Assembly: GCF_031583145.1 (NCBI RefSeq) | Contig: NZ_CP134050.1 | Span: 3,113,501-3,177,500, forward strand | Length of the DNA stretch: 64,000 nt | Direction of reading: 5' to 3' | From: Brevibacillus brevis | Lineage (GTDB): Bacteria; Bacillota; Bacilli; Brevibacillales; Brevibacillaceae | Shown: positions 1 through 64,000 of the stretch, piece after piece | Layout of the letters: each line of letters starts with the position of its first letter | How positions within the stretch are numbered: the stretch's first letter is position 1 | The notes under the pieces: model-generated | Database searches by the model: none | The model's input: only the letters and a program-made list of their open reading frames with translations | What the model was told of the DNA's origin: nothing | Made by a program: the position numbers and the translations under genes

Positions 1-788
1 GTAGAAAAGCCGGTCGTGCCCATTCGCCCGATGACTTGTCCTTGTTTAACCTCCTGGCCCGCTTTGACCTCCAGCTTGGACATATGCGCGTAAATGGAAA
101 AGACTTGCATACCGTGATCGATGATGATTGTATTACCCGTCAAGTACAGGGAATCGGCCAAGACTACTTTGCCGTTGTTGCTGGCCCAGATGGGGGTGCC
201 GGTCTTGTTGGCGATATCGATCGCAGAATGGCGGTTCGCCGGCACTCCGTTTACCACACGCTGATAGCCGTACGGAGTGGTCAGCGTCCCGACAGCCGGC
301 TGGATGAACGCATCGGTAAAGTAAGGCACCTCAGCCGAACGGGAGCGGGCGGCGTTGATCTTTTTCTGATCCGCATTGATTCGATTGGTATCTTGACGCA
401 TGTCATTTAGCTGTTTGCTTACCGTCAAAACGTCAACGGCAAATTTTTTAGGAGCGATCGTCACCGGGACGCAAGCGCTTTTATTTGCTGACTGGATTTG
501 ATAGGTTCCGGGTTTGGCGTCAAATGGTACGGGAATAAAACGGGCATACTCTCCTTGGGAAGGCAACAGGCGGTACGTCTTGGAAAAGAGCGTGACCGAT
601 TGTTCCCGATTGCTGCGCACAAAAATAACGTCGCCTGGATACGTTGTTCCTGGCAACACGGTCAAAGGCGTCTGCTGTTTTTGGTACTGAACATGTGCTT
701 CTTCGATGATTTCCTTGCTGTAAGTGCTTGTCCCGGACAACAGTGTCAGGGCAGTGATCAGCATGAAACCGACCATCGATTGTAACAT
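1..788 (-). CDS. M23-family metallopeptidase, C-terminally cut by the window edge
   Basis: A minus-strand reading frame stays open from an ATG at 788 to base 1, so about 262 N-terminal codons are visible and the stop lies outside the window. A good GGGAGG ribosome site precedes the ATG. Residues 1-20 form a hydrophobic signal or anchor segment, followed by a variable region with an Ig-like feel. The LytM/M23 zinc peptidase core starts near residue 170: H187 and D191 fit the HxxxD motif and H235 in YAHMS fits the second motif. M23 enzymes cut peptide cross-links of peptidoglycan outside the membrane, so this is probably a cell-wall or spore-cortex endopeptidase. The exact role is not determined. 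Confidence 0.85.
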   Translation of the reverse strand, partial: MLQSMVGFMLITALTLLSGTSTYSKEIIEEAHVQYQKQQTPLTVLPGTTYPGDVIFVRSNREQSVTLFSKTYRLLPSQGEYARFIPVPFDAKPGTYQIQSANKSACVPVTIAPKKFAVDVLTVSKQLNDMRQDTNRINADQKKINAARSRSAEVPYFTDAFIQPAVGTLTTPYGYQRVVNGVPANRHSAIDIANKTGTPIWASNNGKVVLADSLYLTGNTIIIDHGMQVFSIYAHMSKLEVKAGQEVKQGQVIGRMGTTGFS

Positions 789-880
789 AGCCGTTCCCTC
801 CCAATTTCCAGTATATCAAAAGACGAAAGGAAAGGAAAAAGAAAAAGAAGGCTGTGCAGCTAGCCTTCTCCAATGGTTTC

Positions 881-1135
881 TCATTTTTTGGTGTAATCGG
901 CCATCATATCCATGATGGATTGCACGCCGCTAAGCATCTCGCTTGCACGTCTTGTCTTTTGCGAGATGCTATCGAAATCGAGTCTGCCCTTTTTGCGATC
1001 GTTCCAACGTTTGAACAGATCTTCGGCTGCCCCAGGATTGCGGCGGACCTCTTTGACCCGGGCTTCATCTTCCTTCAGCCACGATTCAAATTCCGGGTGC
1101 TCCTTTAGCAGCCGCTTCACTTCTTTCCGTTTCAT
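881..1135 (-). CDS. Small charged hypothetical protein (84 aa)
   Basis: The start at 1135 is chosen because GGAGGAGG lies just upstream; an in-frame codon further up has no such site. The product is hydrophilic and helical, with a motif HPEFESWLKED and a second segment RNPGAAEDLFKRW. It ends in an amphipathic helix, QSIMDMMADYTKK. The pattern of a short basic N-terminus followed by HP..W..R helices recalls small Bacillales spore or coat-associated proteins such as YlbD, but I cannot claim homology. It sits between the M23 peptidase and an SASP gene, both minus strand, which fits a sporulation setting. Function unknown. Confidence 0.7.
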   Translation of the reverse strand: MKRKEVKRLLKEHPEFESWLKEDEARVKEVRRNPGAAEDLFKRWNDRKKGRLDFDSISQKTRRASEMLSGVQSIMDMMADYTKK

Positions 1136-1263
1136 CGCGGACCTCCTCCTTTCGGTGTACAAACGTACGTAGTTATTTGTTCGTTACACCATATGACTAG
1201 TCCGCGAATATGCTTGTGTGTTTGCACTAGATGATAAATAAAGGGCGGAAATCAGACAAAGAG

Positions 1264-1286
1264 AAAGGCCCCGCTTAGGGACCTTT
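1264..1286 (-). terminator. Rho-independent terminator of the SASP gene
   Basis: AAAGG.CCC pairs with GGG.CCTTT around a 5-base loop, with one G.U pair in minus-strand RNA. A T-rich stretch follows on the minus strand. It lies 38 bases past the SASP stop codon. Confidence 0.7.
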
Positions 1287-1323
1287 CCGTCATCCAGCTA
1301 TTTACTTGTTAGGAGAGGAAGGC

Positions 1324-1524
1324 TTAGCGGCCTGCCATTTGGGATTCTGCGAAGCTCACCAGACGCTTGGTGATCTCTCCACCTACAGAACCGTTTTGAC
1401 GAGAAGTAGTGTCTGCGCCGAGATTTACACCGAATTCGGATGCAATCTCATACTTCAGTTGATCCAGAGCTTGGTTCGCTTGAGGAACTAGCAGGTTGTT
1501 GCTGCTGCCACCGTTGTTCGCCAT
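1324..1524 (-). CDS. Alpha/beta-type small acid-soluble spore protein (SASP)
   Basis: This 66-residue protein carries the two hallmark blocks of alpha/beta SASPs. The first is [14 protein letters not shown], which includes the site cut by the germination protease GPR. The second is [17 protein letters not shown]. These proteins coat DNA in the forespore, protect it from UV and heat, and are degraded to amino acids during outgrowth. The start has a GGAGGAATT ribosome site, and a terminator follows the stop. It is monocistronic. Transcription by sigma-G is expected from the family but I did not find a convincing promoter. Confidence 0.96.
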
Positions 1525-1728
1525 GATTGAATTCCTCCTGTCGCGTTTTTTGTCTTCCGGGACGGGGTTGAACCGTCAGCTCATTTGCTTCCCGCCGGTC
1601 GAGACCGGAAGATGTTTTGGGTGTTCAAGAGGGGCATTGACCTCTTGTGGTACTATCATCCCTCCGTCTCTCTCATCCATACGTCCCGGGGGAAATGTAA
1701 ATTCTGACAAGGTGTTGCTTGGACCATG

Positions 1729-1737
1729 TGCTATAAT
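1729..1737 (+). promoter_or_regulatory. Extended -10 promoter for the exonuclease gene
   Basis: TGC-TATAAT is a perfect extended -10 element 37 bases before the GTG start. No good -35 lies at 17 bases, as is usual for extended -10 promoters. Confidence 0.55.
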
Positions 1738-1773
1738 GTTTGCGTAAAGTAGGTAACGAGAGGAGTATCCATC

Positions 1774-2652
1774 GTGAATCCATCCGGAAAAATTCTGCTC
1801 ATTGACGGAATGAGCTTTTTGTTTCGCGCTTTTTACGCTTCTGCCTGGGGAGGCGGATATCGCCAGACAACCACAGGCGTCTATACGAATGCCGTCTACG
1901 GCTTCACCAAAATGATGCTTGACTATGCAGACCTGGTAAAGCCTACCCACTTGGTGGTGGGCTGGGACGTCGCCTCGCGCGAATCCCTCGTGCGCAGCCA
2001 GTGGTATGACGGCTACAAGTCCAATCGACAAGCACCTCCCGACGAGCTGATCCCGCAGTTCGATCTCGTCAAGGAAGTGACGGCTGCCTTTTCCATTCCC
2101 AATCTCGGCTGCCCCGGATATGAAGGCGACGATATTTTGGGCACACTAAGCACGACCCTTTCAGCGGACGGACATCAAGTAGTGATTGCCACCGGGGACT
2201 ACGACAGCCTCCAGCTCGTCTCTGACCTCGTCAGCGTCAAAATCCTCAAAAACGGCGGGAAGCATGAGCACTACAATCCGGCGAGCCTGCAGAGCCTGCG
2301 CGGAATTGCTCCCGAGCAGGTCGTGGATGTCAAAGCGTTGATGGGTGACGCCTCCGATTGCATTCCGGGCTGCCCGGGTATCGGCGAAAAGACAGCGACG
2401 AAACTGATTGTGGAACACGGTGATTTGGAACGCCTATACTCCAATCTGGACAGCTGCACCGTCAAAATGCGCAGCAAGCTGGAAGAGCACCGCGAGCAAG
2501 TCTATTTGAGCAAAAAGCTGGCGACGATCATCCGCGATGTGCCGATCGAATTTTCGCTGGAGGAAGCCGCATGGGAATACGACAGCGCGGTTGTCCGCAG
2601 CAAATTCGACGAGCTGGAATTCGGCCGCAGCCTGGCGACCCGGGTCGGCTAA
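1774..2652 (+). CDS. ypcP: 5'-3' exonuclease, FEN/PolI N-domain family (YpcP-like)
   Basis: This 292-residue protein resembles the stand-alone 5' nuclease domain of DNA polymerase I and B. subtilis YpcP in length and motif order. Visible acidic motifs are DGMSFLFRAF near residue 12, WDVASRESLVR and YKSNR, GYEGDD, TGDYDSLQL, and the helix-hairpin-helix GDASDCIPGCPGIGEKTA. These residues bind two metal ions that cleave flap or RNA-primer structures during Okazaki fragment maturation and repair. The GTG start is supported by AGAGGAG. The usual GYEADD is EGDD here, but all acids remain. The next gene begins 19 bases later, so they are probably co-transcribed. Confidence 0.88.
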   Translation: MNPSGKILLIDGMSFLFRAFYASAWGGGYRQTTTGVYTNAVYGFTKMMLDYADLVKPTHLVVGWDVASRESLVRSQWYDGYKSNRQAPPDELIPQFDLVKEVTAAFSIPNLGCPGYEGDDILGTLSTTLSADGHQVVIATGDYDSLQLVSDLVSVKILKNGGKHEHYNPASLQSLRGIAPEQVVDVKALMGDASDCIPGCPGIGEKTATKLIVEHGDLERLYSNLDSCTVKMRSKLEEHREQVYLSKKLATIIRDVPIEFSLEEAAWEYDSAVVRSKFDELEFGRSLATRVG

Positions 2653-2671
2653 TAGAGGATGGGAATGGAAC

Positions 2672-3340
2672 ATGAATACCGATTTGGCTAAAAAATTGCG
2701 CTGGAAGCCGGGAATGAACTTACTCCTGCTGAACGCCCCAAAAGAGCATCTCGTTCAGCTGATGCCCGCTTCGGAAGAGGGTGCCCTGACAAGCGCAAAC
2801 GACCCGGAATCTGCCGTGAAGTCCTCATTTGAGCTCGTACTGCTGTTTGTCAAAAGCGCTGCCGAATTGAAGGAATGGTCGCGCCTCGCTGTTTCTTCTG
2901 TGGAAAAGGATGGGCTTCTCTGGATCGCCTATCCGAAAAAAACGTCCAAAATCAAAACCGACATCCATCGCGATCAAGGCTGGGAGCCAATCGCAGAGGC
3001 GGGGCTTGAAGGCATTGCGCTCGTCTCGGTTGACGATACGTGGTCCGCGATGCGGTTTCGCCCGATCGAGCTCGTGAAAAATCCGCGCTCGTCTCGCGTA
3101 AAGGAATCCACATCTTCGTCCGCTTCCACGCAAGAGCGCGTCGTAACCGTACCCGGCGATTTGCAGGACGAGCTGGACAAGCATCCCGAAGCGAAGACGT
3201 TTTTCGACCAGCTTGCCTATACGCACCGCAAGGAGTACGTGCGCTGGATTACCGATGCGAAACGCGAGCAGACGCGGACGGATCGAATCGCCAAAACTAT
3301 CGAGCGGTTGCAGCAAGGCTTGAAAAGTCCTTTCCGCTAA
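2672..3340 (+). CDS. YdeI/OmdA-domain protein
   Basis: The 222-residue protein starts at an ATG 19 bases after the exonuclease stop. The N-terminal half (KLRWKPGMNLLLLNAP, then a segment ending ALVSVDDTWSAMRFRP) resembles the DUF3052-like fold that reports on acidic side-chain chemistry. The C-terminal block contains HPEAKTFFDQL, RKEYVRWITDAKREQTR and RIAKTIERL, typical of the YdeI/OmpD-associated (OmdA) family. Biochemical function is not established; family members have been linked to bacteriocin resistance and stress. A serine-rich linker (residues about 145-155) separates the halves. A strong terminator follows, so the exonuclease and this gene form one unit. Confidence 0.75.
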   Translation: MNTDLAKKLRWKPGMNLLLLNAPKEHLVQLMPASEEGALTSANDPESAVKSSFELVLLFVKSAAELKEWSRLAVSSVEKDGLLWIAYPKKTSKIKTDIHRDQGWEPIAEAGLEGIALVSVDDTWSAMRFRPIELVKNPRSSRVKESTSSSASTQERVVTVPGDLQDELDKHPEAKTFFDQLAYTHRKEYVRWITDAKREQTRTDRIAKTIERLQQGLKSPFR

Positions 3341-3350
3341 TTCAACCATG

Positions 3351-3402
3351 AAAAAAGCATCCCATGGCCATGACCGATCGTGGCCATGCAGGGATGCTTT
3401 TT
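3351..3402. terminator. Long bidirectional terminator between convergent genes
   Basis: AAAAAGCATCCC pairs with GGGATGCTTTTT, and inside it ATGGCCA pairs with TGGCCAT, giving one long hairpin. T-runs occur on both strands. It serves the OmdA gene and the convergent VWA gene. Confidence 0.9.
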
Positions 3403-3498
3403 ATTTTGTTGCCGAAGTGGACGACAAAAGAAAGCCATGGAGAGCAAATAAATGGCTGCCAGCCGCGGGGGAGGAGCCAGATTCCTCCAAGGGGCTCG

Positions 3499-5220
3499 TC
3501 AATGCTGGAACACATCCAGCAGCATCCCCTTCGTCTCCTTCTCTTCCGTCTCCCACGAAGTGGCAAAACGAACGCGGTGGGACACGCCCATAATGTCGTA
3601 GGTCTGGACCAAATGCTGTCGGGCTGAGCCGATAATCAGGCTGTGCAGCCGAACGTTTTTCCGTTTTCCCAGCTCAGCCAGCTGCTCCTGCACATACGGG
3701 GAGATTCCTCCCACCCCATCCGTCACCATCACGAAGTCGGCGCCTGCGAGTGATTTGTCTTCATTCACCAGCTCGATGCCCCGTTTCATCGGAGAATCGA
3801 AATGCGTCCCTCCGCCGAAGGCCATCTGCGCCAGACTGTAAAAAGCCGGCCAGTCCGGTTTTTTGTGAAAAAGCGCTTGTTCGCGCAATTCGCCTTTCGC
3901 ACCGAACAAGAGCAGGACAAAATTTCGCTTTTCCAGCATCGAGAGAGCTGCGAAGGTCATCACGAACAACTGCGCCAGCCGCAGCTTGGGACCCCTCATC
4001 GAATGGGACGTATCAAGCATGCAGATGACGGGTCCTTTCGGCGGTTCTTCTACCCATCCGGAAGTATCGTAGGTCATCAGCTTCTGTTCCACCCATTTCA
4101 GCATGAAGTACGTTTCATAGTCCGGATCTGCCAGCAGCACGGCGTCAGTCGGCAGCATATGCGCGACGTCACCGGATTGGCGCAGGTCGTAGTATTCCTC
4201 CGGAAGATGCCGCGATCGCATTTCTTTGCGTTTGACACGGAAAAGGTGGACATTGCGCCCCACTTCCTGCAGGAACGCCACCAGTTCTGGGTGCCGCTTC
4301 AGTTTTTCCACCCATTTGAGATACTGTTCAAAGCTCTGTCGACGAAGCTTGCCTAGATCATGCCCCCAACTGCGGTTCGCAAATCGCTGGCTGGCGGTAA
4401 ACAGCTCCTCGACAAACAGCGTATCCAGCTCTTCCTCCGACAACGATTGCTTCAACGACCTCTCCAGCCATTGTCCCAATTCGCTCTCGAACGCAGCGAT
4501 TGCCTCCCGCTCCTGCTTTTGCAGGCGGTCCAGTTGTTTTTCTTTTTGCGCCAGTTCCTCTTCCAGCTTTTTTACCTTCTGCATGAGCTTGGATCGCTTC
4601 GTAAACTGGGTGCTCATCTCTTCCCGGAGTCCGCGGATCCGCTCTTGCAATGCGAGGATTTCCGCTCGCACCAGCGGTTTGGTGTCCAATGCCTCTTGCT
4701 TGTCCTCCACCATGCGCTTTCCTTGCTGGAGGGTGTAGCCGACCAATTGCAGCTTGGCGATCTGCTTGTCCGTCAAAAACTCAGAGAGGCGGGCTTCCTG
4801 TGTGCCCTCTTGTCCTTTCTTCTCCTGAAGCCCAGCCACCAGCGGGGAGAGCTGTTGGTCTTTTTCGCGCTGTTTGACTTCCTCCGCGAATGTTTGGGTC
4901 AGCCACAGCAAAGCTTTGATGGCTGTCTTGAAGGCGGCGCTCTCCTGCCCAACCGTCCGCGGGTGTATCATACGAGTGAAGTACTGCTTCATGAGCGTCC
5001 GAATCATCCAATGGTGAAACGGATTCGCTTCCTGCGACAGGTCGATTTCCGGTTTTTCCAGGTAAAAGACGAGAAAAAAATCCGCCAGAAGCTCGAGATC
5101 AAACCAGGAAGCACGCGCACTCGCCTCCCGTACCCATTCCTGGGCCGTTCGCGAAGAAGCGAGGTACGTATCAAACAAATACCGGTCCACACGACTGGCG
5201 CGAATGATCACGGCTCCCAT
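3499..5220 (-). CDS. VWA-domain protein, ViaA/CoxE-like
   Basis: The 573-residue protein ends in a von Willebrand A domain (about residues 395-573). Its metal-ion-dependent adhesion site is intact: DTSHS fits DxSxS, GGGTHF supplies the threonine, and VTDGVGG supplies the aspartate. The middle (about 150-270) is a highly charged coiled coil. It is longer than E. coli ViaA (483 aa), mainly through this coil. ViaA works with the MoxR ATPase RavA, and VWA/MoxR pairs act as chaperone-like machines that insert cofactors or remodel complexes. The partner ATPase is directly upstream with a 3-base gap, so the two are certainly co-expressed. The substrate is unknown. Confidence 0.85.
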   Translation of the reverse strand: MGAVIIRASRVDRYLFDTYLASSRTAQEWVREASARASWFDLELLADFFLVFYLEKPEIDLSQEANPFHHWMIRTLMKQYFTRMIHPRTVGQESAAFKTAIKALLWLTQTFAEEVKQREKDQQLSPLVAGLQEKKGQEGTQEARLSEFLTDKQIAKLQLVGYTLQQGKRMVEDKQEALDTKPLVRAEILALQERIRGLREEMSTQFTKRSKLMQKVKKLEEELAQKEKQLDRLQKQEREAIAAFESELGQWLERSLKQSLSEEELDTLFVEELFTASQRFANRSWGHDLGKLRRQSFEQYLKWVEKLKRHPELVAFLQEVGRNVHLFRVKRKEMRSRHLPEEYYDLRQSGDVAHMLPTDAVLLADPDYETYFMLKWVEQKLMTYDTSGWVEEPPKGPVICMLDTSHSMRGPKLRLAQLFVMTFAALSMLEKRNFVLLLFGAKGELREQALFHKKPDWPAFYSLAQMAFGGGTHFDSPMKRGIELVNEDKSLAGADFVMVTDGVGGISPYVQEQLAELGKRKNVRLHSLIIGSARQHLVQTYDIMGVSHRVRFATSWETEEKETKGMLLDVFQH

Positions 5221-5223
5221 CTC

Positions 5224-6531
5224 CTATCGTGTGTAGTCGTACTCCGTGCCGGGAACTTCCTGGTCGAATACGGTCCGGTATGTCTTCTGGAGCTGCTGCA
5301 GGATCCGCTCTCCTTCGATTCGCAGGTACGCGTATTTCACCGTGTAGGTCTCGGGGTTGTGAATGAGCCGGTTCTTTTCTAAGACATACGCTTCCAGATC
5401 TCCTTCCCGCTTTTGCCACTGGAGCAGGCGATTGCGCAGATCGCGTGCGGTTTCTTCCACTTCCGAACGGCACTCTTCCAAAAGCTGGCGATTCCTCTCC
5501 AGCGCTTCCCTGCCCATTTTCGCTCCGACTTCTTTCTTGAATTGAAAGGCGTGCAGATCCGCTTCCCTGGTCGTCCATTTTTCAGCGATCTGGGAAAACT
5601 TGCGAAGCGGCAGGTCATTTTCCAGCTCTGCCTTGAGCATTTCCGTAAACTGTCGTTCAAACAGCTCCCGCATCACCGGTAGATCTTCCGGGACATCCCA
5701 CATCATGTGCGGGGTGTAGACCGTATCCCATATCGACACCAGCTCCCGTCCGTGCAAAGCGGCTGACGTTTTCCAGACGTTGGCGATTTTGCTCCAGCGG
5801 CGATCGGAAAGCCGGTATTCCTTTTCTTCCATATCCTGCTTCACCCGGTACAGGAAGTAGATGATCGCTTCCGGTATGTCCACCTGTGCCGCTGCGGCCT
5901 GAATATCGCTGATGTCGTACAAGGAGAAGACCACCGGAAGCTGCGATTTCGGCAAAGAGAACATCTTTTCATAACTGGAAGCGAGCTGCAAATAACCGAC
6001 CTCATAGCGAACCAAAAAGCGGTCGTACAAGGCGGCCAGCTGTTCGTCATCGTCTGGCAGTTCGTTCGAGGCCGCAATCAAAAACTGCAGCGGCACTGCT
6101 TCCCGCTCTCTCCCATTAAAGTAAACGCGCTCGTTTAGGATGGAGAGCAGCGCGTTGAGAATGGCGCTGTTCGCCTTGAAAATCTCGTCGAGAAAGGCAA
6201 ACTGGGCAGCCGGCAGATAGCCGCTCGTTTTCCGGACGTATTGGTCTCGCTTGAGCTCCTGCAAGGATACCGGTCCGAACAGCTCATCAGGTGTCGTAAA
6301 ACGCGTCAACAAATATTCGAACCAATGCTCGGTGCCAAACAGCTGCGAAAAGGCACGAGCCAATTGGGATTTCGCAGTTCCCGGAGGCCCGATCAATAGC
6401 GCGTTCTCCCCGCTGAGCATGCCCAGCATCAGCAGTCGAATCAATTCATTTCGCTCCAGAAAGCGGCGCTCCAATAGCGCAATGGCTTGTTCCACTTTTC
6501 GTTGAATCGCGGTTGGTGTGTTCATTGGCAT
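5224..6531 (-). CDS. MoxR-type AAA+ ATPase, RavA-like
   Basis: The ATPase core carries Walker A GPPGTAKSQ, the MoxR-typical FTTPDELFGPVSL, Walker B FAFLDEIFK, sensor-1 IAASNELPDDD, and the arginine-finger region YDRFLVR. A long C-terminal helical region follows, as in RavA. Adjacent candidate starts are ATG 6531 and ATG 6525; neither has a strong ribosome site, and the open frame extends to 6735 with no conserved residues. I chose 6531 (435 aa). The gene pairs with the VWA gene, so the product probably remodels or activates another protein complex using ATP. In E. coli RavA-ViaA affects aminoglycoside sensitivity and respiratory complexes; transfer of that role here is inference. Confidence 0.85.
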   Translation of the reverse strand: MPMNTPTAIQRKVEQAIALLERRFLERNELIRLLMLGMLSGENALLIGPPGTAKSQLARAFSQLFGTEHWFEYLLTRFTTPDELFGPVSLQELKRDQYVRKTSGYLPAAQFAFLDEIFKANSAILNALLSILNERVYFNGREREAVPLQFLIAASNELPDDDEQLAALYDRFLVRYEVGYLQLASSYEKMFSLPKSQLPVVFSLYDISDIQAAAAQVDIPEAIIYFLYRVKQDMEEKEYRLSDRRWSKIANVWKTSAALHGRELVSIWDTVYTPHMMWDVPEDLPVMRELFERQFTEMLKAELENDLPLRKFSQIAEKWTTREADLHAFQFKKEVGAKMGREALERNRQLLEECRSEVEETARDLRNRLLQWQKREGDLEAYVLEKNRLIHNPETYTVKYAYLRIEGERILQQLQKTYRTVFDQEVPGTEYDYTR

Positions 6532-6752
6532 GTGGTGCCCGCAAGCAAGTGTGCCGGAGCACCTGTCCCCCTTCGTGCTAAGATCGCAACTATGGATAAA
6601 ATGTCTCATTTTATAGTCGCATACTGTGGTCAAAAATGCCAGTTTTCGAAAGGAATGCCCGCAGCCTCCGCTCTCACCCATGCCCACTGTCTCGCATATG
6701 TTGTGGCAAAAGGAATCCCAGACCGAAACAAGCATAAAAGGAGGGTTTGCAC

Positions 6753-8150
6753 ATGGGGATTGAGCTTGCTTGGCTGCATGGCGTCTACGTGCTGTTTGTG
6801 CTTGGCATTATCCTATTGATGGTTCTGCGGCGCGATACCAGTCTGATCAGCATCGTCGGAATTGCCGCTCTCGGGTTGGTGGCAACCGGATCAATCACCA
6901 CCGCTATCGGCGGCGTGTTCGGCAGTTTCATTTACGCGATCACCGAACTGTTGCCCACGATCCTGGTCATTTGCATCATCGTGGCGATGAGCCACGTCCT
7001 GACGGATACGGGCGTGAACGAAACGATGATTCGACCGATGACGCACTTGATCCGCACCCCCTCACTCGCCTATTGGGTGATCGGGCTTGTCATGATGGTC
7101 ATTTCCTGGTTTTTCTGGCCGTCCCCTGGCGTCGCGCTGATCGGAGCCGTCATGCTGCCTGTGGCATTGCGTGCCGGCCTGCCCGCGATCGGTGTCGCGA
7201 TCGCCATGAACTTGTTTGGGCACGGGATCGCCCTGTCCGGAGACTTTGTGATCCAGGGAGCCCCCACCTTGACCGCGAAAGCAGCAGGCATCCCCGTACA
7301 GGACGTCATCTCGGCGAGCGTCCCCCTCGTGATTGTCATGGGGGTCGTCACGACGATCGCAGCTTTCTGGTATTTGCGAAAAGATATGAAAATCGGGAAT
7401 ATCCCGTCGCCATCCGAAGCGACCTCAGCTCCCGACGGGATATTCGCCTCGATCAAAGTGCCGCTTCCCGCCGCAGTCCGCCGTACACTCGCGGCTGCTG
7501 TTCCGATTCTGTTTCTTCTCGATGTCATCGCCATGTTCGCTTTTGATTTGCGCGGAGGGGATGCGACCGCACTTGTCGGCGGCACTGCCCTCCTGATCCT
7601 GATTGCGGCCACGATGCTCGCCCACAAACAAGAAGGGCTCGAGCAGGTCACCACCCACCTGATCCAAGGCTTTCAGTTTGGATTCAAAGTGTTCGGACCT
7701 GTCATTCCCATCGCCGCATTTTTTTACATGGGGGACAGCGGTTTTGTCACCGTATTCGGCGAAGTGCTTCCAGCGGGCTCCCACGGAATCGTCAACGACT
7801 TGGGTGTCGCGCTAGCCCATACGATCCCGATCAGCAAGGAAATCGCGGCTCTGACCTTGACTGCTGTCGGAGTGATCACAGGCTTGGATGGTTCCGGCTT
7901 CTCCGGAATTACCCTCGCAGGATCCCTTGCGCAATTATTCGCGACTGCGCTGGGCTCCGGTGTCGCAACACTGACTGCTCTTGGGCAGATCGCAGCCATC
8001 TGGGTCGGCGGCGGAACGATCATCCCCTGGGCACTGATTCCTGCTGCAGCCATTTGCGGTGTCGACCCGTTCGAACTGGCGAGACGGAATTTGTACCCGG
8101 TTGCGATCGGTTTACTTGTGACCACGATCGTTGCCATGTTCCTCTTGTAG
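6753..8150 (+). CDS. Polytopic inner-membrane transporter of the ion-transporter type
   Basis: The ATG at 6753 is set by AAAGGAGGG seven bases upstream. The 465-residue product has about 11-12 hydrophobic segments, with a longer polar stretch near residues 210-230. Glycine-rich segments such as GHGIALSGDFVIQGAPTLTAK and GLDGSGFSGITLAGSLAQL look like re-entrant substrate-binding loops of the GntP/CitM/ArsB-type ion-transporter superfamily. It is probably a secondary transporter for an organic acid or ion, but I cannot name the substrate. It is divergent from the RavA-like operon, with about 220 bases between them, and ends in a terminator. Confidence 0.7.
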   Translation: MGIELAWLHGVYVLFVLGIILLMVLRRDTSLISIVGIAALGLVATGSITTAIGGVFGSFIYAITELLPTILVICIIVAMSHVLTDTGVNETMIRPMTHLIRTPSLAYWVIGLVMMVISWFFWPSPGVALIGAVMLPVALRAGLPAIGVAIAMNLFGHGIALSGDFVIQGAPTLTAKAAGIPVQDVISASVPLVIVMGVVTTIAAFWYLRKDMKIGNIPSPSEATSAPDGIFASIKVPLPAAVRRTLAAAVPILFLLDVIAMFAFDLRGGDATALVGGTALLILIAATMLAHKQEGLEQVTTHLIQGFQFGFKVFGPVIPIAAFFYMGDSGFVTVFGEVLPAGSHGIVNDLGVALAHTIPISKEIAALTLTAVGVITGLDGSGFSGITLAGSLAQLFATALGSGVATLTALGQIAAIWVGGGTIIPWALIPAAAICGVDPFELARRNLYPVAIGLLVTTIVAMFLL

Positions 8151-8161
8151 GGACAGCAATC

Positions 8162-8197
8162 AAAAGGCGCCTGGCATGATGCATCCAGACGCCTTTT
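8162..8197 (+). terminator. Terminator after the transporter gene
   Basis: AAAAGGCG.CTGG pairs with CCAG.CGCCTTTT around a 10-base loop, 11 bases after the stop codon. Confidence 0.85.
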
Positions 8198-8323
8198 ATC
8201 CTTCTGTTTTGGCAGCTCCCACCTGCACTTGTACCCGCGGTCTGTTTGGAGGAGACCAACTTGTATGAGCTTATGGGAAAACGTATTCTCCATGCCCTTG
8301 TTTTCCTTGCTGATCCTGGAAAG

Positions 8324-9868
8324 CTACTCCCGTAAGTACCGGTACCAGATTTCCTTCTCTTCATCTGTCATGTTTCCTGTCATCGTCGAAAAGTCGATTT
8401 TCCGGTCAAAACGGTCTTTCAACAGCGAAAACTGTTGATAGGATGCAGCGATTTTACGTAGAGAGGTCGAACGGGACAGCTCCTCCACATCCCCTACGTC
8501 GGGACACCCGTTCAACTCGAGGGTGGTCAAGGATTCGAGTCTGGACAAGGCAGATATATCGTTCACGGTGGAATGGACCAGCTTCACTTGTTTCAGCTGG
8601 CGGCAATTGTGCAAGAACGCTAGATTTTCCAGACAAACATCCTCCAGCTCCAGCTCGCGCAGATTCGGAAGCGATCCCAATTGACCCAGGTCCTTTGCCG
8701 TTACATCCCTAAGCCCGGCGATGGTCAGTTTTTCTATCCGCGGAAGCCCAAACAGGATATGCAGCTGCTCCCGATCCGGCTGGCTTACCTCTACCGCGCG
8801 CAAGCCCGGCATCTGTCGAAGGGGAGAATAATCTCGGATCGGCGCACGAGGAAAGCGCAGCTCCTGCAAGGAGGAGAGGTTCTCGAGCGGGGAAAGATCC
8901 TCGACCGCTGTGTCCGCCACATACAGCATACGCAGGTGCTGCAGCTTTTGAAGAGGCCGCAGGTCGGATACGGGATTCTTCCCCAAATACAACCGCTTCA
9001 ACTGCGTACAACCGCGGAGCGGCTCGATCGAACGAATCTCGTTGGCGCTCAGCACCAACTCGCGCACTTCCTTGCAGTCTCCCAGAGGGACGATGTTGGT
9101 CAAGCCCTCGTTTATAAACAAGAGTCTTTTCGCCCGAAGAAAAGCCTCCGCGCTTCCGCTCCTTTGCAACACTCGGTCTCTCCACACGCTGTCAAGCCCC
9201 GCCAGCCATCCCTCCGCATCTTTCACAGCGGACTCTTCCCAGACTGGATCTAGTACAGGCAAGTCCAATTTGCGGATCGCATCGAGAAAATGGAGGTTGT
9301 CCTCTCTGCCAAAGCTCCAATACAGGCTGTCTTCCTCCTGATGGATGCTGAAGTTCCCTTGCTTTGCCGTATCGCGGATGAATCGAAGCAAATCCGTGAC
9401 GGAGCGGGCAATCACATACTTGACCTCTTCGTCCCGGCCGAAGTTGATCACCTGACCTGCTTGTCCAAACTCATCCGGATCCATGTCGATTCCGAGGTGG
9501 TTACCTCCCCAGTCTCTGCTGATGGGCAGCCAGTAGCGATTGATGTACCTCTCCTTGATCCAGCGGGCGGGGACGGAATCGTGCTCGCCCATGAACGCGT
9601 ATTCCTCCTCGAGCCCCACCCAGATTTTCCATTCCGCCATCATTTCCTCCACGGACAGGAATGGCAGGCCGAAAAACAAGCCCGGCCCGCCCTCTCGCTC
9701 GCCGTTATGGATCAAATACAGCTCCCGCACCTCTGCCGGCAGCGAAAAACCCAGCTCCTCTTCCGCTTTGCGAAGCTCCTCCTGTGTTGCGGGGGGATTG
9801 AAGAAAGCAGCCAGGTTGGGAAGGGTATCTTTCAAATGTTCAATGATTTCATTCAGCAGCGCTTTCAT
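8324..9868 (-). CDS. SUKH (SMI1/KNR4) domain fused to leucine-rich repeats
   Basis: Residues about 15-165 form a SUKH-1 domain: ATQEELRKAEEELGFSLPAEVRELYLIHNG and then WLPISRDWGGNHLGIDMDP and GQVINFGRDEE are classic family blocks. After a linker, about residues 255-490 hold leucine-rich repeats of the 'L..L.L..N.I..I..L..C' kind. SUKH proteins often serve as immunity proteins against contact-dependent or polymorphic toxins, but many are free-standing. No toxin gene is visible next door. The following gene, a membrane-bound TPR protein, lies 42 bases upstream in the same direction and is probably in the same transcript. Confidence 0.8.
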   Translation of the reverse strand: MKALLNEIIEHLKDTLPNLAAFFNPPATQEELRKAEEELGFSLPAEVRELYLIHNGEREGGPGLFFGLPFLSVEEMMAEWKIWVGLEEEYAFMGEHDSVPARWIKERYINRYWLPISRDWGGNHLGIDMDPDEFGQAGQVINFGRDEEVKYVIARSVTDLLRFIRDTAKQGNFSIHQEEDSLYWSFGREDNLHFLDAIRKLDLPVLDPVWEESAVKDAEGWLAGLDSVWRDRVLQRSGSAEAFLRAKRLLFINEGLTNIVPLGDCKEVRELVLSANEIRSIEPLRGCTQLKRLYLGKNPVSDLRPLQKLQHLRMLYVADTAVEDLSPLENLSSLQELRFPRAPIRDYSPLRQMPGLRAVEVSQPDREQLHILFGLPRIEKLTIAGLRDVTAKDLGQLGSLPNLRELELEDVCLENLAFLHNCRQLKQVKLVHSTVNDISALSRLESLTTLELNGCPDVGDVEELSRSTSLRKIAASYQQFSLLKDRFDRKIDFSTMTGNMTDEEKEIWYRYLRE

Positions 9869-9910
9869 CCCTACGCTTCCTCCTTGATCCTTCCAAAATT
9901 CGTCTCGTTC

Positions 9911-10588
9911 TCATCCGATGGTTTTGCGAAACCAAGCCAATAGCGCCCACCGCCTTTCCGTGCGGCGCTTATACTTGGGCAATCCGCGGTATACGTCGAT
10001 CGCCTCTAAAAATGATTGCTTGGCCTTCGCCTTTTGCTGCAGTTCATCGTAAAGGACACCCTGCTTGAAATAGACCTCGCAGGAGGACATGTTTATCTGT
10101 GCCAGCTCTTCCAGGCAGGCGAGGGCTTTCTCCCTTTCCTGCTGTCTCGCATATTCCTCGCCCATCCGCAGGTACGGCTCTCCGTATCGGACGCGTGGAT
10201 TGATTTGCAAAGCCTGTTCGATCAAATCCACTCCCTCCTCCATACGTCCTACCTGTAAGAGATAGATCCCTTTGTCGCACAAATATTCGGGCGAATCCCG
10301 CATGACAGATGAAATGCCGTCCAGATAGGAAAGGGCCTCCTTGTACTGCCGCTTCTCCATATGCAGACGGGCAGCTTCCAGTTTCGCAGGCGTGTCGTGC
10401 GGATTGAGGCGCAGCTGGCTCTGAAGAGCGGACAAGCGTCTCCACCGCCTGATCGGTTTGGTAAAGTCGGGAAGCAGCCGGATGAAGCGAAGATCCAGCA
10501 GGTACAAAAGCACGAGAATGATCAGCAACGCAGCCAAAGGATTTCCCGTCAGCCACCACAACAGCGAAAACAATACAAATTTCCCCAA
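9911..10588 (-). CDS. Membrane-anchored TPR protein
   Basis: The start is placed at TTG 10588 because GGGAGAA lies six bases upstream. The more distal in-frame TTG at 10651 coincides with a promoter -35 box. The 225-residue product begins with a hydrophobic segment (LFSLLWWLTGNPLAALLIILVLLYLL), then a basic linker, and then about four tetratricopeptide repeats, for example AKLEAARLHMEKRQYKEALSYL and GIYLLQVGRMEEGVDLIEQAL. TPRs bind partner proteins, so this is probably a membrane scaffold. It precedes the SUKH-LRR gene. Specific function unknown. Confidence 0.75.
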   Translation of the reverse strand: MGKFVLFSLLWWLTGNPLAALLIILVLLYLLDLRFIRLLPDFTKPIRRWRRLSALQSQLRLNPHDTPAKLEAARLHMEKRQYKEALSYLDGISSVMRDSPEYLCDKGIYLLQVGRMEEGVDLIEQALQINPRVRYGEPYLRMGEEYARQQEREKALACLEELAQINMSSCEVYFKQGVLYDELQQKAKAKQSFLEAIDVYRGLPKYKRRTERRWALLAWFRKTIG

Positions 10589-10621
10589 CGATTTCTCCCT
10601 CAATCCTCTGTTTTTCCTATT

Positions 10622-10651
10622 ACTATAGGTGGCTGCCTCGGGAAATGTCAA
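10622..10651 (-). promoter_or_regulatory. Sigma-A-type promoter of the TPR/SUKH-LRR pair
   Basis: On the minus strand TTGACA (10651-10646) is followed 18 bases later by TATAGT (10627-10622). Transcription would start near 10615, just before the TTG 10588 start. Confidence 0.75.
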
Positions 10652-10713
10652 ATCCTGTTAGCTGGCACGTTTCGTCAAGCTTAGCAGCATAGAGACCTCC
10701 ATCTTTGGGCTTG

Positions 10714-10742
10714 TTGACAAAATAGTTATAGGTTACTATAAC
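10714..10742 (+). promoter_or_regulatory. Sigma-A promoter of the PbuE-like gene
   Basis: TTGACA (10714-10719) and TATAAC (10737-10742) are separated by 17 bases. The -10 box lies inside the inverted repeat at 10731-10752, so a bound regulator would block RNA polymerase. Confidence 0.8.
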
Positions 10743-10752
10743 AGTAGTAACC
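10731..10752 (+). promoter_or_regulatory. 22-bp palindromic operator 1 of the nucleoside module
   Basis: GGTTACTA and TAGTAACC form perfect 8-bp arms around a 6-bp centre. The same arms with the same 22-bp length occur at 13654-13675 in front of the nucleoside transporter. The likely ligand is the TrmB-type regulator encoded between them. Confidence 0.75.
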
Positions 10753-10786
10753 TAAATACATTCCGACAGGAGGTTTGCATGCCGTA

Positions 10787-11965
10787 GTGGATACGAAAAT
10801 ATACATCCTGGCCATCGCTGCGTTTGTCGTAGGCACCGTAGAGCTGATCATCGGCGGAATCCTGGATGTAGTGGCGCAAGACCTGAACATTTCCATCAGC
10901 ACAGCTGGCTGGCTGATTACCGCGTTTTCGATTGTCTTTGCGATTTCTGCACCGCTGCTTCTGACCGCAACGGCGAGAGTCGAAAGGAAAGCCCTGTACC
11001 TTTGGACGATGGCCGTATTCCTGATCGGGAGCGTCATTTCCACCTTCAGCCCGCATTACTCGATATTGATGCTGGGGCGGATCTTATCCGCGTCGAGCGG
11101 TTCGCTCATCATCGTGCTCTCCATCACGATCGCTTCTTCCATCGTGAAGCAAGAGTACCGCGCCAGAGCGATCGGCATCATTTTCATGGGCGTCAGCGGA
11201 TCATTGGTACTGGGCGTTCCGCTTGGACTTGTCATCGGCAATGCGTTCGGCTGGCGAGCTCCGTTTCTCCTGATCTCTGTCTTGACTCTCGCTTCCATGG
11301 TCGGCATTTACGCCTGGTTGCCGAACATACCGCCAAAGCCGATGATACCGCTCAGACAGCAGCTGCTCACTCTGAGGAAACCGAAGATTGTGAGCGCCCA
11401 ACTGACATCCGCCTTTATGCTGACCGGACACTTGACGCTTTACGCCTACTTCACGCCGTATGTCAAAAGCCAGTTGCACCTCTCGTCCGGCTGGGTCAGC
11501 ATCGTCTATTTCATCTTCGGGATCTCGGCTGTCATGGGAGGAGGTGTCGGGGGCTGGGCAGCAGACAAGTGGGGCTCCGCCAAGAGCATCTTAACGATTA
11601 TCGCTTCGTTTGCATTGGTGATGTTTCTCATTCCGGCGGTCTCTTTTTCGCTATCCCTGTTTCTCGTCGTCATGATTCTCTGGAGCATGCTGAGCTGGGC
11701 CATCACACCTGCCCAGCAAAATTACCTGATTGAAACCGCCCCTGAATCTTACGAGATCCAGCAAGGGTTGAACACAACTGCCCTGCATCTCGGGATTGCC
11801 CTCGGTTCGGGAGTCGGCGGTTTTGTCATCGAGCACCATTCCGTCGCAGACACCCCATGGGTTGGCGGATTGTTTGTCCTGATCTCGTTTATTTGCGCCG
11901 CTTTTTCCATCACCCGGCCTTCCACGGTCAAACTCGGTCAAACGATTTCCAAGATTTCCAACTAA
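10787..11965 (+). CDS. MFS efflux transporter, PbuE-like
   Basis: The product (392 aa from GTG 10787) has 12 predicted membrane segments. It closely follows my memory of B. subtilis PbuE, an exporter of hypoxanthine and other purine bases: AIGIIFMGVSGS..LGVPLG, LTLYAYFTPY, YFIFGISAVMGG, and AQQNYLIETAPES..IQQGLNT. The start is awkward: ACAGGAGG is followed by ATG-CCG-TAG, and the TAG overlaps the GTG used here. TTG 10775 is in frame but only one base from the ribosome site. In B. subtilis pbuE is controlled by an adenine riboswitch; I see no purine riboswitch here, but an operator overlaps the promoter. deoD follows, so the pump probably exports or exchanges purine bases made by phosphorolysis. 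Confidence 0.8.
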   Translation: MDTKIYILAIAAFVVGTVELIIGGILDVVAQDLNISISTAGWLITAFSIVFAISAPLLLTATARVERKALYLWTMAVFLIGSVISTFSPHYSILMLGRILSASSGSLIIVLSITIASSIVKQEYRARAIGIIFMGVSGSLVLGVPLGLVIGNAFGWRAPFLLISVLTLASMVGIYAWLPNIPPKPMIPLRQQLLTLRKPKIVSAQLTSAFMLTGHLTLYAYFTPYVKSQLHLSSGWVSIVYFIFGISAVMGGGVGGWAADKWGSAKSILTIIASFALVMFLIPAVSFSLSLFLVVMILWSMLSWAITPAQQNYLIETAPESYEIQQGLNTTALHLGIALGSGVGGFVIEHHSVADTPWVGGLFVLISFICAAFSITRPSTVKLGQTISKISN

Positions 11966-12016
11966 GGAGGTGAAAGCCGCCACGGGTGAGGCTCCCTCGT
12001 CCGTGACGGTTCATTC
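11964..12016 (+). promoter_or_regulatory. Split ribosome-binding site of deoD with an intervening hairpin
   Basis: AAGGAGGTGA (11964-11973) is a perfect Shine-Dalgarno but sits over 40 bases from the ATG at 12017. Between them CACGGGTGAGG (11981-11991) pairs with CCTCGTCCGTG (11995-12005) through 11 pairs including two G.U. The stem extends outward by five more pairs (11975-11979 with 12007-12011), with one C-A mismatch between the two parts. Folding it out leaves nine bases between SD and ATG, an optimal spacing. No good SD lies next to the ATG. Confidence 0.7.
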
Positions 12017-12727
12017 ATGAGTACGCATATCCAAGCCAAACCTGGCGAAATCGCCGAAGACATCCTTTTGCCAGGCGACCCTCTGCGCGCCAAATACGTC
12101 GCAGAGACGTTTCTCGAAGACGTGACTTGCTACAACCAGGTGAGAGGCATGCTGTGCTTCACGGGAACCTACCGGGGGAAACGAGTCTCTGTGCAAGGGA
12201 CAGGTATGGGCATCCCGTCCATTTCCATCTACGTGAACGAGCTGATTCGCGACTACGGCGTACGGAATCTGATTCGCGTCGGCACATGCGGAGGGATCCA
12301 GAAGGACGTAAAGGTGCGGGACGTCATCATCGCCATGACGGCCTGTACAGACTCGAACATGAACCGCCTGACCTTCCCGGGGTTTGAATTCGCCCCTTGC
12401 GCGAGCTTCGATTTGCTGAAAAAAGCCTATGATACGGGGATGGAAAAAGGTCTGCCGGTCCGGGTAGGCAACGTGCTGACAGCCGATGTGTTTTACCGTG
12501 ACAGTATGGAGCCCGTGCGAAAGCTGGGAGAGTACGGAGTCCTGGCCGTGGAGATGGAAACGACCGCCCTGTATACGCTCGCTGCAAAGTACGGCGTAAG
12601 CGGATTGTCGATCCTGACTGTCAGCGACCACATCTTCACCGGAGAGGAAACGACTGCGGAAGAACGCCAGACGACCTTCCAGGATATGATCGTCATGGCA
12701 TTGGAAGCGATCACTCGAAAATCGTGA
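12017..12727 (+). CDS. deoD: Purine-nucleoside phosphorylase, DeoD type
   Basis: At 236 residues this has the full length and motifs of the hexameric DeoD family: [15 protein letters not shown] near the N-terminus, [26 protein letters not shown], and [15 protein letters not shown]. The SDHIF segment carries the catalytic aspartate. The enzyme splits purine (deoxy)ribonucleosides with phosphate into base and (deoxy)ribose-1-phosphate in the cytoplasm. It follows the PbuE-like pump, and a nucleoside importer is encoded nearby, giving an import-phosphorolysis-base export scheme. An in-frame stop at 11987 rules out any earlier start. Confidence 0.96.
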
Positions 12728-12734
12728 AACAAGG

Positions 12735-12767
12735 AAAGGGATCTGCACATGGGTGGCAGATCCCTTT
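12735..12767. terminator. Bidirectional terminator between deoD and the regulator
   Basis: AAAGGGATCTGC pairs with GCAGATCCCTTT around a 9-base loop, between convergent genes. Confidence 0.9.
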
Positions 12768-12777
12768 TGCATGCGGG

Positions 12778-13536
12778 TCAATAACGCAGCTGCATCAGGA
12801 TGTTTCTGATCTCGTCATCGCTCATCATGAGATCGTGGTGTTTGCGGCTGATTTTCGCGAGTGCAAGGTCGTGGTAGAAAAATTCGGTAAACACTTTTAC
12901 AAACGGCTTGGACATCGTTTTGATCGCTTGCCAGGATCGATTTTCTTCACAGGCGAAGATAATTTCCCGCTCGTCGACGATGATCAGGCGGAAGCGCTCC
13001 AGCGTGTGATGCTCCTCCGCAGGGATGAGGGTATGGACTTTCGCGATGTTCGGCTTCAACGATCCTACCACCAGCACCTCCACGTCCACGCCATTTGCCT
13101 CTTTCTGTTCCAGCAGCGGCAAGTATTCCACCAGGTCGTCCTTCCACGCGGAGATCCGAACCGAGCTCTTCGCGTCTTGAATGAGTTGTCTGCTTTGCAC
13201 CCGAATCGACGAGTCTACTTTCAGACTCCATACCAAATCCTCGGAAACGGATTTTTTGCTGGACTGGATTTTCAGCTGCTTGATATTGTCCTGGAATTCT
13301 GCTGTCAATTTCTCAATGGCGAGCGGCAAGGGCAGCGCGCTGTACAGTTTTTTCTTTTCCGACAAAGAGTCCAGGACCATGCCTTTCTCGATCATTCGCG
13401 AAAGCACTTCGTATATCTTGGCTTTCGGAACCCCGGAAAGCTTGACGATCTTCGTAGCGTCAAGCGGCTCCCCGCTCGTTACCAACGCTTCGAAAACCTT
13501 GCTCTCATACTGAGAAAAACCAAACTTTTGTAACAT
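12778..13536 (-). CDS. TrmB-family transcriptional regulator
   Basis: The ATG at 13536 has AGGAGG directly upstream, giving 252 residues. The N-terminus (FGFSQYESKVFEALVTSGEPLDATKIVKLSGVPKAKIYEVLSRMIEKGMV) is the TrmB winged-helix domain. A coiled-coil linker follows, then a PLD-like effector domain (SSVRISAWKDDL, HTLERFRLIIVDEREIIFA). TrmB proteins usually sense sugars or related metabolites. The gene lies between deoD and the NupC-type gene, and 22-bp palindromes precede both transporters. I infer it controls this purine-nucleoside module in response to a nucleoside or sugar phosphate. Direction of control (repression) is suggested by operator 1 covering a -10 box. Confidence 0.85.
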   Translation of the reverse strand: MLQKFGFSQYESKVFEALVTSGEPLDATKIVKLSGVPKAKIYEVLSRMIEKGMVLDSLSEKKKLYSALPLPLAIEKLTAEFQDNIKQLKIQSSKKSVSEDLVWSLKVDSSIRVQSRQLIQDAKSSVRISAWKDDLVEYLPLLEQKEANGVDVEVLVVGSLKPNIAKVHTLIPAEEHHTLERFRLIIVDEREIIFACEENRSWQAIKTMSKPFVKVFTEFFYHDLALAKISRKHHDLMMSDDEIRNILMQLRY

Positions 13537-13653
13537 GCTTCCTCCTGCCCGTATCAACTGGATATTTATTACCTATCATAAAACATGAGTGGCGGGAAAG
13601 CCAATGCCTCTCCCGAATTGACATGCGACAGCGTTCTAGGTAATCTGTTAAAT

Positions 13654-13675
13654 GGTTACTCTAAAGGTAGTAACT
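13654..13675 (+). promoter_or_regulatory. 22-bp operator 2, upstream of the NupC-type gene
   Basis: GGTTACT and AGTAACT flank an 8-bp centre. Positions 1-7 and 15-21 match operator 1 exactly. A TATAAT (13675-13680) overlaps its right edge, and a TTGACA stands at 13618-13623 upstream. Confidence 0.7.
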
Positions 13676-13761
13676 ATAATTCTAAATGGTTGCACTTCTC
13701 TCTCAACAGCAATGGAATGCGAAAGAGTCTTGCACATCACCGAAGGATGGGAGTTCGTGCC

Positions 13762-14946
13762 ATGAATATTGTCTTTTTGTTGACGGGATTCTTGCTCGTT
13801 TTTGGGATCGGCTACGCCGTCAGCCATCACCGGAGGGGAATCAGATACAAGCCGATTATCGCGATGCTTATCACCCAGCTCGTGCTGGCGTTTCTCCTGC
13901 TGAATACCGGGATCGGGATCGATCTGATCCTGTTTATTTCCAAAGCCTTCGACACGCTGATGAAGCTGGGAATCAGCGGGGTCGACTTTGTATTTGGCGG
14001 CCTGGAAAACGCGGGCAAGTCGACATTCTTCCTGGATGTCCTTCTTCCTATCATTTTCATCTCAGTCTTGATTGGCATTCTCAATTACTTCAAGATTTTG
14101 CCGTTCCTGATTCGATGGACAGGTCTCGTGCTCAGCAAACTGAACGGAATGGGCAAGCTGGAAAACTACATAGCCGTCTCCTCCGCTTTTCTCGGTCAAT
14201 CCGAAGTGTTCCTCACAGCGAAGAAGCAGCTGGGACTCGTCTCCGGCAGGCGTCTGTATACCCTGTGCACGTCTGCCATGAGTGCGGTCAGCATCGCAAT
14301 CGTCGGGGCCTACATGACGATGCTCGACCCGAGGTACGTCGTGGTAGCCATCGTGGTGAACATCTTGTCCGCCTTGATCGTGGCGAATATCATCAATCCG
14401 TACAAATTGACGGAGGAAGAGGATCTGATCGAACCGCAGGAGGAGGAAAAAAGGCCTGCCTTCTTCCAGATGATCAGTGAAAGCATCATGGATGGATTGA
14501 AAGTCGCGGTTATTGTCGCTGCGATGCTGATCGGCTTTATCGCCTTGATGAATCTGATCAATGAAATCTTCCTGTTGATTTTCCGCATCTCATTCCAAGA
14601 CGTGCTTGGGTATATCTTTGCACCGGTCGCCTTCCTGATGGGGGTTCCCCAGCCCGAGATCGTTTCAGCGGGAAGCGTCATGGCTACCAAAATCGTCACC
14701 AATGAGTTCGTCGCCATGCTGAATTTCAAAGATATGGCGAGCAGCCTATCCCCGAAAACAGTCGGGATCGTGTCCGTCTTCCTCGTCAGCTTCGCCAACT
14801 TTGGCTCGATCGGGATCATCACGGGCTCCGTCAAAGCGCTTCATGAACGGCAAGGGGATCTCGTAGCCAAATTCGGCCTGAAGCTGCTGCTCGGCTCGAC
14901 GCTCGCCTCTGTGCTGTCCGCGACTATTGTCGGCGTCTTTTTGTAA
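13762..14946 (+). CDS. nupC: Concentrative nucleoside transporter, NupC family
   Basis: I take ATG 13762 (394 aa), matching the usual family length near 390-400; upstream codons in frame overlap the operator region. Family blocks seen are GVDFVFGGLENAG, SAFLGQSEVFLTAKKQLG, MSAVSIAIVGAYM, GYIFAPVAFLMGVP, and FVAMLNF. The protein imports nucleosides with protons or sodium across the cytoplasmic membrane. It is monocistronic and preceded by operator 2, so it is probably co-regulated with the PbuE-like/deoD operon by the neighbouring TrmB regulator. Substrate range (pyrimidine versus purine) cannot be read from the sequence, but context favours purine nucleosides. Confidence 0.88.
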   Translation: MNIVFLLTGFLLVFGIGYAVSHHRRGIRYKPIIAMLITQLVLAFLLLNTGIGIDLILFISKAFDTLMKLGISGVDFVFGGLENAGKSTFFLDVLLPIIFISVLIGILNYFKILPFLIRWTGLVLSKLNGMGKLENYIAVSSAFLGQSEVFLTAKKQLGLVSGRRLYTLCTSAMSAVSIAIVGAYMTMLDPRYVVVAIVVNILSALIVANIINPYKLTEEEDLIEPQEEEKRPAFFQMISESIMDGLKVAVIVAAMLIGFIALMNLINEIFLLIFRISFQDVLGYIFAPVAFLMGVPQPEIVSAGSVMATKIVTNEFVAMLNFKDMASSLSPKTVGIVSVFLVSFANFGSIGIITGSVKALHERQGDLVAKFGLKLLLGSTLASVLSATIVGVFL

Positions 14947-14960
14947 ACAGAGAGCAAACC

Positions 14961-14992
14961 AAAAACAGGCACCTTGGTGTGCCTGTTTTTTT
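14961..14992 (+). terminator. Terminator after the NupC-type gene
   Basis: AACAGGCAC pairs with GTGCCTGTT, followed by a run of seven T. Confidence 0.85.
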
Positions 14993-15005
14993 GCGGAAGC
15001 CCTGT

Positions 15006-16702
15006 TCAGCCGGGAAGCCTGCGCCTCGATTGTCTGTTCCCTGCCGCTTCAACAAGCTCGGTCAACAGGTCTGCTTTTACCCCTTTGGCCTTCGCAGCGG
15101 CGGCCGCAAGTTTATCGACACCGCCCCAAATCAGTTCGAGAAGGCGCTGCACTTCATGGGACTCTCGCCCACGCACCTGTGCAAGCAGCAGCCCGATGCT
15201 CTCTTCCGACTCCCATGCAGTCTTCATTTTTGGTCTCCAGGAATCCGAGCAATGGCGCATGCAGGTCACCAAAGCGGATACCGTTTCCGCACACACGCCG
15301 TATTTCTCCAGAAATGCCGTCGTGAACTGATCTTGAACGGATTGATGCTCTTCATCGACCATTCCCATGTATGCCTCCACAAGGGGAAAGTAGTGTCGAT
15401 CCGCCAACCGAGGCCAAAAACGGCATACGTGCCAGGCATGCAATTTTTTTCCCCTTCGGCATCCCCATACCATTCAAACGGCTCCATCGCCTCGCGAGCA
15501 TACTCCTCGAGAAGGGGGTAAAGATTCGGATAGGCCAGCGCATTGGCAAAAAAGCGATGAGTCCCCGACTTCGCCAGCCCTTTTACAGGCAAAAATTGTT
15601 TGGCGCCCGATTTCAGCTGAATCATGTAGCTCTTCGGAAACCCTTGCTTCAACAAATTCACCAGAAAACGCAACGCACGCCGATAGCTTTCCTCCGCTTC
15701 CTGCTTGATGACAATCGTGACCGTGGCAAAAACGTCGTTCGCCTGGCACTCCACAAGCTCATCTCGTCTTGACGCCAATTCAACGGGTAAAACACCGCTG
15801 CCTTCCTTCATGAAACGGGATGCCTTTTTGTTGCCCAGTTCTACGGCTCGTTCCAGAAAACCAATCCCTTTGGTTCTCATGTAGGAAGGCTCATACCGCA
15901 AGATCCAGACGGCGGTGTAAAGCAGCAGGTCGATCTGCCCTTCCTTGTCATCTTCCAGGCTAACCCCGATTTTTTTCGTATACTCGCTGGATCGCCACGG
16001 GGTTTGTTGCCGTTCGAAATAGCGGGGGAGAAAGGTTTCCTCCACCCAGTCCTGCAAGGCTCGGCCTATGTATCCGCTGTGTTCGGCCAGCCGCTCCCGA
16101 TTTCCTCTATTTAATTCAAGGATTCTGTCGAACAAGGAAATGATCCTCTGCGGTTCCAGCTCGGGAAACAACCCGTCATCGAGCAAATGCCGCGAAAGAA
16201 AAAACGTCTCCAATGGCTTCGTCGGATGGTTCCCCGTATCGAGCCTCGTCTGGATATACGCGCAGATCGCTTGCAGCAGCTGCTCTCGTTTCCTGTCATC
16301 GACATACACGAGAATCGGGAGGTCCACTTCCCCCTCCTTGTGTGCAAACTTCCCCGCAAACGTAAAGCGGTAATCGATCAGCGCCGTGGAGGACAGGCTG
16401 TCCAACTTCTCCCGCACATAGGCAGCAAGCTGCGGGATGAATTGCTTCCTCACTTCGTCCTCAGTCAACTCCCCGACTGTTTCTCCATATCCGCCCATCC
16501 GATCGGACGAAGGAAAGTCGAGCGGGATGTCTGTCACGCTTGCCCTCCCATCTGTGTATTCCAGCAATGCGTAGTCATGCAATCCCGCTTGCAGAGTCGT
16601 CCGCTTCACAATCGCTTCCGCATCCGTGGCCCTGATGCAAGCAAACCAATCGTCGATCGCCTGCTTCATTTCCTCCAAAATCGTATCGTGGTTGGTATTC
16701 AT
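15006..16702 (-). pseudogene. Large protein of unknown function, interrupted by a -1 frameshift at 15383-15389
   Basis: The first frame runs from ATG 16702 and ends at 15266 after a scrambled tail (WRHTWEW...). The -1 frame continues from the same point to a stop at 15006 with sensible sequence: VEAYMGMVDEEHQ, then LLELIWGGVDKLAAAAAKAKG. Joined, they give about 565 residues. The product is soluble and helical, with no recognised domain; it may belong to an uncharacterised Bacillales family such as DUF6138, which I cannot confirm. The shift sits on T-TTC-CCC, an exact X-XXY-YYZ slippery pattern in the zero frame. It could be programmed frameshifting, a one-base deletion in a C run, or a sequencing error. 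Confidence 0.6.
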
Positions 16703-16791
16703 TTCTCTCTTCGTCCCCTTCCCCACCCTCGTTCGCCCGGAAGATCATGTGGCACATGGGTATCAAACGGCGATACTCCCCGGGCTTTGTG

Positions 16792-17160
16792 CTACTTTGG
16801 CGCGAATCCGCTCTCCAAATACTCCTGCAGGACTTTGGCATTGTTGCAGTGCGGGTCCCGTGCGGCGTACAGGAGAGTAATACCGTCAGCAGCTGCCCAG
16901 TCTCGCAGCTGCGCTAGTGAAGGCTGCAAGGCTTCATTCGCCAATTCCTCCAAATAACGCGCTTTAAAATCAGCAAACCGCTCTGGACGATGGCCGAACC
17001 AGACCCGCAACGGAGCACTCGGAGCCACTTCTTTCATCCAAATCGTCAGCTTCGCCCGCTCTTTCGATATGCCCCTCGGCCAGACGCGATCCACCAGCAC
17101 ACGTTTTCCGTCCGTATGGCTGGGTTCGTCATATACTCGTTTTACATGGATGGTGTACAT
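16792..17160 (-). CDS. DUF488 family protein
   Basis: The 122-residue protein has the DUF488 signature: IHVKRVYDEP, KRVLVDRVWPRGISKERAKL, WMKEVAPSAPLRVWFGHRPERFADFKARY, and LLYAARDPHCNNAKVL. The family is widespread and uncharacterised; it has a compact alpha/beta fold with conserved basic residues, and a nucleic-acid or nucleotide role has been guessed. GTG 17169 is an alternative start three codons upstream, adjacent to a weak ribosome site. It is encoded just upstream of the frameshifted gene on the same strand. Confidence 0.85.
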   Translation of the reverse strand: MYTIHVKRVYDEPSHTDGKRVLVDRVWPRGISKERAKLTIWMKEVAPSAPLRVWFGHRPERFADFKARYLEELANEALQPSLAQLRDWAAADGITLLYAARDPHCNNAKVLQEYLESGFAPK

Positions 17161-17368
17161 TCCTTTCACCGCCCTTCTGCTAGATTCCGGTTAAAACGAC
17201 CTCTCCTGCCACTTCTTTCCTTACCCTACCATTCCTTTATTGGCGAGGGCAACCCATTTTCCCCGGTGGACGAACCCTGTCGTGAAAGGAAACAGACATG
17301 CCCGTTCGCTAGAGGGCATAGTCATAGTACATACAGACGATGGAGTTCTCCGCAGCTGCCACGTCCGT

Positions 17369-17404
17369 GACTCCTACCGATGCCTGCATTCATTGGTAGG
17401 GGTC
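17369..17404 (+). promoter_or_regulatory. Leader hairpin hiding the ribosome site of the YitT gene
   Basis: GACTCCTACC (17369-17378) pairs with GGTAGGGGTC (17395-17404), ten pairs with one G.U. The right arm contains the only good Shine-Dalgarno (GGTAGGGG) for the TTG start at 17410. A short T stretch follows, so it might also act as a weak terminator. Another hairpin, ATGCCC/GGGCAT, lies upstream at 17298-17319. Confidence 0.5.
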
Positions 17405-17409
17405 TCGTT

Positions 17410-18084
17410 TTGGATAAGGACCCGGCAGCATATGTGAGCAAGGGGGTGATCCACATCGCAAAATCAGCTGCTATCGCACTCGGTTCGTTCCTGTTGGCCA
17501 TCGGCATCAACTTTTTCCTGGTCCCCCACAAGTTTTTGGACGGCGGATTTATCGGAATCGCCTTGGTCCTCCATTACCTGCTGGGCCTCGATGTGGGGTG
17601 GATGACTCTTTTGTTCAGCGCGCCCGTTTACGCGTATGCCTGGTTCCGGCATCGCCCCTATTTTTACAAGAGCGTGTACGGGCTTGTCGCGTCTTCCATG
17701 TGCATCGATTTGATCCACTTCATCGCTGACCGGGTCTACCTCGCATCCGCAGAGAACCCTCTCATCTGCGCTGTAATCGGCGGGATTCTGGTCGGCTCGG
17801 GCTCCGGTCTCATGCTCCGTCACAAAATCAGCACAGACGGCTCAGATTTGCTGGCCCTCTTCCTTTCCGAGCGATTTTCCATCAATGTCGGATTCATCAT
17901 TTTTTCCATCGACTTTCTCATCATCGTTCTCGGATCGGCTGCCATGTCGGACGAACCGCTTCTTCTGTCCACCATCATGATTTTGACGGTGAGCATCGTC
18001 ACGAGCATCTGCACGTATTCCCCTCCGTCTCTGCCCTTCAGACCGACGATCGTTCTGATCAAATGGACACGGCGGAAAAAATGA
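17410..18084 (+). CDS. YitT-family integral membrane protein (short form)
   Basis: The product has five or six membrane segments with YitT-family blocks: AIGINFFLVPHKFLDGGFIGIALVLHYL, GLDVGWMTLLFSAPVYAYAW, and GSGSGLMLRHKISTDGSDLLALFLS. It lacks the C-terminal DUF2179 domain that many YitT proteins carry, so it is the short form of about 220 residues. Function of the family is unknown. Start choice is uncertain: TTG 17410 has GGTAGGGG seven bases upstream; ATG 17380 has no ribosome site; GTG 17434 has only AAGGA at 13 bases. The ribosome site is held in a leader hairpin. Confidence 0.8.
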   Translation: MDKDPAAYVSKGVIHIAKSAAIALGSFLLAIGINFFLVPHKFLDGGFIGIALVLHYLLGLDVGWMTLLFSAPVYAYAWFRHRPYFYKSVYGLVASSMCIDLIHFIADRVYLASAENPLICAVIGGILVGSGSGLMLRHKISTDGSDLLALFLSERFSINVGFIIFSIDFLIIVLGSAAMSDEPLLLSTIMILTVSIVTSICTYSPPSLPFRPTIVLIKWTRRKK

Positions 18085-18132
18085 CAGGACCGCTCTTGTG
18101 CAAAACAAAAGACAAGTTGCCTGCCAAAGAGA

Positions 18133-18161
18133 AAAGGCACCGACTCGATGTCAGCGCCTTT
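18133..18161. terminator. Probable bidirectional terminator
   Basis: AAAGGC pairs with GCCTTT and an inner GAC pairs with GTC. It lies between the convergent YitT and Gre-like genes. Confidence 0.55.
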
Positions 18162-18183
18162 CCTATCGAAGCAGGATTTTCCG

Positions 18184-18642
18184 TTACGGACTGGAAAAAC
18201 CACCTGTATATGTGTATCTCACCTCTCCAATCTGCACCTGCTGCTTTCCGACAGGGCTCTCCAGTACGAGCATGTCGCGTGGCGCCGTCAACAGCAACTG
18301 CCTGCCGATGGGAGACAAGAAGGATATTCGATTTTGATCGGGATCAATTTCCGTGGGAAAGACCACAGTGAATAACTCCTCGTAGCCATCTTCTTCAAAG
18401 TGCACCCGCACACTGCTTCCCAGCAGCGTTACGTTTTGCAAGGATTGGGACAGAGCTCCGTCGTCCTTGGCCAAGAGCTCCTCCAGCGTCTCCCGGTACC
18501 GTCTGACCAAAGCATCGACAATCTGTTTTTCTCTTCCGTAGTCGCGGACATAATGATCAAAAAAGAGGGAATATTGTTCATCAAAAAAGACAAGCTGCTG
18601 AATCAACTGTTGACGGGTAGCGCCCATAATTCTATGGTTCAT
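18184..18642 (-). CDS. GreA/GreB-type elongation factor-like protein
   Basis: The 152-residue protein has a helical N-terminal half (GATRQQLIQQLVFF, REKQIVDALVRRYRETLEELL). Its C-terminal half resembles the GreA/GreB globular domain: SVRVHFEEDGYEELFTVVFPTE, then ISFLSPIGRQLLL. Gre factors bind RNA polymerase in the secondary channel, and the C-domain contacts the channel rim. The N-terminal coil here lacks the usual paired acids at its tip as far as I can see, so it may be an Rnk- or Gfh-like modulator rather than a cleavage factor. Its ATG overlaps the end of a 23-codon leader frame, which implies translational coupling. Confidence 0.75.
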   Translation of the reverse strand: MNHRIMGATRQQLIQQLVFFDEQYSLFFDHYVRDYGREKQIVDALVRRYRETLEELLAKDDGALSQSLQNVTLLGSSVRVHFEEDGYEELFTVVFPTEIDPDQNRISFLSPIGRQLLLTAPRDMLVLESPVGKQQVQIGEVRYTYTGGFSSP

Positions 18643-18703
18643 AGTAGATGTCACCCCCCGTTTGCTGTCCAGCCAAGCGTTTGATCGACACGACGTCTTT
18701 CAT
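18632..18703 (-). CDS. 23-residue leader ORF overlapping the Gre-like gene
   Basis: An ATG at 18703 follows AGGAGGAATCGCAG, a strong ribosome site. It encodes MKDVVSIKRL followed by AGQQTGGDIYYEP and stops at 18632. The stop lies 10 bases inside the Gre-like gene, whose own ATG is at 18642. The peptide is basic at first and ends acidic and aromatic. It may be a regulatory leader, a coupling device, or a small functional protein; no homologue is known to me. Confidence 0.5.
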   Translation of the reverse strand: MKDVVSIKRLAGQQTGGDIYYEP

Positions 18704-18807
18704 CTGCGATTCCTCCTTAGAAAAATAGCCCCCTTAAGGGACTTCTCACCATTTTATCAGGAATTCCCCTTTGTTTCCATGCTGTGGATGCAATCGAAGA
18801 GCATAAG

Positions 18808-18835
18808 AAAACCTCATCCATGCAGATGAGGTTTT
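18808..18835 (-). terminator. Terminator of the nitroreductase gene
   Basis: AAAACCTCATC pairs with GATGAGGTTTT around six bases, 11 bases past the stop codon. Confidence 0.85.
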
Positions 18836-18845
18836 CCGATCTTGG

Positions 18846-19493
18846 TTATTGGATATACGTCGTAATTTCACTGACCTCTTTGCGAGGCAGCTTTTTCGGA
18901 ACATCTTGAGGATGTCCGAGCGCGATCACCATGTTCATTTGCTTATCGGCCGGGATATGCAGGAAGTCCCTGATTTTATCTGCGGCCAGCAAAACAGGTC
19001 CGGTCATCGGGCAAGTGCCCAGTCCTTTGGCGTACGCAGCCAGCATCAGGTTTTGCGTAGCCAGACAGCTGCTCTTGATACCTTCCTCTTCCCATACCGA
19101 TTCATTCACCAGCTGGATCGGCTCGAAGATTTTTTCGCGGAATTTCGACTGGTACGGCGTCGCTAGGCAAATGATCAGGACGGGTGCATCGGAAAAGGCA
19201 GTGGCGTAAGGACCAAAGGAACGAACCAGCAGCTTCGCTTCCTTTTCAAATCCTCGTTCAGTGGCCTCGGCCGCCTTTTCATGCAAAGCATCCCAGGTCA
19301 GCTGCTCGATCGTCTTGATTTTTTCCTTGTTGGTGATGACAATAAACTCCCATGTTTGCGAGTTGGTGTCGCTGGGTGCGTAGCGAGCGCAATCGATGAT
19401 GTCGTTGATGTCCTCAATCGTTACTTCCTGTTCGGTAAATTTGCGTACGCTTCTTCTTCCGTGAATAATATCTTTTAGTGCGTGAAAATCCAT
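18846..19493 (-). CDS. Nitroreductase-family flavoprotein
   Basis: The 215-residue protein opens with HGRRSVRKFTEQEVTIEDINDIIDCARYAPSDTNSQTWEFIVIT, the FMN-binding start of the nitroreductase family. It continues with SSCLATQNLMLAAYAKGLGTCPMTGP and ends with MVIALGHPQD. These cytoplasmic enzymes use NAD(P)H to reduce nitro compounds, quinones or flavins; the natural substrate is unknown. The ATG has AAAGGAG upstream. A TATAAT (19534-19529) with a weak -35 forms a likely promoter. It is monocistronic with its own terminator. Confidence 0.9.
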   Translation of the reverse strand: MDFHALKDIIHGRRSVRKFTEQEVTIEDINDIIDCARYAPSDTNSQTWEFIVITNKEKIKTIEQLTWDALHEKAAEATERGFEKEAKLLVRSFGPYATAFSDAPVLIICLATPYQSKFREKIFEPIQLVNESVWEEEGIKSSCLATQNLMLAAYAKGLGTCPMTGPVLLAADKIRDFLHIPADKQMNMVIALGHPQDVPKKLPRKEVSEITTYIQ

Positions 19494-19600
19494 GTAATGT
19501 GCTCCTTTTGTTTATTTACACGATTACCATTATAACGTAAAACTAGCGAATGGCGAAACTACTCTATCGCTCCCCCCCCCGAAACATTCAATGAACGCGA

Positions 19601-19636
19601 AAAAGCACCGGGGAATCCTTGCAACACCCGGCGCTT
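19601..19636 (-). terminator. Terminator of the GH18 lipoprotein gene
   Basis: In minus-strand RNA GCGCCGGG pairs with CCCGGTGC (one G.U), followed by TTTTT, just after the stop codon. Confidence 0.75.
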
Positions 19637-19641
19637 CCTGT

Positions 19642-20721
19642 TCATTGAAGCTGAAAGACTTGCCATATACCGGGGTCTTCCTGCCCGATGTACCAAGCAG
19701 CAGTCCCTTTCAGCTTGTATTTGTTCACCAGATCCAGGCGATTCTTCATGGACATTTCATCCTCGATCCAGATCTGATGCTTTTCCCCGTTTTCGACAAA
19801 CTCGACGTAGTTTTGCTTCGCTTTGTCGTCCCACTTCTTTTTCAGGTTTCTTTGGGCCAGCAGCTGCTCGGTCTCCACCATGCTGCGGTCGAACCGGGTG
19901 GATACGTTTGTTTGCAGATTGGTGACCCATTCCCTCGTATAGAAAGGAACCGCCAGAATCACTTTCCGCGACGGCACTTCCTTGAGCAGGAGCTGCAAGC
20001 CTTCTTCCACCCAGTCGAGCGAGGCGACGGAACCGACTCTCTCCCCTCCGCCCAGGTCTTCATCGTAACCCATCATCACGATGTAGTCAGCTGCCTTGCC
20101 CAGCTCTTTGCGGTCATAGCTGCCCGACCAGTACGGATCCGGATTCTCCCTGGTCACATCCACGGAAAGGACGATGCCATGGGGGGACAACGTCTTCTTC
20201 AGCGCCTTGATAAAGCCGACGAAATCGTCCTTGTTTTTGGGGTCGATGTTTTCAAAATCGACATTGAGTCCGTCGACCTTGGCAGGGACCATTTTCTCTG
20301 CGAGAAGCTTGGCGATTTTTTTATGGTTGTCCGGGTTGCCGATCAATGAATCCGTCAGTTCGGCGTTGAACTGATTTCCAAAAAAAGCCCACACTTTTCT
20401 CCCGGATTGATGCGCCCACTCCACATAACGGGTATCCACTTCCCCCGAAACGAGGCTCTCTGCATTCAGGGTGAACCAGCGCGGAGACACGACATTCATT
20501 TGCGGGGTGGGACTATTCAGCTGGATGTAACTATCGGTCGTTCCAAAAGCATTCCATCCCATGACAATTTGCTTTTTGTCATTTTCCAAGATCGTGTCAT
20601 GTGTCTGGGGCGACGCCTGTTGCGGAGGATAGGCGGACCTTCCGCACGCGCAAAGCCCGAGCAAAGCGAAGAGAGTAAGGGATGCGATCCGTTTTCTCAC
20701 AAGCACAATCCTTTCTGACAT
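19642..20721 (-). CDS. GH18-fold lipoprotein, YaaH/spore-germination type
   Basis: The 359-residue precursor begins with basic residues, a hydrophobic stretch, and a lipobox-like LCAC ending at Cys26, so it is probably a membrane lipoprotein. Residues from about 50 form a TIM-barrel of glycosyl hydrolase family 18. The catalytic signature DGLNVDFE (D150, D155, E157) is complete. The segment DYIVMMGYDEDL, and VILAVPFYTREW, are further family blocks. LysM domains, common in spore-cortex YaaH/SleL, are missing. The likely substrate is a beta-1,4-linked GlcNAc polymer such as peptidoglycan cortex or chitin-like glycans; germination use is inferred. It is monocistronic. Confidence 0.85.
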   Translation of the reverse strand: MSERIVLVRKRIASLTLFALLGLCACGRSAYPPQQASPQTHDTILENDKKQIVMGWNAFGTTDSYIQLNSPTPQMNVVSPRWFTLNAESLVSGEVDTRYVEWAHQSGRKVWAFFGNQFNAELTDSLIGNPDNHKKIAKLLAEKMVPAKVDGLNVDFENIDPKNKDDFVGFIKALKKTLSPHGIVLSVDVTRENPDPYWSGSYDRKELGKAADYIVMMGYDEDLGGGERVGSVASLDWVEEGLQLLLKEVPSRKVILAVPFYTREWVTNLQTNVSTRFDRSMVETEQLLAQRNLKKKWDDKAKQNYVEFVENGEKHQIWIEDEMSMKNRLDLVNKYKLKGTAAWYIGQEDPGIWQVFQLQ

Positions 20722-20803
20722 GAATTCGCTCCCTTAGTTTGTCCAACCCATCGGGGAAGTTACCCCGCCCTCTGCTCTCGTTGGCCGCTTCCATAAAACG
20801 CCT

Positions 20804-22129
20804 TCACGCTAGCATCCCTACTTCATCGAGAAAACTCAGCCTGTAGATCTGGCGGGGGCGGCCTTTCACGGAAATTTTCTCGATACCTACGATTTCGACC
20901 AGCTCGGCGTCCATCCATTGCAGCAAGATCCGGTGAGCGCTGCGAACCGTCACGCCCAGGATCGTGGCAAGCTCCGCGGCTGTATACTCCGTCTTACCCA
21001 GACGGGTCACCTGTGCCATGAGCTTGCTCAAATACGTTGCCGTCATCCCTGCCCTCTGGGCTCGCTCCAAAAAACGCTCATCCGTCACGGACAATTCATA
21101 GGTCATCGGGTGAGACATCTCGACTGGACCAATCACGGTCCTATCTTCGCGGACAAGAAAGCAAATGTCTCCCCCGAATTCCCGCGATTGGCGCAGAGCC
21201 AGCCTCGCGTGCGTGCCCGCTTCGTTTGCTGACCTTCCAAATCCGACACCTACACTGAGAGAGAGACCCAACGCCTTTTTCGATTCGGCGAGGATGGGCA
21301 TCGTTTTGTAGCCTCGGGTTTCTCGTTCGAAGATTCCGCGCGTGGTCACAAACAAATACTCGCCGCCGCCGAGATTCGTCAGGTGGCCATCCAAGCAACC
21401 CACGTAATCGAGAAGCAAGCGCTGAATTTCCAGCTTCCAGCGTTGGACGGCGTGCTCGGATGAGCTTCTTTCCAAAAGCTGGCTAAAATCGTCAATCTGA
21501 ATCAGACCGAAGACGATCTGCGAGTCTTTGTTTCGGCGTTTTTCAGTCGACAACAGTGCCCTTTCCAGCGCTACGGAGATGTCTTGTACGGTCGGCACCA
21601 CCCAATCGTTGGGGATTTGCAGCCTCGTCAATGCTTCTGCCACCTTCTTCACTCCGGTCAACGCCCCATCGCTCTCTTTGTTTTCGTACTTTTCCTGATG
21701 AAACCTGACCATCTCATCCAGGTCGAACAGGGTCCCCTCATAAAGATGGACCTTTGTAAAAGGTTCTTCCACCTCCGCCAATACGCGCTCTACCGTGCGA
21801 TTATCCAGCATATCAATGCTGAGCCGCTCCATTTTTTTATGATGGTGCATGCGGAACAGCGAGCGGAAAAGCCCCGTGCCCGTCAGCGGAATGTAATGGG
21901 CGGGTACGGTGAAGTCTACTCTTTCTTTGGCGATTTTGTAGGGATAGTAGCCGGAAAACAACAACACCTCCACCTGCCCCATGAGTTCGGATGCAAAGTC
22001 AGGAGCGTCCAAAATTTCATTGGACGCTCGAATGACAGGGGAGAAGTTCGGAAATGACTTCAGTACCTCTCTGATTTTGTCGACGATAATGGTCGGCCCG
22101 ATGACACCGATCTTGATGGAATTTTGCAT
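20804..22129 (-). CDS. Regulator with degenerate GGDEF/nucleotidyl-cyclase-like domain and C-terminal HTH
   Basis: ATG 22129 is set by GGGGAGGCG; the frame upstream is unrelated. The 441-residue product has three parts. Residues 1-110 (IGVIGPTIIVDKIREVLKSFP) resemble a PrpR-N-like sensor. The middle, near residues 210-340, resembles a GGDEF or GTP-cyclohydrolase-III fold, with LGGGEYLFV in place of GG[DE]EF and SLSVGVGFGRSANEAGTHARLALRQS. The end holds a winged helix (YTAAELATILGVTVRSAHRILLQWMDAELVEIVG). It is the last gene of a four-gene run and probably controls it. Whether the middle domain binds a nucleotide is unknown. Confidence 0.7.
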   Translation of the reverse strand: MQNSIKIGVIGPTIIVDKIREVLKSFPNFSPVIRASNEILDAPDFASELMGQVEVLLFSGYYPYKIAKERVDFTVPAHYIPLTGTGLFRSLFRMHHHKKMERLSIDMLDNRTVERVLAEVEEPFTKVHLYEGTLFDLDEMVRFHQEKYENKESDGALTGVKKVAEALTRLQIPNDWVVPTVQDISVALERALLSTEKRRNKDSQIVFGLIQIDDFSQLLERSSSEHAVQRWKLEIQRLLLDYVGCLDGHLTNLGGGEYLFVTTRGIFERETRGYKTMPILAESKKALGLSLSVGVGFGRSANEAGTHARLALRQSREFGGDICFLVREDRTVIGPVEMSHPMTYELSVTDERFLERAQRAGMTATYLSKLMAQVTRLGKTEYTAAELATILGVTVRSAHRILLQWMDAELVEIVGIEKISVKGRPRQIYRLSFLDEVGMLA

Positions 22130-22155
22130 GGCTGCGCCTCCCCGAAAGCCTTGTA

Positions 22156-23385
22156 TTACAGCAACAGATCCTTTACCGTCTTGCCTGCAAGGACTACCAA
22201 AAAGATCAGGGCCAAGATCACGATCCCGTTTTTGACGGGCGTATTTTTCAAGTCGCCCATCAGCCGCCGGTCGTTGGCCAAAATGAACAAGGCCAGCCCG
22301 ATCAAAGGAACGACTACAATGGTAATCGGCTGTGTGATGAGGATAAGCTGTACGGGTACTTTGCCGAACAGGATGGCGACAAGACCTCCCAGGATCATGA
22401 CCGCCATGATAAAGTATCGAACGGCCTGATTGCTCAGTTGACTGCCAAACCCGAGAGCATCGGCCAACATGACGCCGCCGATCGCTGCATTGCCTGTAAG
22501 GGAGGAGAACGCGGCTCCCCACAAGCCGATCATGAAGACAAGCGTCGCCCAGCTCCCAAACAGAGGCTCCAACGCCTTTCCCATGTCCGTCGCGGCATTC
22601 ACCTGAATCCCTTGCGGATGAAGGACCGCTGCCGCGCTGATCATAATGAGCGCTGATATCAGTCCCAACAGAAAGATGCCGGTGTAGCTTTCCCGAGACC
22701 CTTCTTTTGCGTGAATGGCAGTCCAGCCTTTCTCCTGAACGAGATAAGACTGATAGAGCGCTCCGACGACCGTAAAGGTGGTAGCGACCAGCCCGATGAT
22801 CAGCATGGCGGAGCCATCGGGTACTTGCGGGACGAGTCCGGTTAAAATACCCCCTAGGCTGGGTCGAACCAGCAGCACCGTGCAGGCGAACGCGGCAAGC
22901 ATGATCCCGACCAATACCAGCATGAGCCTTTCAAGGACACGATAAAAATTGCGGTAGAACAGAAGGCCGATGCCCAGAAGCGTAAAAATGATTCCCCACA
23001 CTTTCGCCGAGAGACCGGTCAGACTGGACAAAGCGACACCGGCCCCGATGACGTTCGCACCCTGAAAGGTAGAGGTCACCAGGAAACATCCGAGGCCCAT
23101 AATGATCGAAGCCGCTCTACCCCATTTTTGCCGGACCGTGGCGAGCAGCGATTGATTCGTTGCCATTCCGATCCTGGCGCTCATCTCCGTGAAGCTCATC
23201 ATGAACAGAACAGAGAGGACAATGACCCAAAGCATCTGGTAGCCATACATAGCTCCCATCTTGGAGGTCAAGGTGACACTCCCTGGCCCGACTACCAGGG
23301 CGGCGGTAATGATGGCCGGCCCCAGCGATTTTACCCATGACGCTGATTTTGGTTTCGTTTGCGCATTGCTTTGGATCTGCTCCAC
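22156..23385 (-). CDS. NRAMP-family-like permease lacking the metal-site residues
   Basis: GTG 23385 with GAAAGGGG upstream gives 409 residues and about 11 membrane segments, as in NRAMP proteins. In canonical NRAMP metal transporters TM1 has DPGN and TM6 has MPH. Here TM1 reads GPGS (residues 33-36) and TM6 reads ALYQSYLV, so the metal ligands are absent. B. subtilis YcsG and similar relatives are thought to move organic compounds rather than metals. With a DHDPS-like enzyme and a dehydrogenase next door, import of an organic acid or sugar-like substrate is the better guess. Spacing to the DHDPS-like gene is 16 bases. Confidence 0.75.
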   Translation of the reverse strand: MEQIQSNAQTKPKSASWVKSLGPAIITAALVVGPGSVTLTSKMGAMYGYQMLWVIVLSVLFMMSFTEMSARIGMATNQSLLATVRQKWGRAASIIMGLGCFLVTSTFQGANVIGAGVALSSLTGLSAKVWGIIFTLLGIGLLFYRNFYRVLERLMLVLVGIMLAAFACTVLLVRPSLGGILTGLVPQVPDGSAMLIIGLVATTFTVVGALYQSYLVQEKGWTAIHAKEGSRESYTGIFLLGLISALIMISAAAVLHPQGIQVNAATDMGKALEPLFGSWATLVFMIGLWGAAFSSLTGNAAIGGVMLADALGFGSQLSNQAVRYFIMAVMILGGLVAILFGKVPVQLILITQPITIVVVPLIGLALFILANDRRLMGDLKNTPVKNGIVILALIFLVVLAGKTVKDLLL

Positions 23386-23401
23386 GAAAAAGTCCCCTTT
23401 C

Positions 23402-24481
23402 TTACACGGAAGTAGGCTTACCGGATAGCCAGCTGCTGAGATGCTGTTTGACAAACGCATCGTCATTCCAGGCCGGATACGCTCGATAGACGCGATCGAT
23501 CTCTTCGGCTTGACCCTCTGACAATTCTTCCAGAGGATCGAGGCACCACCTTCCCTCGAGAAGCCCTTGCCTGCGCAGCACCTCATGTATGCCGGGTATG
23601 CAGCCGGCAAAGTCGTGTGCTGGATCGAAGAAGGCGGCATTGGCATCCGTTACGGCCACTCCATCCGCAAGCAGTTCCAGGATTCCCTCTCCGCTTGCCT
23701 TCGCCGCCTTTACCCGTTTCAGAAGCTCGACCGCACTTTTCGTCCACACTGCCCAATGCCCCAGGAGCCCTCCGACGATGCTTTTCTCTACTGTCCTCCC
23801 GTCGATGGTGAAACGATAAGTGGTGAGAAGATCGGCGACGATGTTGTCGTCGTTGCCCGTGTACAGAGCGATTTCATCTGCGCGAGCGGAGCTGCACACT
23901 GCCCTCACGACATCCAAGGTCTGGTAGCGGTTAAACGGCGCCATCTTGATGGCCATGACGCCCGGGATGTCGGCAAACTCTCGCCAGAAGGAGTAGCTCA
24001 GCACTCTGCCGCCGACTGCTGGCTGCAGGTAAAAACCGAACACAGGGATGACCTTGGCGATTCGCTCCACCCGCTTGAGACAATCGGCTTCGGACAAGTC
24101 TCCGAGGCCCCCCATGCTGACCAGTCCAAGATCGTAGCCGAGCTTTGCGGCCATCTCCGCTTCCGCCAACGCTTGCTCCACAGGTCCGCATATCCCCGCC
24201 ACTTTGATAAACGAATCCGCAAGGCCGAGCATCTCCACCTCCTCTACGGCGAGGCGCAGCACGGTCTCGAGCAGGTTCACGCTCGGCTGCCGTATCTCAA
24301 ATTGCGTCGTGTGCACACCTACCGCTATGCCCCCTGCTCCAGCTGCAGCATAATAGCGGGTCAATGCCCGCTGCCTGCGTTCATCCAAGCGGCGGGATCG
24401 GTCAAGCGCCAACGGATGCGCAGGAATGACGACTCCCTCCAGGAGCTTTTCCTGGATCGTTTTGCGTAGCTGAACGCCCAT
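23402..24481 (-). CDS. Dihydrodipicolinate synthase-family aldolase/lyase
   Basis: The 359-residue protein keeps the family's Schiff-base lysine (K179 in VMAIKMAPFN) and the catalytic tyrosine (Y151 in FGFYLQPAVGG). It also has the pyruvate-binding style segment GGIAVGVHTTQF. It is longer than DapA (about 290 aa), with an extended C-terminal helical region. In this setting, with a sugar-epimerase-like enzyme and a permease, it is more likely a catabolic aldolase or dehydratase than a lysine-biosynthesis enzyme. Its ATG lies one base after the TAG of the upstream epimerase-like gene, so translation is coupled. Confidence 0.8.
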   Translation of the reverse strand: MGVQLRKTIQEKLLEGVVIPAHPLALDRSRRLDERRQRALTRYYAAAGAGGIAVGVHTTQFEIRQPSVNLLETVLRLAVEEVEMLGLADSFIKVAGICGPVEQALAEAEMAAKLGYDLGLVSMGGLGDLSEADCLKRVERIAKVIPVFGFYLQPAVGGRVLSYSFWREFADIPGVMAIKMAPFNRYQTLDVVRAVCSSARADEIALYTGNDDNIVADLLTTYRFTIDGRTVEKSIVGGLLGHWAVWTKSAVELLKRVKAAKASGEGILELLADGVAVTDANAAFFDPAHDFAGCIPGIHEVLRRQGLLEGRWCLDPLEELSEGQAEEIDRVYRAYPAWNDDAFVKQHLSSWLSGKPTSV

Positions 24482-24482
24482 G

Positions 24483-25499
24483 CTAAAATTGCCCCTTTCT
24501 TTCCTGAAAGTGAGTCGGCTTATTGCTCGTCTCTCCGCCTGCGATTACCCACTTCGCAGTCCAGTCGATCATTTGTCCGAGCGAGACTCGCGGATATCCG
24601 AACAACTGATGCGCTTTGGCAGCGTTGTTGAGCAAGGCTGTATCCTGCTCCTGATTCGCGAACACGGGATCGACTCCGAACCGGGATGCGAACTGCTCCG
24701 CGAGCCACCGAACGGATGAAGTTTCCGGGCCGGTAATATTCAAGACCCGAGGCGGCGTACTGCACAATGAAAGGGAACGCAAAGCCATCTCATTGGCATC
24801 TCCCTGCCAGATGACGTTTACATGTCCCATAGACAGGTCGAGCGGCCGCCTTTCGTAGACTGCCCTGGCGATTTCCAACAGGACTCCGTACTTCATGTCG
24901 ATGGCGTAGTTTAAACGAAAGTGCAGCATGGGAATGCCCCATTTTTCGGAGAAGTACGTAAAGATACGCTCCCGTCCCAGACAAGACTGCGCATATTCGC
25001 CTACCGGACCGACCGCCGCTTCCTCGGAAGGACTGCCTTGATGGATGGGGGAGAGCGGATAAATATTGCCGGTCGAAAAGGATACGATACGGGAATCGCG
25101 AAACTTTTCGGCTACTCGCCCAGGCAGGTACGTGTTCATTGCCCAGGTCAAAGCTTCTTTTCCCGTCGTCCCGAATTTTTGTCCGGCCATAAAGATGATG
25201 TTTGGGGTATCCGGCAGCTGCTGCAGCTGTGAATCGTCCAGCAGATCCGCCGAAATCGTCTGAACTCCAGCCTCTTCCAATTCAGCCCGCAGCGGGCCTG
25301 AAGAGAAACGGGAAACGCCGATCACTTTCTTGGAAAGTCCAGCTTTGTCGATTGCCTTTTTGGCCAGTTTGGCCATGCTCGGCCCCATCTTTCCGCCGAC
25401 CCCCAGAATCATCAAATCGCCTTCCAGCTCCGCCATCGCTTTCACCAGCGGCTCAGACGGGTCTGTCATGATCTGTTCGAGCTCTTGTAACGTGTTCAT
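24483..25499 (-). CDS. NAD(P)-dependent epimerase/dehydratase family protein
   Basis: The start at 25499 has TTTGGAGG upstream, giving 338 residues. A Rossmann fold begins late: GDLMILGVGGKMGPSMAKLAKKA, with GVGGKMG as the dinucleotide loop (residues about 33-39). STGNIYP supplies a serine, and YAQSCLGRE provides the tyrosine with Arg at the usual lysine position. FRLNYAIDMKYGVLLEIARAV and NITGPETSSVRWLAE are typical extended-SDR segments. It likely oxidises, epimerises or dehydrates a sugar or sugar acid. It is the first gene of the run with the DHDPS-like, NRAMP-like and regulator genes. Confidence 0.78.
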   Translation of the reverse strand: MNTLQELEQIMTDPSEPLVKAMAELEGDLMILGVGGKMGPSMAKLAKKAIDKAGLSKKVIGVSRFSSGPLRAELEEAGVQTISADLLDDSQLQQLPDTPNIIFMAGQKFGTTGKEALTWAMNTYLPGRVAEKFRDSRIVSFSTGNIYPLSPIHQGSPSEEAAVGPVGEYAQSCLGRERIFTYFSEKWGIPMLHFRLNYAIDMKYGVLLEIARAVYERRPLDLSMGHVNVIWQGDANEMALRSLSLCSTPPRVLNITGPETSSVRWLAEQFASRFGVDPVFANQEQDTALLNNAAKAHQLFGYPRVSLGQMIDWTAKWVIAGGETSNKPTHFQERKGQF

Positions 25500-25695
25500 G
25501 AGAATGCCTCCAAACGTATTCGGAATTGTCAAAAAACAGGGTGTATCTGTCGCTATTGTATGTGGGGGGGTTGGAAGAGACAAGTCTTTTAACTGTCTTT
25601 AAATACGCAACTCGGGCTCCCCTTTATTTACCAAGCGAACGAAAGGCTTTTCCTGCTCATCCTAGGAAGAGTCTTGGTTATGGGGGTCGTCATCG

Positions 25696-27357
25696 ATGAG
25701 TACACTTTCGATCTTCTCCTTAGGTGGAGTCTACGAAATAGGCAAGAACATGTACGGCGTTCAATACGGGGACGATATCGTTCTGATTGACTGCGGCTCG
25801 AAGTTCCCCGATGAAAGTCTCTTGGGGATTGATTTGATCATTCCCGACATTACTTATTTGCTGGAAAACCCTGAGAAGGTCCGCGGTCTGATCGTAACGC
25901 ATGGTCATGAGGACCACATCGGCGGGATTCCTTATGTGCTCCGCCAGTTCAACATGCCCATTTATGGAACGCGGCTCACACTCGGACTGATTGAGGAAAA
26001 GCTGAAGGAGCATGGCCTTTTGCAAAACACCAAACGGATTCCGATCGATTCCAAGTCCGTTGTCAATCTCGGCGCATTTACGATCAGCTTTTTTCAGACC
26101 AACCACAGCATCCCTGATTGCCTGGGAGTAGTGTTTGATACGCCGATGGGAACCGTCGTGCACACTGGCGATTTTAAATTCGACCTGACTCCTGTCCATA
26201 AACAATCGCCGGATTTGCACCGGATGGCAGAAATCGGGAAAAAGGGAGTTCTGGTTTTGCTCTCGGAAAGCACCAACGCGGAACGGCCGGGATTCACGCC
26301 ATCCGAAAAGCACGTAGGCGACCATCTGCGGGAGGCTTTCGCCAAAGCCAAGCACAAAGTTTTCGTGTCCACTTTCGCCTCCAACTTGTACCGTCTGCAG
26401 CAAGTCATCGATGCGGCGATCCTGACCAACCGGAAGCTGATGCTGCTGGGAAGAAGTATGGTGAATGTGGTCCGGATTGCCTCTGAGCAGGGCTATTTGC
26501 ATGTGCCGGAGGGCATGCTGGTCGAGCCGGAGGAGGCCAATCAGCTCGACCGCCATCGACTGGCCATCTTGTGCACGGGCAGCCAGGGCGAGCCGAATGC
26601 TGCCTTGTCGCGCCTTTCCACCTCCAATTACCGCCACGTGAAGGTAGAGGCTGGCGATACAGTGATCTTGTCCGCGTCGCCCATCCCCGGAAACGAAAAG
26701 AATGTCTCCCGGATCGTGGACAATTTGTTCATACTGGGCGCACATGTCATCTACGGATCGGGCTCCGCTACAGGCATGCACGTTTCCGGCCATGGCAGCC
26801 AGGAAGAGCTGAAGCTGATGCTTACGCTCATGAAGCCCGCCTATTTCATCCCCATCCACGGCGAGTACCGCATGCTCCATCAGCATCGCCTCCTCGCCGA
26901 ATCCGTCGGGATGGAACGAGACGATGTCTTTATCGTCAACATCGGGGATGTCGTCGACTTTACGGACGGTGTGCCCAAGCAAGAGCGGAAAATACCGGCG
27001 GGAAGCACGCTCGTCGACGGCTTCGGCATCGGCGATGTGGGAACAGTCATTCTGCGCGACCGGAAACACTTGTCCCAGGACGGCATCCTTGTGGTCGTCG
27101 TTACGCGGAGCAAAGCAGATGGCAAAATCCTGCTGGGACCCGAGCTCATCTCCCGCGGGTTCGTTTTTGCTCCCGAGGCGGAAGGGCTGATGGAGGAAGC
27201 GAGCCGTGTCGGCCTGGAAGCCTTGCTGAAGCTGCAGGGCGAGGGAGTCAATCAATGGGGGCGTGTCAAGCAGGGGCTAAAAGAGTCGATCGGCCAGTTT
27301 TTATATGCGAAAACCAAGCGCAGGCCGATGATTCTTCCCATCATTATGGACGTGTAA
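25696..27357 (+). CDS. Ribonuclease J family protein
   Basis: At 553 residues it has RNase J length and layout. The metallo-beta-lactamase zinc motif is HGHEDHIGG (residues 69-77), followed by HTGDFKFD. The beta-CASP region runs from about 205 to 350 and includes HGSQEELKLMLTLMKP and IPIHGEYRML. A C-terminal domain ends in KTKRRPMILPIIMDV. RNase J enzymes combine endonuclease and 5'-3' exonuclease activity in mRNA decay and rRNA processing. Bacillales carry two or more copies; I cannot assign J1, J2 or a third paralogue. A GGGGGT ribosome site supports the ATG. It is monocistronic. Confidence 0.9.
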   Translation: MSTLSIFSLGGVYEIGKNMYGVQYGDDIVLIDCGSKFPDESLLGIDLIIPDITYLLENPEKVRGLIVTHGHEDHIGGIPYVLRQFNMPIYGTRLTLGLIEEKLKEHGLLQNTKRIPIDSKSVVNLGAFTISFFQTNHSIPDCLGVVFDTPMGTVVHTGDFKFDLTPVHKQSPDLHRMAEIGKKGVLVLLSESTNAERPGFTPSEKHVGDHLREAFAKAKHKVFVSTFASNLYRLQQVIDAAILTNRKLMLLGRSMVNVVRIASEQGYLHVPEGMLVEPEEANQLDRHRLAILCTGSQGEPNAALSRLSTSNYRHVKVEAGDTVILSASPIPGNEKNVSRIVDNLFILGAHVIYGSGSATGMHVSGHGSQEELKLMLTLMKPAYFIPIHGEYRMLHQHRLLAESVGMERDDVFIVNIGDVVDFTDGVPKQERKIPAGSTLVDGFGIGDVGTVILRDRKHLSQDGILVVVVTRSKADGKILLGPELISRGFVFAPEAEGLMEEASRVGLEALLKLQGEGVNQWGRVKQGLKESIGQFLYAKTKRRPMILPIIMDV

Positions 27358-27413
27358 GCTGCGATTGAGAAGAAGCCCAACACGGCTTCGCTCACCTGCC
27401 TGCCGAATGCGAA

Positions 27414-27446
27414 TCAACCGTCCTTCGAGGGCGGTTTTCCTTTTTT
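27414..27446 (+). terminator. Terminator downstream of RNase J
   Basis: CCGTCCT pairs with AGGGCGG around TCG, with a following TTTT-CC-TTTTTTT tract. Confidence 0.75.
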
Positions 27447-27462
27447 TCGGACGCGAGCAACG

Positions 27463-27494
27463 AAAAGAGCCTCCCATTCGATCGGGAGGCTCTT
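27463..27494 (-). terminator. Terminator of the 49-aa minus-strand gene
   Basis: AAGAGCCTCCC pairs with GGGAGGCTCTT around eight bases; the minus strand continues with TTTT. It begins 19 bases after the stop at 27514. Confidence 0.8.
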
Positions 27495-27513
27495 GCCCGT
27501 ACGGACAACTGCT

Positions 27514-27663
27514 TCAGCGCTTGCTTGCAGGTGGTCCTGCATCAGCATTATTTGTCCAACCCCAGCTTTCGACCTGGCTGGAAGCCGTTTGTCCATCATC
27601 CGGTTTCGATTGTGCTTGCCTGTTCTCCTGATTCTCTTCTTGTATCGTCCTCTTTTTGTCCAC
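27514..27663 (-). CDS. Small hydrophilic protein (49 aa)
   Basis: A GTG at 27663 with AGAGGTG upstream opens a 49-residue frame that stops at 27514, right before a good terminator. The product is very polar: MDKKRTIQEENQENRQ at the start, then a Ser/Gln/Asp-rich part with WGW and a final GPPASKR. The ribosome site plus terminator argue for a real gene. Composition is like small spore-matrix or stress proteins, but I do not recognise a family. Confidence 0.55.
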   Translation of the reverse strand: MDKKRTIQEENQENRQAQSKPDDGQTASSQVESWGWTNNADAGPPASKR

Positions 27664-27853
27664 CGCAACACACCTCTGCTTTCCCACAGCATACGAATTC
27701 GAAACTCATTTTAGTTTGAGTCGTTCAGACAACCCGTATGCGGCGATTGAATCCACCTGTTGTCTTTCTTTGGAGCAGCACCCGTCATCGAATGAATCCC
27801 GCGGAGTTTATTCATACTATCATGGTACGCTACTATGGAAAGGGGTTGTCCTC

Positions 27854-28207
27854 TTGGTTCGTTTCCTGGTTAAGGTCGTGATGAACGGCATTATTCTGGT
27901 ACCCTTCCTCTTGTGGTTTACCGAGGCGAGCGTATGGTCCAGTCTGGTAACATCGATCGTTTTTTCGATCATCGCCTATCTCGTCGGAGACAGGCTGATT
28001 CTCCGCACTTCCGGCAACCTCGTCGCGACCCTGGCCGATGCCGTCTTGGCTGCGATCTATCTGGGGGTCGTCTCAGCTTTCATGCACTGGTCTTTCACGG
28101 CAGGAAAGCTGCTGTTTACCGTCGTCGTGTTGGGTGTCGTGGAGCTGCTCTTTCACTTTTTTCTCAAGCGATTTGATTGGCATGAGAGACGAGAGAAAGC
28201 GTCGTAA
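27854..28207 (+). CDS. DUF2512 (YndM-like) membrane protein
   Basis: TTG 27854, eight bases after AAAGGGG, gives 117 residues; the frame is open further upstream but without similar residues. The product has four membrane segments (FLVKVVMNGIILVPFLLWF, LVTSIVFSIIAYLVGDRLIL, ATLADAVLAAIYLGVVSAF, LLFTVVVLGVVELLFHFFL) and a charged C-terminus. This is the pattern of the YndM/DUF2512 family seen in spore formers. Function unknown. It is monocistronic and ends in a strong terminator. Confidence 0.75.
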   Translation: MVRFLVKVVMNGIILVPFLLWFTEASVWSSLVTSIVFSIIAYLVGDRLILRTSGNLVATLADAVLAAIYLGVVSAFMHWSFTAGKLLFTVVVLGVVELLFHFFLKRFDWHERREKAS

Positions 28208-28209
28208 CT

Positions 28210-28238
28210 TGCAAAGCCAACCGGGAACCGGTTGGCTT
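28210..28238. terminator. Bidirectional terminator between convergent genes
   Basis: CAAAGCCAACCGG pairs perfectly with CCGGTTGGCTTTG around GAA. Confidence 0.9.
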
Positions 28239-28257
28239 TGTTCGTCCATGGTCCCGC

Positions 28258-28854
28258 TTAGTACAAGGCCGGCTGCTGCGGTTGTGGAGACTGCTGCTGG
28301 GTCATGGCCATTGGCTGCTGGAACGCATTGATCATGGTGTTCATCGTATGGTCTGCCAGCTGCGGCGCCTGGTAATACCCTTTCGCGTTCATGTACTGCC
28401 ATGTCTCGTAGGCCATTTCCTGGCACATGTTGGCTCCATTGATATGATACTGTCTCACTTGCGGGTCGACGCATTCGCTTGCCCACAGCATCCCGACGGC
28501 CGAACCCGCTTTGTGCCAATTCAGCATGATCGTAGAGATCGTCATATCGGAAAGCTGGGTCGGCTGCGGATTGGGAGCTGCCATCTGAGGCTGATGTAGA
28601 CCGACAGTCGGCTGCTCCACCGTTCTCATTTGGGCCATATGCGGCATTGCCGAGACATTGATGCCTTTTCCCATCAACAGATTGACACCTTGCTGATAAG
28701 CATTCAGGATAATCCGCTGATGGTTGCGAATCAAATTTTTCAAGGCAGGGTCTTGAGCCATTTCGGCAAACAGGCCGTGCATTTCGATTTCCGCGTGCTT
28801 GGAGCGCAAGGCTTCCTGCGTTTCCAAAAATTCGTGTGCCGCATACCGTATCAT
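28258..28854 (-). CDS. CotF-like spore coat protein
   Basis: The ATG at 28854 follows TAGGAGG. The 198-residue product has the two ferritin-like helical blocks of the CotF family: HEFLETQEALRSKHAEIEMHGLFAEMAQDPALKNLIRNHQ and SDMTISTIMLNWHKAGSAVGMLWASECVDPQVRQYHINGANMCQEMAYETWQYMNAKGYY. A glutamine/proline/methionine-rich stretch links them and another forms the tail. CotF-type proteins are part of the spore coat. The gene is monocistronic in a spore-gene neighbourhood. Confidence 0.85.
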   Translation of the reverse strand: MIRYAAHEFLETQEALRSKHAEIEMHGLFAEMAQDPALKNLIRNHQRIILNAYQQGVNLLMGKGINVSAMPHMAQMRTVEQPTVGLHQPQMAAPNPQPTQLSDMTISTIMLNWHKAGSAVGMLWASECVDPQVRQYHINGANMCQEMAYETWQYMNAKGYYQAPQLADHTMNTMINAFQQPMAMTQQQSPQPQQPALY

Positions 28855-28950
28855 GAAATTGCCTCCTATATGGTGGAATCTTTCACTTACCCGTTTAACA
28901 TTTCCGCTTTTTCCTCTACCAATACCCCATTGCATGCGCGGCCCATAAGC

Positions 28951-28986
28951 AAAAAATGGCCAGGTCGCTAGAAGCAACCTGGCCAT
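28951..28986 (-). terminator. Terminator of the 54-aa gene
   Basis: ATGGCCAGGT pairs with ACCTGGCCAT, followed on the minus strand by TTTTT. Confidence 0.9.
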
Positions 28987-28994
28987 GCTTTGTC

Positions 28995-29159
28995 TCAATA
29001 CGTTCCCGATGAACCCGCTCCACCCGGGTGTTTTGGAGGCTCTACTGTCTCCCCTTCCTGCGCTTTCCGGGTTTCGAAGAGATCGGGGACGCCTGCCGCA
29101 TGGGTACCGAGTGTTTTGAGCTCTTCATTGTCCAATTGCTGCTTGGATTCATTCGCCAT
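28995..29159 (-). CDS. Small hydrophilic protein (54 aa)
   Basis: ATG 29159 follows AAGGAGAG. The product is MANESKQQLDNEEL followed by a KTLGTHAAG segment and a Pro/Gly-rich tail (EPPKHPGGAGSSGTY). It sits just downstream of the FtsH-like gene (72 bases) and has its own perfect terminator. Composition suggests a disordered spore or stress protein. No family recognised. Confidence 0.6.
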   Translation of the reverse strand: MANESKQQLDNEELKTLGTHAAGVPDLFETRKAQEGETVEPPKHPGGAGSSGTY

Positions 29160-29231
29160 CTCGTATCTCTCCTTGGGGCAAAATGCTGATGTACGGGTAG
29201 TTTGTCTCCCGTCATGATTCTTAGTCATTCC

Positions 29232-30860
29232 TCAATCCTTTCCGTGACCATACAGCTGCAAATGGAGCTCTTCGATTTCTTCCCCGGTCAAATCCCCGCG
29301 TTTGAGCAATTCTTCCGCGATAGCGTGGACGAAATCCGCATAGTCGAGAACCAGCTTTTTTACTTGCTGCATCTGCTGTTGCAACAGTTCGTTGATTTTC
29401 GGCCGAAGTGCCTTGAGTCCATCGATTCGGGATCCAGTCGAGAGCCAGCTGAACAGCTCATCCCCCATGCCGACGATTCCGAGATAGGCGCCGGCCAGTT
29501 CTGTTGCCCTTTGCAGATCAGACGTGACTCCGTTCAATTTCTTTCCCAAGAACTCTTCTTCAACGGCTCTTGCAGCGAGACATACCTGGATCTCTGCCAA
29601 AATTTCACTGTCACTGCGGTTGTATCTCTCATGCGTCGGCTTGGTGGCAGCGAGTCCGAGCGCTCCGCCCCGGCGAATGATCGTGACCTTCCAGACTCTT
29701 TCATGCGGCTTCAGCATGAACTGGGCGACTGCGTGGCCTGCCTCGTGGTAAGCCACATTGCGTTTTTCTTCGTCGCTCATCGAGCGAAGAGGCTGCTTGA
29801 TCCCCCATTCATACGTCTCCATGGCGGCGCGGAAGTCTTCGTAATTGGCGACCTGCGCCCCCCGCTGATGCGCGATGACGACCGACTCGTTGACGATGTG
29901 CTTGATCTGCGCCGGGCTGTAGCCGATCGTGTCCAGCGCCGCTTTTTCGGGAGTGAGCGTATCATCGCGTTTTACCTTTTTCAAATAGTACTGAAAGACG
30001 TCCACACGACCGTCATAATCCGGAGCGTCGACCCAGAGCTGACGATCGAAACGGCCGGGTCTCAGCAGCGCAGAGTCGAGGATGTCGGGCAGATTGGTCG
30101 CCGCGATTGTCATGACAGCCGGACGCTCTGCTTTTTTGCGGCGCAGCCCCAGGAGTCGCAGCAGCTTGGCGATTTTGGTATTGTCGATGTTCGGCGGGTC
30201 CATCTGCAGGAGCAGCTCGTTCAACAAACCGGCGCCCCCCATTCCAAACATCCCGCCGCCCATTCCTCCCGCCTGCCGCTTCATCCCGATGGCGTCAATC
30301 TCGTCGATAAAGATAATGCACGCACCGTATTCGCTTGCCCGCTTCCTCGCTTTTCGATACAAGCTCATCACCTTGAGGTTGCCCACGCCAAAGAACATGT
30401 TTTGAAAGCTCGGTGCGGAGGCGTAGGCGAAGGGGACCTGCGCTTCGTTGGCAATGACTTGCGCCAGATAAGATTTGCCGGTTCCCGGTGGGCCGCAGAG
30501 GAGCAATCCGCGAATGGCTTCCCCGCCCATTTCCTTAAACTCCTTGACTCCTTTCAGCAAGGTGACGATCCGTTTTGCATTTTCCACAATTTCGGGGTTT
30601 CCTCGGTAATCTTCCCACGTAGAGCCTGTTTCGCCAGGCAAGATCCAATACGTGCGGCCACGTGCCAAAAACCAGAAGAGCGCGACGAACTGGATGATGA
30701 CAAACAAAATGGCAAAGAGCAATTGAAAAAGAAGGGTAACAATCCCCCATGCGACAGCCCAGTAGGTAGGTCCACCTGCCACCAAAACGATTCCGAGCGT
30801 GACGATGACGACGAGCCAGAGGAGGATTTTTCGCCACCTGATCCACTGATATCTCCTCAT
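29232..30860 (-). CDS. FtsH-like AAA+ zinc metalloprotease without an extracytoplasmic domain
   Basis: The 542-residue product has two or three hydrophobic segments in residues 10-66 with only a very short loop between them, whereas FtsH has about 70 residues outside. The AAA+ module has Walker A GPPGTGKS (123-130), pore loop MFFGVG, Walker B IIFIDEID (182-189) and arginine fingers in LLRPGRFDRQ. An insertion of about 30 residues (GGMGGGMFGMGG and KLLRLLGLRRKK) lies between Walker B and sensor 1. The protease site is HEAGH (372-376) with D448 in SDLQRAT as third zinc ligand. It should degrade membrane or cytosolic proteins in an ATP-dependent way. A small membrane gene lies upstream at 31089-31388. 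Confidence 0.88.
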   Translation of the reverse strand: MRRYQWIRWRKILLWLVVIVTLGIVLVAGGPTYWAVAWGIVTLLFQLLFAILFVIIQFVALFWFLARGRTYWILPGETGSTWEDYRGNPEIVENAKRIVTLLKGVKEFKEMGGEAIRGLLLCGPPGTGKSYLAQVIANEAQVPFAYASAPSFQNMFFGVGNLKVMSLYRKARKRASEYGACIIFIDEIDAIGMKRQAGGMGGGMFGMGGAGLLNELLLQMDPPNIDNTKIAKLLRLLGLRRKKAERPAVMTIAATNLPDILDSALLRPGRFDRQLWVDAPDYDGRVDVFQYYLKKVKRDDTLTPEKAALDTIGYSPAQIKHIVNESVVIAHQRGAQVANYEDFRAAMETYEWGIKQPLRSMSDEEKRNVAYHEAGHAVAQFMLKPHERVWKVTIIRRGGALGLAATKPTHERYNRSDSEILAEIQVCLAARAVEEEFLGKKLNGVTSDLQRATELAGAYLGIVGMGDELFSWLSTGSRIDGLKALRPKINELLQQQMQQVKKLVLDYADFVHAIAEELLKRGDLTGEEIEELHLQLYGHGKD

Positions 30861-31061
30861 GGCACCACCCCTTTTGCGAAATATTTGGATTATTGTAGGA
30901 GGAGACGACCCTCCGTGCTGCCTTGTCTCCAACCGCCCTTTATCGGGGTACAAGGCAGAGATGTCCGTGTTTCCCTACCAATATATACGGAGAGACAAGC
31001 CCTTCATGTCTGATTTCGTCCATGACTTGCTCGCTTGCTCCCGTCCATACTTTCCTTGTAC

Positions 31062-31086
31062 AAAAAAGCCTTCCCGTCAGGAAGGC
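31062..31086 (-). terminator. Terminator of the small membrane-protein gene
   Basis: GCCTTCC pairs with GGAAGGC around five bases, followed by TTTTTT on the minus strand. Confidence 0.85.
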
Positions 31087-31088
31087 AG

Positions 31089-31388
31089 CTATTCTTGCGA
31101 TCGAAAGCGCTTGACGATGTCCATGACGTACTTGATGATGACCGCGATTCCTCCGATGAAGTAGAACGTCACCAGCGTATACCCGGTAGGATCAATCGCT
31201 GTCATGGAGACAATCATGTTCAAGGGCAGGATATAGTACAAAACATCCTTCAAATAGCCGAGTACAAAGCCCGGGTCAAAGGAGCCCTGCCAAAACGATC
31301 GAAACAGGACAATCAGAAAATCGATGATCATGAGTCCAAAAATCGCCCACATGGTATAGATCATCCAGTCAGCCAACGAGTAGCCCAT
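31089..31388 (-). CDS. Small integral membrane protein (99 aa)
   Basis: ATG 31388 is preferred because AAGGTGGTGA precedes it; GTG 31400 is in frame too. The product has three hydrophobic segments (MIYTMWAIFGLMIIDFLIVLF, DVLYYILPLNMIVSMTA, YTLVTFYFIGGIAVIIKYVMDI) and a basic end. No family is recognised; the topology is holin-like but nothing lytic is nearby. A terminator lies between it and the FtsH-like gene, so the two need not be co-transcribed. Confidence 0.7.
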   Translation of the reverse strand: MGYSLADWMIYTMWAIFGLMIIDFLIVLFRSFWQGSFDPGFVLGYLKDVLYYILPLNMIVSMTAIDPTGYTLVTFYFIGGIAVIIKYVMDIVKRFRSQE

Positions 31389-31518
31389 CCCTATCACCAC
31401 CTTGCTCCATCCTATGCGGCAGGAAAACCGCAGGTGAGGATAAGCAATGTGGATTTTTTACCCGCACTGAACGAGAGGGACCCGATATCTGGCCGCAGGA
31501 GAAGCTGTTCGGCTGCTC

Positions 31519-31815
31519 TTATTTTGTGACGCTGACGATGTCCTCTACTTGAATCCAACAGGAGCGATCATCATCCACAAGTCTGACCAAATACTTCTCC
31601 GAATCGATTTCCCGTACGTAGCCCCGTGCGGATTGAACGGTCCCCCAAGCATCCCCTCCCCTTTCCCTGACGAACCATTTTACCTGGATCGGGTAGTTGT
31701 ACTGCGTGCTGTCATAGATCCGGAAACACATCTCTCCAAACTCGTCGTCCGCGACGGCCGGACGCTGGACGACAGTTCCTTCCCGATCGTAGCGCCCCTC
31801 ATCATTTTTGGTCAT
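31519..31815 (-). CDS. Small soluble protein, perhaps YolD-like (98 aa)
   Basis: ATG 31815 has GGGGGAG six bases upstream. The C-terminal half (SARGYVREIDSEKYLVRLVDDDRSCWIQVEDIVSVTK) resembles the small beta-barrel of YolD-like proteins, with an 'I..EDIVSV' end. The N-terminal half holds ADDEFGEMCFRIYDSTQYNYPIQVKWF. The family match is suggestive only. It is divergent from a germinant receptor operon. Confidence 0.6.
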   Translation of the reverse strand: MTKNDEGRYDREGTVVQRPAVADDEFGEMCFRIYDSTQYNYPIQVKWFVRERGGDAWGTVQSARGYVREIDSEKYLVRLVDDDRSCWIQVEDIVSVTK

Positions 31816-31936
31816 GGTGAACTCCCCCAAGAACAAGAACTTATGTTCTCATTATGGTCGATCCGCTTTCTATTTTCAAGAGGAAGATTGCCGCCAAACC
31901 TATTCACTGCCAGGACGGAAGAATAATGAGAGGAAA

Positions 31937-33529
31937 ATGGTGGCAAAATACGTCAAACGAAAATTGATGTACAAACAGGTGCTTCCGATGAAAAAAACAG
32001 TTTGGACAAGACGCGGAAAAAAAACAATGGGATCGATTTTGATAAACGATGAACGGATCGACGATAAAATCGCTTGGCTCCGAGAGGTTTTTACGGATCG
32101 TACGGATGTGGTCATACACCAGTTTGTGGCAGGCATTTCCCAGCAGTGCGCCCTTGTCTATTTGCAAGGATTGGTCGATGTGACCATGCTGCAGGAAGAG
32201 CTGCTGCATCCTCTTTTCTCACTGCGAGTCTCGGATCCCCTGGAATTCCGTGCGATTCTCTTCGAGAGAAAGCAGCTGCCGATCTCAGCCTATCACACCG
32301 CACCGATACAAAGTGGCGCCTCTTCCATTCTAAGCGGACATGTCTTGCTGTTGGTTGACGGCGAGCAACCGGTTTTGGTGTTTCCTCTGCGCTCGTACCG
32401 CCAGCGTTCCATTGACGAACCGGCCAATGAAGCGACTGTCCGGGGGCCGCGTGAGGCTTTTGTCGAGAGTGCGGATGAGAATTTGTCGCTGGTCCGCAAA
32501 CGGCTGAAAACACCTGATCTGAAAACGGAATCGCTCCGCATCGGGACGCTTACGCAGACCGAGATCTTGGTGGCGTACATCCAGGGGGTCTGCAAAAAAG
32601 AATTGATTGACGAAATCACGATGAGGCTTTCGCGCATCAACATCGATGGCATTCTCGGGAGCAGCTATATCGAGGAATTCCTGGATCACTCGCCTCTCTC
32701 CCCGTTTCCCCAGGTGCAGTATACGGAAAGGCCGGATGTCGCAGCGGCTGCTCTGTTGGAGGGACGAGCTCTCATCATTGTAGACGGCTCTCCGATGGTA
32801 CTGCTTGCGCCCGTCACCCTGTTCATGCTGCTCCAATCGGCGGAAGACTATTATCAGCGCTATGTTGCGGGCACTTGGATCCGCTGGATACGCTATCTTT
32901 TCGTCCTGATTTCCTTGCTCTTGCCATCTGTTTACGTGGCCATCACCACGTTTCATCCCGAGATGATCCCGCCCAAGCTGCTCATCACCATCGCAGGTTC
33001 GCGTGAAATCGTACCGTTTCCGGCTTTGATCGAAGCCTTCATCATGGAGATTTCCTTTGAGGCGCTGCGGGAAGCAGCCGTGCGCATTCCCAAATCAATC
33101 GGACAGGCGGTATCGATCATCGGCGCGCTTATCATCGGCACGGCGGCGGTGCAAGCGGGGATTGTATCGGCGGCGATGGTGATTATCGTCTCCTTTACCG
33201 GGATCGCTTCGTTCATTATTCCTCACTTCGATCTCGGCTTGTCCTTTCGTTTCCTCCGCTTCCCGATCATGATCTTCGCTGGTTTATTCGGTCTGTTCGG
33301 GATCATTTGCGGGCTCTTGCTGATCTATATCCATCTGGTCAATTTGCAGTCCTTCGGCTCTCCGTACCTTGCCCCGTTGACTCCACTGGTGTCCAATGAT
33401 CTCAAGGATACGTACGTCCGGGCTCCATGGTGGCGGATGTGGAAGAGGCCCTCCATGACAGGTGCGAACCCGATCAGGCAAGGTGAGCTTCGGACCATGA
33501 CGGAATACAAAGGGGAGGATGGGGATTGA
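31937..33529 (+). CDS. Germinant receptor A subunit (GerA family), operon 1
   Basis: This subunit has a soluble N-terminal part and four or five membrane segments. Family blocks are RSIDEPANEATVRGPREAFVES, ILVAYIQGV, RINIDGILGSSYIEEFLDHSPLSPFPQVQYTERPD, PSVYVAITTFHPEMIPPKLLITIAGSRE and YLAPLTP. A subunits sit in the spore inner membrane and, with B and C, sense germinants. The start is unsure: ATG 31937 and GTG 31940 share the GAGAGG site; a shorter start near 31990 is possible. The stop overlaps the C-subunit gene by four bases. Confidence 0.93.
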   Translation: MVAKYVKRKLMYKQVLPMKKTVWTRRGKKTMGSILINDERIDDKIAWLREVFTDRTDVVIHQFVAGISQQCALVYLQGLVDVTMLQEELLHPLFSLRVSDPLEFRAILFERKQLPISAYHTAPIQSGASSILSGHVLLLVDGEQPVLVFPLRSYRQRSIDEPANEATVRGPREAFVESADENLSLVRKRLKTPDLKTESLRIGTLTQTEILVAYIQGVCKKELIDEITMRLSRINIDGILGSSYIEEFLDHSPLSPFPQVQYTERPDVAAAALLEGRALIIVDGSPMVLLAPVTLFMLLQSAEDYYQRYVAGTWIRWIRYLFVLISLLLPSVYVAITTFHPEMIPPKLLITIAGSREIVPFPALIEAFIMEISFEALREAAVRIPKSIGQAVSIIGALIIGTAAVQAGIVSAAMVIIVSFTGIASFIIPHFDLGLSFRFLRFPIMIFAGLFGLFGIICGLLLIYIHLVNLQSFGSPYLAPLTPLVSNDLKDTYVRAPWWRMWKRPSMTGANPIRQGELRTMTEYKGEDGD

Positions 33530-34734
33530 ACAAGAAAAATGGCAGACGAACTTCCCTGCTTATTTTGCTGGGTCTCCTTTCGACCTCGTTTCTGACGGGA
33601 TGCTGGTCCTCCATCGAATTGAACAATCGGAGCTTTGTCCGCATGATGCTCCTGGATAAAACTGCTTCCGGCATCGAATTGACCCTTTCCTTTCCGTTGC
33701 CCAATCGGCTGATTCCAGGGCAATCCGGGGGAACCGGTGAGCTGCAGGGCAAACCTTTCACTTTCGTATCGGCGACAGGCGACAACATCAGTGAGGCGTA
33801 CCGGATCGTGCAATCCGATTTGTCGCGAAAAATCACCTTCGGGCAGACGAGCGTGATCGTGATCGGGAGCGAATTGGCCAAAGAAGGCATCTCACAGGTA
33901 CTCGAGTTTGTTGCTCGGGAGCCCAGATTTCACATTAATGCCAATCTGTTTATTACCCCGGGAAAAGCCAAGGAGCTGATGCTGACGCCTGTTATTTTTG
34001 AACGGTTCCCAGCCGACATTCTCCTCGCATACACAAGGGAGCACGTCACAGTCGACATGACGACAAAGGACTGTCTGGCGGCCTCCTATTACGGCGGGGA
34101 TATGATTATACCGATGCTAAAGTTCAAAACGATCACGATTCCGAGTGAGAAACAAAAACAACAAACCTGGATGGGGACGGATGGAGCTGCCCTATTCAGG
34201 GATGGAAAGATGGTACAGGTCCTCAATACGTATGAAATGCGCGGAGCGAAATGGATCCTGGGCAAAATGAAAGACGCAGAAATCTCCATCCCTTCACCAA
34301 CGGACGGCAAACAGCTTAGCTATATGGTCAACCAATCCCGTTCCAAAATCCGCCCGGTCCTCTCCGGCGACGAACTCACCTTTCATATTGAATGCAAAGC
34401 GGACGCGTCCCTGATTGCCTCCAATTCGCTGATCAGGCTGCAAGAACCGGGTGTGGAAAGAAAGTTGAGCCAAAAGCTCGAAGCCATGATCGAAACGCGG
34501 ATGAAAGACGCAATCGAAAGCTCGAAACGTATCGGAGCCGATATCTTTCAGCTGAGTTCCTATCTCGATTGGCACTATCCTCAGGAATGGAGAAATCGTG
34601 CCTCTCATTGGCGAGAAGAGTACCGCAGCAAGATCAAAGTGGTACCCCACGCATTTGTCACGATCAAGCGACTCGGAACAACGAAGCAGCCGGCTCGGTT
34701 TCTACATCCTGCGAAGGTAGGGGGATCCCAATGA
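33526..34734 (+). CDS. Germinant receptor C subunit lipoprotein (GerC family), operon 1
   Basis: A TTG start overlaps the A-subunit stop (TTGA). The 402-residue precursor has a lipoprotein signal with lipobox LTGC and then WSSIELNNRSFVRMMLLDK. Later blocks include SRKITFGQTSVIVIGSELAKEGISQVLEFVAREPRFHINANLFIT and WHYPQEWRNRASHWREEY, as in GerAC proteins. The C subunit is lipid-anchored on the outer face of the spore inner membrane and is needed for receptor function. Gene order is A-C-D-B. Confidence 0.92.
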   Translation: MNKKNGRRTSLLILLGLLSTSFLTGCWSSIELNNRSFVRMMLLDKTASGIELTLSFPLPNRLIPGQSGGTGELQGKPFTFVSATGDNISEAYRIVQSDLSRKITFGQTSVIVIGSELAKEGISQVLEFVAREPRFHINANLFITPGKAKELMLTPVIFERFPADILLAYTREHVTVDMTTKDCLAASYYGGDMIIPMLKFKTITIPSEKQKQQTWMGTDGAALFRDGKMVQVLNTYEMRGAKWILGKMKDAEISIPSPTDGKQLSYMVNQSRSKIRPVLSGDELTFHIECKADASLIASNSLIRLQEPGVERKLSQKLEAMIETRMKDAIESSKRIGADIFQLSSYLDWHYPQEWRNRASHWREEYRSKIKVVPHAFVTIKRLGTTKQPARFLHPAKVGGSQ

Positions 34735-34964
34735 TCGTCATCGCTTTATCATTTCTCCTCATCATGATTTATGAGTGGAACTATTTGCGAAGGCACAGAC
34801 GCAAGCCGCGCACATTTGTTCTCGTCATGGGATGGGCCTTGCTGATGTGTGTCTGCATTGAGCTATTGTATCATTTCCATGATCGCTTTCAGTTTGCGAG
34901 AGTGATTGAATTCGTGTTTGATCCCCTGGAAAAGGTAATCGTTTGGAGATACAAAAATGGGTAA
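34731..34964 (+). CDS. Small two-TM receptor accessory protein (D type), operon 1
   Basis: ATG 34731 overlaps the end of the C gene by four bases. The 77-residue product has two membrane segments (MIVIALSFLLIMIYEW and TFVLVMGWALLMCVCIELLYHF) with a basic loop between, ending FDPLEKVIVWRYKNG. Small two-TM 'D' proteins are encoded in many gerA-type operons and modulate germination rate. Its stop overlaps the start of the B gene by eight bases. Confidence 0.75.
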   Translation: MIVIALSFLLIMIYEWNYLRRHRRKPRTFVLVMGWALLMCVCIELLYHFHDRFQFARVIEFVFDPLEKVIVWRYKNG

Positions 34965-36078
34965 TTATCAAGTTAGCCAGATCTCACAATCCCAGCTTTA
35001 CATGCTGTTCACGCTATATTTGTTTACGACGATCCTAGGATTTCGTATCGCCTCCCTCGTGACGGAAGCCGGTTTTTCCACATGGTTTCCCCTTCTGCTG
35101 GGGGCATTCGGCGGTCTTGTTCTTACATATTTCTCCTACCGCCTGGCGATCAGACGGCCCACTCAGTTTTTCGGCCTCTACGGGAAAGAGATTGTCGGGA
35201 AATGGATCCACTACCCATTGATCTTGATCATGATGTTCTCAAACTTGTTTTCCGCCTCTTACGTCCTGAGGGAAATGCAAGACTTCATGGTGGAAGTCTA
35301 TTTGCCAGAGACACCGGACTGGGCTGTCACCATTCTGTTCGGTATCTGTATTGCCTATGCCGTGCGGTCGGGCGTGCAGACGATCTTCCGCTGCGCCCAG
35401 GGCATCTTTTTTCTCAGTGTCTTCGGCATGCTGCTGGTGCCGCTCTTCGTTTCCAGAGACATGAATGCGGAAATGCTCGTCGCATTCATCAATCACTTTG
35501 ATTGGAAAGGCATCTGGAATGCTACGTATTTCGTTACCGCCCTATTCGGGGAAATGACGATGTGTCTCTTTTTCTTTCCGTACGTGAAGCAACCCGAGAA
35601 GACGATGCGATCGCTGAGATGGGCGGTGATCAGCGCTGTCATCATTATTTTGTCCAGCCTGATACCTTCCCTGCTGGTTTTCGGTCCGCATTTGACAGCC
35701 AACCTGATCTACCCGGAGCTGGAGCTGATACGCTATATCCGGGCCGGTTCTTTTCTGGAAAACATGGATCCTGTTCTCATTGCTGTCTGGCTGACGAGCT
35801 TGTTCATCAAAATCAGCCTCTTCCTGTACGGCGCAGTCCTGCTTCTGACGCAGACGTTTTCACTGCAGGATCACAAGCCGTTCACGTTGTCGATGACTGG
35901 CATGATGATCGGGCTCTCCTTGTATATGGCCAGATCGAACATGGAACTGGCGCATGTGTTGTTCCATGGTGAGATTACCTTCCTGTTCGTCACGGAGGTG
36001 ATCCCGATACTCTACCTGGTGGTCGATCTGTTCCGATCCCCACGGCTCAAGCATTCGGCGAACAGCAATGGGAAGTGA
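34957..36078 (+). CDS. Germinant receptor B subunit (GerB family), operon 1
   Basis: The 373-residue protein has ten membrane segments typical of the APC-superfamily GerB proteins. It starts SQISQSQLYMLFTLYLFTTILGFRI and has MQDFMVEVYLPETPDWAVTILFG and SFLENMDPVLIAVWLTSLFIKISLFLYGAVLLL. GerB subunits are thought to carry the germinant-binding pocket. It is the last gene of the A-C-D-B operon and is followed by a terminator. Confidence 0.93.
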   Translation: MGNYQVSQISQSQLYMLFTLYLFTTILGFRIASLVTEAGFSTWFPLLLGAFGGLVLTYFSYRLAIRRPTQFFGLYGKEIVGKWIHYPLILIMMFSNLFSASYVLREMQDFMVEVYLPETPDWAVTILFGICIAYAVRSGVQTIFRCAQGIFFLSVFGMLLVPLFVSRDMNAEMLVAFINHFDWKGIWNATYFVTALFGEMTMCLFFFPYVKQPEKTMRSLRWAVISAVIIILSSLIPSLLVFGPHLTANLIYPELELIRYIRAGSFLENMDPVLIAVWLTSLFIKISLFLYGAVLLLTQTFSLQDHKPFTLSMTGMMIGLSLYMARSNMELAHVLFHGEITFLFVTEVIPILYLVVDLFRSPRLKHSANSNGK

Positions 36079-36097
36079 AAGGCTCCTGCACACAAGG

Positions 36098-36132
36098 AAG
36101 CACCTGCCTGGCAACAACGAAGGCAGGTGCTT
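36098..36132. terminator. Terminator after germinant operon 1
   Basis: AAGCACCTGCCT pairs with AGGCAGGTGCTT around 11 bases, between convergent genes, with a T-rich tail on the plus strand. Confidence 0.9.
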
Positions 36133-36170
36133 TTGCTTTTGAGAACAGAACGACGCTTGGGGGCAAAAGC

Positions 36171-37766
36171 TTAATAAGGATCGGCGGGATGCCCTTCTTC
36201 TGCTGCTTGACGGACTGCTTGACCGGGATTCGTGGCCCCCATCGGTCCGCCGATTCCTTTGCGGCTCCTGTTGCCAGCCGCTTCGATTCCTTGCTTGATC
36301 CGGTTTCCATACTCCGAATCGCACTTGAAGAAGTAGTTGAGCATCTTTTCCTGGACGCGCGGGTCGCAGCTTTGCATCGCGTTCGTCAGATTGGCGATCA
36401 GATCGTCCTTCTCCCAATCCTCCATCAGGCGGTACCGTTCGCCAGCCTGTTTGAAATCGTTCGTGCGATCGATTTTTTGGCGAACGATTTTTCCTTGCAC
36501 GTACGGCTGGTGGTCTTTGCCCTCTTGCTCCGCTTCGTGCAGGCCGCCGACGGTGGATGGCTCATAGTTGATGTGCGGATGGCTGCGGTCGACCCGATAC
36601 AGCATTTGCCCGCCTTCCTGATTGGTAGCCACACGCTTTTTGGGGGCGTTGATCGGGAGCTGCAGATAGTTGGCCCCTACCCGGTATCGCTGCGTATCCG
36701 AATAAGAAAACGTTCTTCCCTGCAGCAGCTTGTCGTCGGAAAAATCGAGCCCGTCCACGAGAACCCCTGTACCGAATGCTGCCTGCTCGACTTCCGCAAA
36801 GTAGTTTTCCGGATTTTTGTTGAGCACCATCTTCCCTACCGGGAGAAACGGAAACTGTTCTTCCGGCCACAGCTTCGTCGGGTCGAGAGGATCGAAGTCT
36901 AGCTCGGGATGATCATCGTCAGACATGATCTGGACACACAGCTCCCACTCCGGATAATCTCCCCGTTCGATCGCTTCGTACAAATCTTGGGTGGCGTGGT
37001 TAAAGTTTTTCCCCTGAATCTCTTCCGCTTGTTTTTGCGTCAGGTTTTTGATGCCTTGCTTGAGCGGCTCCCAATGGTATTTGACCAAAACAGCTTGGCC
37101 TTCCTGATTGACCCACTTGTACGTATTGACGCCGGAGCCTTGCATTTGCCTGTAGTTCGCGGGGATTCCCCACGGGGAAAACAGGAACGTAATCATGAGC
37201 ATCGCTTCCGGGGTGTTGGAAATGAAGTCAAAGATGCGTCCGACATCCTGGATGTTCGTGACGGGATCCGGTCTGAATGCGTGGACGAGATCCGGGAACT
37301 TCATCGCGTCCCGAATGAAAAACACCTTTAGATTGTTCCCGACCAGATCCCAGTTCCCGTCTTCCGTATAAAACTTGACGGCGAATCCCCTGGGGTCACG
37401 CAGTGTTTCCGGTGAATGATTGCCGTGATTGACAGTGGAAAAGCGGACAAAAACCGGCGTACGCTTTCCTTTCTCCTGAAACAGCTTGGCCCTCGTATAC
37501 GTGGAGACGGGCTCATTGCCTACCGTTCCGTAGGCCTCAAAGTAGCCGTGCGCCCCGGCTCCACGCGCATGCACCACGCGTTCCGGCGTTCGCTCCCGAT
37601 CGAAGTGGGTAATTTTCTCCAAAAAATCGTAGTTCTCCAGAACAGTCGGGCCGCGGTTCCCCACGGTCCTCATACTCTGATTGTCCGTGATCGGATGGCC
37701 TTGCCTGTTCGTTAACGTCTGATTCTCATCTTGGCCCATCTCGTTCTTGCCTGTCGTTCCGTCCAT
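36171..37766 (-). CDS. katA: Heme catalase (small-subunit, KatA type)
   Basis: At 531 residues it has the monofunctional catalase plan. The distal histidine is H66 in [15 protein letters not shown], the distal asparagine is in [10 protein letters not shown], and the heme-ligand tyrosine is in [17 protein letters not shown]. It converts hydrogen peroxide to water and oxygen in the cytoplasm. ATG 37766 follows GAAGGAGG. No PerR box was clearly identified in the 62-base gap upstream. It is convergent with germinant operon 1. Confidence 0.95.
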
Positions 37767-37828
37767 TTGTTTCCTCCTTCGGGTAGAACATAGATCCACA
37801 TGTAAATGTTTTCCTCAGGAGGAGTCCT

Positions 37829-38572
37829 TTATGCGAAGGAAATGCTCGTATACGCCATCTCCTGATTCAGGATCGGAACGGCGTCGCTGATATGAAGGCA
37901 AGCGGCTATATCCACATCTTCCGCATACCCTTTCGCGATCAATTCCCTCCCGGAACCGGTGCCGGCAAGGATTGCGGATAGATCACATTTGGCGCTCTGG
38001 TACACTGCAACCGCTAACTGCGCTTCGGGGGAAAGTCTGTGTTTTGGCAGTCCCTCCAAAACGGCACCGGCTCCGATCATGTCTTCGATTGCCGGTCTCA
38101 GTGCCCCGTTCTGCCATCTTTCTCCACTGGCAATCACGGTCACGCTTGCCCCTAGCTCCCGGATATAGCTGGAAACGGCAGCGGCGTTGCGCAAGCAGGC
38201 TGCGATTACCATGCCATTCAATTGCTGGGCCAAGACCGTGCATGTAGAGCCGTTGGGGGAAGGCAGGACGATACGGGTTCCTGCCGGAATGGAAGAGAGG
38301 GATGCCGGGGAGAGCGAAAAGGCCACGCCGCCTCGTTTGTCGGCCAGAATGGCCCCTTTTTCTTTGGCATAGGCAGCTGCCGTATCATCTCTCACCCGAT
38401 AAGGGAACACCGCGCCCCCTCTTGCCGAAACAATATCGACACATGTTGTAAATGAGAGAATATCCACGATTACGACGATGTCTGACCCAGCACCTACTTG
38501 TGTCACCCCATCAGATCCCCACTCAAATCTGGCGGAATAGTCTACCTGTCTGAAGACGTGATCGATCGTCAA
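37829..38572 (-). CDS. 2-phosphosulfolactate phosphatase family protein (ComB-like)
   Basis: The 247-residue protein has ComB-family blocks: IVVIVDILSFTTCVDIVSARGGAVFPY, RIVLPSPNGST, and VIASGERWQNGALRPAIEDMIGAGAV. The founding enzyme makes sulfolactate in archaeal coenzyme M synthesis and in Bacillus spores, which store sulfolactate. A spore role is therefore plausible here. The TTG start is preceded by GAGAGGAG. The gene is 62 bases upstream of catalase on the same strand. Confidence 0.85.
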   Translation of the reverse strand: MTIDHVFRQVDYSARFEWGSDGVTQVGAGSDIVVIVDILSFTTCVDIVSARGGAVFPYRVRDDTAAAYAKEKGAILADKRGGVAFSLSPASLSSIPAGTRIVLPSPNGSTCTVLAQQLNGMVIAACLRNAAAVSSYIRELGASVTVIASGERWQNGALRPAIEDMIGAGAVLEGLPKHRLSPEAQLAVAVYQSAKCDLSAILAGTGSGRELIAKGYAEDVDIAACLHISDAVPILNQEMAYTSISFA

Positions 38573-38698
38573 CTATTTCCACTCCTCTCTATCAGAAATG
38601 GTTACTCGTCCCCATACGTTCGCCGTTACAAATTAAGACAAGGTGAAATAAAGTATAATGTCCCACTAAACTAACTAGGATGAATGGAGTGATTACGA

Positions 38699-39169
38699 AT
38701 GGGAGATAAGCGCAAGTCCCGGTCTGGACGCAACTCTGAATCCCAAGAGAACCACTTGGAAAATTCAGACAGGCCAAGGTTCCGGGCTACACGCAGCACG
38801 GGAATCCTGCAAAACAACTTGGGTGTCGCTATCACTGCCCACCTCGATCTGGTCAACCTCAATCCCGACCCTGTCGAAGTGCGCGTGCAGGTGCTGAACT
38901 GGGGCAATGCTGTCACGCAAACAAACCCGGTCAGCACGTTGGTCGATGTCACCCAAACGATCGCCGGCAATACTCGTACCGTGTTTAATGCAACGATCCC
39001 TGCTTCCTTCCACTACGAAGTACGCCTGACTGTACTCAACGGCGGCGACAGGGAAGCTGAAAACGTCCTTCTCACCACGTACGGTCGTACGGCAATCGGC
39101 AGCGGCCAAGTTGTCGGCCTTTCCGTTTTGAATAGCCAGTTTTCGACGATCCGCATCGAAACCTGCTAA
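38699..39169 (+). CDS. Hypothetical protein with a beta-rich secreted-like domain (156 aa)
   Basis: ATG 38699 follows TGGAGTG; a TATAAT stands at about 38655. The N-terminal 35 residues are polar and charged, with no signal peptide. The rest (GVAITAHLDLVNLNPDPVEVRVQVLNWG, IAGNTRTVFNATIPASFHYEVRLTVLNGG) reads like one beta-sandwich domain, similar to surface or exosporium-type proteins of Bacillales. The fold is guessed from pattern only; function unknown. Monocistronic. Confidence 0.65.
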   Translation: MGDKRKSRSGRNSESQENHLENSDRPRFRATRSTGILQNNLGVAITAHLDLVNLNPDPVEVRVQVLNWGNAVTQTNPVSTLVDVTQTIAGNTRTVFNATIPASFHYEVRLTVLNGGDREAENVLLTTYGRTAIGSGQVVGLSVLNSQFSTIRIETC

Positions 39170-39201
39170 TCAAAACCCGTGAATCGAAGACAAACCGAAT
39201 G

Positions 39202-39232
39202 GGAATTATGGCTTCGGCCATAGTTCCTTTTT
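39202..39232. terminator. Terminator between convergent genes
   Basis: GGAATTATGGC pairs with GCCATAGTTCC around TTCG, with a T tract on the plus strand. Confidence 0.85.
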
Positions 39233-39239
39233 CTGTTTG

Positions 39240-40163
39240 CTACGAAAGATACCAGCGGGGTGTCAGTCTATGAAAACAGTCGTGTTCGTCCAAAATTCGC
39301 CGGATCCGCTCCAGCATCTCCCCGAGCTGATTGGGGACCACCCGGATCGTCCACACGACTGACGAAAACATCATCATGGCTGTATAGACGCTATAACGGT
39401 GCCAGAATGACGTGGGTGATATTCCTGTCTGTTCGCAATAGGCGGAAACCTGGCCATGGCAAAAAGCGTTGCTGCACTCTTGGCTAAAGAAGGCCAGCTT
39501 TGTGAAATCGTGCACGGGATCCCCCCAGTCAAAGCGATTCACATCAATCGCACCGGCATACCGATTGTTATGTACGATGAGATTGCCGACATGAAAATCA
39601 TCGTGCAAAAAACAATCGGGGGCGTGATCCAGCCAAGACAAATGCTCATCGATGAACGATAAAAGCCGACGATCTTCTGGAAGCGAGTAGCCGCATGACC
39701 GATATGCCTGCACGTATCGCAAATGTTTTTGCATGCAGCGATCCTTCCATGGAATAAGCGACGCCGGAGCACGCAACGTGTGCATCAACGCAAGCTCCCT
39801 TCCCGCTGAGATCCCGATATCGTACTGCTGCTGCTCAGACAATTGCGGCAATTGATCCCGGGCATCCTCGCCTTCCACGTATGACAAAACCATAAAGCAC
39901 AGGCCTTCATCGTCGGCAGTCCCCTGTTCAAGCGGGCGCGACGTTTTCACCCCCATGGATTCCAGCGCCTTCAAGATGGCGAACTCCTCCTGCTTTCGCT
40001 GCCAATCCGACAAGGGACTTACCCGTACCAGGCATTTCTCGCCATTCGCCAGATCCACGCGAAATTTTTGATCCGAAGAGAAACCTTTGTGGATTTGTTC
40101 CATTCGTACGGCATCGCGCAAGATCAAAGAAGCGCGGGTCAACCGCTCCAGTTTTTCTTCCAT
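39240..40163 (-). CDS. Aminoglycoside phosphotransferase-like small-molecule kinase
   Basis: ATG 40163 follows AAGGGGGGGG. The 307-residue protein has the APH/choline-kinase fold. The catalytic loop is FLHDDFHVGNLIV (aspartate and asparagine in place) and the metal-binding aspartate is in AIDVNRFDWGDPVHDF. It transfers ATP phosphate to a small hydroxylated substrate in the cytoplasm. Antibiotic resistance should not be assumed; many family members act on sugars, homoserine or thiamine. Monocistronic. Confidence 0.82.
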   Translation of the reverse strand: MEEKLERLTRASLILRDAVRMEQIHKGFSSDQKFRVDLANGEKCLVRVSPLSDWQRKQEEFAILKALESMGVKTSRPLEQGTADDEGLCFMVLSYVEGEDARDQLPQLSEQQQYDIGISAGRELALMHTLRAPASLIPWKDRCMQKHLRYVQAYRSCGYSLPEDRRLLSFIDEHLSWLDHAPDCFLHDDFHVGNLIVHNNRYAGAIDVNRFDWGDPVHDFTKLAFFSQECSNAFCHGQVSAYCEQTGISPTSFWHRYSVYTAMMMFSSVVWTIRVVPNQLGEMLERIRRILDEHDCFHRLTPRWYLS

Positions 40164-40259
40164 CGGACTACCCCCCCTTTTCAATCAACATGACGATTAT
40201 ACTTCCCATTGGAAAAAAATCACAGAGTGGAAAGGTCTGCAAGGAACAGCGGGCAAATA

Positions 40260-40290
40260 AAAAAACTGCCCGCTATGCGGACAGTTTTTT
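40260..40290 (-). terminator. Terminator of the cold-shock gene
   Basis: AAAAAACTG.CCGC pairs with GCGG.CAGTTTTTT around a 3-base loop. Confidence 0.9.
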
Positions 40291-40301
40291 CTTCGGGAGA
40301 C

Positions 40302-40505
40302 TTACAGTTTTACTACGTTTTCAGCTTGTGGGCCACGGTTGCCTTGCACGATGTTGAATTGAACGCGTTGGCCTTCATCCAACGTTTTGAAACCATCGCC
40401 TTGAATTGCGCTGAAGTGTACGAATACATCGTCTCCGCCTTCTACTTGAATAAATCCGAAACCTTTTTCTGCGTTAAACCATTTTACCGTTCCGTTCGTT
40501 TGCAT
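40302..40505 (-). CDS. csp: CspA-family cold-shock protein
   Basis: The 67-residue OB-fold protein carries RNP1 GFGFIQ and RNP2 DVFVHFSAI, with [13 protein letters not shown] at the start. It binds single-stranded RNA and DNA and acts as an RNA chaperone in growth and cold adaptation. The ribosome site is TTGGAGG nine bases before the ATG. A promoter at 40871-40843 predicts a leader of about 330 nt, unusually long but in line with structured csp leaders. A large hairpin lies within it. Confidence 0.96.
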
Positions 40506-40570
40506 GAAAAAAAACCTCCAAGAAAGTCAATTTTGAATATGCTAGTCATATTTACCGAAGCAAATAAAGC

Positions 40571-40629
40571 TCACATATCATGAAGAGATACCAAGAGAAT
40601 CCTATGTGATATGTCTTCATGATATGTGA
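40571..40629 (-). promoter_or_regulatory. Large inverted repeat in the csp leader
   Basis: TCACATATCATGAAGA (40571-40586) and its exact complement TCTTCATGATATGTGA (40614-40629) are 27 bases apart. After one G-G mismatch three more pairs follow inside. In minus-strand RNA this makes an A/U-rich hairpin about 65-125 nt before the csp ATG. Confidence 0.7.
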
Positions 40630-40842
40630 ATACATACTTACTTCTTCTCATATGCGACAACCGTAATCTGGTACGAACTTTAACAAGGTACTTTTGAAAA
40701 CCTAAAACAACGAAAGCCCTTCCTCTCTTTCATCCTTGCGGCTCCGATGACCGCGCCAGTGTGAATCGGGCATTCAAAAAACGTAATCATCGCACGAGCA
40801 AATAGCGGGAATTACGTATCGGACTTTTCAAGTAGCAACATC

Positions 40843-40871
40843 ATTCTATCATGATGTGCGCACAATAGCAA
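40843..40871 (-). promoter_or_regulatory. Sigma-A-type promoter of csp
   Basis: On the minus strand TTGCTA (40871-40866) and TAGAAT (40848-40843) are 17 bases apart. This predicts transcription from about 40835. Confidence 0.6.
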
Positions 40872-40935
40872 CTATCTCCTTTTTCTATACGATGCTCCAT
40901 TGTCTCTGATACAATGGATAAGAGGAGTGATGGCA

Positions 40936-41277
40936 GTGGACAAGCAGACGATTAGCTGTCGAGAATTGAAGCAACTACGGGGACAAAAAGCGGATCTTTT
41001 CCTCTTGGATGTCCGGGACGAGCAAAAGTATGCCGCCGGGAGCCTGCACTTGGACGGGATTGTCACCCGCAATGCCCCTTATATACAGATGAAGGAGAAG
41101 GAACAACCGCTGGATGACGATACGATGCGTGCGTGTAAAGAAGCTCTGATTGTTACCGTGTGCACGACCGGAAACAAAGCGCAGAAGGCAGCTGCTCTTC
41201 TTCGTGAGAAAGGATTTCGAGCACTCGCGCTCGAAGGCGGTTTGACTTCCTGGAACGATTCTACTGAACTGGAATAA
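40936..41277 (+). CDS. Rhodanese-domain protein (113 aa)
   Basis: GTG 40936 has GAGGAG eight bases upstream; ATG 40930 is in frame but only two bases from the site. The single rhodanese domain has LFLLDVRDEQKYAAGSLHLDG and the active-site loop VCTTGNKA with catalytic C76, then LREKGFRALALEGGLTSW. It is probably a cytoplasmic sulfurtransferase or persulfide carrier. A terminator follows. Confidence 0.87.
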   Translation: MDKQTISCRELKQLRGQKADLFLLDVRDEQKYAAGSLHLDGIVTRNAPYIQMKEKEQPLDDDTMRACKEALIVTVCTTGNKAQKAAALLREKGFRALALEGGLTSWNDSTELE

Positions 41278-41292
41278 GCAGGTCTTGGGCAC

Positions 41293-41320
41293 ACCCTCTC
41301 CCCATCCGAGAGGGTCTTTC
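41293..41320 (+). terminator. Terminator after the rhodanese gene
   Basis: ACCCTCTC pairs with GAGAGGGT, followed by CTTTCATTTTC. Confidence 0.8.
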
Positions 41321-41420
41321 ATTTTCGCTAGCAACCACAGTGCTTCCGGGCACTCTACCAAATATTACTCCTATCTTTTTCCGCTCGATCTCTGCTATTC
41401 TGGGTCATGCCAAAACAAAC

Positions 41421-41550
41421 AGCCGAAACTTCCTCTCGAATGGAAGTGCGGGGGATCTTTTTTGCAGATGGGAAATCTGCATGGGGTGAATCGCCACGTG
41501 GGCGTAGGGTTGTTTCCTCAATCCGAATCCGTCAACTAACCTCGTAGGCC
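41421..41550 (+). ncRNA. c-di-AMP riboswitch (ydaO/yuaA class)
   Basis: The interval contains the conserved parts of the ydaO motif in order: GCGGGGGATC, then ATGGGGTGAATCG, then GGCGTAGGG, then TCCGAATCCGTCAACTAACC and TCGTAGGC. The outer stem pairs GCC (41422-41424) with GGC near 41547. ydaO-type riboswitches bind c-di-AMP and usually switch off genes for cell-wall hydrolases and potassium or osmolyte uptake. Here the target is a secreted CAP-domain protein. The ribosome site AAAAGGAG starts within eight bases of the aptamer end, leaving no room for a separate terminator. Confidence 0.9.
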
Positions 41551-41566
41551 AAAAAAAGGAGACGAT

Positions 41567-42325
41567 GTGAATATGAAACGCCTCGGTACAATTGCCATTG
41601 CGACTTTGGGATTGGGTTTTGCCCTCTCCGGCTTTTCTAACACAGCCGCCGCAGCCTCCAACTGCCCGTTCAAAGCTTCCTTGCCGACTCAAGTACAACA
41701 ATTTCAAGGCATTCCATATATGCAGTTTGCTCAGAAGTTTGGCATGCAACCACAAATGATGCAACAAGCAAACCAACAGCAAATGCAGTTTCCATTTATG
41801 TCCATGCCTGTCGGCAATCAAGTACAGGCTCCGGTAGCCCAAGCACCAGCAGCTAAAGCGCCTGTTACTCAAGCGCCTGCAGCTCAAGCACCGGTCGCAC
41901 AGCAACCTGCAAACAACACAGCGGCTCCTGCCAAACAGGCAGACAGCAATGTAGATGCTTCCGCCTATGCGAAGCAAATTACCGATCTGGTAAACCAAGA
42001 GCGTGCAAAAGCGGGTTTGAAGCCATTGGAGCTGGACTCTTCCCTGTCCAATGTAGCGCAAGCGAAAGCGGCAGACATGTCCAACAACCACTACTTCGAC
42101 CACAACAGCCCAACGTACGGTTCTCCATTTGACATGATGAAACAGTACGGCATTTCTTTCATGACAGCTGGTGAAAATATCGCCATGGGTCAACGCAGTC
42201 CACAAGAAGTCATGACCCAATGGATGAACAGTGAAGGCCACCGCCAAAACATTATGAATTCGTCCTTCACCAAAATCGGCGTAGGTTATGTGAATGGTTA
42301 TTGGGTACAAGAATTTATCGGGTAA
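41567..42325 (+). CDS. Secreted CAP/SCP-domain protein (YkwD-like)
   Basis: GTG 41567 lies six bases after AAGGAG; ATG 41573 is two codons in. The 252-residue product has a signal peptide ending in AAAA/SNC, then a Gln/Met-rich stretch, then an Ala-Pro-Gln linker with repeats of the type APVAQAPAAKAPVTQ. The CAP domain occupies about residues 125-252: ITDLVNQERAKAGLKPLELDSSLSNVAQAKAADM, NHYFDHNSPTYGSPFDMM, GENIAMGQRSPQEVMTQWMNSEGHRQNIMN, and KIGVGYVNGYWVQEFIG. Bacterial CAP proteins are extracellular, often wall- or spore-associated. The c-di-AMP riboswitch ties it to cell-wall or turgor control. Confidence 0.92.
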   Translation: MNMKRLGTIAIATLGLGFALSGFSNTAAAASNCPFKASLPTQVQQFQGIPYMQFAQKFGMQPQMMQQANQQQMQFPFMSMPVGNQVQAPVAQAPAAKAPVTQAPAAQAPVAQQPANNTAAPAKQADSNVDASAYAKQITDLVNQERAKAGLKPLELDSSLSNVAQAKAADMSNNHYFDHNSPTYGSPFDMMKQYGISFMTAGENIAMGQRSPQEVMTQWMNSEGHRQNIMNSSFTKIGVGYVNGYWVQEFIG

Positions 42326-42345
42326 AAACCGCGCGAGAATGGCGC

Positions 42346-42383
42346 GAAAGCCAAGCAACTCTTCTTCAGAGCGCTTGGCTTTC
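42346..42383. terminator. Bidirectional terminator
   Basis: GAAAGCCAAGC pairs with GCTTGGCTTTC around 16 bases, between the CAP gene and the convergent 51-aa gene. Confidence 0.85.
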
Positions 42384-42393
42384 TTGGCGTTCT

Positions 42394-42549
42394 CTATTCC
42401 TGCTCGGATTCCGTGGCTCGGGTCTGCTTCGTCTGACAGTCGCAGTCCTCTCCTTCGAGCAAGGCTACATCTTTTTGGTGCATCTCTTGCTTGGTCGGAT
42501 AGGCGGAAACTTGCTGCATCTCGGTGCTCACGTCGTTCTCTCTCGCCAC
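42394..42549 (-). CDS. Small acidic protein (51 aa)
   Basis: GTG 42549 is chosen because AAGGGGGAG lies five bases upstream. Longer in-frame starts (for example 42642) have no ribosome site. The product is hydrophilic, with MARENDVSTEMQQVSAYPTK, then EGEDCDCQ and a charged tail ESEQE. The CDC pair could bind metal or form a disulfide. It ends at a shared terminator. It resembles small sporulation proteins only in composition. Confidence 0.6.
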   Translation of the reverse strand: MARENDVSTEMQQVSAYPTKQEMHQKDVALLEGEDCDCQTKQTRATESEQE

Positions 42550-42657
42550 TGAAACTCCCCCTTGCCACGGCAATTTCCTTGCGTGATTAGTATTCGCACG
42601 GGCAGGTTGTCCATTCATCGGAAAAAAGGGAGTGCCGGCCAAATGTTCAAGCAGTGG

Positions 42658-43671
42658 CTACCGGAATTGTCCGAGAATATGCTCCAGATCTTTCAAGGCC
42701 GCGGCGGCGGCGGCCACCGGGTCTGACTTGCCGCCCACGACCAGCAGATCGCCCATTACATCCGTCTGCACCCGGATGGCTTTGGTGGTACCGTTTACCC
42801 CCGCGAAGGGATGCTCGGCATCCACAGCTGTAAGCTCCACAGAAGCAGTGACCCCTTCTTCTGTTTTGCGGATTCTGCCAATCAGCTTCGGAGTCAATCC
42901 TGCCTGTTTCCAGCCCGAGATCTGATCCGGCGTTACCGTACGGACGCTCATTTTCGGAACGTCTGTCAGCTTGAGCTGTCCGCCAAAGGCTGCGTTGGCG
43001 AGGATCGTCACTTTGCATGCCGTATCCCACCCATCGACGTCAAAGGATGGGTCAGGCTCCGCAATTCCCATTCGCTGCGCCTGTTCAATCGCTTGCTCGC
43101 ACGTCATTCCCTCGTTCATCATGCTCGAAAGGACAAAATTGGCGGTACCGGTGAAAATCCCTTCTACTGTCGCAATCTCACATCCGGCGAGGTTGTACTC
43201 GAGCAAATCGATCGTGGGCAAAGCTGCCGCTGTAGCCCCGCTGATTTTCAGCATGACGCCTCGCTGCTTGGCGAGCCTCGAAAGCCCCGCGTAATCGACG
43301 ACCAACGCTCCTTTCGATACGGAAATGGCGTGCATGCCCTGCTCCAATGCTTGACGGATGTAAGCAAGGCCAGGTCCCCCTGTCTCAAACTGGGAAGGGC
43401 CCGTTTCGATCAGGACGTCGGCCTTGCTCGCAGCCAAAAACTCCGTTCCAGCTTTCATTTTTGCTGCTTTTCCGCTTTGAACAAGCGCTTCTAATGTTTG
43501 GGCGTCCAGGCCGTCAGAATTGTAGACAGCATGGGTCGATCTGGCCGCGCCCACCAGACGTACATCAGCGCTATACTTTTCACGGTAGCGTTCCCGGCGT
43601 TCTCCCAAGAGTCTCGCCACCTGCTTCCCGACGGTACCGTAGCCTGTCAACACGATATTCCAACGTTTCAT
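42658..43671 (-). CDS. Homoserine dehydrogenase-like oxidoreductase
   Basis: The 337-residue protein begins with a Rossmann fold (IVLTGYGTVGKQVARLLGER). It has the homoserine dehydrogenase catalytic-domain blocks: SVSKGALVVDYAGLSRLAKQRGV, ATVEGIFTGTANFVLSSMMNEGMTCEQAIEQAQRMGIAEPDPSFDVDGWDTACKVTILANAAFG, and a final GGKSDPVAAAAAALKDLEHIL. It lacks the ACT domain of the biosynthetic enzyme (about 430 aa). It may be a stand-alone homoserine dehydrogenase or act on a related substrate. It lies 30 bases after the deformylase-like gene on the same strand. Confidence 0.85.
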   Translation of the reverse strand: MKRWNIVLTGYGTVGKQVARLLGERRERYREKYSADVRLVGAARSTHAVYNSDGLDAQTLEALVQSGKAAKMKAGTEFLAASKADVLIETGPSQFETGGPGLAYIRQALEQGMHAISVSKGALVVDYAGLSRLAKQRGVMLKISGATAAALPTIDLLEYNLAGCEIATVEGIFTGTANFVLSSMMNEGMTCEQAIEQAQRMGIAEPDPSFDVDGWDTACKVTILANAAFGGQLKLTDVPKMSVRTVTPDQISGWKQAGLTPKLIGRIRKTEEGVTASVELTAVDAEHPFAGVNGTTKAIRVQTDVMGDLLVVGGKSDPVAAAAAALKDLEHILGQFR

Positions 43672-43700
43672 CTGTCAAACCACCTCGTGCTGCCGTACGC

Positions 43701-44225
43701 TCAACGAAAAATCCTCCGCTGCTGCATCAGGATTGGGCTTGCGTCTTGCGGCTTCAATTTTTTCCCCGTTTTGGCGGAATAGAGCTCCTCTACATAATCG
43801 ATGAACAGGATGCCTTGCAAGTGGTCCATCTCATGCTGGATGCAGCGGGCCAAAAAGCCTTCTGCTTCTATTGTCATGGTCTCGCCAGCGCGATTCAGGG
43901 TCTGAACCTTGACGTATTCTGCACGCTTGACGACCCCGACGACTCCCGGGATGGAGAGGCAAGCCTCTGGCCCCTCTTGCTCCCCGGACATTTCGAGCAT
44001 GGTCGGATTGATCAACTCGATCAGGCCATCTCCGCAGTCCATCACGATAAGCTGTTTGGCTATGCCGATCTGGATGGCGGACAGGCCAGCGCGTCCTTTG
44101 TCGGCGTAAATGGTCTCCGCCATATCATTCAGGATTTTTTCGATGTTCGCGTTGACGACCGGCACAGGTTTGGACCGCTCGCGCAAAATGGGGTCGCCTA
44201 ACCGAACGATGATCCGTTCAGCCAT
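43701..44225 (-). CDS. def: Peptide deformylase with divergent motifs
   Basis: The 174-residue protein has deformylase layout. Motif 2 is EACLS (C89 as metal ligand) and motif 3 is QHEMDH (H131, E132, H135). Motif 1, usually GxGLAAPQ, reads RAGLSAIQ; motif 2 usually reads EGCLS. The metal ligands and catalytic glutamate are intact, so it could remove the formyl group from nascent proteins. Substitutions in motif 1 and the loss of the motif 2 glycine may alter substrate choice. It may be a secondary copy; the genome's main def cannot be judged from this window. It is followed by the homoserine dehydrogenase-like gene. Confidence 0.85.
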   Translation of the reverse strand: MAERIIVRLGDPILRERSKPVPVVNANIEKILNDMAETIYADKGRAGLSAIQIGIAKQLIVMDCGDGLIELINPTMLEMSGEQEGPEACLSIPGVVGVVKRAEYVKVQTLNRAGETMTIEAEGFLARCIQHEMDHLQGILFIDYVEELYSAKTGKKLKPQDASPILMQQRRIFR

Positions 44226-44404
44226 CTCATATCCCTCCGCTCCTTTATTGTGACGTTTTCAACGTAGCAAAGCCGCTTGAATCTGTCAAAGGGAAACCGT
44301 GCGGAAATCTGAAAAATCCTTCCGGTTAGGGTGACAAAAGGATGTAGATGCGCTATCTTTATTGGTAACCGATACAGATGTTCCACAGGAAGAGGGAGGC
44401 TACC

Positions 44405-45712
44405 ATGCACGCAATTGCAGCACAGCTGAATGAAACCATTCAGCGGGAAAATCCACATGTTTTTGATATGTTGTCCAACCTGGCAAAGCTGATCTATTTT
44501 CCAAAAGAAGGGATTCTCAGTCAGTCCGCTGAAGCGAAAGCAAAAGCGAAAAAGTACAACGCTACCATCGGGATCGCGCTGGAAAACGGCCAGCCGATGC
44601 ACCTCAAGGTGATTCAGGACCATCTTTCCGCCTTTCAGCCGAAGGACTTGTACGAATACGCTCCGCCAGCAGGCAAACCCGAGCTGCGTGCAGCTTGGCG
44701 CAAAAAAATGATCGAAGAACAGCCCGGTCTCGCAAACCGCTCTTTTAGCAACCCGATCGTGACCAACGCTCTCACACACGGGCTGAGTATCGTGGCCGAT
44801 CTGTTCGCAGATGCCGGCGACAGCGTCATCATTCCCGATAAAAACTGGGAAAACTACGAATTGACTTTCTCCATTCGCCGCGGCGCGGAAATGGTTTACT
44901 ATCCTTTGTACAATGCTGACATGAAATTCAACGCCGCCGGACTGCGCGACGCAATCCTGGCGCAAAAAGACAAGGGCAAAGCGATTGTCGTTCTGAATTT
45001 CCCCAACAATCCAACCGGTTATACACCGGGTCCGGAAGAGGGCAAAGAAATCGTAGCGGCCCTCCAGGCCGGCGCCGAAGCAGGCATCAACGTCGTTGCC
45101 GTCACGGATGACGCATACTTCGGACTCTTTTTCGAAGACTCCCTGCAAGAATCCTTGTTCGCGAGCCTGTGCGATCTTCACCCGCGCATTCTTCCAGTCA
45201 AAGTGGATGGAGCTACCAAGGAAGAGTACGTTTGGGGGTTCCGCGTCGGCTTCATCACGTACGCCTCGCCTTCCAGCGATCTGCTTGCAGCTATGGAGCA
45301 AAAGACGCTGGGAATTATCCGCGCCACTCTGTCCAGCGGCGCGCATCCATCCCAAACGTTTGTCTTGCATGCGCTGACTTCTCCTGAATTCCACGCCCAA
45401 AAACAGGAGAAATTCGAAATCATGAAAGGCCGTGCGAACCGTGTAAAACAGCTGTTGGACAGCGGCAAATTCGATGACGCGTGGGACTACTATCCGTTCA
45501 ACTCCGGATACTTTATGTGCCTCAAGCTGAAGACCGTGGATGCCGAGACACTGCGCAATCATTTGCTCAACCAGTACGGCGTCGGGACAATCGCTCTCGG
45601 CGAGACGGACCTTCGCATCGCCTTCTCCTGCATCGAGGAGAACAATATCGACGAGCTGTTCGAGATCATCTACAGCGGAGTCAAAGACTTGGAAAAAGCT
45701 TTGGCCCAGTAA
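44405..45712 (+). CDS. Class I/II PLP-dependent aminotransferase
   Basis: ATG 44405 follows GAGGGAGG. The 435-residue product has the fold-type I blocks: DLYEYAPPAGKPELRAAWRKKM, TNALTHGLSIVADLFADAGDSVIIPDKNWENY, VVLNFPNNPTGY, DDAYFGLFFED, and the probable PLP lysine in VDGATKEEYVWGFRVGF. It transfers amino groups between amino acids and 2-oxo acids; substrate is not readable. It is monocistronic, divergent from def, and ends in a strong terminator. Confidence 0.88.
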   Translation: MHAIAAQLNETIQRENPHVFDMLSNLAKLIYFPKEGILSQSAEAKAKAKKYNATIGIALENGQPMHLKVIQDHLSAFQPKDLYEYAPPAGKPELRAAWRKKMIEEQPGLANRSFSNPIVTNALTHGLSIVADLFADAGDSVIIPDKNWENYELTFSIRRGAEMVYYPLYNADMKFNAAGLRDAILAQKDKGKAIVVLNFPNNPTGYTPGPEEGKEIVAALQAGAEAGINVVAVTDDAYFGLFFEDSLQESLFASLCDLHPRILPVKVDGATKEEYVWGFRVGFITYASPSSDLLAAMEQKTLGIIRATLSSGAHPSQTFVLHALTSPEFHAQKQEKFEIMKGRANRVKQLLDSGKFDDAWDYYPFNSGYFMCLKLKTVDAETLRNHLLNQYGVGTIALGETDLRIAFSCIEENNIDELFEIIYSGVKDLEKALAQ

Positions 45713-45720
45713 AGCAAGCA

Positions 45721-45765
45721 AAACCAGTCCTTCGCACGCCACCCACGTGCAGGACTGGTTTTTTC
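45721..45765. terminator. Terminator between aminotransferase and germinant operon 2
   Basis: AACCAGTCCT pairs with AGGACTGGTT, with an inner GCAC/GTGC, followed by TTTTTT; convergent genes flank it. Confidence 0.9.
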
Positions 45766-45774
45766 GTTTCTTGA

Positions 45775-46896
45775 TTATTTTCTCAGCGATCCGATACTGA
45801 TCATCCTCACCTCTGGGATCACCCTTACCTTTGCTTGAGAAAACGCCCTCCCCCAATCGTCTTCCACCTGCTTCCATTGCGGGTAGGCGTAAGCCCGGGC
45901 GTACTTCCCCAGCCCGATCGGATCCAGGTGATGCTTCTGAAATTTGGCGATAACCGCCTCCATCTTTTTTTTCATCTCGGAGGCAATGGCCTTTTCGAGC
46001 TTTTCTTTGTCCTGCATCGGATGAAGCTGCACCAAGAGCTCGGTCAAGACGATGGAGTAGCGAAAATGCAGGTCGAAATGAAACTGATTGCCTTCTACAT
46101 ACGTCTTGTAGGAGGAATGGGTATAGTCGATGGAATAGCTGATGCTCTGGCTCTCCTCGTCTTTTTTGCCGACATCCTTTCCCTTCAGCTGCACCGTCAT
46201 GAAGATCGGGTGATGGGTGTCCTTTTGCAGGATCAGCAGTTGGATGCTCTCCTCCGTATCGAGCGAGGCGACGTAGTACCCCCTTTTATCCAAGAGGGCC
46301 GTACCCGAGATTTTCAGCTTGTTTTCGCTCAGCTTCATTTCCGTCACATAAGGGGTGATTCCCTTCTCGTAAAATTGGTCGTACGCCCTCCGCACGTTCG
46401 TGCTGACGGAAGCTTCGCTGATGTGACTGGATCGAACGAGCTCGCGCAAGTAGACGGGAAATCTCGGCTTGTCCTGGATGTCCACGTCCATCACTTGCTC
46501 GATGGGGTCGTCTGTCACGATCAGATCCGTCATGAGTGCGCTTTTTGGATCGCGGTAGATGACGTCCAACAGATCAAACAACCCCTTCCTCATCATGAGG
46601 CGTTTGGATATCAAGATATTTTGCACTTTTCCCGTTTCCACGACACCGTTTGCCTGATTGTCAAGCCGATCTCTTCCTTCCCGAAACGTAGAGGCACGAG
46701 TATGCAGCAGTTCCGTTTTTTTTCGCGCTTCTTTGTGAAAAACCGGAACGGCCGTATAGATCTCCATCTCGCCATTCTTCCCCTGGTCAACGCCGAAGGT
46801 CAGAACCAGCGTCAATTCATCCAAGCGATTTTGGCCCAGACAGCCGGACGTAATCAAGGTCAAGGAGAGCAGCGCATAAGCAAATGACTTCTTCAT
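45775..46896 (-). CDS. Germinant receptor C subunit lipoprotein, operon 2
   Basis: The 373-residue precursor has a lipobox ITSGC and then LGQNRLDELTLVLTFGVDQGK. Typical GerC blocks include FREGRDRLDNQANGVVETGKVQNILISKRL and YPQWKQVEDDWGRAFSQAKVRVIPEVRM. It is lipid-anchored to the spore inner membrane. Its ATG follows the B-gene stop directly (TGAATG). It is the third gene of an A-B-C operon. Confidence 0.9.
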   Translation of the reverse strand: MKKSFAYALLSLTLITSGCLGQNRLDELTLVLTFGVDQGKNGEMEIYTAVPVFHKEARKKTELLHTRASTFREGRDRLDNQANGVVETGKVQNILISKRLMMRKGLFDLLDVIYRDPKSALMTDLIVTDDPIEQVMDVDIQDKPRFPVYLRELVRSSHISEASVSTNVRRAYDQFYEKGITPYVTEMKLSENKLKISGTALLDKRGYYVASLDTEESIQLLILQKDTHHPIFMTVQLKGKDVGKKDEESQSISYSIDYTHSSYKTYVEGNQFHFDLHFRYSIVLTELLVQLHPMQDKEKLEKAIASEMKKKMEAVIAKFQKHHLDPIGLGKYARAYAYPQWKQVEDDWGRAFSQAKVRVIPEVRMISIGSLRK

Positions 46897-48000
46897 TCAC
46901 GTTTTGTCCCATCTGCGAATTCGATCCACAACTCCTGCATACAGCCAAAAAGCGATCGGAAACAGGTACGCGACGAACATCCCGATATTCCCTCCCCACT
47001 TTTGCATCTGGTTGACTTGATAGAAGGTCGGATTGTAAATAAATGCAGAGACGATATAACCGAGGCCAAGCACTAGCATCGCTTTTTCCCGAATGGAGTC
47101 GCCAAACAGACGTTCGATGCCGGCTATGGCTGTATATAAGTAAGGGATGCCACTCGTGGAGATGAGAAACAAGTAAAAGGCAGTGAAAATCACTTCAATC
47201 CGCTCCACAAAAGGGAATTCGACCGTCTCAAACAAGTCTAGCGTCGGCCAAATATAAGTCAGGATTTGATAGGGATTGAATTGAATGTAGCAGGTGATGA
47301 CCACGAGCATCTGCATACACATCGTGATGGTGTTGGCGATGATGATCCCCTTCGCCGCCTTGTTTTTCTGCCGCAGCAACGGGTACAGAATAAACGCCAG
47401 CTCAAAACCGAGAAAGGAAAGGACGGTCGTTTTCACTCCCTGAAATACGGGAAGCCAGCCCTCTTTCAAGACAGGCAGCAAATGGATCAGGTGTCCGCCT
47501 TTCATGGCAATAAAAAACAAAGGGATGATCACGATGGTGCCGAGCCCGACAAATTCGACATACCTCACCAGTATGTTGACACCAAAGTGCACCAGCATCA
47601 GAATCGGGATCATGAACAGGAGCATTAAAAAGAAGTTGGGCGTTTGCGGCAAAACCCACGTCTGAGTGATATGGATTTTGACCAAGATCGCGATCGTAAA
47701 CACAAACAAACAATACAGGATGAAAAGAAGGACGGCACATGCACCGAGGCCCCTGCCCAGATAGCGAAAGAAGAGGTCGTAAATCGTTTCAGCCGGCTGG
47801 CGACTCATGATTCGAACGATCACCAGACTGATGACGATCGCGGCGATCCAGCCCAGAAGGATGGAGATCCATCCGTCCGTGCCCGCGACTTCCGCCAAAT
47901 CAGTAGGAAGCGTCATCATCCCGACTCCGATTTGCACCTGCGAGATAAACATGACGTATTGAAAAAGCGAAATGCCGCCTTGAACCTTGTTGAATGTCAT
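46897..48000 (-). CDS. Germinant receptor B subunit, operon 2
   Basis: The 367-residue, ten-TM protein starts GGISLFQYVMFISQVQIGVGMMTLPTDLAEVAGTDGWISILLGW. It contains FPFVERIEVIFTAFYLFLISTSGIPYLYTAIAGIERLFG, the pattern of the GerAB/YndE group. It is more like the YndE branch than the B subunits of the third cluster. ATG 48000 overlaps the A-gene stop (ATGA). It should form a receptor with the adjacent A and C products. Confidence 0.9.
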   Translation of the reverse strand: MTFNKVQGGISLFQYVMFISQVQIGVGMMTLPTDLAEVAGTDGWISILLGWIAAIVISLVIVRIMSRQPAETIYDLFFRYLGRGLGACAVLLFILYCLFVFTIAILVKIHITQTWVLPQTPNFFLMLLFMIPILMLVHFGVNILVRYVEFVGLGTIVIIPLFFIAMKGGHLIHLLPVLKEGWLPVFQGVKTTVLSFLGFELAFILYPLLRQKNKAAKGIIIANTITMCMQMLVVITCYIQFNPYQILTYIWPTLDLFETVEFPFVERIEVIFTAFYLFLISTSGIPYLYTAIAGIERLFGDSIREKAMLVLGLGYIVSAFIYNPTFYQVNQMQKWGGNIGMFVAYLFPIAFWLYAGVVDRIRRWDKT

Positions 48001-49511
48001 TTCTCATCGCCACTTTTGTCATGTTTTTCTTGCCGAACCTCCTGTTGTACCCGTATTGAACGTGGACGGTTCCGGAAGCTCCATATGGGAAGCCTCACCA
48101 AGTTGTCCTTCCAGGAGGAAGCCAGAAAGGGAGCAAACGGACTTCCGTAGGGTGTTCCCAACGATTCGAGAGCCAGCAAGTGAATAATGAGGACCATCAT
48201 CCCGACCACAATGCCCACGATCCCGAACATATACGCCACGATCATCATCGGGAAGCGCAAGATCCGGACGGCCGCAGCCAACTCCGTGTTCGGCATGATA
48301 AAGGAAGCGATGGCGGTCACTGCCACCACGATGACCATGATGTTGCTGACGATGCCTGCCGACACTGCCGCCTGACCGATGACAATGCCTCCCACGATCC
48401 CCACGGTTTGGCCGATTTTGGAAGGCAGCCGAATCCCCGCTTCCCGCAGCATTTCCAGGGTGATTTCCATAATGATCGCTTCCATAAACGGAGGAATGGG
48501 CACCCGCTCGCGTGACTCGCCAATCGACAGAATCAAATTCAGCGGAATGATTTCGTAATGAAACGTCAGGGCTGCGATATAGAGGGCAGGCAGAAAGAGT
48601 GAGACGAGGAAGCCCGCAAAACGCAGCAGCCTGATAAAGGATGAAATCATCCAGCGCATGCTGTAATCGTCAACGCTTTGAAAAAACGAAGTCAGGGTAA
48701 TCGGTGCAACCATGACCCACGGTGATTGATCCACGATGATGACAATGCGCCCCTGTAGAATTTGCGAGGCGGCAGAATCTGGCCGCTCCGTCGACATAAA
48801 TTGTGGAAACGGCGTTAACCAATGAGTCTCGATCAACTCCTGCAATTCTCCGACGTTGACGATCCCATCAATGGTAATCCGGCTGATCCGCTCCTCCAGC
48901 TCTTTGACGAGCTCCAGATTCGCCACGTCTCCCAAGTAAAGCAAGGCCACCTTCGTCCGACTTCGGAGTCCGACGCGCAGCTCCTTGATTTTGAGCTCAT
49001 GATGCGGGATGTACCTGCGAATCAAGGATACATTCTGTCCCAACGATTCGACAAAGCTCAATCGGGCACCCTTAATGACTGTCTCTGTTGCGGGCTCATC
49101 GACTGACCTTTGAGGTCCACCCTGCGTATCCAGAAGCAAGCAATGCTCTTCGCCGTCAACAAACAGGACGCTTCGTCCGGACAGAATCGCTCCCTCTGCG
49201 TGTGCCCAGGCTCGTGCCGTTTTCCGGCCGGTCAGCGAGAGCTCGAGATTGGATAGATCGGTGTACGCAAAGGTTTGGAACAGGAGCGGGCGCAGGATAT
49301 GTTGATGGAGGACGGGTTTTTCCACCATTCCATCCAAGTAAACCAAAAGGGCAGGACGGTTTGTCTCTCCCATCAGGAATTGTGTCGTGATCAAATCAGG
49401 GGCATCCGCAAAACGCTCATGAAGCTTCCGCAGGTTCTCCCCCAAATCGGTGCTGATCATATCCGTGGTCTTTGCCAGGTTTTTTCCATATCGAGAAAAC
49501 GTATAACGCAT
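47997..49511 (-). CDS. Germinant receptor A subunit, operon 2
   Basis: ATG 49511 with GGGAGCA upstream gives 504 residues. The soluble N-terminal region has SVDEPATETVIKGARLSFVESLGQN, RISRITIDGIVNVGELQELIETHWLTPFPQFMSTERPD and IVIIVDQSPWVMVAPITL. The membrane part has LYIAALTFHYEIIPLNLILSIGESRERVP. It is a complete A subunit and first in the A-B-C operon. There is no D gene here, unlike the other two loci. Confidence 0.92.
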   Translation of the reverse strand: MRYTFSRYGKNLAKTTDMISTDLGENLRKLHERFADAPDLITTQFLMGETNRPALLVYLDGMVEKPVLHQHILRPLLFQTFAYTDLSNLELSLTGRKTARAWAHAEGAILSGRSVLFVDGEEHCLLLDTQGGPQRSVDEPATETVIKGARLSFVESLGQNVSLIRRYIPHHELKIKELRVGLRSRTKVALLYLGDVANLELVKELEERISRITIDGIVNVGELQELIETHWLTPFPQFMSTERPDSAASQILQGRIVIIVDQSPWVMVAPITLTSFFQSVDDYSMRWMISSFIRLLRFAGFLVSLFLPALYIAALTFHYEIIPLNLILSIGESRERVPIPPFMEAIIMEITLEMLREAGIRLPSKIGQTVGIVGGIVIGQAAVSAGIVSNIMVIVVAVTAIASFIMPNTELAAAVRILRFPMMIVAYMFGIVGIVVGMMVLIIHLLALESLGTPYGSPFAPFLASSWKDNLVRLPIWSFRNRPRSIRVQQEVRQEKHDKSGDEK

Positions 49512-49619
49512 GATCACTGCTCCCTGGTGGTGGATCCTAGCCTCGCCAGTGTCTATCCTTATCGTTGCCTCTTGTTGGCAAAATTATCATGGTGTACAGT
49601 TCCCTCAGCGTCCCAGAAA

Positions 49620-49653
49620 AAAAGCGTTCTGGCACTCTGGCCAAAACGCTTTT
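49620..49653 (-). terminator. Terminator of the DMT transporter gene
   Basis: AAAAGCGTT pairs with AACGCTTTT, with TGG/CCA inside, flanked by T-runs on the minus strand. Confidence 0.85.
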
Positions 49654-49669
49654 ATCATGCGTATCTCGA

Positions 49670-50569
49670 TCAACTGTCGATGGGAAGCGCCCGTTCCCCT
49701 CCCCGCAACGTTCCGATGGCGATGGAAGCGAGGACGCACAGCATCCCGACCGCATGCAGCCATGTAAATGCTTCGCCCAAAAAGAATACCGCCACAGCCG
49801 CAGCGCTGATCGGCATCATTCCCGTAAACAAGCCTGCTCTGGATGCCTCTACCCTTGCCACTCCTTTGTACCATAGGAAAAAAGACAGGACACTGGCCGT
49901 GATCGCGTAGTAGAATAGGAGTCCCCAGACAGCCCCAGGTACGTTTCCCCAAGCGAAGCTCACTCCTTCTGCAATCGCAAACGGGAGGAACAAGACGAAG
50001 CTGATCGCATTAATGGCGGCAGTCATTTGAAACGGCGTGATTTTTCCTGAAAGCCGTTTGGCAAAAATCGTGAACAATGCCTCGCTGACAACCGCCAGAA
50101 AGACCAGCAGATTGCCCGCCATGCTTGCTGCAGACAGAGCCTGGCTCTCGCCTGAGAATGTAATCAGGCCAATCCCGCACACCGACAGCAGGATCGCCCA
50201 AAGACCGTTTCGCTTGAGGCGTTCTTTGAGGATCCAGAACGACAGAAAAGCGATGCATGCAGGAACTGTACTGGTAATGATCCCAGCCGCAGTTGCAGTC
50301 GTCCACTGAACCCCGAAGAGCATACAGATGCTGAACAAAAACACACCGAAGAAAGACTGCCAAAACAGGACCTTGCCCTCCTCCCTGCTCCACGATGATT
50401 TCCACTCTCCCCGCAAGGACAGCAGCGGCAGCAAGATGAGAATGGCAATCAAAAAGCGAAGCTCGGAGAACAGGAAAACCGGTACGTAGGACACAATTTC
50501 TTTGCCAATGGAAATATTGATCCCTACCAATGCCATCGACAACGCCAACTGAATGTAAGCCAGCAGCAT
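49670..50569 (-). CDS. DMT-superfamily (EamA) transporter
   Basis: The 299-residue protein has ten membrane segments in two EamA repeats. The first starts QLALSMALVGINISIGKEIVSYVPVFLFSELRFLIA, the second near MAGNLLVFLAVVSEALFTIFAKRLS. Typical blocks include TTATAAGIITSTVPACIAFLSFWILKERLKR and SRAGLFTGMMPISAAAVAVFFLGEAF. It is likely an exporter of amino acids or metabolites; the substrate is unknown. ATG has GGGAGGAG about ten bases upstream. Confidence 0.88.
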   Translation of the reverse strand: MLLAYIQLALSMALVGINISIGKEIVSYVPVFLFSELRFLIAILILLPLLSLRGEWKSSWSREEGKVLFWQSFFGVFLFSICMLFGVQWTTATAAGIITSTVPACIAFLSFWILKERLKRNGLWAILLSVCGIGLITFSGESQALSAASMAGNLLVFLAVVSEALFTIFAKRLSGKITPFQMTAAINAISFVLFLPFAIAEGVSFAWGNVPGAVWGLLFYYAITASVLSFFLWYKGVARVEASRAGLFTGMMPISAAAVAVFFLGEAFTWLHAVGMLCVLASIAIGTLRGGERALPIDS

Positions 50570-50629
50570 AACGAGTATCTCCTCCCTCTCTATATGCTAC
50601 TATTTACCATTCCTGGCATAAATACCTTC

Positions 50630-51802
50630 TTATCCCGCGTTGGACCATTCTTTTTGCGGCAAAGGCGGCGCCTTTCTTTTTTTATCCGCAGCACCGACCA
50701 GCCACGCACCAAAGGGGAGTTTGCCCAAGCTGTAGGAGATGGCAAACGAAATGGCGGTACACAATAGAAACACGACACAGCTGCCCAGCACGCTATTGTG
50801 GAACAGTCCCAGCCAAGTCATGGCTTTCATCGTGTACGTCAGGACCAGCGCATGGATCAAATACGCACCGTACGAAAATTTGCCGAGAGTCTGAAGCCAG
50901 CGGCCGCCGTTTCCTTTCCCGACCCAGAGCGCCAATCCATATACGAGAAGCAGCTGGGCCACCGTATAGAAAAACATGGATGGCTTCAGGGAAGTAGCCA
51001 CATTCAGATTGATCATCCCTCGGCCCGAATCGCGCAGGAGCTCGTAACCGATATACACGTACAGGACGACGAAGCTGGCGAAGGTCCATGGCCAGTAGCG
51101 GACGATTTTTTGTCGAAACGCTGCCAGTGTGACCGCTGCCATGCCGCCCATAAGAAAGTAGAAGAAATAGTAGAAAGCATTGCGGTCCCGGTATTTGATC
51201 CAGTATGTATCCAGAAGGACAATGTCAAAGCGGAACTGGTGGGCCGGAATATACCGTGCCGAGAACCAGAGGAGCCAGGCGTACAGTAAAGCAAAAAGCC
51301 CGATCGCGCATGCTAGCCGGACACGATGGCTTCCCGTCCACTTCCGAACGGCGTGGAACATCCGTTGCCAGAGCGGATACAACAAGTAAAACTGAAAGAT
51401 CATGACTACGAACCAAAGGTGGTACGATGCGCTCCCGGTCAAAATGGCTTTCAGGATCCCCCAGGCACTCCGCCCTGCACTATCCGAGGAAATCGGCTGC
51501 AGACTCAAATAGACCGCCGACCACACGAAATAAGGGACCAGAATTTCCTTCGTCCTTTTGCGGATAAAAGAGAAGTAGTCGACTCGTTCCCAGTAGTTGT
51601 AAAACAGGACCAGACCCGTAATAAAGATAAAAGCAGGAACCGCGAACTTCAGCAAGTGAAACAGCATCCCGTATATGACTGCTGTCTGCTCGTCTAGTCC
51701 CGGCCTTCTCATGAACACGCCAATGACATGCTGGTAGACGACAGCGAGAAAAGCGAAGGAGCGAATGAGGTCGAGTTCGGAGATTCTTTCTTTACTATTC
51801 AT
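50630..51802 (-). CDS. Acyltransferase 3-family membrane protein
   Basis: The 390-residue protein has about ten membrane segments. It has the acyltransferase-3 opening ISELDLIRSFAFLAVVYQHVIG (with R and H conserved), then KEILVPYFVWSAVYL, ASYHLWFVVMIFQFYLLYPLW and a final FSYGAYLIHALVLTY. Such enzymes acylate cell-surface sugars or other extracytoplasmic groups. ATG 51802 is preferred over the in-frame TTG at 51826 on ribosome-site spacing. It is 61 bases upstream of the DMT transporter gene. Confidence 0.85.
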   Translation of the reverse strand: MNSKERISELDLIRSFAFLAVVYQHVIGVFMRRPGLDEQTAVIYGMLFHLLKFAVPAFIFITGLVLFYNYWERVDYFSFIRKRTKEILVPYFVWSAVYLSLQPISSDSAGRSAWGILKAILTGSASYHLWFVVMIFQFYLLYPLWQRMFHAVRKWTGSHRVRLACAIGLFALLYAWLLWFSARYIPAHQFRFDIVLLDTYWIKYRDRNAFYYFFYFLMGGMAAVTLAAFRQKIVRYWPWTFASFVVLYVYIGYELLRDSGRGMINLNVATSLKPSMFFYTVAQLLLVYGLALWVGKGNGGRWLQTLGKFSYGAYLIHALVLTYTMKAMTWLGLFHNSVLGSCVVFLLCTAISFAISYSLGKLPFGAWLVGAADKKRKAPPLPQKEWSNAG

Positions 51803-51978
51803 GCTAAGTACCCCAAACCTTTCCAATTTTTTGTTGTTTTGGCATCCTTCTCATCTTACTCCTCCCCTCTCCCCGCAGCAAGTCTGCCTCGCGCAAAAGT
51901 TTGAATCGTCTGCGGCAGAAGGCCTCGCTTGGCTGATTGAACATTTCACCCGCAAACGGATTTGATCGGTATGCATGC

Positions 51979-52012
51979 AAAAAAAGCCGACGACCGCCGG
52001 GATACGGCTTCT
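51979..52012 (-). terminator. Terminator of the third germinant cluster
   Basis: AAGCCG pairs with CGGCTT, followed by TTTTTTT on the minus strand, nine bases past the last stop. Confidence 0.8.
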
Positions 52013-52020
52013 TCGCGGCT

Positions 52021-53145
52021 TCATTTTGCTTCGGGCGAGGGCAACGTGCTGGCAGGCCTGGTCTTTTTGCCTGTACGCAGCTTTGCTACGACCCACAGGA
52101 ACAGCGGAATCAAGGTGAAAAAGACGGTCGTCTGAAACCCGGCGATCGCTTGGATATTGGCTGACAGTTCGGTAAGGTTTGGGGCAGTCCAAAGACTGAA
52201 AACCACCAGCAGAATGCCGAGCGGAAGTACGAGGGGTCGGTAGTCATCAAGTTGGAGCCATTGGGCGGTTCCGAGAGCCATCGCATAATAAAAGAGGGAA
52301 ATTTTGATGAAGCCCCCTATCACCCACATGGCGATCACCACCGAATCGATATTTTCGAAGAAGTCGGCATAGCTGATCAGCTGGATCGCATTGTAGAAGG
52401 AGTACGTCATATACGTCGTTTCTTGTCCCATGACGAGCCAAGTCGATAGATTGATCCCTGTCAGAGCGATCATGCCCAGAAAAACGGCGACGATACCCGT
52501 GCCCATGTCTTTATCCTGCTCTCTCCGAAACGGCAGGAGAAACGAGAAGAGAATGACCTCGCTGAACCAGCCTTGGGGGGTAAGGGCTCCCTTCAGCACG
52601 GGTACGAAACCGTGCTCCAGCATGGGAAACAAGTGCTCGATTTTCATAAACGGCATCATGAGCAAGAACAATGACGCATACAAAATCACCAGGACCGGTA
52701 CGAAGACTTGGGCCGCTCTGGCCAGCACCTCCAGTCCCGCTTTTACGGCGTAGGCGCAAAGCAAGACCATCGAGCTTATTACGGCCAGCAAGGGAGTTTG
52801 GTAGAGAGACGTACCGACGATAAACTCCCCGTATTGCCTGATGATGTTTCCGTTGCTGTAGAGGAAATCATAGAGGATCAAAAAACCGCACACTTTTCCT
52901 AATAACGTACCGACGATTCTCGTACTGTACTGGATAATGCTCTCGCCGGGATAGAGCCTGTGCAATTGAAAAACGAGAAAGACGGTGACAAACCCAGTCA
53001 GAGACGCGACCAACGGCGTAAGCCACATATCCTGAGTTGCCTGCCTTGCCGAAATGCCGGGAACGAGCAAATCTGCAGTCGCGATCATGACCGGAAGTAC
53101 CAGGATCCCCATTTGGGTCGAAGAGATTCGCATGTTTTTTTGCAT
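52021..53145 (-). CDS. Germinant receptor B subunit, cluster 3 (B3)
   Basis: The 374-residue, ten-TM protein starts ISSTQMGILVLPVMIATADLLVPGISARQATQDMWLTPLVASLTG. It has QYGEFIVGTSLYQTPLLAVISSMVLLCAYAVKAGLEVLARAAQVFVPV and SYADFFENIDSVVIAMWVIGGFIKISLFYYAMALGTAQWLQL. It is close to B1 and B2 of the same cluster, so these arose by duplication. It is the last gene of the long run and is followed by a terminator. Confidence 0.9.
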   Translation of the reverse strand: MQKNMRISSTQMGILVLPVMIATADLLVPGISARQATQDMWLTPLVASLTGFVTVFLVFQLHRLYPGESIIQYSTRIVGTLLGKVCGFLILYDFLYSNGNIIRQYGEFIVGTSLYQTPLLAVISSMVLLCAYAVKAGLEVLARAAQVFVPVLVILYASLFLLMMPFMKIEHLFPMLEHGFVPVLKGALTPQGWFSEVILFSFLLPFRREQDKDMGTGIVAVFLGMIALTGINLSTWLVMGQETTYMTYSFYNAIQLISYADFFENIDSVVIAMWVIGGFIKISLFYYAMALGTAQWLQLDDYRPLVLPLGILLVVFSLWTAPNLTELSANIQAIAGFQTTVFFTLIPLFLWVVAKLRTGKKTRPASTLPSPEAK

Positions 53146-53162
53146 TTCGTTTCACCCTGCTG

Positions 53163-53393
53163 TTATTTGAGATTCATAGAAGAAGACAACGGTTTAAAGG
53201 CTTTCAGAAAGACTTGGGTAGGACCCGGCATACCAGGATAATGGACGAGTGCGATAGCGATGCCCCACCCCGCCAGCAGCAGCACAGCATAGGCCGCCTT
53301 CGTTTTCCACGGACTCTTTTGGAGGGTGGACCACTCAAACGATATCGTGAGGACAATGACCAAGGTGATCCCGAGGATGGCCCCCCATTTCAT
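53163..53393 (-). CDS. Small two-TM D-type receptor protein, cluster 3 (D2)
   Basis: ATG 53393 overlaps the C2 stop by one base (TAATG). The 76-residue product has MKWGAILGITLVIVLTISFEW, a basic loop, and AYAVLLLAGWGIAIALVHY, then LPGP-type PGMPGPTQVFLKAFKPL. It matches the D1 protein (60319-60540) in both helices and tail, confirming a paralogous pair. D-type proteins modulate receptor function. Confidence 0.78.
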   Translation of the reverse strand: MKWGAILGITLVIVLTISFEWSTLQKSPWKTKAAYAVLLLAGWGIAIALVHYPGMPGPTQVFLKAFKPLSSSMNLK

Positions 53394-54565
53394 TATGGTT
53401 TCACCTCGGATTCCGTCAATCCGCCAGGAACGGTGGCAAGGCCAGGCCTGCGAATGGAAGCGGACACCTTCAAGCTAACCTCCACTTTCGGGAAAACCTC
53501 TTCCCATCTGTCTTTTACTCTTGCGAATTCCTTCGGATATTTGCGGTGGAACTGGGTGGCAAACCCGAATATATCCGCCTTCAAGCCATGCTGCACCTGT
53601 TGTAAGGTCAGCTTCAGCCGTGTTTCGATGTCATCCTGCAACGCCATTTGTATCTGTTTCATCCACTTCGGGTTCACGAGATTGAGATGAGTGCCATTTT
53701 GGATCAAATCGCCTTCCGTTTCGACTACTACGAGCATTTTCCACTTGCCGTCTTGGATGGAGGGGACGAGCTTGGTCCGCTCTCGAAAGGGATTTAATGA
53801 AACAAAGCCTTTGACATTTTTGGCCTTGACTGTCACAGTCGTAGAAGCGGCTTCGTTGCGCAGCCACATGACTCCTCGAGTCACACGCTGAGTCAGCAGC
53901 CCGACCATCTTCCCGTCTTTAAGGACGGCGCTGCCGAACAAATACGGATCGGTGCTCTCCGGCTTTTTCGGATCGCTGGGAGGCAACACGGCAATGACGG
54001 GAAGAACGGCTGCTTTTGATTTGCCCATAAACATATTTATCAGGTCTACCAGTGTGATTTCCATCCCGATCTTCAGTCCGGACAATTCACGGACGGCTTC
54101 CCCTGAATACCGTTCCAAATCCGTTTTGAGATTGAGCACATCCGCCGCTTTGCCTTTGCTCACATACATGAACGCGCGATTTCTCGGCTGGGGATGGCGC
54201 GCCAAATAATCCACCAGCTCCGACACGCCAGCCTTTGCCAACTCTTCTCCGTAAATGTACACTTTGCAATGCCCCCAGAAGATCCTCCGCGGAAGGTTCA
54301 TCTGGAGCTTTGACATCGCATCGGCAATATCGACTCCCCGGGCCCGCCGCACCAGCGTAACGGTTTTCACCCCACCGCCCTGCATGCTTCCCACGCTGAA
54401 CGAACGAGGGATAAAAATTTGGACGGAAAGCTCAATTTCTTTATTCTCGGCTTTGTCAATCCCGGCAGCTGTCACAATGGCGATGTCGTTCACTTCGATC
54501 CTGTCCCAGCAGCCGCCGAGCAAGAGAGAGCATGCAACCACGATCACGACCGTTTGCAGTTTCAA
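53393..54565 (-). CDS. Germinant receptor C subunit lipoprotein, cluster 3 (C2)
   Basis: TTG 54565, after GGGAGGG, gives 390 residues with lipobox LGGC and WDRIEVNDIAIVTAAGIDKAENKEIELSVQIFIPRSFS. Further blocks are ADAMSKLQMNLPRRIFWGHCKVYIYGEELAKAGVSELVDYLARHPQPRNRAFMYVS and RGVMWLRNEAASTTVTVKAKN. It is closely related to C1 (56870-58051), so the two are duplicates. Its start overlaps the stop of the DUF2071 gene by four bases (TTGA), making that gene part of the same translation unit. Confidence 0.88.
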   Translation of the reverse strand: MKLQTVVIVVACSLLLGGCWDRIEVNDIAIVTAAGIDKAENKEIELSVQIFIPRSFSVGSMQGGGVKTVTLVRRARGVDIADAMSKLQMNLPRRIFWGHCKVYIYGEELAKAGVSELVDYLARHPQPRNRAFMYVSKGKAADVLNLKTDLERYSGEAVRELSGLKIGMEITLVDLINMFMGKSKAAVLPVIAVLPPSDPKKPESTDPYLFGSAVLKDGKMVGLLTQRVTRGVMWLRNEAASTTVTVKAKNVKGFVSLNPFRERTKLVPSIQDGKWKMLVVVETEGDLIQNGTHLNLVNPKWMKQIQMALQDDIETRLKLTLQQVQHGLKADIFGFATQFHRKYPKEFARVKDRWEEVFPKVEVSLKVSASIRRPGLATVPGGLTESEVKP

Positions 54566-55320
54566 TGCGGCAGCCCTCCCTCTGGTCCACAGGTCTTCCG
54601 GATCGGCCAAACGAAGCTTTGCACGCCACGGGAATACAGGAACAGCCCGGGGTGCTCCGCCGAGGGAAAAAGGTGCTCGGTCAACGTGTTTTCCCGATAT
54701 TGCACCGCTGCTTTCTGCAGCTTCCAAGGCTCGTGATAGACATCCGCGGAATACATATTCCGTGTTGTCTTGCAGTCGCAGAACAGGGTATACCTCTCCG
54801 TCAGCCAGTGCTCCAAAGAGCCTTTCTCGGCAAAAAACACATCGGAGTCCGGGCGGTAGGAAACGGAAAAGCCCTTTGCGGCTGGGGAGGTCAGCCTGCG
54901 AGACTGGAAATCGATCGAGTCGCTGCTCGTCCGAAAGTGGATGGATGCAGGGTAATAGGGAAGGCGGTACCATTTTTTGGCGATCGTAGTGACTAGCCAG
55001 TTGGAGGCGTCCAGCGAGAGAAAGTAGATCCCTGATCTTCCCTTTCTCTTCACATATGTCCGTACGTTTATCTCCGGAAATCTGGTCGTAAAGGGAACCG
55101 GCGGCATGCGGCGGATGCGTACGCCCGTCAAGAGAAACGGGATGATGCCCAGCCAGGCGTTCCCGTCGTACGTATCGAGCTCGAGCTCAGCCGGTACCAG
55201 GGGGCGCAGGACGGAAGGCTGAATCGCCCAGTGGGCAAACAGCAGATGTTCCCATGTCTGCGTCATGATCCATCCTTTTTGGAGTGCTGGACTCTCGATC
55301 CGGGTGACCGTCGGTTTCAT
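54562..55320 (-). CDS. DUF2071 (YqjF-like) protein inside the germination operon
   Basis: ATG 55320 follows AAAGGAGGGG. The 252-residue protein has DUF2071 blocks: WEHLLFAHWAIQPSVLRPLVPAELELDTYDGNAWLGIIPFLLTGVRIR, FPEINVRTYVKRKGRSGIYFLSLDASNWL, YRLPYYPASI, and LTERYTLFCDC. The family has an acetoacetate-decarboxylase-like fold; function unknown. It sits 43 bases after the FMN enzyme gene and its stop overlaps the C2 start. Confidence 0.82.
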   Translation of the reverse strand: MKPTVTRIESPALQKGWIMTQTWEHLLFAHWAIQPSVLRPLVPAELELDTYDGNAWLGIIPFLLTGVRIRRMPPVPFTTRFPEINVRTYVKRKGRSGIYFLSLDASNWLVTTIAKKWYRLPYYPASIHFRTSSDSIDFQSRRLTSPAAKGFSVSYRPDSDVFFAEKGSLEHWLTERYTLFCDCKTTRNMYSADVYHEPWKLQKAAVQYRENTLTEHLFPSAEHPGLFLYSRGVQSFVWPIRKTCGPEGGLPH

Positions 55321-55362
55321 CGGAACCCCTCCTTTTCCCGACATGGGCTAAGAATGTGGCCA

Positions 55363-56784
55363 TCATTGACCTGCCTGTGCTTCCTTCGGATAAAAAGCAA
55401 GCGGAACCTGGGTGACCTTGCTGGTCATTTCATCAAGGGCGATCAGGTCGTCTGCTGTCACTTCTTTCAAAGATGTCTTCCCGAGCGCGAGAATCGCGAT
55501 TTCCATTTCCTCCGCGAATGAAGCGAAAAAGTTCGCCAAGTACTTGGCGGCTGATTCGACATCAAACTGATCCTTCATTTTTCCCGGATACCACGTCAAT
55601 TCCGTCGGCGGTTCCCATGGAATCGCCTTGGTCACTTGATCATGGGTCATCGCCCAGATCACGGCTGTTCCCATGAAAATGCCGTCAGCACCAAGAGCCA
55701 ATGCTTTCAGGCATTCTCCCGGCGTACAGTAGCCGCCGCCAGACAGCAGGGTAATCCGATCCTTTACTCCCCTTTGCTTCAGGTAACGAACGGCTCGGGA
55801 CAGCGCGTAAATCGTAGGAAGTCCGAAGTCGTCCTCCAAAATGGGCGGACTGCCCTTGGTTCCCGCCTGCCCGCCGTCGATGCTGATAAAGTCCACACCT
55901 GCCTGTATGGCGATCTCCATGTCCTGCTCCAGAATGGCGCTGGCACAAATTTTCACCCCGATAGGCACCCCGTCCGTAATGGTTCTGAGCCTGTCGACCA
56001 GCTTCGTCAAGTCTTCCGGGCTGAGGACGTCCGGATGCAGCGATGGGATCACGACTACTTCCTCGTCTGCCACCCCCATGATCTGGCTGGCTCTACCCTC
56101 GATGTACTCGGCCGGGATAAAGCTCGCCGCACCGGCGGATGCGCCCTGGCCAAAGTGGATTTCGATCGCATCCGCCTGCCGCAGCGTCTCCAACTCCTTG
56201 CCCCACGTCCCTGAGTTGTACTGGATGATGAGATGCTTGGCATACCTCCGTTCCTCCGGCAATAACGGCCCTTCCCCGGTATTGGATAATGTCCCTGCTT
56301 GCGCGGTCCCTTTGGCAATCGCGATCTTGACTCTCTCGCTAATCCCAATGCCGTACCCCATTCCACCCGGCATGATGGGAATGTCCAATGTCAACGGCTT
56401 TTTGGCCATCGGACCGATCGTAATGCGAAGGTCGACATCCGAGTCCTCGGGTGAAGGCATGACCGCCAATTGGGCCGGGGAAAAAATCAAGCCATCAAAA
56501 GTCAGATACGTTCGAGGACTTCCAAACGGCCGTTCAATGACTTGCCCAGAGGCTGCCCGCAAACTGTTTTCCAGGACGATCTGCGGATGGATTTTCCTCA
56601 TGGCTGACACCATCTCGAACACATTTTCCGGGTAGCGGTCCCCCATCAGTCGCTTCATGAAGGTGGCCAGCAGCCATTTGGACAGAGGCCGAAACGAGCA
56701 GAACAACAGCAACCCAATACAGAAGCTGGCGAGTATCGTTCCCACGAATGAACCGATCAGGAAAGGAAGCCATTTTCCATCCAT
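55363..56784 (-). CDS. FMN-binding glutamate synthase-like protein (YerD-like), membrane-anchored
   Basis: The 473-residue protein starts with a membrane segment (FLIGSFVGTILASFCIGLLLFCSF). The rest is the FMN/central-type domain of glutamate synthase: IMPGGMGYGIGISERVKIAIAKGTAQAGTLSNTGEGPLLPEER, LIIQYNSGTWG, AIEIHFGQGASAG, DFISIDGGQAGTKGSPPILEDDFGLPTIYALSRAVRYL, and LLSGGGYCTPGECLKALALGADGIFMGTAVIWAMT. There is no amidotransferase domain, so it is not a full glutamate synthase. B. subtilis YerD is similar. It lies 85 bases after C1, in the same direction. Confidence 0.85.
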   Translation of the reverse strand: MDGKWLPFLIGSFVGTILASFCIGLLLFCSFRPLSKWLLATFMKRLMGDRYPENVFEMVSAMRKIHPQIVLENSLRAASGQVIERPFGSPRTYLTFDGLIFSPAQLAVMPSPEDSDVDLRITIGPMAKKPLTLDIPIMPGGMGYGIGISERVKIAIAKGTAQAGTLSNTGEGPLLPEERRYAKHLIIQYNSGTWGKELETLRQADAIEIHFGQGASAGAASFIPAEYIEGRASQIMGVADEEVVVIPSLHPDVLSPEDLTKLVDRLRTITDGVPIGVKICASAILEQDMEIAIQAGVDFISIDGGQAGTKGSPPILEDDFGLPTIYALSRAVRYLKQRGVKDRITLLSGGGYCTPGECLKALALGADGIFMGTAVIWAMTHDQVTKAIPWEPPTELTWYPGKMKDQFDVESAAKYLANFFASFAEEMEIAILALGKTSLKEVTADDLIALDEMTSKVTQVPLAFYPKEAQAGQ

Positions 56785-56869
56785 GTGTTACCTCCCTTTG
56801 TGTCCGCATCGGAAAGCCTTCTCCTACTAGACTGCCCCATATTGGAAAACAGAACACGATGCCGTATCC

Positions 56870-58051
56870 CTAATGGTCTTTCACTTCGGATTGGGGGATA
56901 CCGGCGGGAATGGAGATCAACCCCGGTCTGCGGATATCGACATTGATGTGCGTATTTACCTCGATCTTAGGAAAGATTTCATCCCATCGTTTTTGGGCGT
57001 CCTCCCATTCCTGCGGATAGTTGCGGTGAAAAGCTGCCGCAAAATTGACGACATCGGCCTTCAGCTCGTCCTGGAGGATGTGCAGCGCCATTTTGATCCG
57101 GTGATCGATGTCTTCCCCCACCGCTTGTTGTACCTGGGCCAGCCATTCCGGCTTCAACAGATTCAGCCTGGTTCCGTTTTCTACCACGTTCCCCTCAGTA
57201 TCCACCTTTACCAGCATGGACCATTTGCCATTTTCGATGCGAGGAGTCAGCCTCGCCTTCATCCGTATCGGGGTCACGGAGACGACTCCCTCGGTATTTT
57301 TGATCCGGACCGTTATGGCGGCCCGCGAAATTTCATCGCGCAGCCAAAGCAGCCCGCGCGTAGGAGTCGGGGGTATCAATCCGACCATTTTGTCACGTTT
57401 AAACACGGCCGTACCGGCCAAAACATTTTGGACTTCTTTTCCCTCCTTTCCTCCGAGTCTCTTTCCGTTCTCGATCACCGGCAAAACTACTGCTTCTCCT
57501 TCTCCTCTCAGCATGTTTCGAAAATCGACTAAAGTCACGGACATTCCGATGTGCAAATCGGCAATTTCCCGCAAGGTTTCTGCAGTCGATCTCTCCAGGA
57601 CGGGCGTGAGCTTTAGCATATCGACCGCATCTCCCCTGGAAACAAACAGATTGGCCCGGTTTCGCGGTTCCGGATGTCGGACGAGATAGTCGATATGGTC
57701 CGCCACCCCTTTTCTGGCTACCGCCTCCCCGAACATGTACACCTTGCAATGCCCCCAAAAGATTTGTCTGGAGATCTTGGTCTGCAGCTTGGACATCGCA
57801 TCCGCCATATTGACGCCCTCACTGCTCTGTACCATGGTCAGTTTTCCACCGCTGCCGTCTCCTCCCGATCCCGTCCCTCCTCCCCCCAATGCCCGCGGAA
57901 CGAAGATTTGCACACTCAGCAGAACATTGTCGTTTTTCCCTTTGTCAATAGCCGCCATCGTAACGATCGCCAGGTCATTCACTTCCGTACGGTCCCAGCA
58001 CCCTGTGAGAAGCGACAGGCTGATGCTCGCAACAAACCACAGCTTTTTCAT
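56870..58051 (-). CDS. Germinant receptor C subunit lipoprotein, cluster 3 (C1)
   Basis: ATG 58051 overlaps the B2 stop (ATGA). The 393-residue precursor has lipobox LTGC, then WDRTEVNDLAIVTMAAIDKGKNDNVLLSVQIFVPRALG. An unusual glycine-rich insert (GGGGTGSGGDGSGGK) follows near residue 65; C2 has only a short GSMQGGG there. Remaining GerC blocks are MSKLQTKISRQIFWGHCKVYMFGEAVARKGV and YPQEWEDAQKRWDEIFPKIEVNTHINVDIRRPGLI. Confidence 0.9.
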   Translation of the reverse strand: MKKLWFVASISLSLLTGCWDRTEVNDLAIVTMAAIDKGKNDNVLLSVQIFVPRALGGGGTGSGGDGSGGKLTMVQSSEGVNMADAMSKLQTKISRQIFWGHCKVYMFGEAVARKGVADHIDYLVRHPEPRNRANLFVSRGDAVDMLKLTPVLERSTAETLREIADLHIGMSVTLVDFRNMLRGEGEAVVLPVIENGKRLGGKEGKEVQNVLAGTAVFKRDKMVGLIPPTPTRGLLWLRDEISRAAITVRIKNTEGVVSVTPIRMKARLTPRIENGKWSMLVKVDTEGNVVENGTRLNLLKPEWLAQVQQAVGEDIDHRIKMALHILQDELKADVVNFAAAFHRNYPQEWEDAQKRWDEIFPKIEVNTHINVDIRRPGLISIPAGIPQSEVKDH

Positions 58052-59154
58052 CCCGCTTCGCCTCTCTTTGCCGAGCTGCGCCTCTGAAAAACAACGGACA
58101 GGAGCAGGAGCACAGCAGGGATGATCACGAAGCTGAAGGCCAAATAGAACGGAATGGTCAAGTTGTTCCATTCGCTCACGGTAGAGAAGTTTGCAATTCC
58201 CCAAAAACTGAACAGCACCGTCATCCACCCGATTGGGATGACGGTCACCCGATAATCGGAAAGCTGCAGCCACTGGGCAACCGCCAAGGCCGTCGCGTAA
58301 TAGAATATCGAAACTTTAATGAAAACGCCGATGACAAGAATGGCCATCACACCCGACTCCAGGTTTTCAAAAAACGAAGCGACGCTGATGTACCTGGCGA
58401 TATCCATCAGAGGAAACAACATCGCAATCGAGGAGTCTCCCATCAAGAACAACGTCGTCAAGTTCGCAATCACCATGGTGAGAACACAGGAGCAGAGCAT
58501 CAAGATCAGAACGCGTTTGGCTTTCTGCTCGCTGCTGACGGAAGGGAGGAAAAACGAGAGGAGGAACACCTCACTGAACCAGCCTTGAGGCAGGACAGCT
58601 GCTCTCAAAGTGGGGAGAAGCCCGTTTTCCATGAACGGCAAAATGTTTTGCGGCTCCATGTCTTTCATTACCAAGAGAATCATCACGAGGAAGGGAACGA
58701 CCATGAAAGGGAAAAAAAATTGCCCCGCTCGCCCGATGACTTCGATCCCCCCATATGCTGCAAATGCGCACACCATCACGAAAACAGCGGAGACGACTGT
58801 CAAGGGAGTTTCCTGCAAAAAAAAGGCGATGAATTCAGCGTATTCCCTGACGGTAAATCCATTGATTTGCAAAAGGATGTAAACATAAAAAAGACCGATG
58901 ATCTTGCCTGGGACGGTCCCTACAATCTGTACGCTTTGTTCGATCACGCTCATATTCGGATATCGACTATGCAATTGAAATGCGAGCCATACAGCGAGGA
59001 GCCCGGCGATCGAAGCCCATACCGGCGTGAGCCACATGTCCTGCAGGGCTCGTTTTGCCATGATGCTGGGTCCCATCACCATCGCAGTAGACATGATGAC
59101 CGGATACAAAACCATCGCAGCCTGCATTGGTGATATCTTTCCTTTCTCCAGCAT
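58048..59154 (-). CDS. Germinant receptor B subunit, cluster 3 (B2)
   Basis: ATG 59154 follows GGAGGGAG, giving 368 residues and ten TM segments. It opens EKGKISPMQAAMVLYPVIMSTAMVMGPSIMAKRALQDMWLTPVWASIAG. It includes YAEFIAFFLQETPLTVVSAVFVMVCAFAAYGGIEVIGRAGQFFFPF and VASFFENLESGVMAILVIGVFIKVSIFYYATALAVAQWLQLSDYR. It is adjacent to another B gene (B1), so the operon encodes two B subunits in tandem, which could give receptors of different specificity. Confidence 0.9.
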   Translation of the reverse strand: MLEKGKISPMQAAMVLYPVIMSTAMVMGPSIMAKRALQDMWLTPVWASIAGLLAVWLAFQLHSRYPNMSVIEQSVQIVGTVPGKIIGLFYVYILLQINGFTVREYAEFIAFFLQETPLTVVSAVFVMVCAFAAYGGIEVIGRAGQFFFPFMVVPFLVMILLVMKDMEPQNILPFMENGLLPTLRAAVLPQGWFSEVFLLSFFLPSVSSEQKAKRVLILMLCSCVLTMVIANLTTLFLMGDSSIAMLFPLMDIARYISVASFFENLESGVMAILVIGVFIKVSIFYYATALAVAQWLQLSDYRVTVIPIGWMTVLFSFWGIANFSTVSEWNNLTIPFYLAFSFVIIPAVLLLLSVVFQRRSSAKRGEAG

Positions 59155-59209
59155 GGATCTCCCTCCTCGCATGGACAAGTCGAAGACAGACACCCTACTC
59201 ATGTCTGCC

Positions 59210-60301
59210 CTATGCATTCCGCTCCCGTTTTCTTCGGATAGAGCCTACTCCGAGCAGAAGCAGAGGAAGCAGCGTCTGAATCAATGTCGCATAAAACGGA
59301 AACGTAAAGGTGTTGAATTGGACGATTCCGTTGAAGTCGGGAAAGGACCAGAAACTAAGCACCCCGACAAAAACCCCCAACGGCAAGACGAGGGTCCGGT
59401 ATTCGCTCATTTTCAGCCATTGGCTGGCTCCGAGCACGCTCGCGTAGTAAAACACCGAGATCTTGACAAACATCCCATAGATCCAGATCGCCATGATCAG
59501 CGATTCCATGTTCTCGAAAAAGTCTGCAATACTGATATACCGAAACGCAACCATGACCGGGAAGAGAAAGTCAGGCGCCTGTTTTCCCAGAACGAGCAGG
59601 ATGAATAGATTGACGATCGTAAGCAGCAGCATGATCCCGAGGAGGCTGACCAAACTGGCGCGCATGCCTTTGGTTTGATTGTGAACGAACGGCAGGTAAA
59701 AGGACATCAGGAACATTTCGCAAAACCACCCGCTCGGCACCAATGCTCCCTGTAAGGAAGGAATGACCCCGTGCTCCAGAATCGGAAAGACATTCCCCAG
59801 CTTCATCTCCCTCACCAAGAGCGGCATGAATAAGACCGGTATCAAAAAAATAGGAACAAAAAGCTGTGCCGTCCTGCCCAGCACCTCGACTCCCCCACTT
59901 ACAGCAAAAGCGGAAACGAGGATCATTGTGACGATGACCGCGGTAATCGGGGTTTTGTGCAGAAAATTGGCCACGATAAACTCCGCATAGCTGCGAACGA
60001 TAAATCCCGTGATGTGAAGATAAAACAGGACGATGACCAGCCCGACGGCTTTACCAGACAGACGCCCCAGTATCTCTTCACTGTATTGGATCGCGGTCCG
60101 TTCGGGGTACAGGACGTGGAGCCGATACGCGACCAGCACGGTCAACAAGCCGGCGAAGGATGCCCACAACGGCGACAGCCACATGTCGGCTTTGGCATAC
60201 TTACCCGAAATGCCCGGGATCCACATCACTCCGGAAGCAACGACTGCCAAAAACAACATCATGCCCATCTGTGCAGCAGAGATCTTCCCTTTGTCCAGCA
60301 T
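59210..60301 (-). CDS. Germinant receptor B subunit, cluster 3 (B1)
   Basis: ATG 60301 follows GAGGGTGAG, giving 363 residues and ten TM segments. It opens DKGKISAAQMGMMLFLAVVASGVMWIPGISGKYAKADMWLSPLWASFAG. It includes YAEFIVANFLHKTPITAVIVTMILVSAFAVSGGVEVLGRTAQLFVPI and IADFFENMESLIMAIWIYGMFVKISVFYYASVLGASQWLKMSEYR. It is 55 bases upstream of B2 and 17 bases downstream of D1. Confidence 0.9.
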   Translation of the reverse strand: MLDKGKISAAQMGMMLFLAVVASGVMWIPGISGKYAKADMWLSPLWASFAGLLTVLVAYRLHVLYPERTAIQYSEEILGRLSGKAVGLVIVLFYLHITGFIVRSYAEFIVANFLHKTPITAVIVTMILVSAFAVSGGVEVLGRTAQLFVPIFLIPVLFMPLLVREMKLGNVFPILEHGVIPSLQGALVPSGWFCEMFLMSFYLPFVHNQTKGMRASLVSLLGIMLLLTIVNLFILLVLGKQAPDFLFPVMVAFRYISIADFFENMESLIMAIWIYGMFVKISVFYYASVLGASQWLKMSEYRTLVLPLGVFVGVLSFWSFPDFNGIVQFNTFTFPFYATLIQTLLPLLLLGVGSIRRKRERNA

Positions 60302-60318
60302 CTTCTCACCCTCTATTT

Positions 60319-60540
60319 TTATGGCTCCAACACGCTCCCGATCGGTTTGAAGAGAGCATTCAACGCCGTAGCCGGCCCAGGCAGATTCGGCAAATCCTGC
60401 AGAGAAAGGATCCACGCCAGGAAAATCAGGACAAAAAATACCACCTTGTCTTTTTTCGGCACCTTTTTCATTCGCGGCCACTCAAACAAAATCAAAAGGA
60501 CAGCCAAGGCCGTCATGCTGAGAATGACGCCCCATTTCAA
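60319..60540 (-). CDS. Small two-TM D-type receptor protein, cluster 3 (D1)
   Basis: TTG 60540, after GGGGGAG, overlaps the A-gene stop (TTGA). The 73-residue product has KWGVILSMTALAVLLILFEW, a lysine-rich loop, then VVFFVLIFLAWILSL and a tail with LPGPATALNALFKPI. It is paralogous to D2. Confidence 0.78.
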   Translation of the reverse strand: MKWGVILSMTALAVLLILFEWPRMKKVPKKDKVVFFVLIFLAWILSLQDLPNLPGPATALNALFKPIGSVLEP

Positions 60541-62089
60541 GACGATTCTCCCCCTTCCGTAGGATCCGGCTTCAACCCGGGTACCTGCCTGTACTCGTTT
60601 GACTCCCCAGTCAGATGCGGGCGTGAATCCATGAGCCACCAAGGCGCACGGATGATCGTGTCTTTCAATTCACTGGTCTTCAACGGTCCGACAGGGCTCA
60701 GGTAAGGCACGCCCAGAGAACGAAGCGAACAGAGATGAACAACCACTGTAATGATTCCCAGCATAATCCCCAAGAGACCCAACGTTCCCGCCAGCAGCAT
60801 CATCGGAAACCGCAGCAAGCGAATGGAAATACCCGCAATGTAATGCGGAATCATAAACGAGGCAATCCCGGTAATCGCCACGACGATGACCATGGGCGCC
60901 GATACGAGTCCAGCCTGCACAGCAGCCTGACCGATAACGAGAGCTCCCACGATGCTGACTGCCGCCCCGACTTGTTTCGGGAGCCTTACCCCTGCTTCGC
61001 GCAAAGCCTCAAATGTAACTTCCATTATCATCGCCTCGACTAGAGCGGGAAACGGGACCGCTTCACGGGAGGACGCCATGCTGATGAGAAGAGAGGTCGG
61101 CACCATCTCATGATGAAACGTGATAAGAGCCACATACAGGGACGGCAGGATGAAAGACATCGTGGTGAAAAAGTAACGCAGCCACCGGATGGCAGTGCTG
61201 GCCATCGAACGCTGGTAGTAGTCTTCGCTGGACTGGAGCATGGAGAACAACGTGGCCGGAGCGATCAACACAAAAGGCGTCCCGTCCACTAAGATCGCCA
61301 CTCGTCCTTCCAGCAAATTTCCGCATACCACATCAGGCCGCTCCGTGCTCAAGATTTGCGGAAAGGGAGAAGACGGCTGATCTTCAATAAACTCTTCGAT
61401 GTAGCCGCTTTCCAAAATGCCGTCAATTTCGATGCGATCCAACCGCGAATGGACTTCCTTTACCAAGGTCTTGTCCACCAGCCCTTCGATGTAGGCCACG
61501 ATCACAGCGGTCTTGGTGTAACCCCCGATGTTTCTTCGTTCCATTTTGAGGGCAGGCGTCTTGATGAGTCGGCGCAACAAAGAAGTATTGACCGTGATCG
61601 ATTCAGAGAACCCTTCCCTCGGCCTTCGGCGACCGGCTCTTCGATGGCTCGTTTTTCCCATTTGGAGAGGCCGATGGAGATCGCTGCCTGTTGCTGATCG
61701 ATGAGCAGCACCGGATACCCATTGGCGATCGAATCCACACACTCTTCGAGAGAATTCAACTCCTGCATTTTCGAAACGGGAACGGCTTTTTGGAGAAACG
61801 CATGCACGTCCCACTCTTGATTCCCTCTGCCATGCATAAGCGGCGAAAGCACGCGGCCATCCAGTTCTTCAATATTGGCAAGGCCGTCAACATAAATCAG
61901 GAGAGCCGGGATCGTCCCGAAAATAAGAAATGAGCGAAACACAATATCGGTGCAATTGTCGTATAACGACCGCAGAAGGTCTTCATTGTTGGCAAGGTTT
62001 TTATCCAAAGCGGTGCGAGAAGGAGTTTGCTGCTGCTGTTTGACTTTGCTTCTGTTTGCTCTCCACCACTTGCGAGCATTCCCACGCAC
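60537..62089 (-). pseudogene. Germinant receptor A subunit, cluster 3, frameshifted
   Basis: GTG 62089 (SD AGGAGAGGG) opens the first part: NLANNEDLLRSLYDNCTDIVFRSFLIFG through KWEKRAIEEPVAE. The frame then goes wrong and ends at 61502. The correct sequence resumes in another frame with RRPREGFSESITVNTSLLRRLI and runs through all membrane segments to 60537. Compared with the intact A gene at 31937 (EPANEATVRGPRE), three residues plus a base-count change are missing, consistent with a 13-nt deletion between CGAA repeats at 61625-61628. As read, the only A subunit of this cluster would be truncated before its membrane part. Confidence 0.85.
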
Positions 62090-62186
62090 TGTGCAACCCT
62101 CTCCTGCCTCATCCAGGTTACGGAAATTTTGCCCAACAGGTGGGACTTTTATCCATCGTCGAAGTAGAGTCAATGAATGAGCAAAC

Positions 62187-62217
62187 AAAAAAACGCCCGT
62201 GTAACCGGACGTTTTTT
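62187..62217 (-). terminator. Terminator of brnQ
   Basis: AAAAAACG.CCG pairs with CGG.CGTTTTTT around a 6-base loop; it separates brnQ from the germinant cluster downstream. Confidence 0.88.
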
Positions 62218-62251
62218 CTCTGAAACGAGCTACGAATAAGAGCAGTGGCGA

Positions 62252-63586
62252 CTAGGACGAACCGCCTTTCTCGTAAACGGACAGAACTTTTTTCCCGAAG
62301 TCGAGCAGCATACCGGCGCACCCCGCGAGCAACGCAGGCATGATCCATCCTGCACCCTCCCCGTAAAAGGGCAGGAAAAGCAGCCAATCATCCCAAGCAT
62401 GTCGCAAGAAGGTGACATTCACCATGTCGATTACGCCGAAGCAGGCGACGACTCCCACTGTGACGGGATATACCCATGACGTGGATGGAATCAGCCCCTC
62501 CAGCACTGCCAGGCCAATCAGGACGATCGCGACAGGATAGATCGCGCCCAGAATCGGAACAGACACACTTAAAATTTCCGTCAGACCCAAATTGGCGATC
62601 GCCATGGACAGCAAGCACAAAATGGTGACCCATGCCCGGTAAGACAGGGTGCCAAACAGACCTTGAAAGTATTGGCTGCAGGATGTGACGAGCCCGATCG
62701 ATACACAAAGGCATGCGACGGTAAACACGATACCGAGAAGAATCGTCCCGGCTTGGCCAAACAAATGCTGCATGACACCGGTCAAGATCTGGGCGCCATT
62801 CTCGGCATTGCCTACGAACGAGCTGCGGGAACCAAGTACTCCGAGAATCACATAGATGATGGTCAACAAAACACCGGCCCCTACACCCGCCATGATCATG
62901 TGGGCGGACACCGACTTCGGCTCGTCAACGCCTTTATTTCGAAGCGTGCCAGCGATCACAATGCCAAATACGAGCGCGGCCAGAGCGTCCATCGTCAAAT
63001 ATCCATCCAGGAACCCTTGGATAAACGGGTGCTCGGCATACTTGGCGACAGGCTCTGTGCTTGGCCCCATCGGCGTCATCAGACTCTTGAGGAAGATCAG
63101 GGCGATCAAGGCCAGCAGCGCGGGAGTCAGCCATTTTCCAAAGCGATCGACCAGCTTGGAGGGAGATAGACTCAACCAAAAGACGATGCCGAAAAACACC
63201 AACGTGTACAGGAACAGACTGATGGGCGAGCTGACCCACTCCTCGGACAGGAATGGTGCCATCCCCATTTCGAATGCCAAACTGCCTGCACGGGGAATGG
63301 CGAGCCCGGGTCCGATCGACACGTAGATCAGAAACGGAAAAATGACGGCGAAAAGCGGATGGACGCGACTAGCCAGGCGGTGAAAGGTCCCTGCTTTCGC
63401 GATTGCCACTACTCCCAGGATCGGCAAACCCACGGCGGACAAAATGAATCCTGCCAGAGACACCCAGACACTCATCCCGGCTGACTGTCCCAGAAACGGC
63501 GGAAAAATGAGGTTGCCTGCGCCAAAAAACATGGAGAAGAGCATAAAACTGACCAAGATCAGTTCACGTTTGGATAAGGTTATCAT
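62252..63586 (-). CDS. brnQ: Branched-chain amino acid transporter, BrnQ family
   Basis: The 444-residue protein has 12 membrane segments and LIVCS-family blocks: LVSFMLFSMFFGAGNLIFPPFLGQSAG, YVSIGPGLAIPRAGSLAFEMGMAPF, DALAALVFGIVIAGTLRNKGV, and SCSQYFQGLFGTLSYRAWV. It imports leucine, isoleucine and valine with sodium or protons. ATG 63586 is about 14 bases from the GGGAGG site; another ATG (63596) out of frame lies four bases from that site and opens a 10-codon frame that overlaps brnQ. No T-box was seen in the 90-base upstream gap. Confidence 0.93.
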   Translation of the reverse strand: MITLSKRELILVSFMLFSMFFGAGNLIFPPFLGQSAGMSVWVSLAGFILSAVGLPILGVVAIAKAGTFHRLASRVHPLFAVIFPFLIYVSIGPGLAIPRAGSLAFEMGMAPFLSEEWVSSPISLFLYTLVFFGIVFWLSLSPSKLVDRFGKWLTPALLALIALIFLKSLMTPMGPSTEPVAKYAEHPFIQGFLDGYLTMDALAALVFGIVIAGTLRNKGVDEPKSVSAHMIMAGVGAGVLLTIIYVILGVLGSRSSFVGNAENGAQILTGVMQHLFGQAGTILLGIVFTVACLCVSIGLVTSCSQYFQGLFGTLSYRAWVTILCLLSMAIANLGLTEILSVSVPILGAIYPVAIVLIGLAVLEGLIPSTSWVYPVTVGVVACFGVIDMVNVTFLRHAWDDWLLFLPFYGEGAGWIMPALLAGCAGMLLDFGKKVLSVYEKGGSS

Positions 63587-63679
63587 CGGCGATCATACTA
63601 CCTCCCATCATAATGAGAGGCATTCTACCAAGTTTCCGCGCCAGATACTAGTGATTCGCCCGTATTCGCAATTGCAAAA

Positions 63680-64000
63680 TCATTGCAAGTTTTCGTATTC
63701 CGCTACGCGCTCCAGCCATTCCTCCACAAGCTCGCGAAACAGGTGGCTTTGCTCGATTTGCAGATTGTGTCCGGCCCGATCAAGGACGGCAAAGCTCGCA
63801 CGAGGATAACGATCCAGAATGGCCCACACATCTGCATAGCCCGTGACGTGATCCTGCCTTCCTGTCAAGAACAGCGCAGGCTTGTCAAAGTGCTCGTGGT
63901 CCAAATCAAAGGAGAATGCGTAACGCTTGCTGATTCTCCTCAGAAACTCCCGGTCAGCGACTTGCAGCCCTGGCAGGATGTCTCTCGCGAACTGTTCCCA
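63680..64000 (-). CDS. Alpha/beta hydrolase, C-terminal part (cut by window end)
   Basis: A minus-strand frame is open from base 64000 to a stop at 63680, giving 106 C-terminal residues. It reads FDKPALFLTGRQDHVTGYADVWAILDRYPRASFAVLDRAGHNLQIEQSHLFRELVEEWLERV. D in GRQDHV and H in AGHNLQIEQ are the acid and base of the hydrolase triad. The nucleophile and N-terminus lie beyond the window. Substrate unknown. Confidence 0.85.
   Translation of the reverse strand, partial: WEQFARDILPGLQVADREFLRRISKRYAFSFDLDHEHFDKPALFLTGRQDHVTGYADVWAILDRYPRASFAVLDRAGHNLQIEQSHLFRELVEEWLERVAEYENLQ

What the first reader, a model, noticed from the sequence alone, without database searches (positions are those of the whole stretch)
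11964..12019. Shine-Dalgarno and start codon of deoD separated by a stable hairpin
A perfect AAGGAGGTGA is more than 40 nt from the ATG. A hairpin of 11 pairs (including two G.U), extended by five more pairs past one mismatch, occupies 11975-12011. Looping it out leaves nine nt. Phage T4 genes 25 and 38 are known cases where a folded hairpin brings SD and AUG together; I know of no housekeeping metabolic gene described this way. Alternatively a 16-codon frame (GTG 11970) whose stop overlaps the deoD ATG (ATGA) may couple translation.
Basis: partly seen in the sequence, partly recalled or inferred. Interest (0 to 1): 0.6.

Follow-up and report, generated by a model that had tools for sequence, protein, structure and literature searches.

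The report
Hairpin-bridged ribosome binding site of deoD
In a group of Bacillus-like bacteria the ribosome's landing signal for the nucleoside-recycling gene deoD sits far from the start codon, and a folded RNA hairpin of freely changing sequence but constant geometry closes the gap, an arrangement known from two phage T4 genes.

Summary
Between AAGGAGGTGA (11964-11973) and the deoD ATG (12017) lies a hairpin (11975-12011, 5+11 pairs around one C.A mismatch). All 10 aligned pairs show two-sided changes; 91% of cells pair (71% shuffled, 30% slid by one). The linear gap from GAGG to ATG varies from 35 to 71 nt, but the gap outside the stem is 10-13 nt (mean 11.0, sd 0.7). The Bacillota deoD leaders examined without the hairpin have a close SD; two of them nest inside the hairpin clade. 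Best reading: a split ribosome binding site like phage T4 genes 25 and 38. The same layout appears sporadically at other genes (ywhD, Coat_F, YheC/D, Asp23, PEP hydrolase-like, ribonucleotide reductase small chain). Initiation itself is inferred, not measured.

The parts
10775..11965 (+). upstream gene, MFS transporter; its TAA (11963-11965) overlaps the SD
   Evidence: ORF, PF07690 156.8 bits; an ORF of similar length and sequence start precedes deoD in 13 of the other 23 hairpin loci (likeness judged by eye)
11964..11973 (+). extended Shine-Dalgarno AAGGAGGTGA
   Evidence: anti-SD duplex -15.2 kcal/mol; GAGGTG invariant in 24 of 24 aligned loci
11975..11991 (+). 5' arm of the hairpin
   Evidence: fold; covariation
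11992..11994 (+). loop (not conserved in length or sequence)
11995..12011 (+). 3' arm of the hairpin
   Evidence: fold; covariation
12012..12016 (+). spacer from hairpin to ATG (6 nt in the aligned register; 5-7 nt in the 24 loci)
12017..12727 (+). deoD, DeoD-type purine-nucleoside phosphorylase, 236 aa
   Evidence: NF004489 387.6 bits, TIGR00107 342.2 bits

Best explanation
The deoD mRNA has a split ribosome binding site. A long, near-perfect SD (GGAGGTGA) pairs with the 16S 3' end; the hairpin that follows stays folded and is accommodated outside the mRNA path; the single strand left on either side (about 5 nt before and 6 nt after the stem) sets the AUG at a workable distance (about 11 nt from GAGG) for the P site. 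What is conserved is the geometry, not the hairpin's letters, so the hairpin acts as a spacer-shortening strut rather than as a binding site for a specific ligand or protein. Shown here: presence, conservation, covariation, constant looped-out spacing, linkage of distant SD with hairpin. Inferred: that the 30S subunit initiates on the folded form, and that the stem is not melted first.
For: (1) 10 of 10 stem pairs with changes on both sides, 91.3% of 240 cells paired versus 71.1% in shuffles (0 of 500 as high) and 27-56% when slid by 1-3 columns. (2) GAGG-to-ATG gap 35-71 nt (sd 8.7), looped-out 10-13 nt (mean 11.04, sd 0.68) in 24 of 24. (3) Distant SD -14.8 kcal/mol on average in 24 hairpin loci against -5.2 in 40 canonical loci; near SD -3.8 against -9.4. 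(4) Two canonical genes (L016, L036) fall inside the hairpin clade, and both have the SD next to the ATG; the tree needs 3 changes of the label, shuffled mean 16.5. (5) The intervening stretch folds more stably than nearly all shuffles: 0-1 of 300 as stable in 16 of 18 rows, 11-12 of 300 in L015 and its copy L067. (6) T4 genes 25 and 38 work this way by mutation, probing and reporter assays, with spacing reduced from 27 to 11 and from 22 to 5 nt (PMC3014915, a review, passages read).
Against: No expression, toeprint or probing data. Two hairpin loci hold a near-SD match of -7 kcal/mol or better (L010 -7.6, L007 -7.1). In L038 the upstream MFS frame reads through the SD and stops at -30, inside the hairpin, so passing ribosomes would open it there. 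In the window the SD also pairs with upstream bases (mean unpaired probability 0.20; 0.05 in L040; mean of 24 loci 0.50), and the AUG is on average 0.61 unpaired. L070 has only a 0.57 mean stem probability. 21 of 240 cells do not pair. Of the five shuffle measures, the number of pairs with two-sided change (20 of 500 shuffles as high) and of pair types (8 of 500) are weaker than the others.
Confidence: 0.85

Rival explanations
1. A short leader ORF in the hairpin region is translated from the SD, and its stop (ATGA) re-initiates deoD.
For: In the window the GTG frame at 11970 ends in TGA overlapping the ATG; the same holds in 5 of 24 loci, the window included. 13 of 24 loci have an ATG, GTG or TTG 3-15 nt past the SD core.
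Against: The frame is not conserved (14 of 24 end before the ATG, 3 inside deoD, 2 in frame); its GTG lies inside the SD. 11 of 24 loci have no start codon 3-15 nt past the SD core. It does not predict stem covariation or a constant looped-out distance.
Confidence: 0.04
2. The hairpin is a regulatory switch: translation is ON when folded and OFF when a protein, RNA, ligand or heat opens it (the reverse of an RNA thermometer).
For: Any agent that opens the stem would leave the SD 35-71 nt away; deoD and transporter expression could plausibly be regulated (inference).
Against: Loop and stem letters are not conserved, so no specific ligand or protein site is visible; the folds are stable (-13.6 to -32.8 kcal/mol in 18 rows); no Rfam family matches here.
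Confidence: 0.12
3. Translational coupling: ribosomes ending the MFS gene at the SD re-initiate at deoD, and the hairpin merely fills the gap.
For: The MFS stop overlaps or lies close to the SD in the window and other loci.
Against: L014, L018, L070, L071 and L075 (5 of 24) have no ORF of 100 or more codons ending within 200 nt upstream, nor has L072 if a start codon is required, yet they keep the architecture. In L074 the MFS-like frame is broken. Other loci have different genes upstream.
Confidence: 0.08
4. Intrinsic terminator, mRNA end or stability hairpin of the upstream gene that happens to lie before deoD.
For: It follows an upstream stop codon in many loci.
Against: No T run long enough for a terminator follows the stem (the longest is TTTT in L006); 5-7 nt and then ATG follow in 24 of 24. 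It would not fix the distance to SD and ATG.
Confidence: 0.03

Closest known systems
Split (accommodated) ribosome binding sites of phage T4 genes 25 and 38 (Nivinskas, Malys; via the review PMC3014915, passages read)
   Same: SD too far from AUG; a structure between them shortens the distance (27 to 11 nt, 22 to 5 nt there; 35-71 to 10-13 nt here); for gene 25, present in close relatives and lacking in more distant ones.
   Different: Here a cellular gene; longer and more variable hairpins; an extended SD; conservation across several genera with extensive replacement of the stem sequence; sporadic at unrelated genes. No mutational data here.
E. coli thrS split ribosome binding site (Sacerdot; via PMC3936740, passages read)
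   Same: The ribosome is said to accommodate a long hairpin without unfolding it.
   Different: In thrS the hairpin separates an upstream single-stranded region from the SD/AUG region (partly from memory); here it separates SD from AUG.
RBS-sequestering hairpins and RNA thermometers (general knowledge; one example in the passages of PMC8716806, gonococcal parA)
   Same: A hairpin at the translation start.
   Different: There the SD or AUG is in the stem and the fold represses; here both lie outside the conserved stem.

Membership tests
T4 gene 25/38-type split ribosome binding site | SD too distant from AUG for normal initiation, no competent SD nearby | tested here: met
   GAGG-ATG gap 35-71 nt in 24 of 24; near-SD mean -3.8 kcal/mol, 2 of 24 at -7 or below
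T4 gene 25/38-type split ribosome binding site | intervening RNA structure that reduces the distance to a functional one | tested here: met
   looped-out 10-13 nt, covariation; a prediction, not probing
T4 gene 25/38-type split ribosome binding site | destabilising the structure lowers translation, restoring it rescues | not testable with these tools
   needs reporters; natural losses (L016, L036) come with a near SD
T4 gene 25/38-type split ribosome binding site | structure seen by chemical probing | not testable with these tools
   no DMS or SHAPE data at hand
leader-peptide (uORF) control | conserved short frame with start and stop | tested here: not met
   5 of 24 overlap the ATG; 11 of 24 lack any start codon 3-15 nt past the SD core
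intrinsic terminator | U run directly after the stem | tested here: not met
   linkers of all 24 printed; longest T run is four (L006)
riboswitch or other curated RNA family | match to an Rfam covariance model | tested here: not met
   (gathering, whole window): none here; (E up to 5): one miRNA match on the other strand, 17.2 bits against a gathering score of 93
RBS-sequestering hairpin / thermometer | SD or AUG within the conserved stem | tested here: not met
   invariant GAGGTG and ATG lie outside the covarying stem in 24 of 24; partial pairing of SD or AUG with other bases does occur

The most novel reading that the evidence does not exclude
SD-hairpin-AUG is a general, reusable initiation architecture of Bacillota: one lineage of deoD has kept it across genera with only the geometry under selection, and single genomes use the same 9-13 nt looped-out geometry at unrelated genes (ywhD, Coat_F, YheC/D, Asp23, PEP hydrolase-like, RNR small chain). 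It would be a translation start that methods which read the spacer as linear sequence do not model.
Probability: 0.4. Interest if true: 0.8.

Novelty: new variant of a known kind. Interest (0 to 1): 0.7.

Why it matters
If right, it is a cellular, evolutionarily conserved case of a start site that needs a folded hairpin, with natural replicates (24 distinct leaders here, plus two natural losses). It gives a ready experiment on how the 30S subunit accommodates structured mRNA between SD and AUG, and a warning that start prediction, RBS design rules and 5'-UTR models that count linear spacing can miss real start sites.

Tried and rejected
Coupling by the 16-codon frame: rejected, not conserved. 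Coupling to the MFS gene: weakened, the architecture persists without it. Terminator: rejected. Rfam family: none here. Insertion of a repeated element: R1 finds no second strong copy in the window (next hit 10.5 bits) or in the own genome (next 22.0 bits, with 138 candidates scored; that hit, L161, shows no SD-hairpin-ATG fold).

ywhD: R1 hit L086 looked like a second conserved family, but of 26 ywhD loci folded (L109-L134, of 30 fetched) only that of the same genome (L109) shows the layout (judged by eye; some starts there may be misplaced). A near-identical ywhD copy with the hairpin turned up in a second genome (L166). L108 (29.4 bits) is a hairpin before a 17-codon frame, L087 and L090 are hairpins before frames of 1 and 6 codons, L169 is weak; none is counted. 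Of the R1 hits below 27 bits that were looked at, most are canonical SDs or chance, but L089 (24.1 bits) and L167 (22.8 bits) carry the layout. L089 was first misread because its match does not start at base 1500 of the locus; the strict scan then found the site.

A loose scan for SD-hairpin-ATG over 1.256 Mb was not informative (341 hits, 299 in a mirror control; 169 and 159 without a competing start, of which deoD of the window was the best with 16 pairs; in 0.4 Mb of G403 48 and 36; the printout was cut). The strict scan (8 or more unbroken pairs) gave 0 hits against 1 mirror control in the 1.256 Mb (the window's own stem is excluded by its mismatch), 1 against 0 in 0.4 Mb of G403, and 17 against 0 in 669,859 bases of other loci, of which 12 are deoD; these loci were fetched because they matched deoD, R1 or ywhD and so give no base rate. 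One of the 17, L004 (near SD -8.1), was not judged. With 7 or more pairs: 2 against 0 in 667,192 bases of G336 (one is the PEP hydrolase-like case), 1 against 1 in G403, 2 against 2 in 1.192 Mb of the own genome.

Family searches on shortened L165 and L167 proteins gave nothing; on whole ones NCBIfam gave nothing and Pfam named them. Literature searches for an earlier cellular case; none seen in the listings, or in the passages read of PMC3014915, PMC11109978, PMC3936740, PMC8716806 and PMC4611024. Most listed papers were not opened (for example PMC9409239 and PMC6316719). The library is open-access only. A search aimed at deoD with Brevibacillus failed on its terms and was not repeated, which included deoD, found nothing.

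Rows left out of counts: L039, L041, L069, L067 (same leaders as L005, L006, L007, L015). Not in the tree: L033-L035 (Bacteroidota, no SD), L037, L023-L025 and part of the Brevibacillus paralogues. Not in the SD table: L016 (only 95 bases upstream held), L025, L033-L035, L037.

Full report
What is in the sequence. The window's deoD (12017-12727, NF004489 387.6 bits) starts 46 nt after the GAGG of a ten-base SD, AAGGAGGTGA, which overlaps the stop codon of an MFS transporter gene. The stretch between folds into one hairpin, 11975-12011, 5+11 pairs around a C.A mismatch, -22.5 kcal/mol, more stable than 300 of 300 shuffles (a 121-nt fold gives z -3.3, 0 of 200 shuffles as stable). The ATG is the first start codon of its frame, and near it there is no useful SD (-3.8 against -15.2 kcal/mol).

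Conservation. A scan of named genomes with the protein gave 34 loci. By reading their leaders, 14 of 34 have SD-hairpin-ATG, 17 have a canonical SD, and 3 Bacteroidota have none. Of the 16 loci at 78% identity or more, 14 have the hairpin. In the genus search 26 of 26 genomes hold a deoD. Five of them, the own genome included, hold this deoD (89-100% identity), and all five leaders carry the hairpin. The genus also holds a second deoD at 67-71% identity: its leaders from the own genome (L002) and from 24 other genomes (L043-L066) have a canonical SD and no hairpin between SD and ATG; that of the remaining genome was not fetched. A sixth Brevibacillaceae genome, of another genus in this grouping, has the L015-type leader (L067). 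In 398 genomes of the class, 14 have a match at E 1e-115 or better; 13 carry the hairpin and 1 (L076) is canonical.

Covariation. 24 distinct leaders were aligned from SD to ATG (A2). GAGGTG and ATG are invariant. In the 10-pair stem register every pair has changes on both sides; 219 of 240 cells pair (91.3%), against 71.1% in shuffles of the 3' letters (0 of 500 as high) and 27-56% when the partner is slid by 1-3 columns (17 rows; 24 rows). The shuffle keeps composition but not relatedness, the slide keeps relatedness; both point the same way. The alignment register was chosen by hand from the folds, which favours the stem on cells paired. Among close Brevibacillus relatives the window's stem differs from L005 by four two-sided changes that keep pairing; from L042 it differs by three, of which two do not pair.

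Geometry. The linear GAGG-ATG gap runs from 35 to 71 nt (mean 46.1, sd 8.7); the part outside the stem is 4-6 nt before and 5-7 nt after it, 10-13 nt in all (mean 11.04, sd 0.68), in 24 of 24. Loops differ in length and sequence. This is what a spacer-shortening strut predicts, and what a ligand or protein site does not.

Linkage of SD and hairpin. In 24 hairpin loci the distant SD averages -14.8 kcal/mol and the near one -3.8; in 40 canonical loci the near SD averages -9.4 and the distant one -5.2. 40 of 40 canonical loci and 2 of 24 hairpin loci (L007, L010) have a near match of -7 or better. In a protein tree of 49 DeoD rows the 24 hairpin rows share a clade (91/89) with two canonical rows, L016 (well placed, beside L017) and L036 (in an open fork); the label needs 3 changes, shuffled mean 16.5. 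One gain and two losses is a simple history; in both losses the SD is at normal distance.

Context. An MFS gene like the window's precedes deoD in 14 of 24 hairpin loci, the window included (likeness by eye), and a broken MFS-like frame in L074. L014, L018, L070, L071 and L075 have no ORF of 100 or more codons ending within 200 nt upstream, nor has L072 if a start codon is required. L073 follows an ORF whose end looks DeoC-like by eye (from memory, no search). So upstream translation of one partner is not a fixed part of the system. L038 is an awkward case: the MFS frame runs through the SD and ends inside the hairpin.

Other genes. A covariance model (R1) finds only deoD strongly in the window (50.7 bits, next 10.5). 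Over 299 class genomes it gave nine hits above 40 bits: eight before deoD and one, L085, before a 56-codon frame without a Pfam match. That large search scored only 18 candidates a genome, so it can miss cases. This search, a finer one of 23 genomes of one family, and scans of held DNA showed the same layout before ywhD (L086, L166), a Coat_F protein (L165), a YheC/D ATP-grasp (L167), a PEP hydrolase-like gene (L168, minus strand), an Asp23 gene (L243) and a ribonucleotide reductase small chain (L089) (families). The gap outside the stem is 9-12 nt in the six that measured (L085, L089, L165, L167, L168, L243); for the ywhD sites my own count gives 11 or 13, depending on whether the outermost A-U pair is counted. 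For ywhD the layout is absent from the 25 other-genome orthologues folded, and other orders of genes were not compared, so these cases look sporadic. In 1.256 Mb of the window's own genome the strict scan found none (mirror control 1), so the layout is rare there.

Mechanism. The T4 genes 25 and 38 are the precedent: the distance falls from 27 to 11 and from 22 to 5 nt by a structure, and mutations that destabilise it lower initiation (PMC3014915, passages only). The gene 25 value of 11 nt equals the mean here, though the counting rule of that paper was not checked. PMC3936740 (passages) reports that in thrS the ribosome accommodates a long hairpin without unfolding it. I infer that the 30S binds the strong SD, leaves the hairpin folded and places the AUG across the 10-13 nt left. 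Why the arrangement persists is open. A neutral history is enough: a hairpin arose or grew between SD and AUG, was tolerated because it folds, and is now kept since opening it would cost deoD expression. A regulatory use is not excluded.

Novelty. Eight completed literature searches that bear on this in an open-access library listed no cellular gene described this way as far as titles, abstracts and the passages opened show; this does not cover subscription journals. I rate it a new variant of a known kind.

Noticed in passing
window 40259-40641 (-): Rfam cspA thermoregulator model (RF01766) matches above its gathering score (82 against 78 bits) in this window; from memory this family is enterobacterial, so either the range is wider or the match is to the coding part.
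   Followed up: no
window 40697-40784 (+) and 41411-41565 (+): BsrC small RNA and a c-di-AMP riboswitch lie within a kilobase of each other.
   Followed up: no
window 12778-13557 (-) and 13585-14946 (+): A protein with weak similarity to TrmB-type sugar-sensing regulators and a NupC-type nucleoside transporter lie beside deoD; an ORF resembling the regulator's start also lies upstream of deoD in L008.
   Followed up: partly
G000:C1:3108454-3109152 (L002), about 4.3 kb left of the window: A second deoD (70% identity) with a canonical SD in the same genome.
   Followed up: partly
L168 (G336), both strands: Two SD-hairpin-ATG-like sites in one 3-kb locus: a PEP hydrolase-like gene on the minus strand, and a 9-10-pair hairpin before an ATG on the plus strand with no frame over 35 codons.
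   Followed up: partly
L074 (G390), upstream of deoD: The MFS-like reading frame before deoD is broken (ends at -332), while the deoD hairpin is intact; a real pseudogene or an assembly error.
   Followed up: no
L085, L086, L165, L167, L168, L243: Stems at unrelated genes often begin with similar letters (CCGTTAC, CGTTAC, CTGTTGC, CCTGTTA, CCTGTTGC, CCTGCTAC), close to the commonest deoD stem CCGTTAC; chance, shared origin or a sequence preference was not tested.
   Followed up: no
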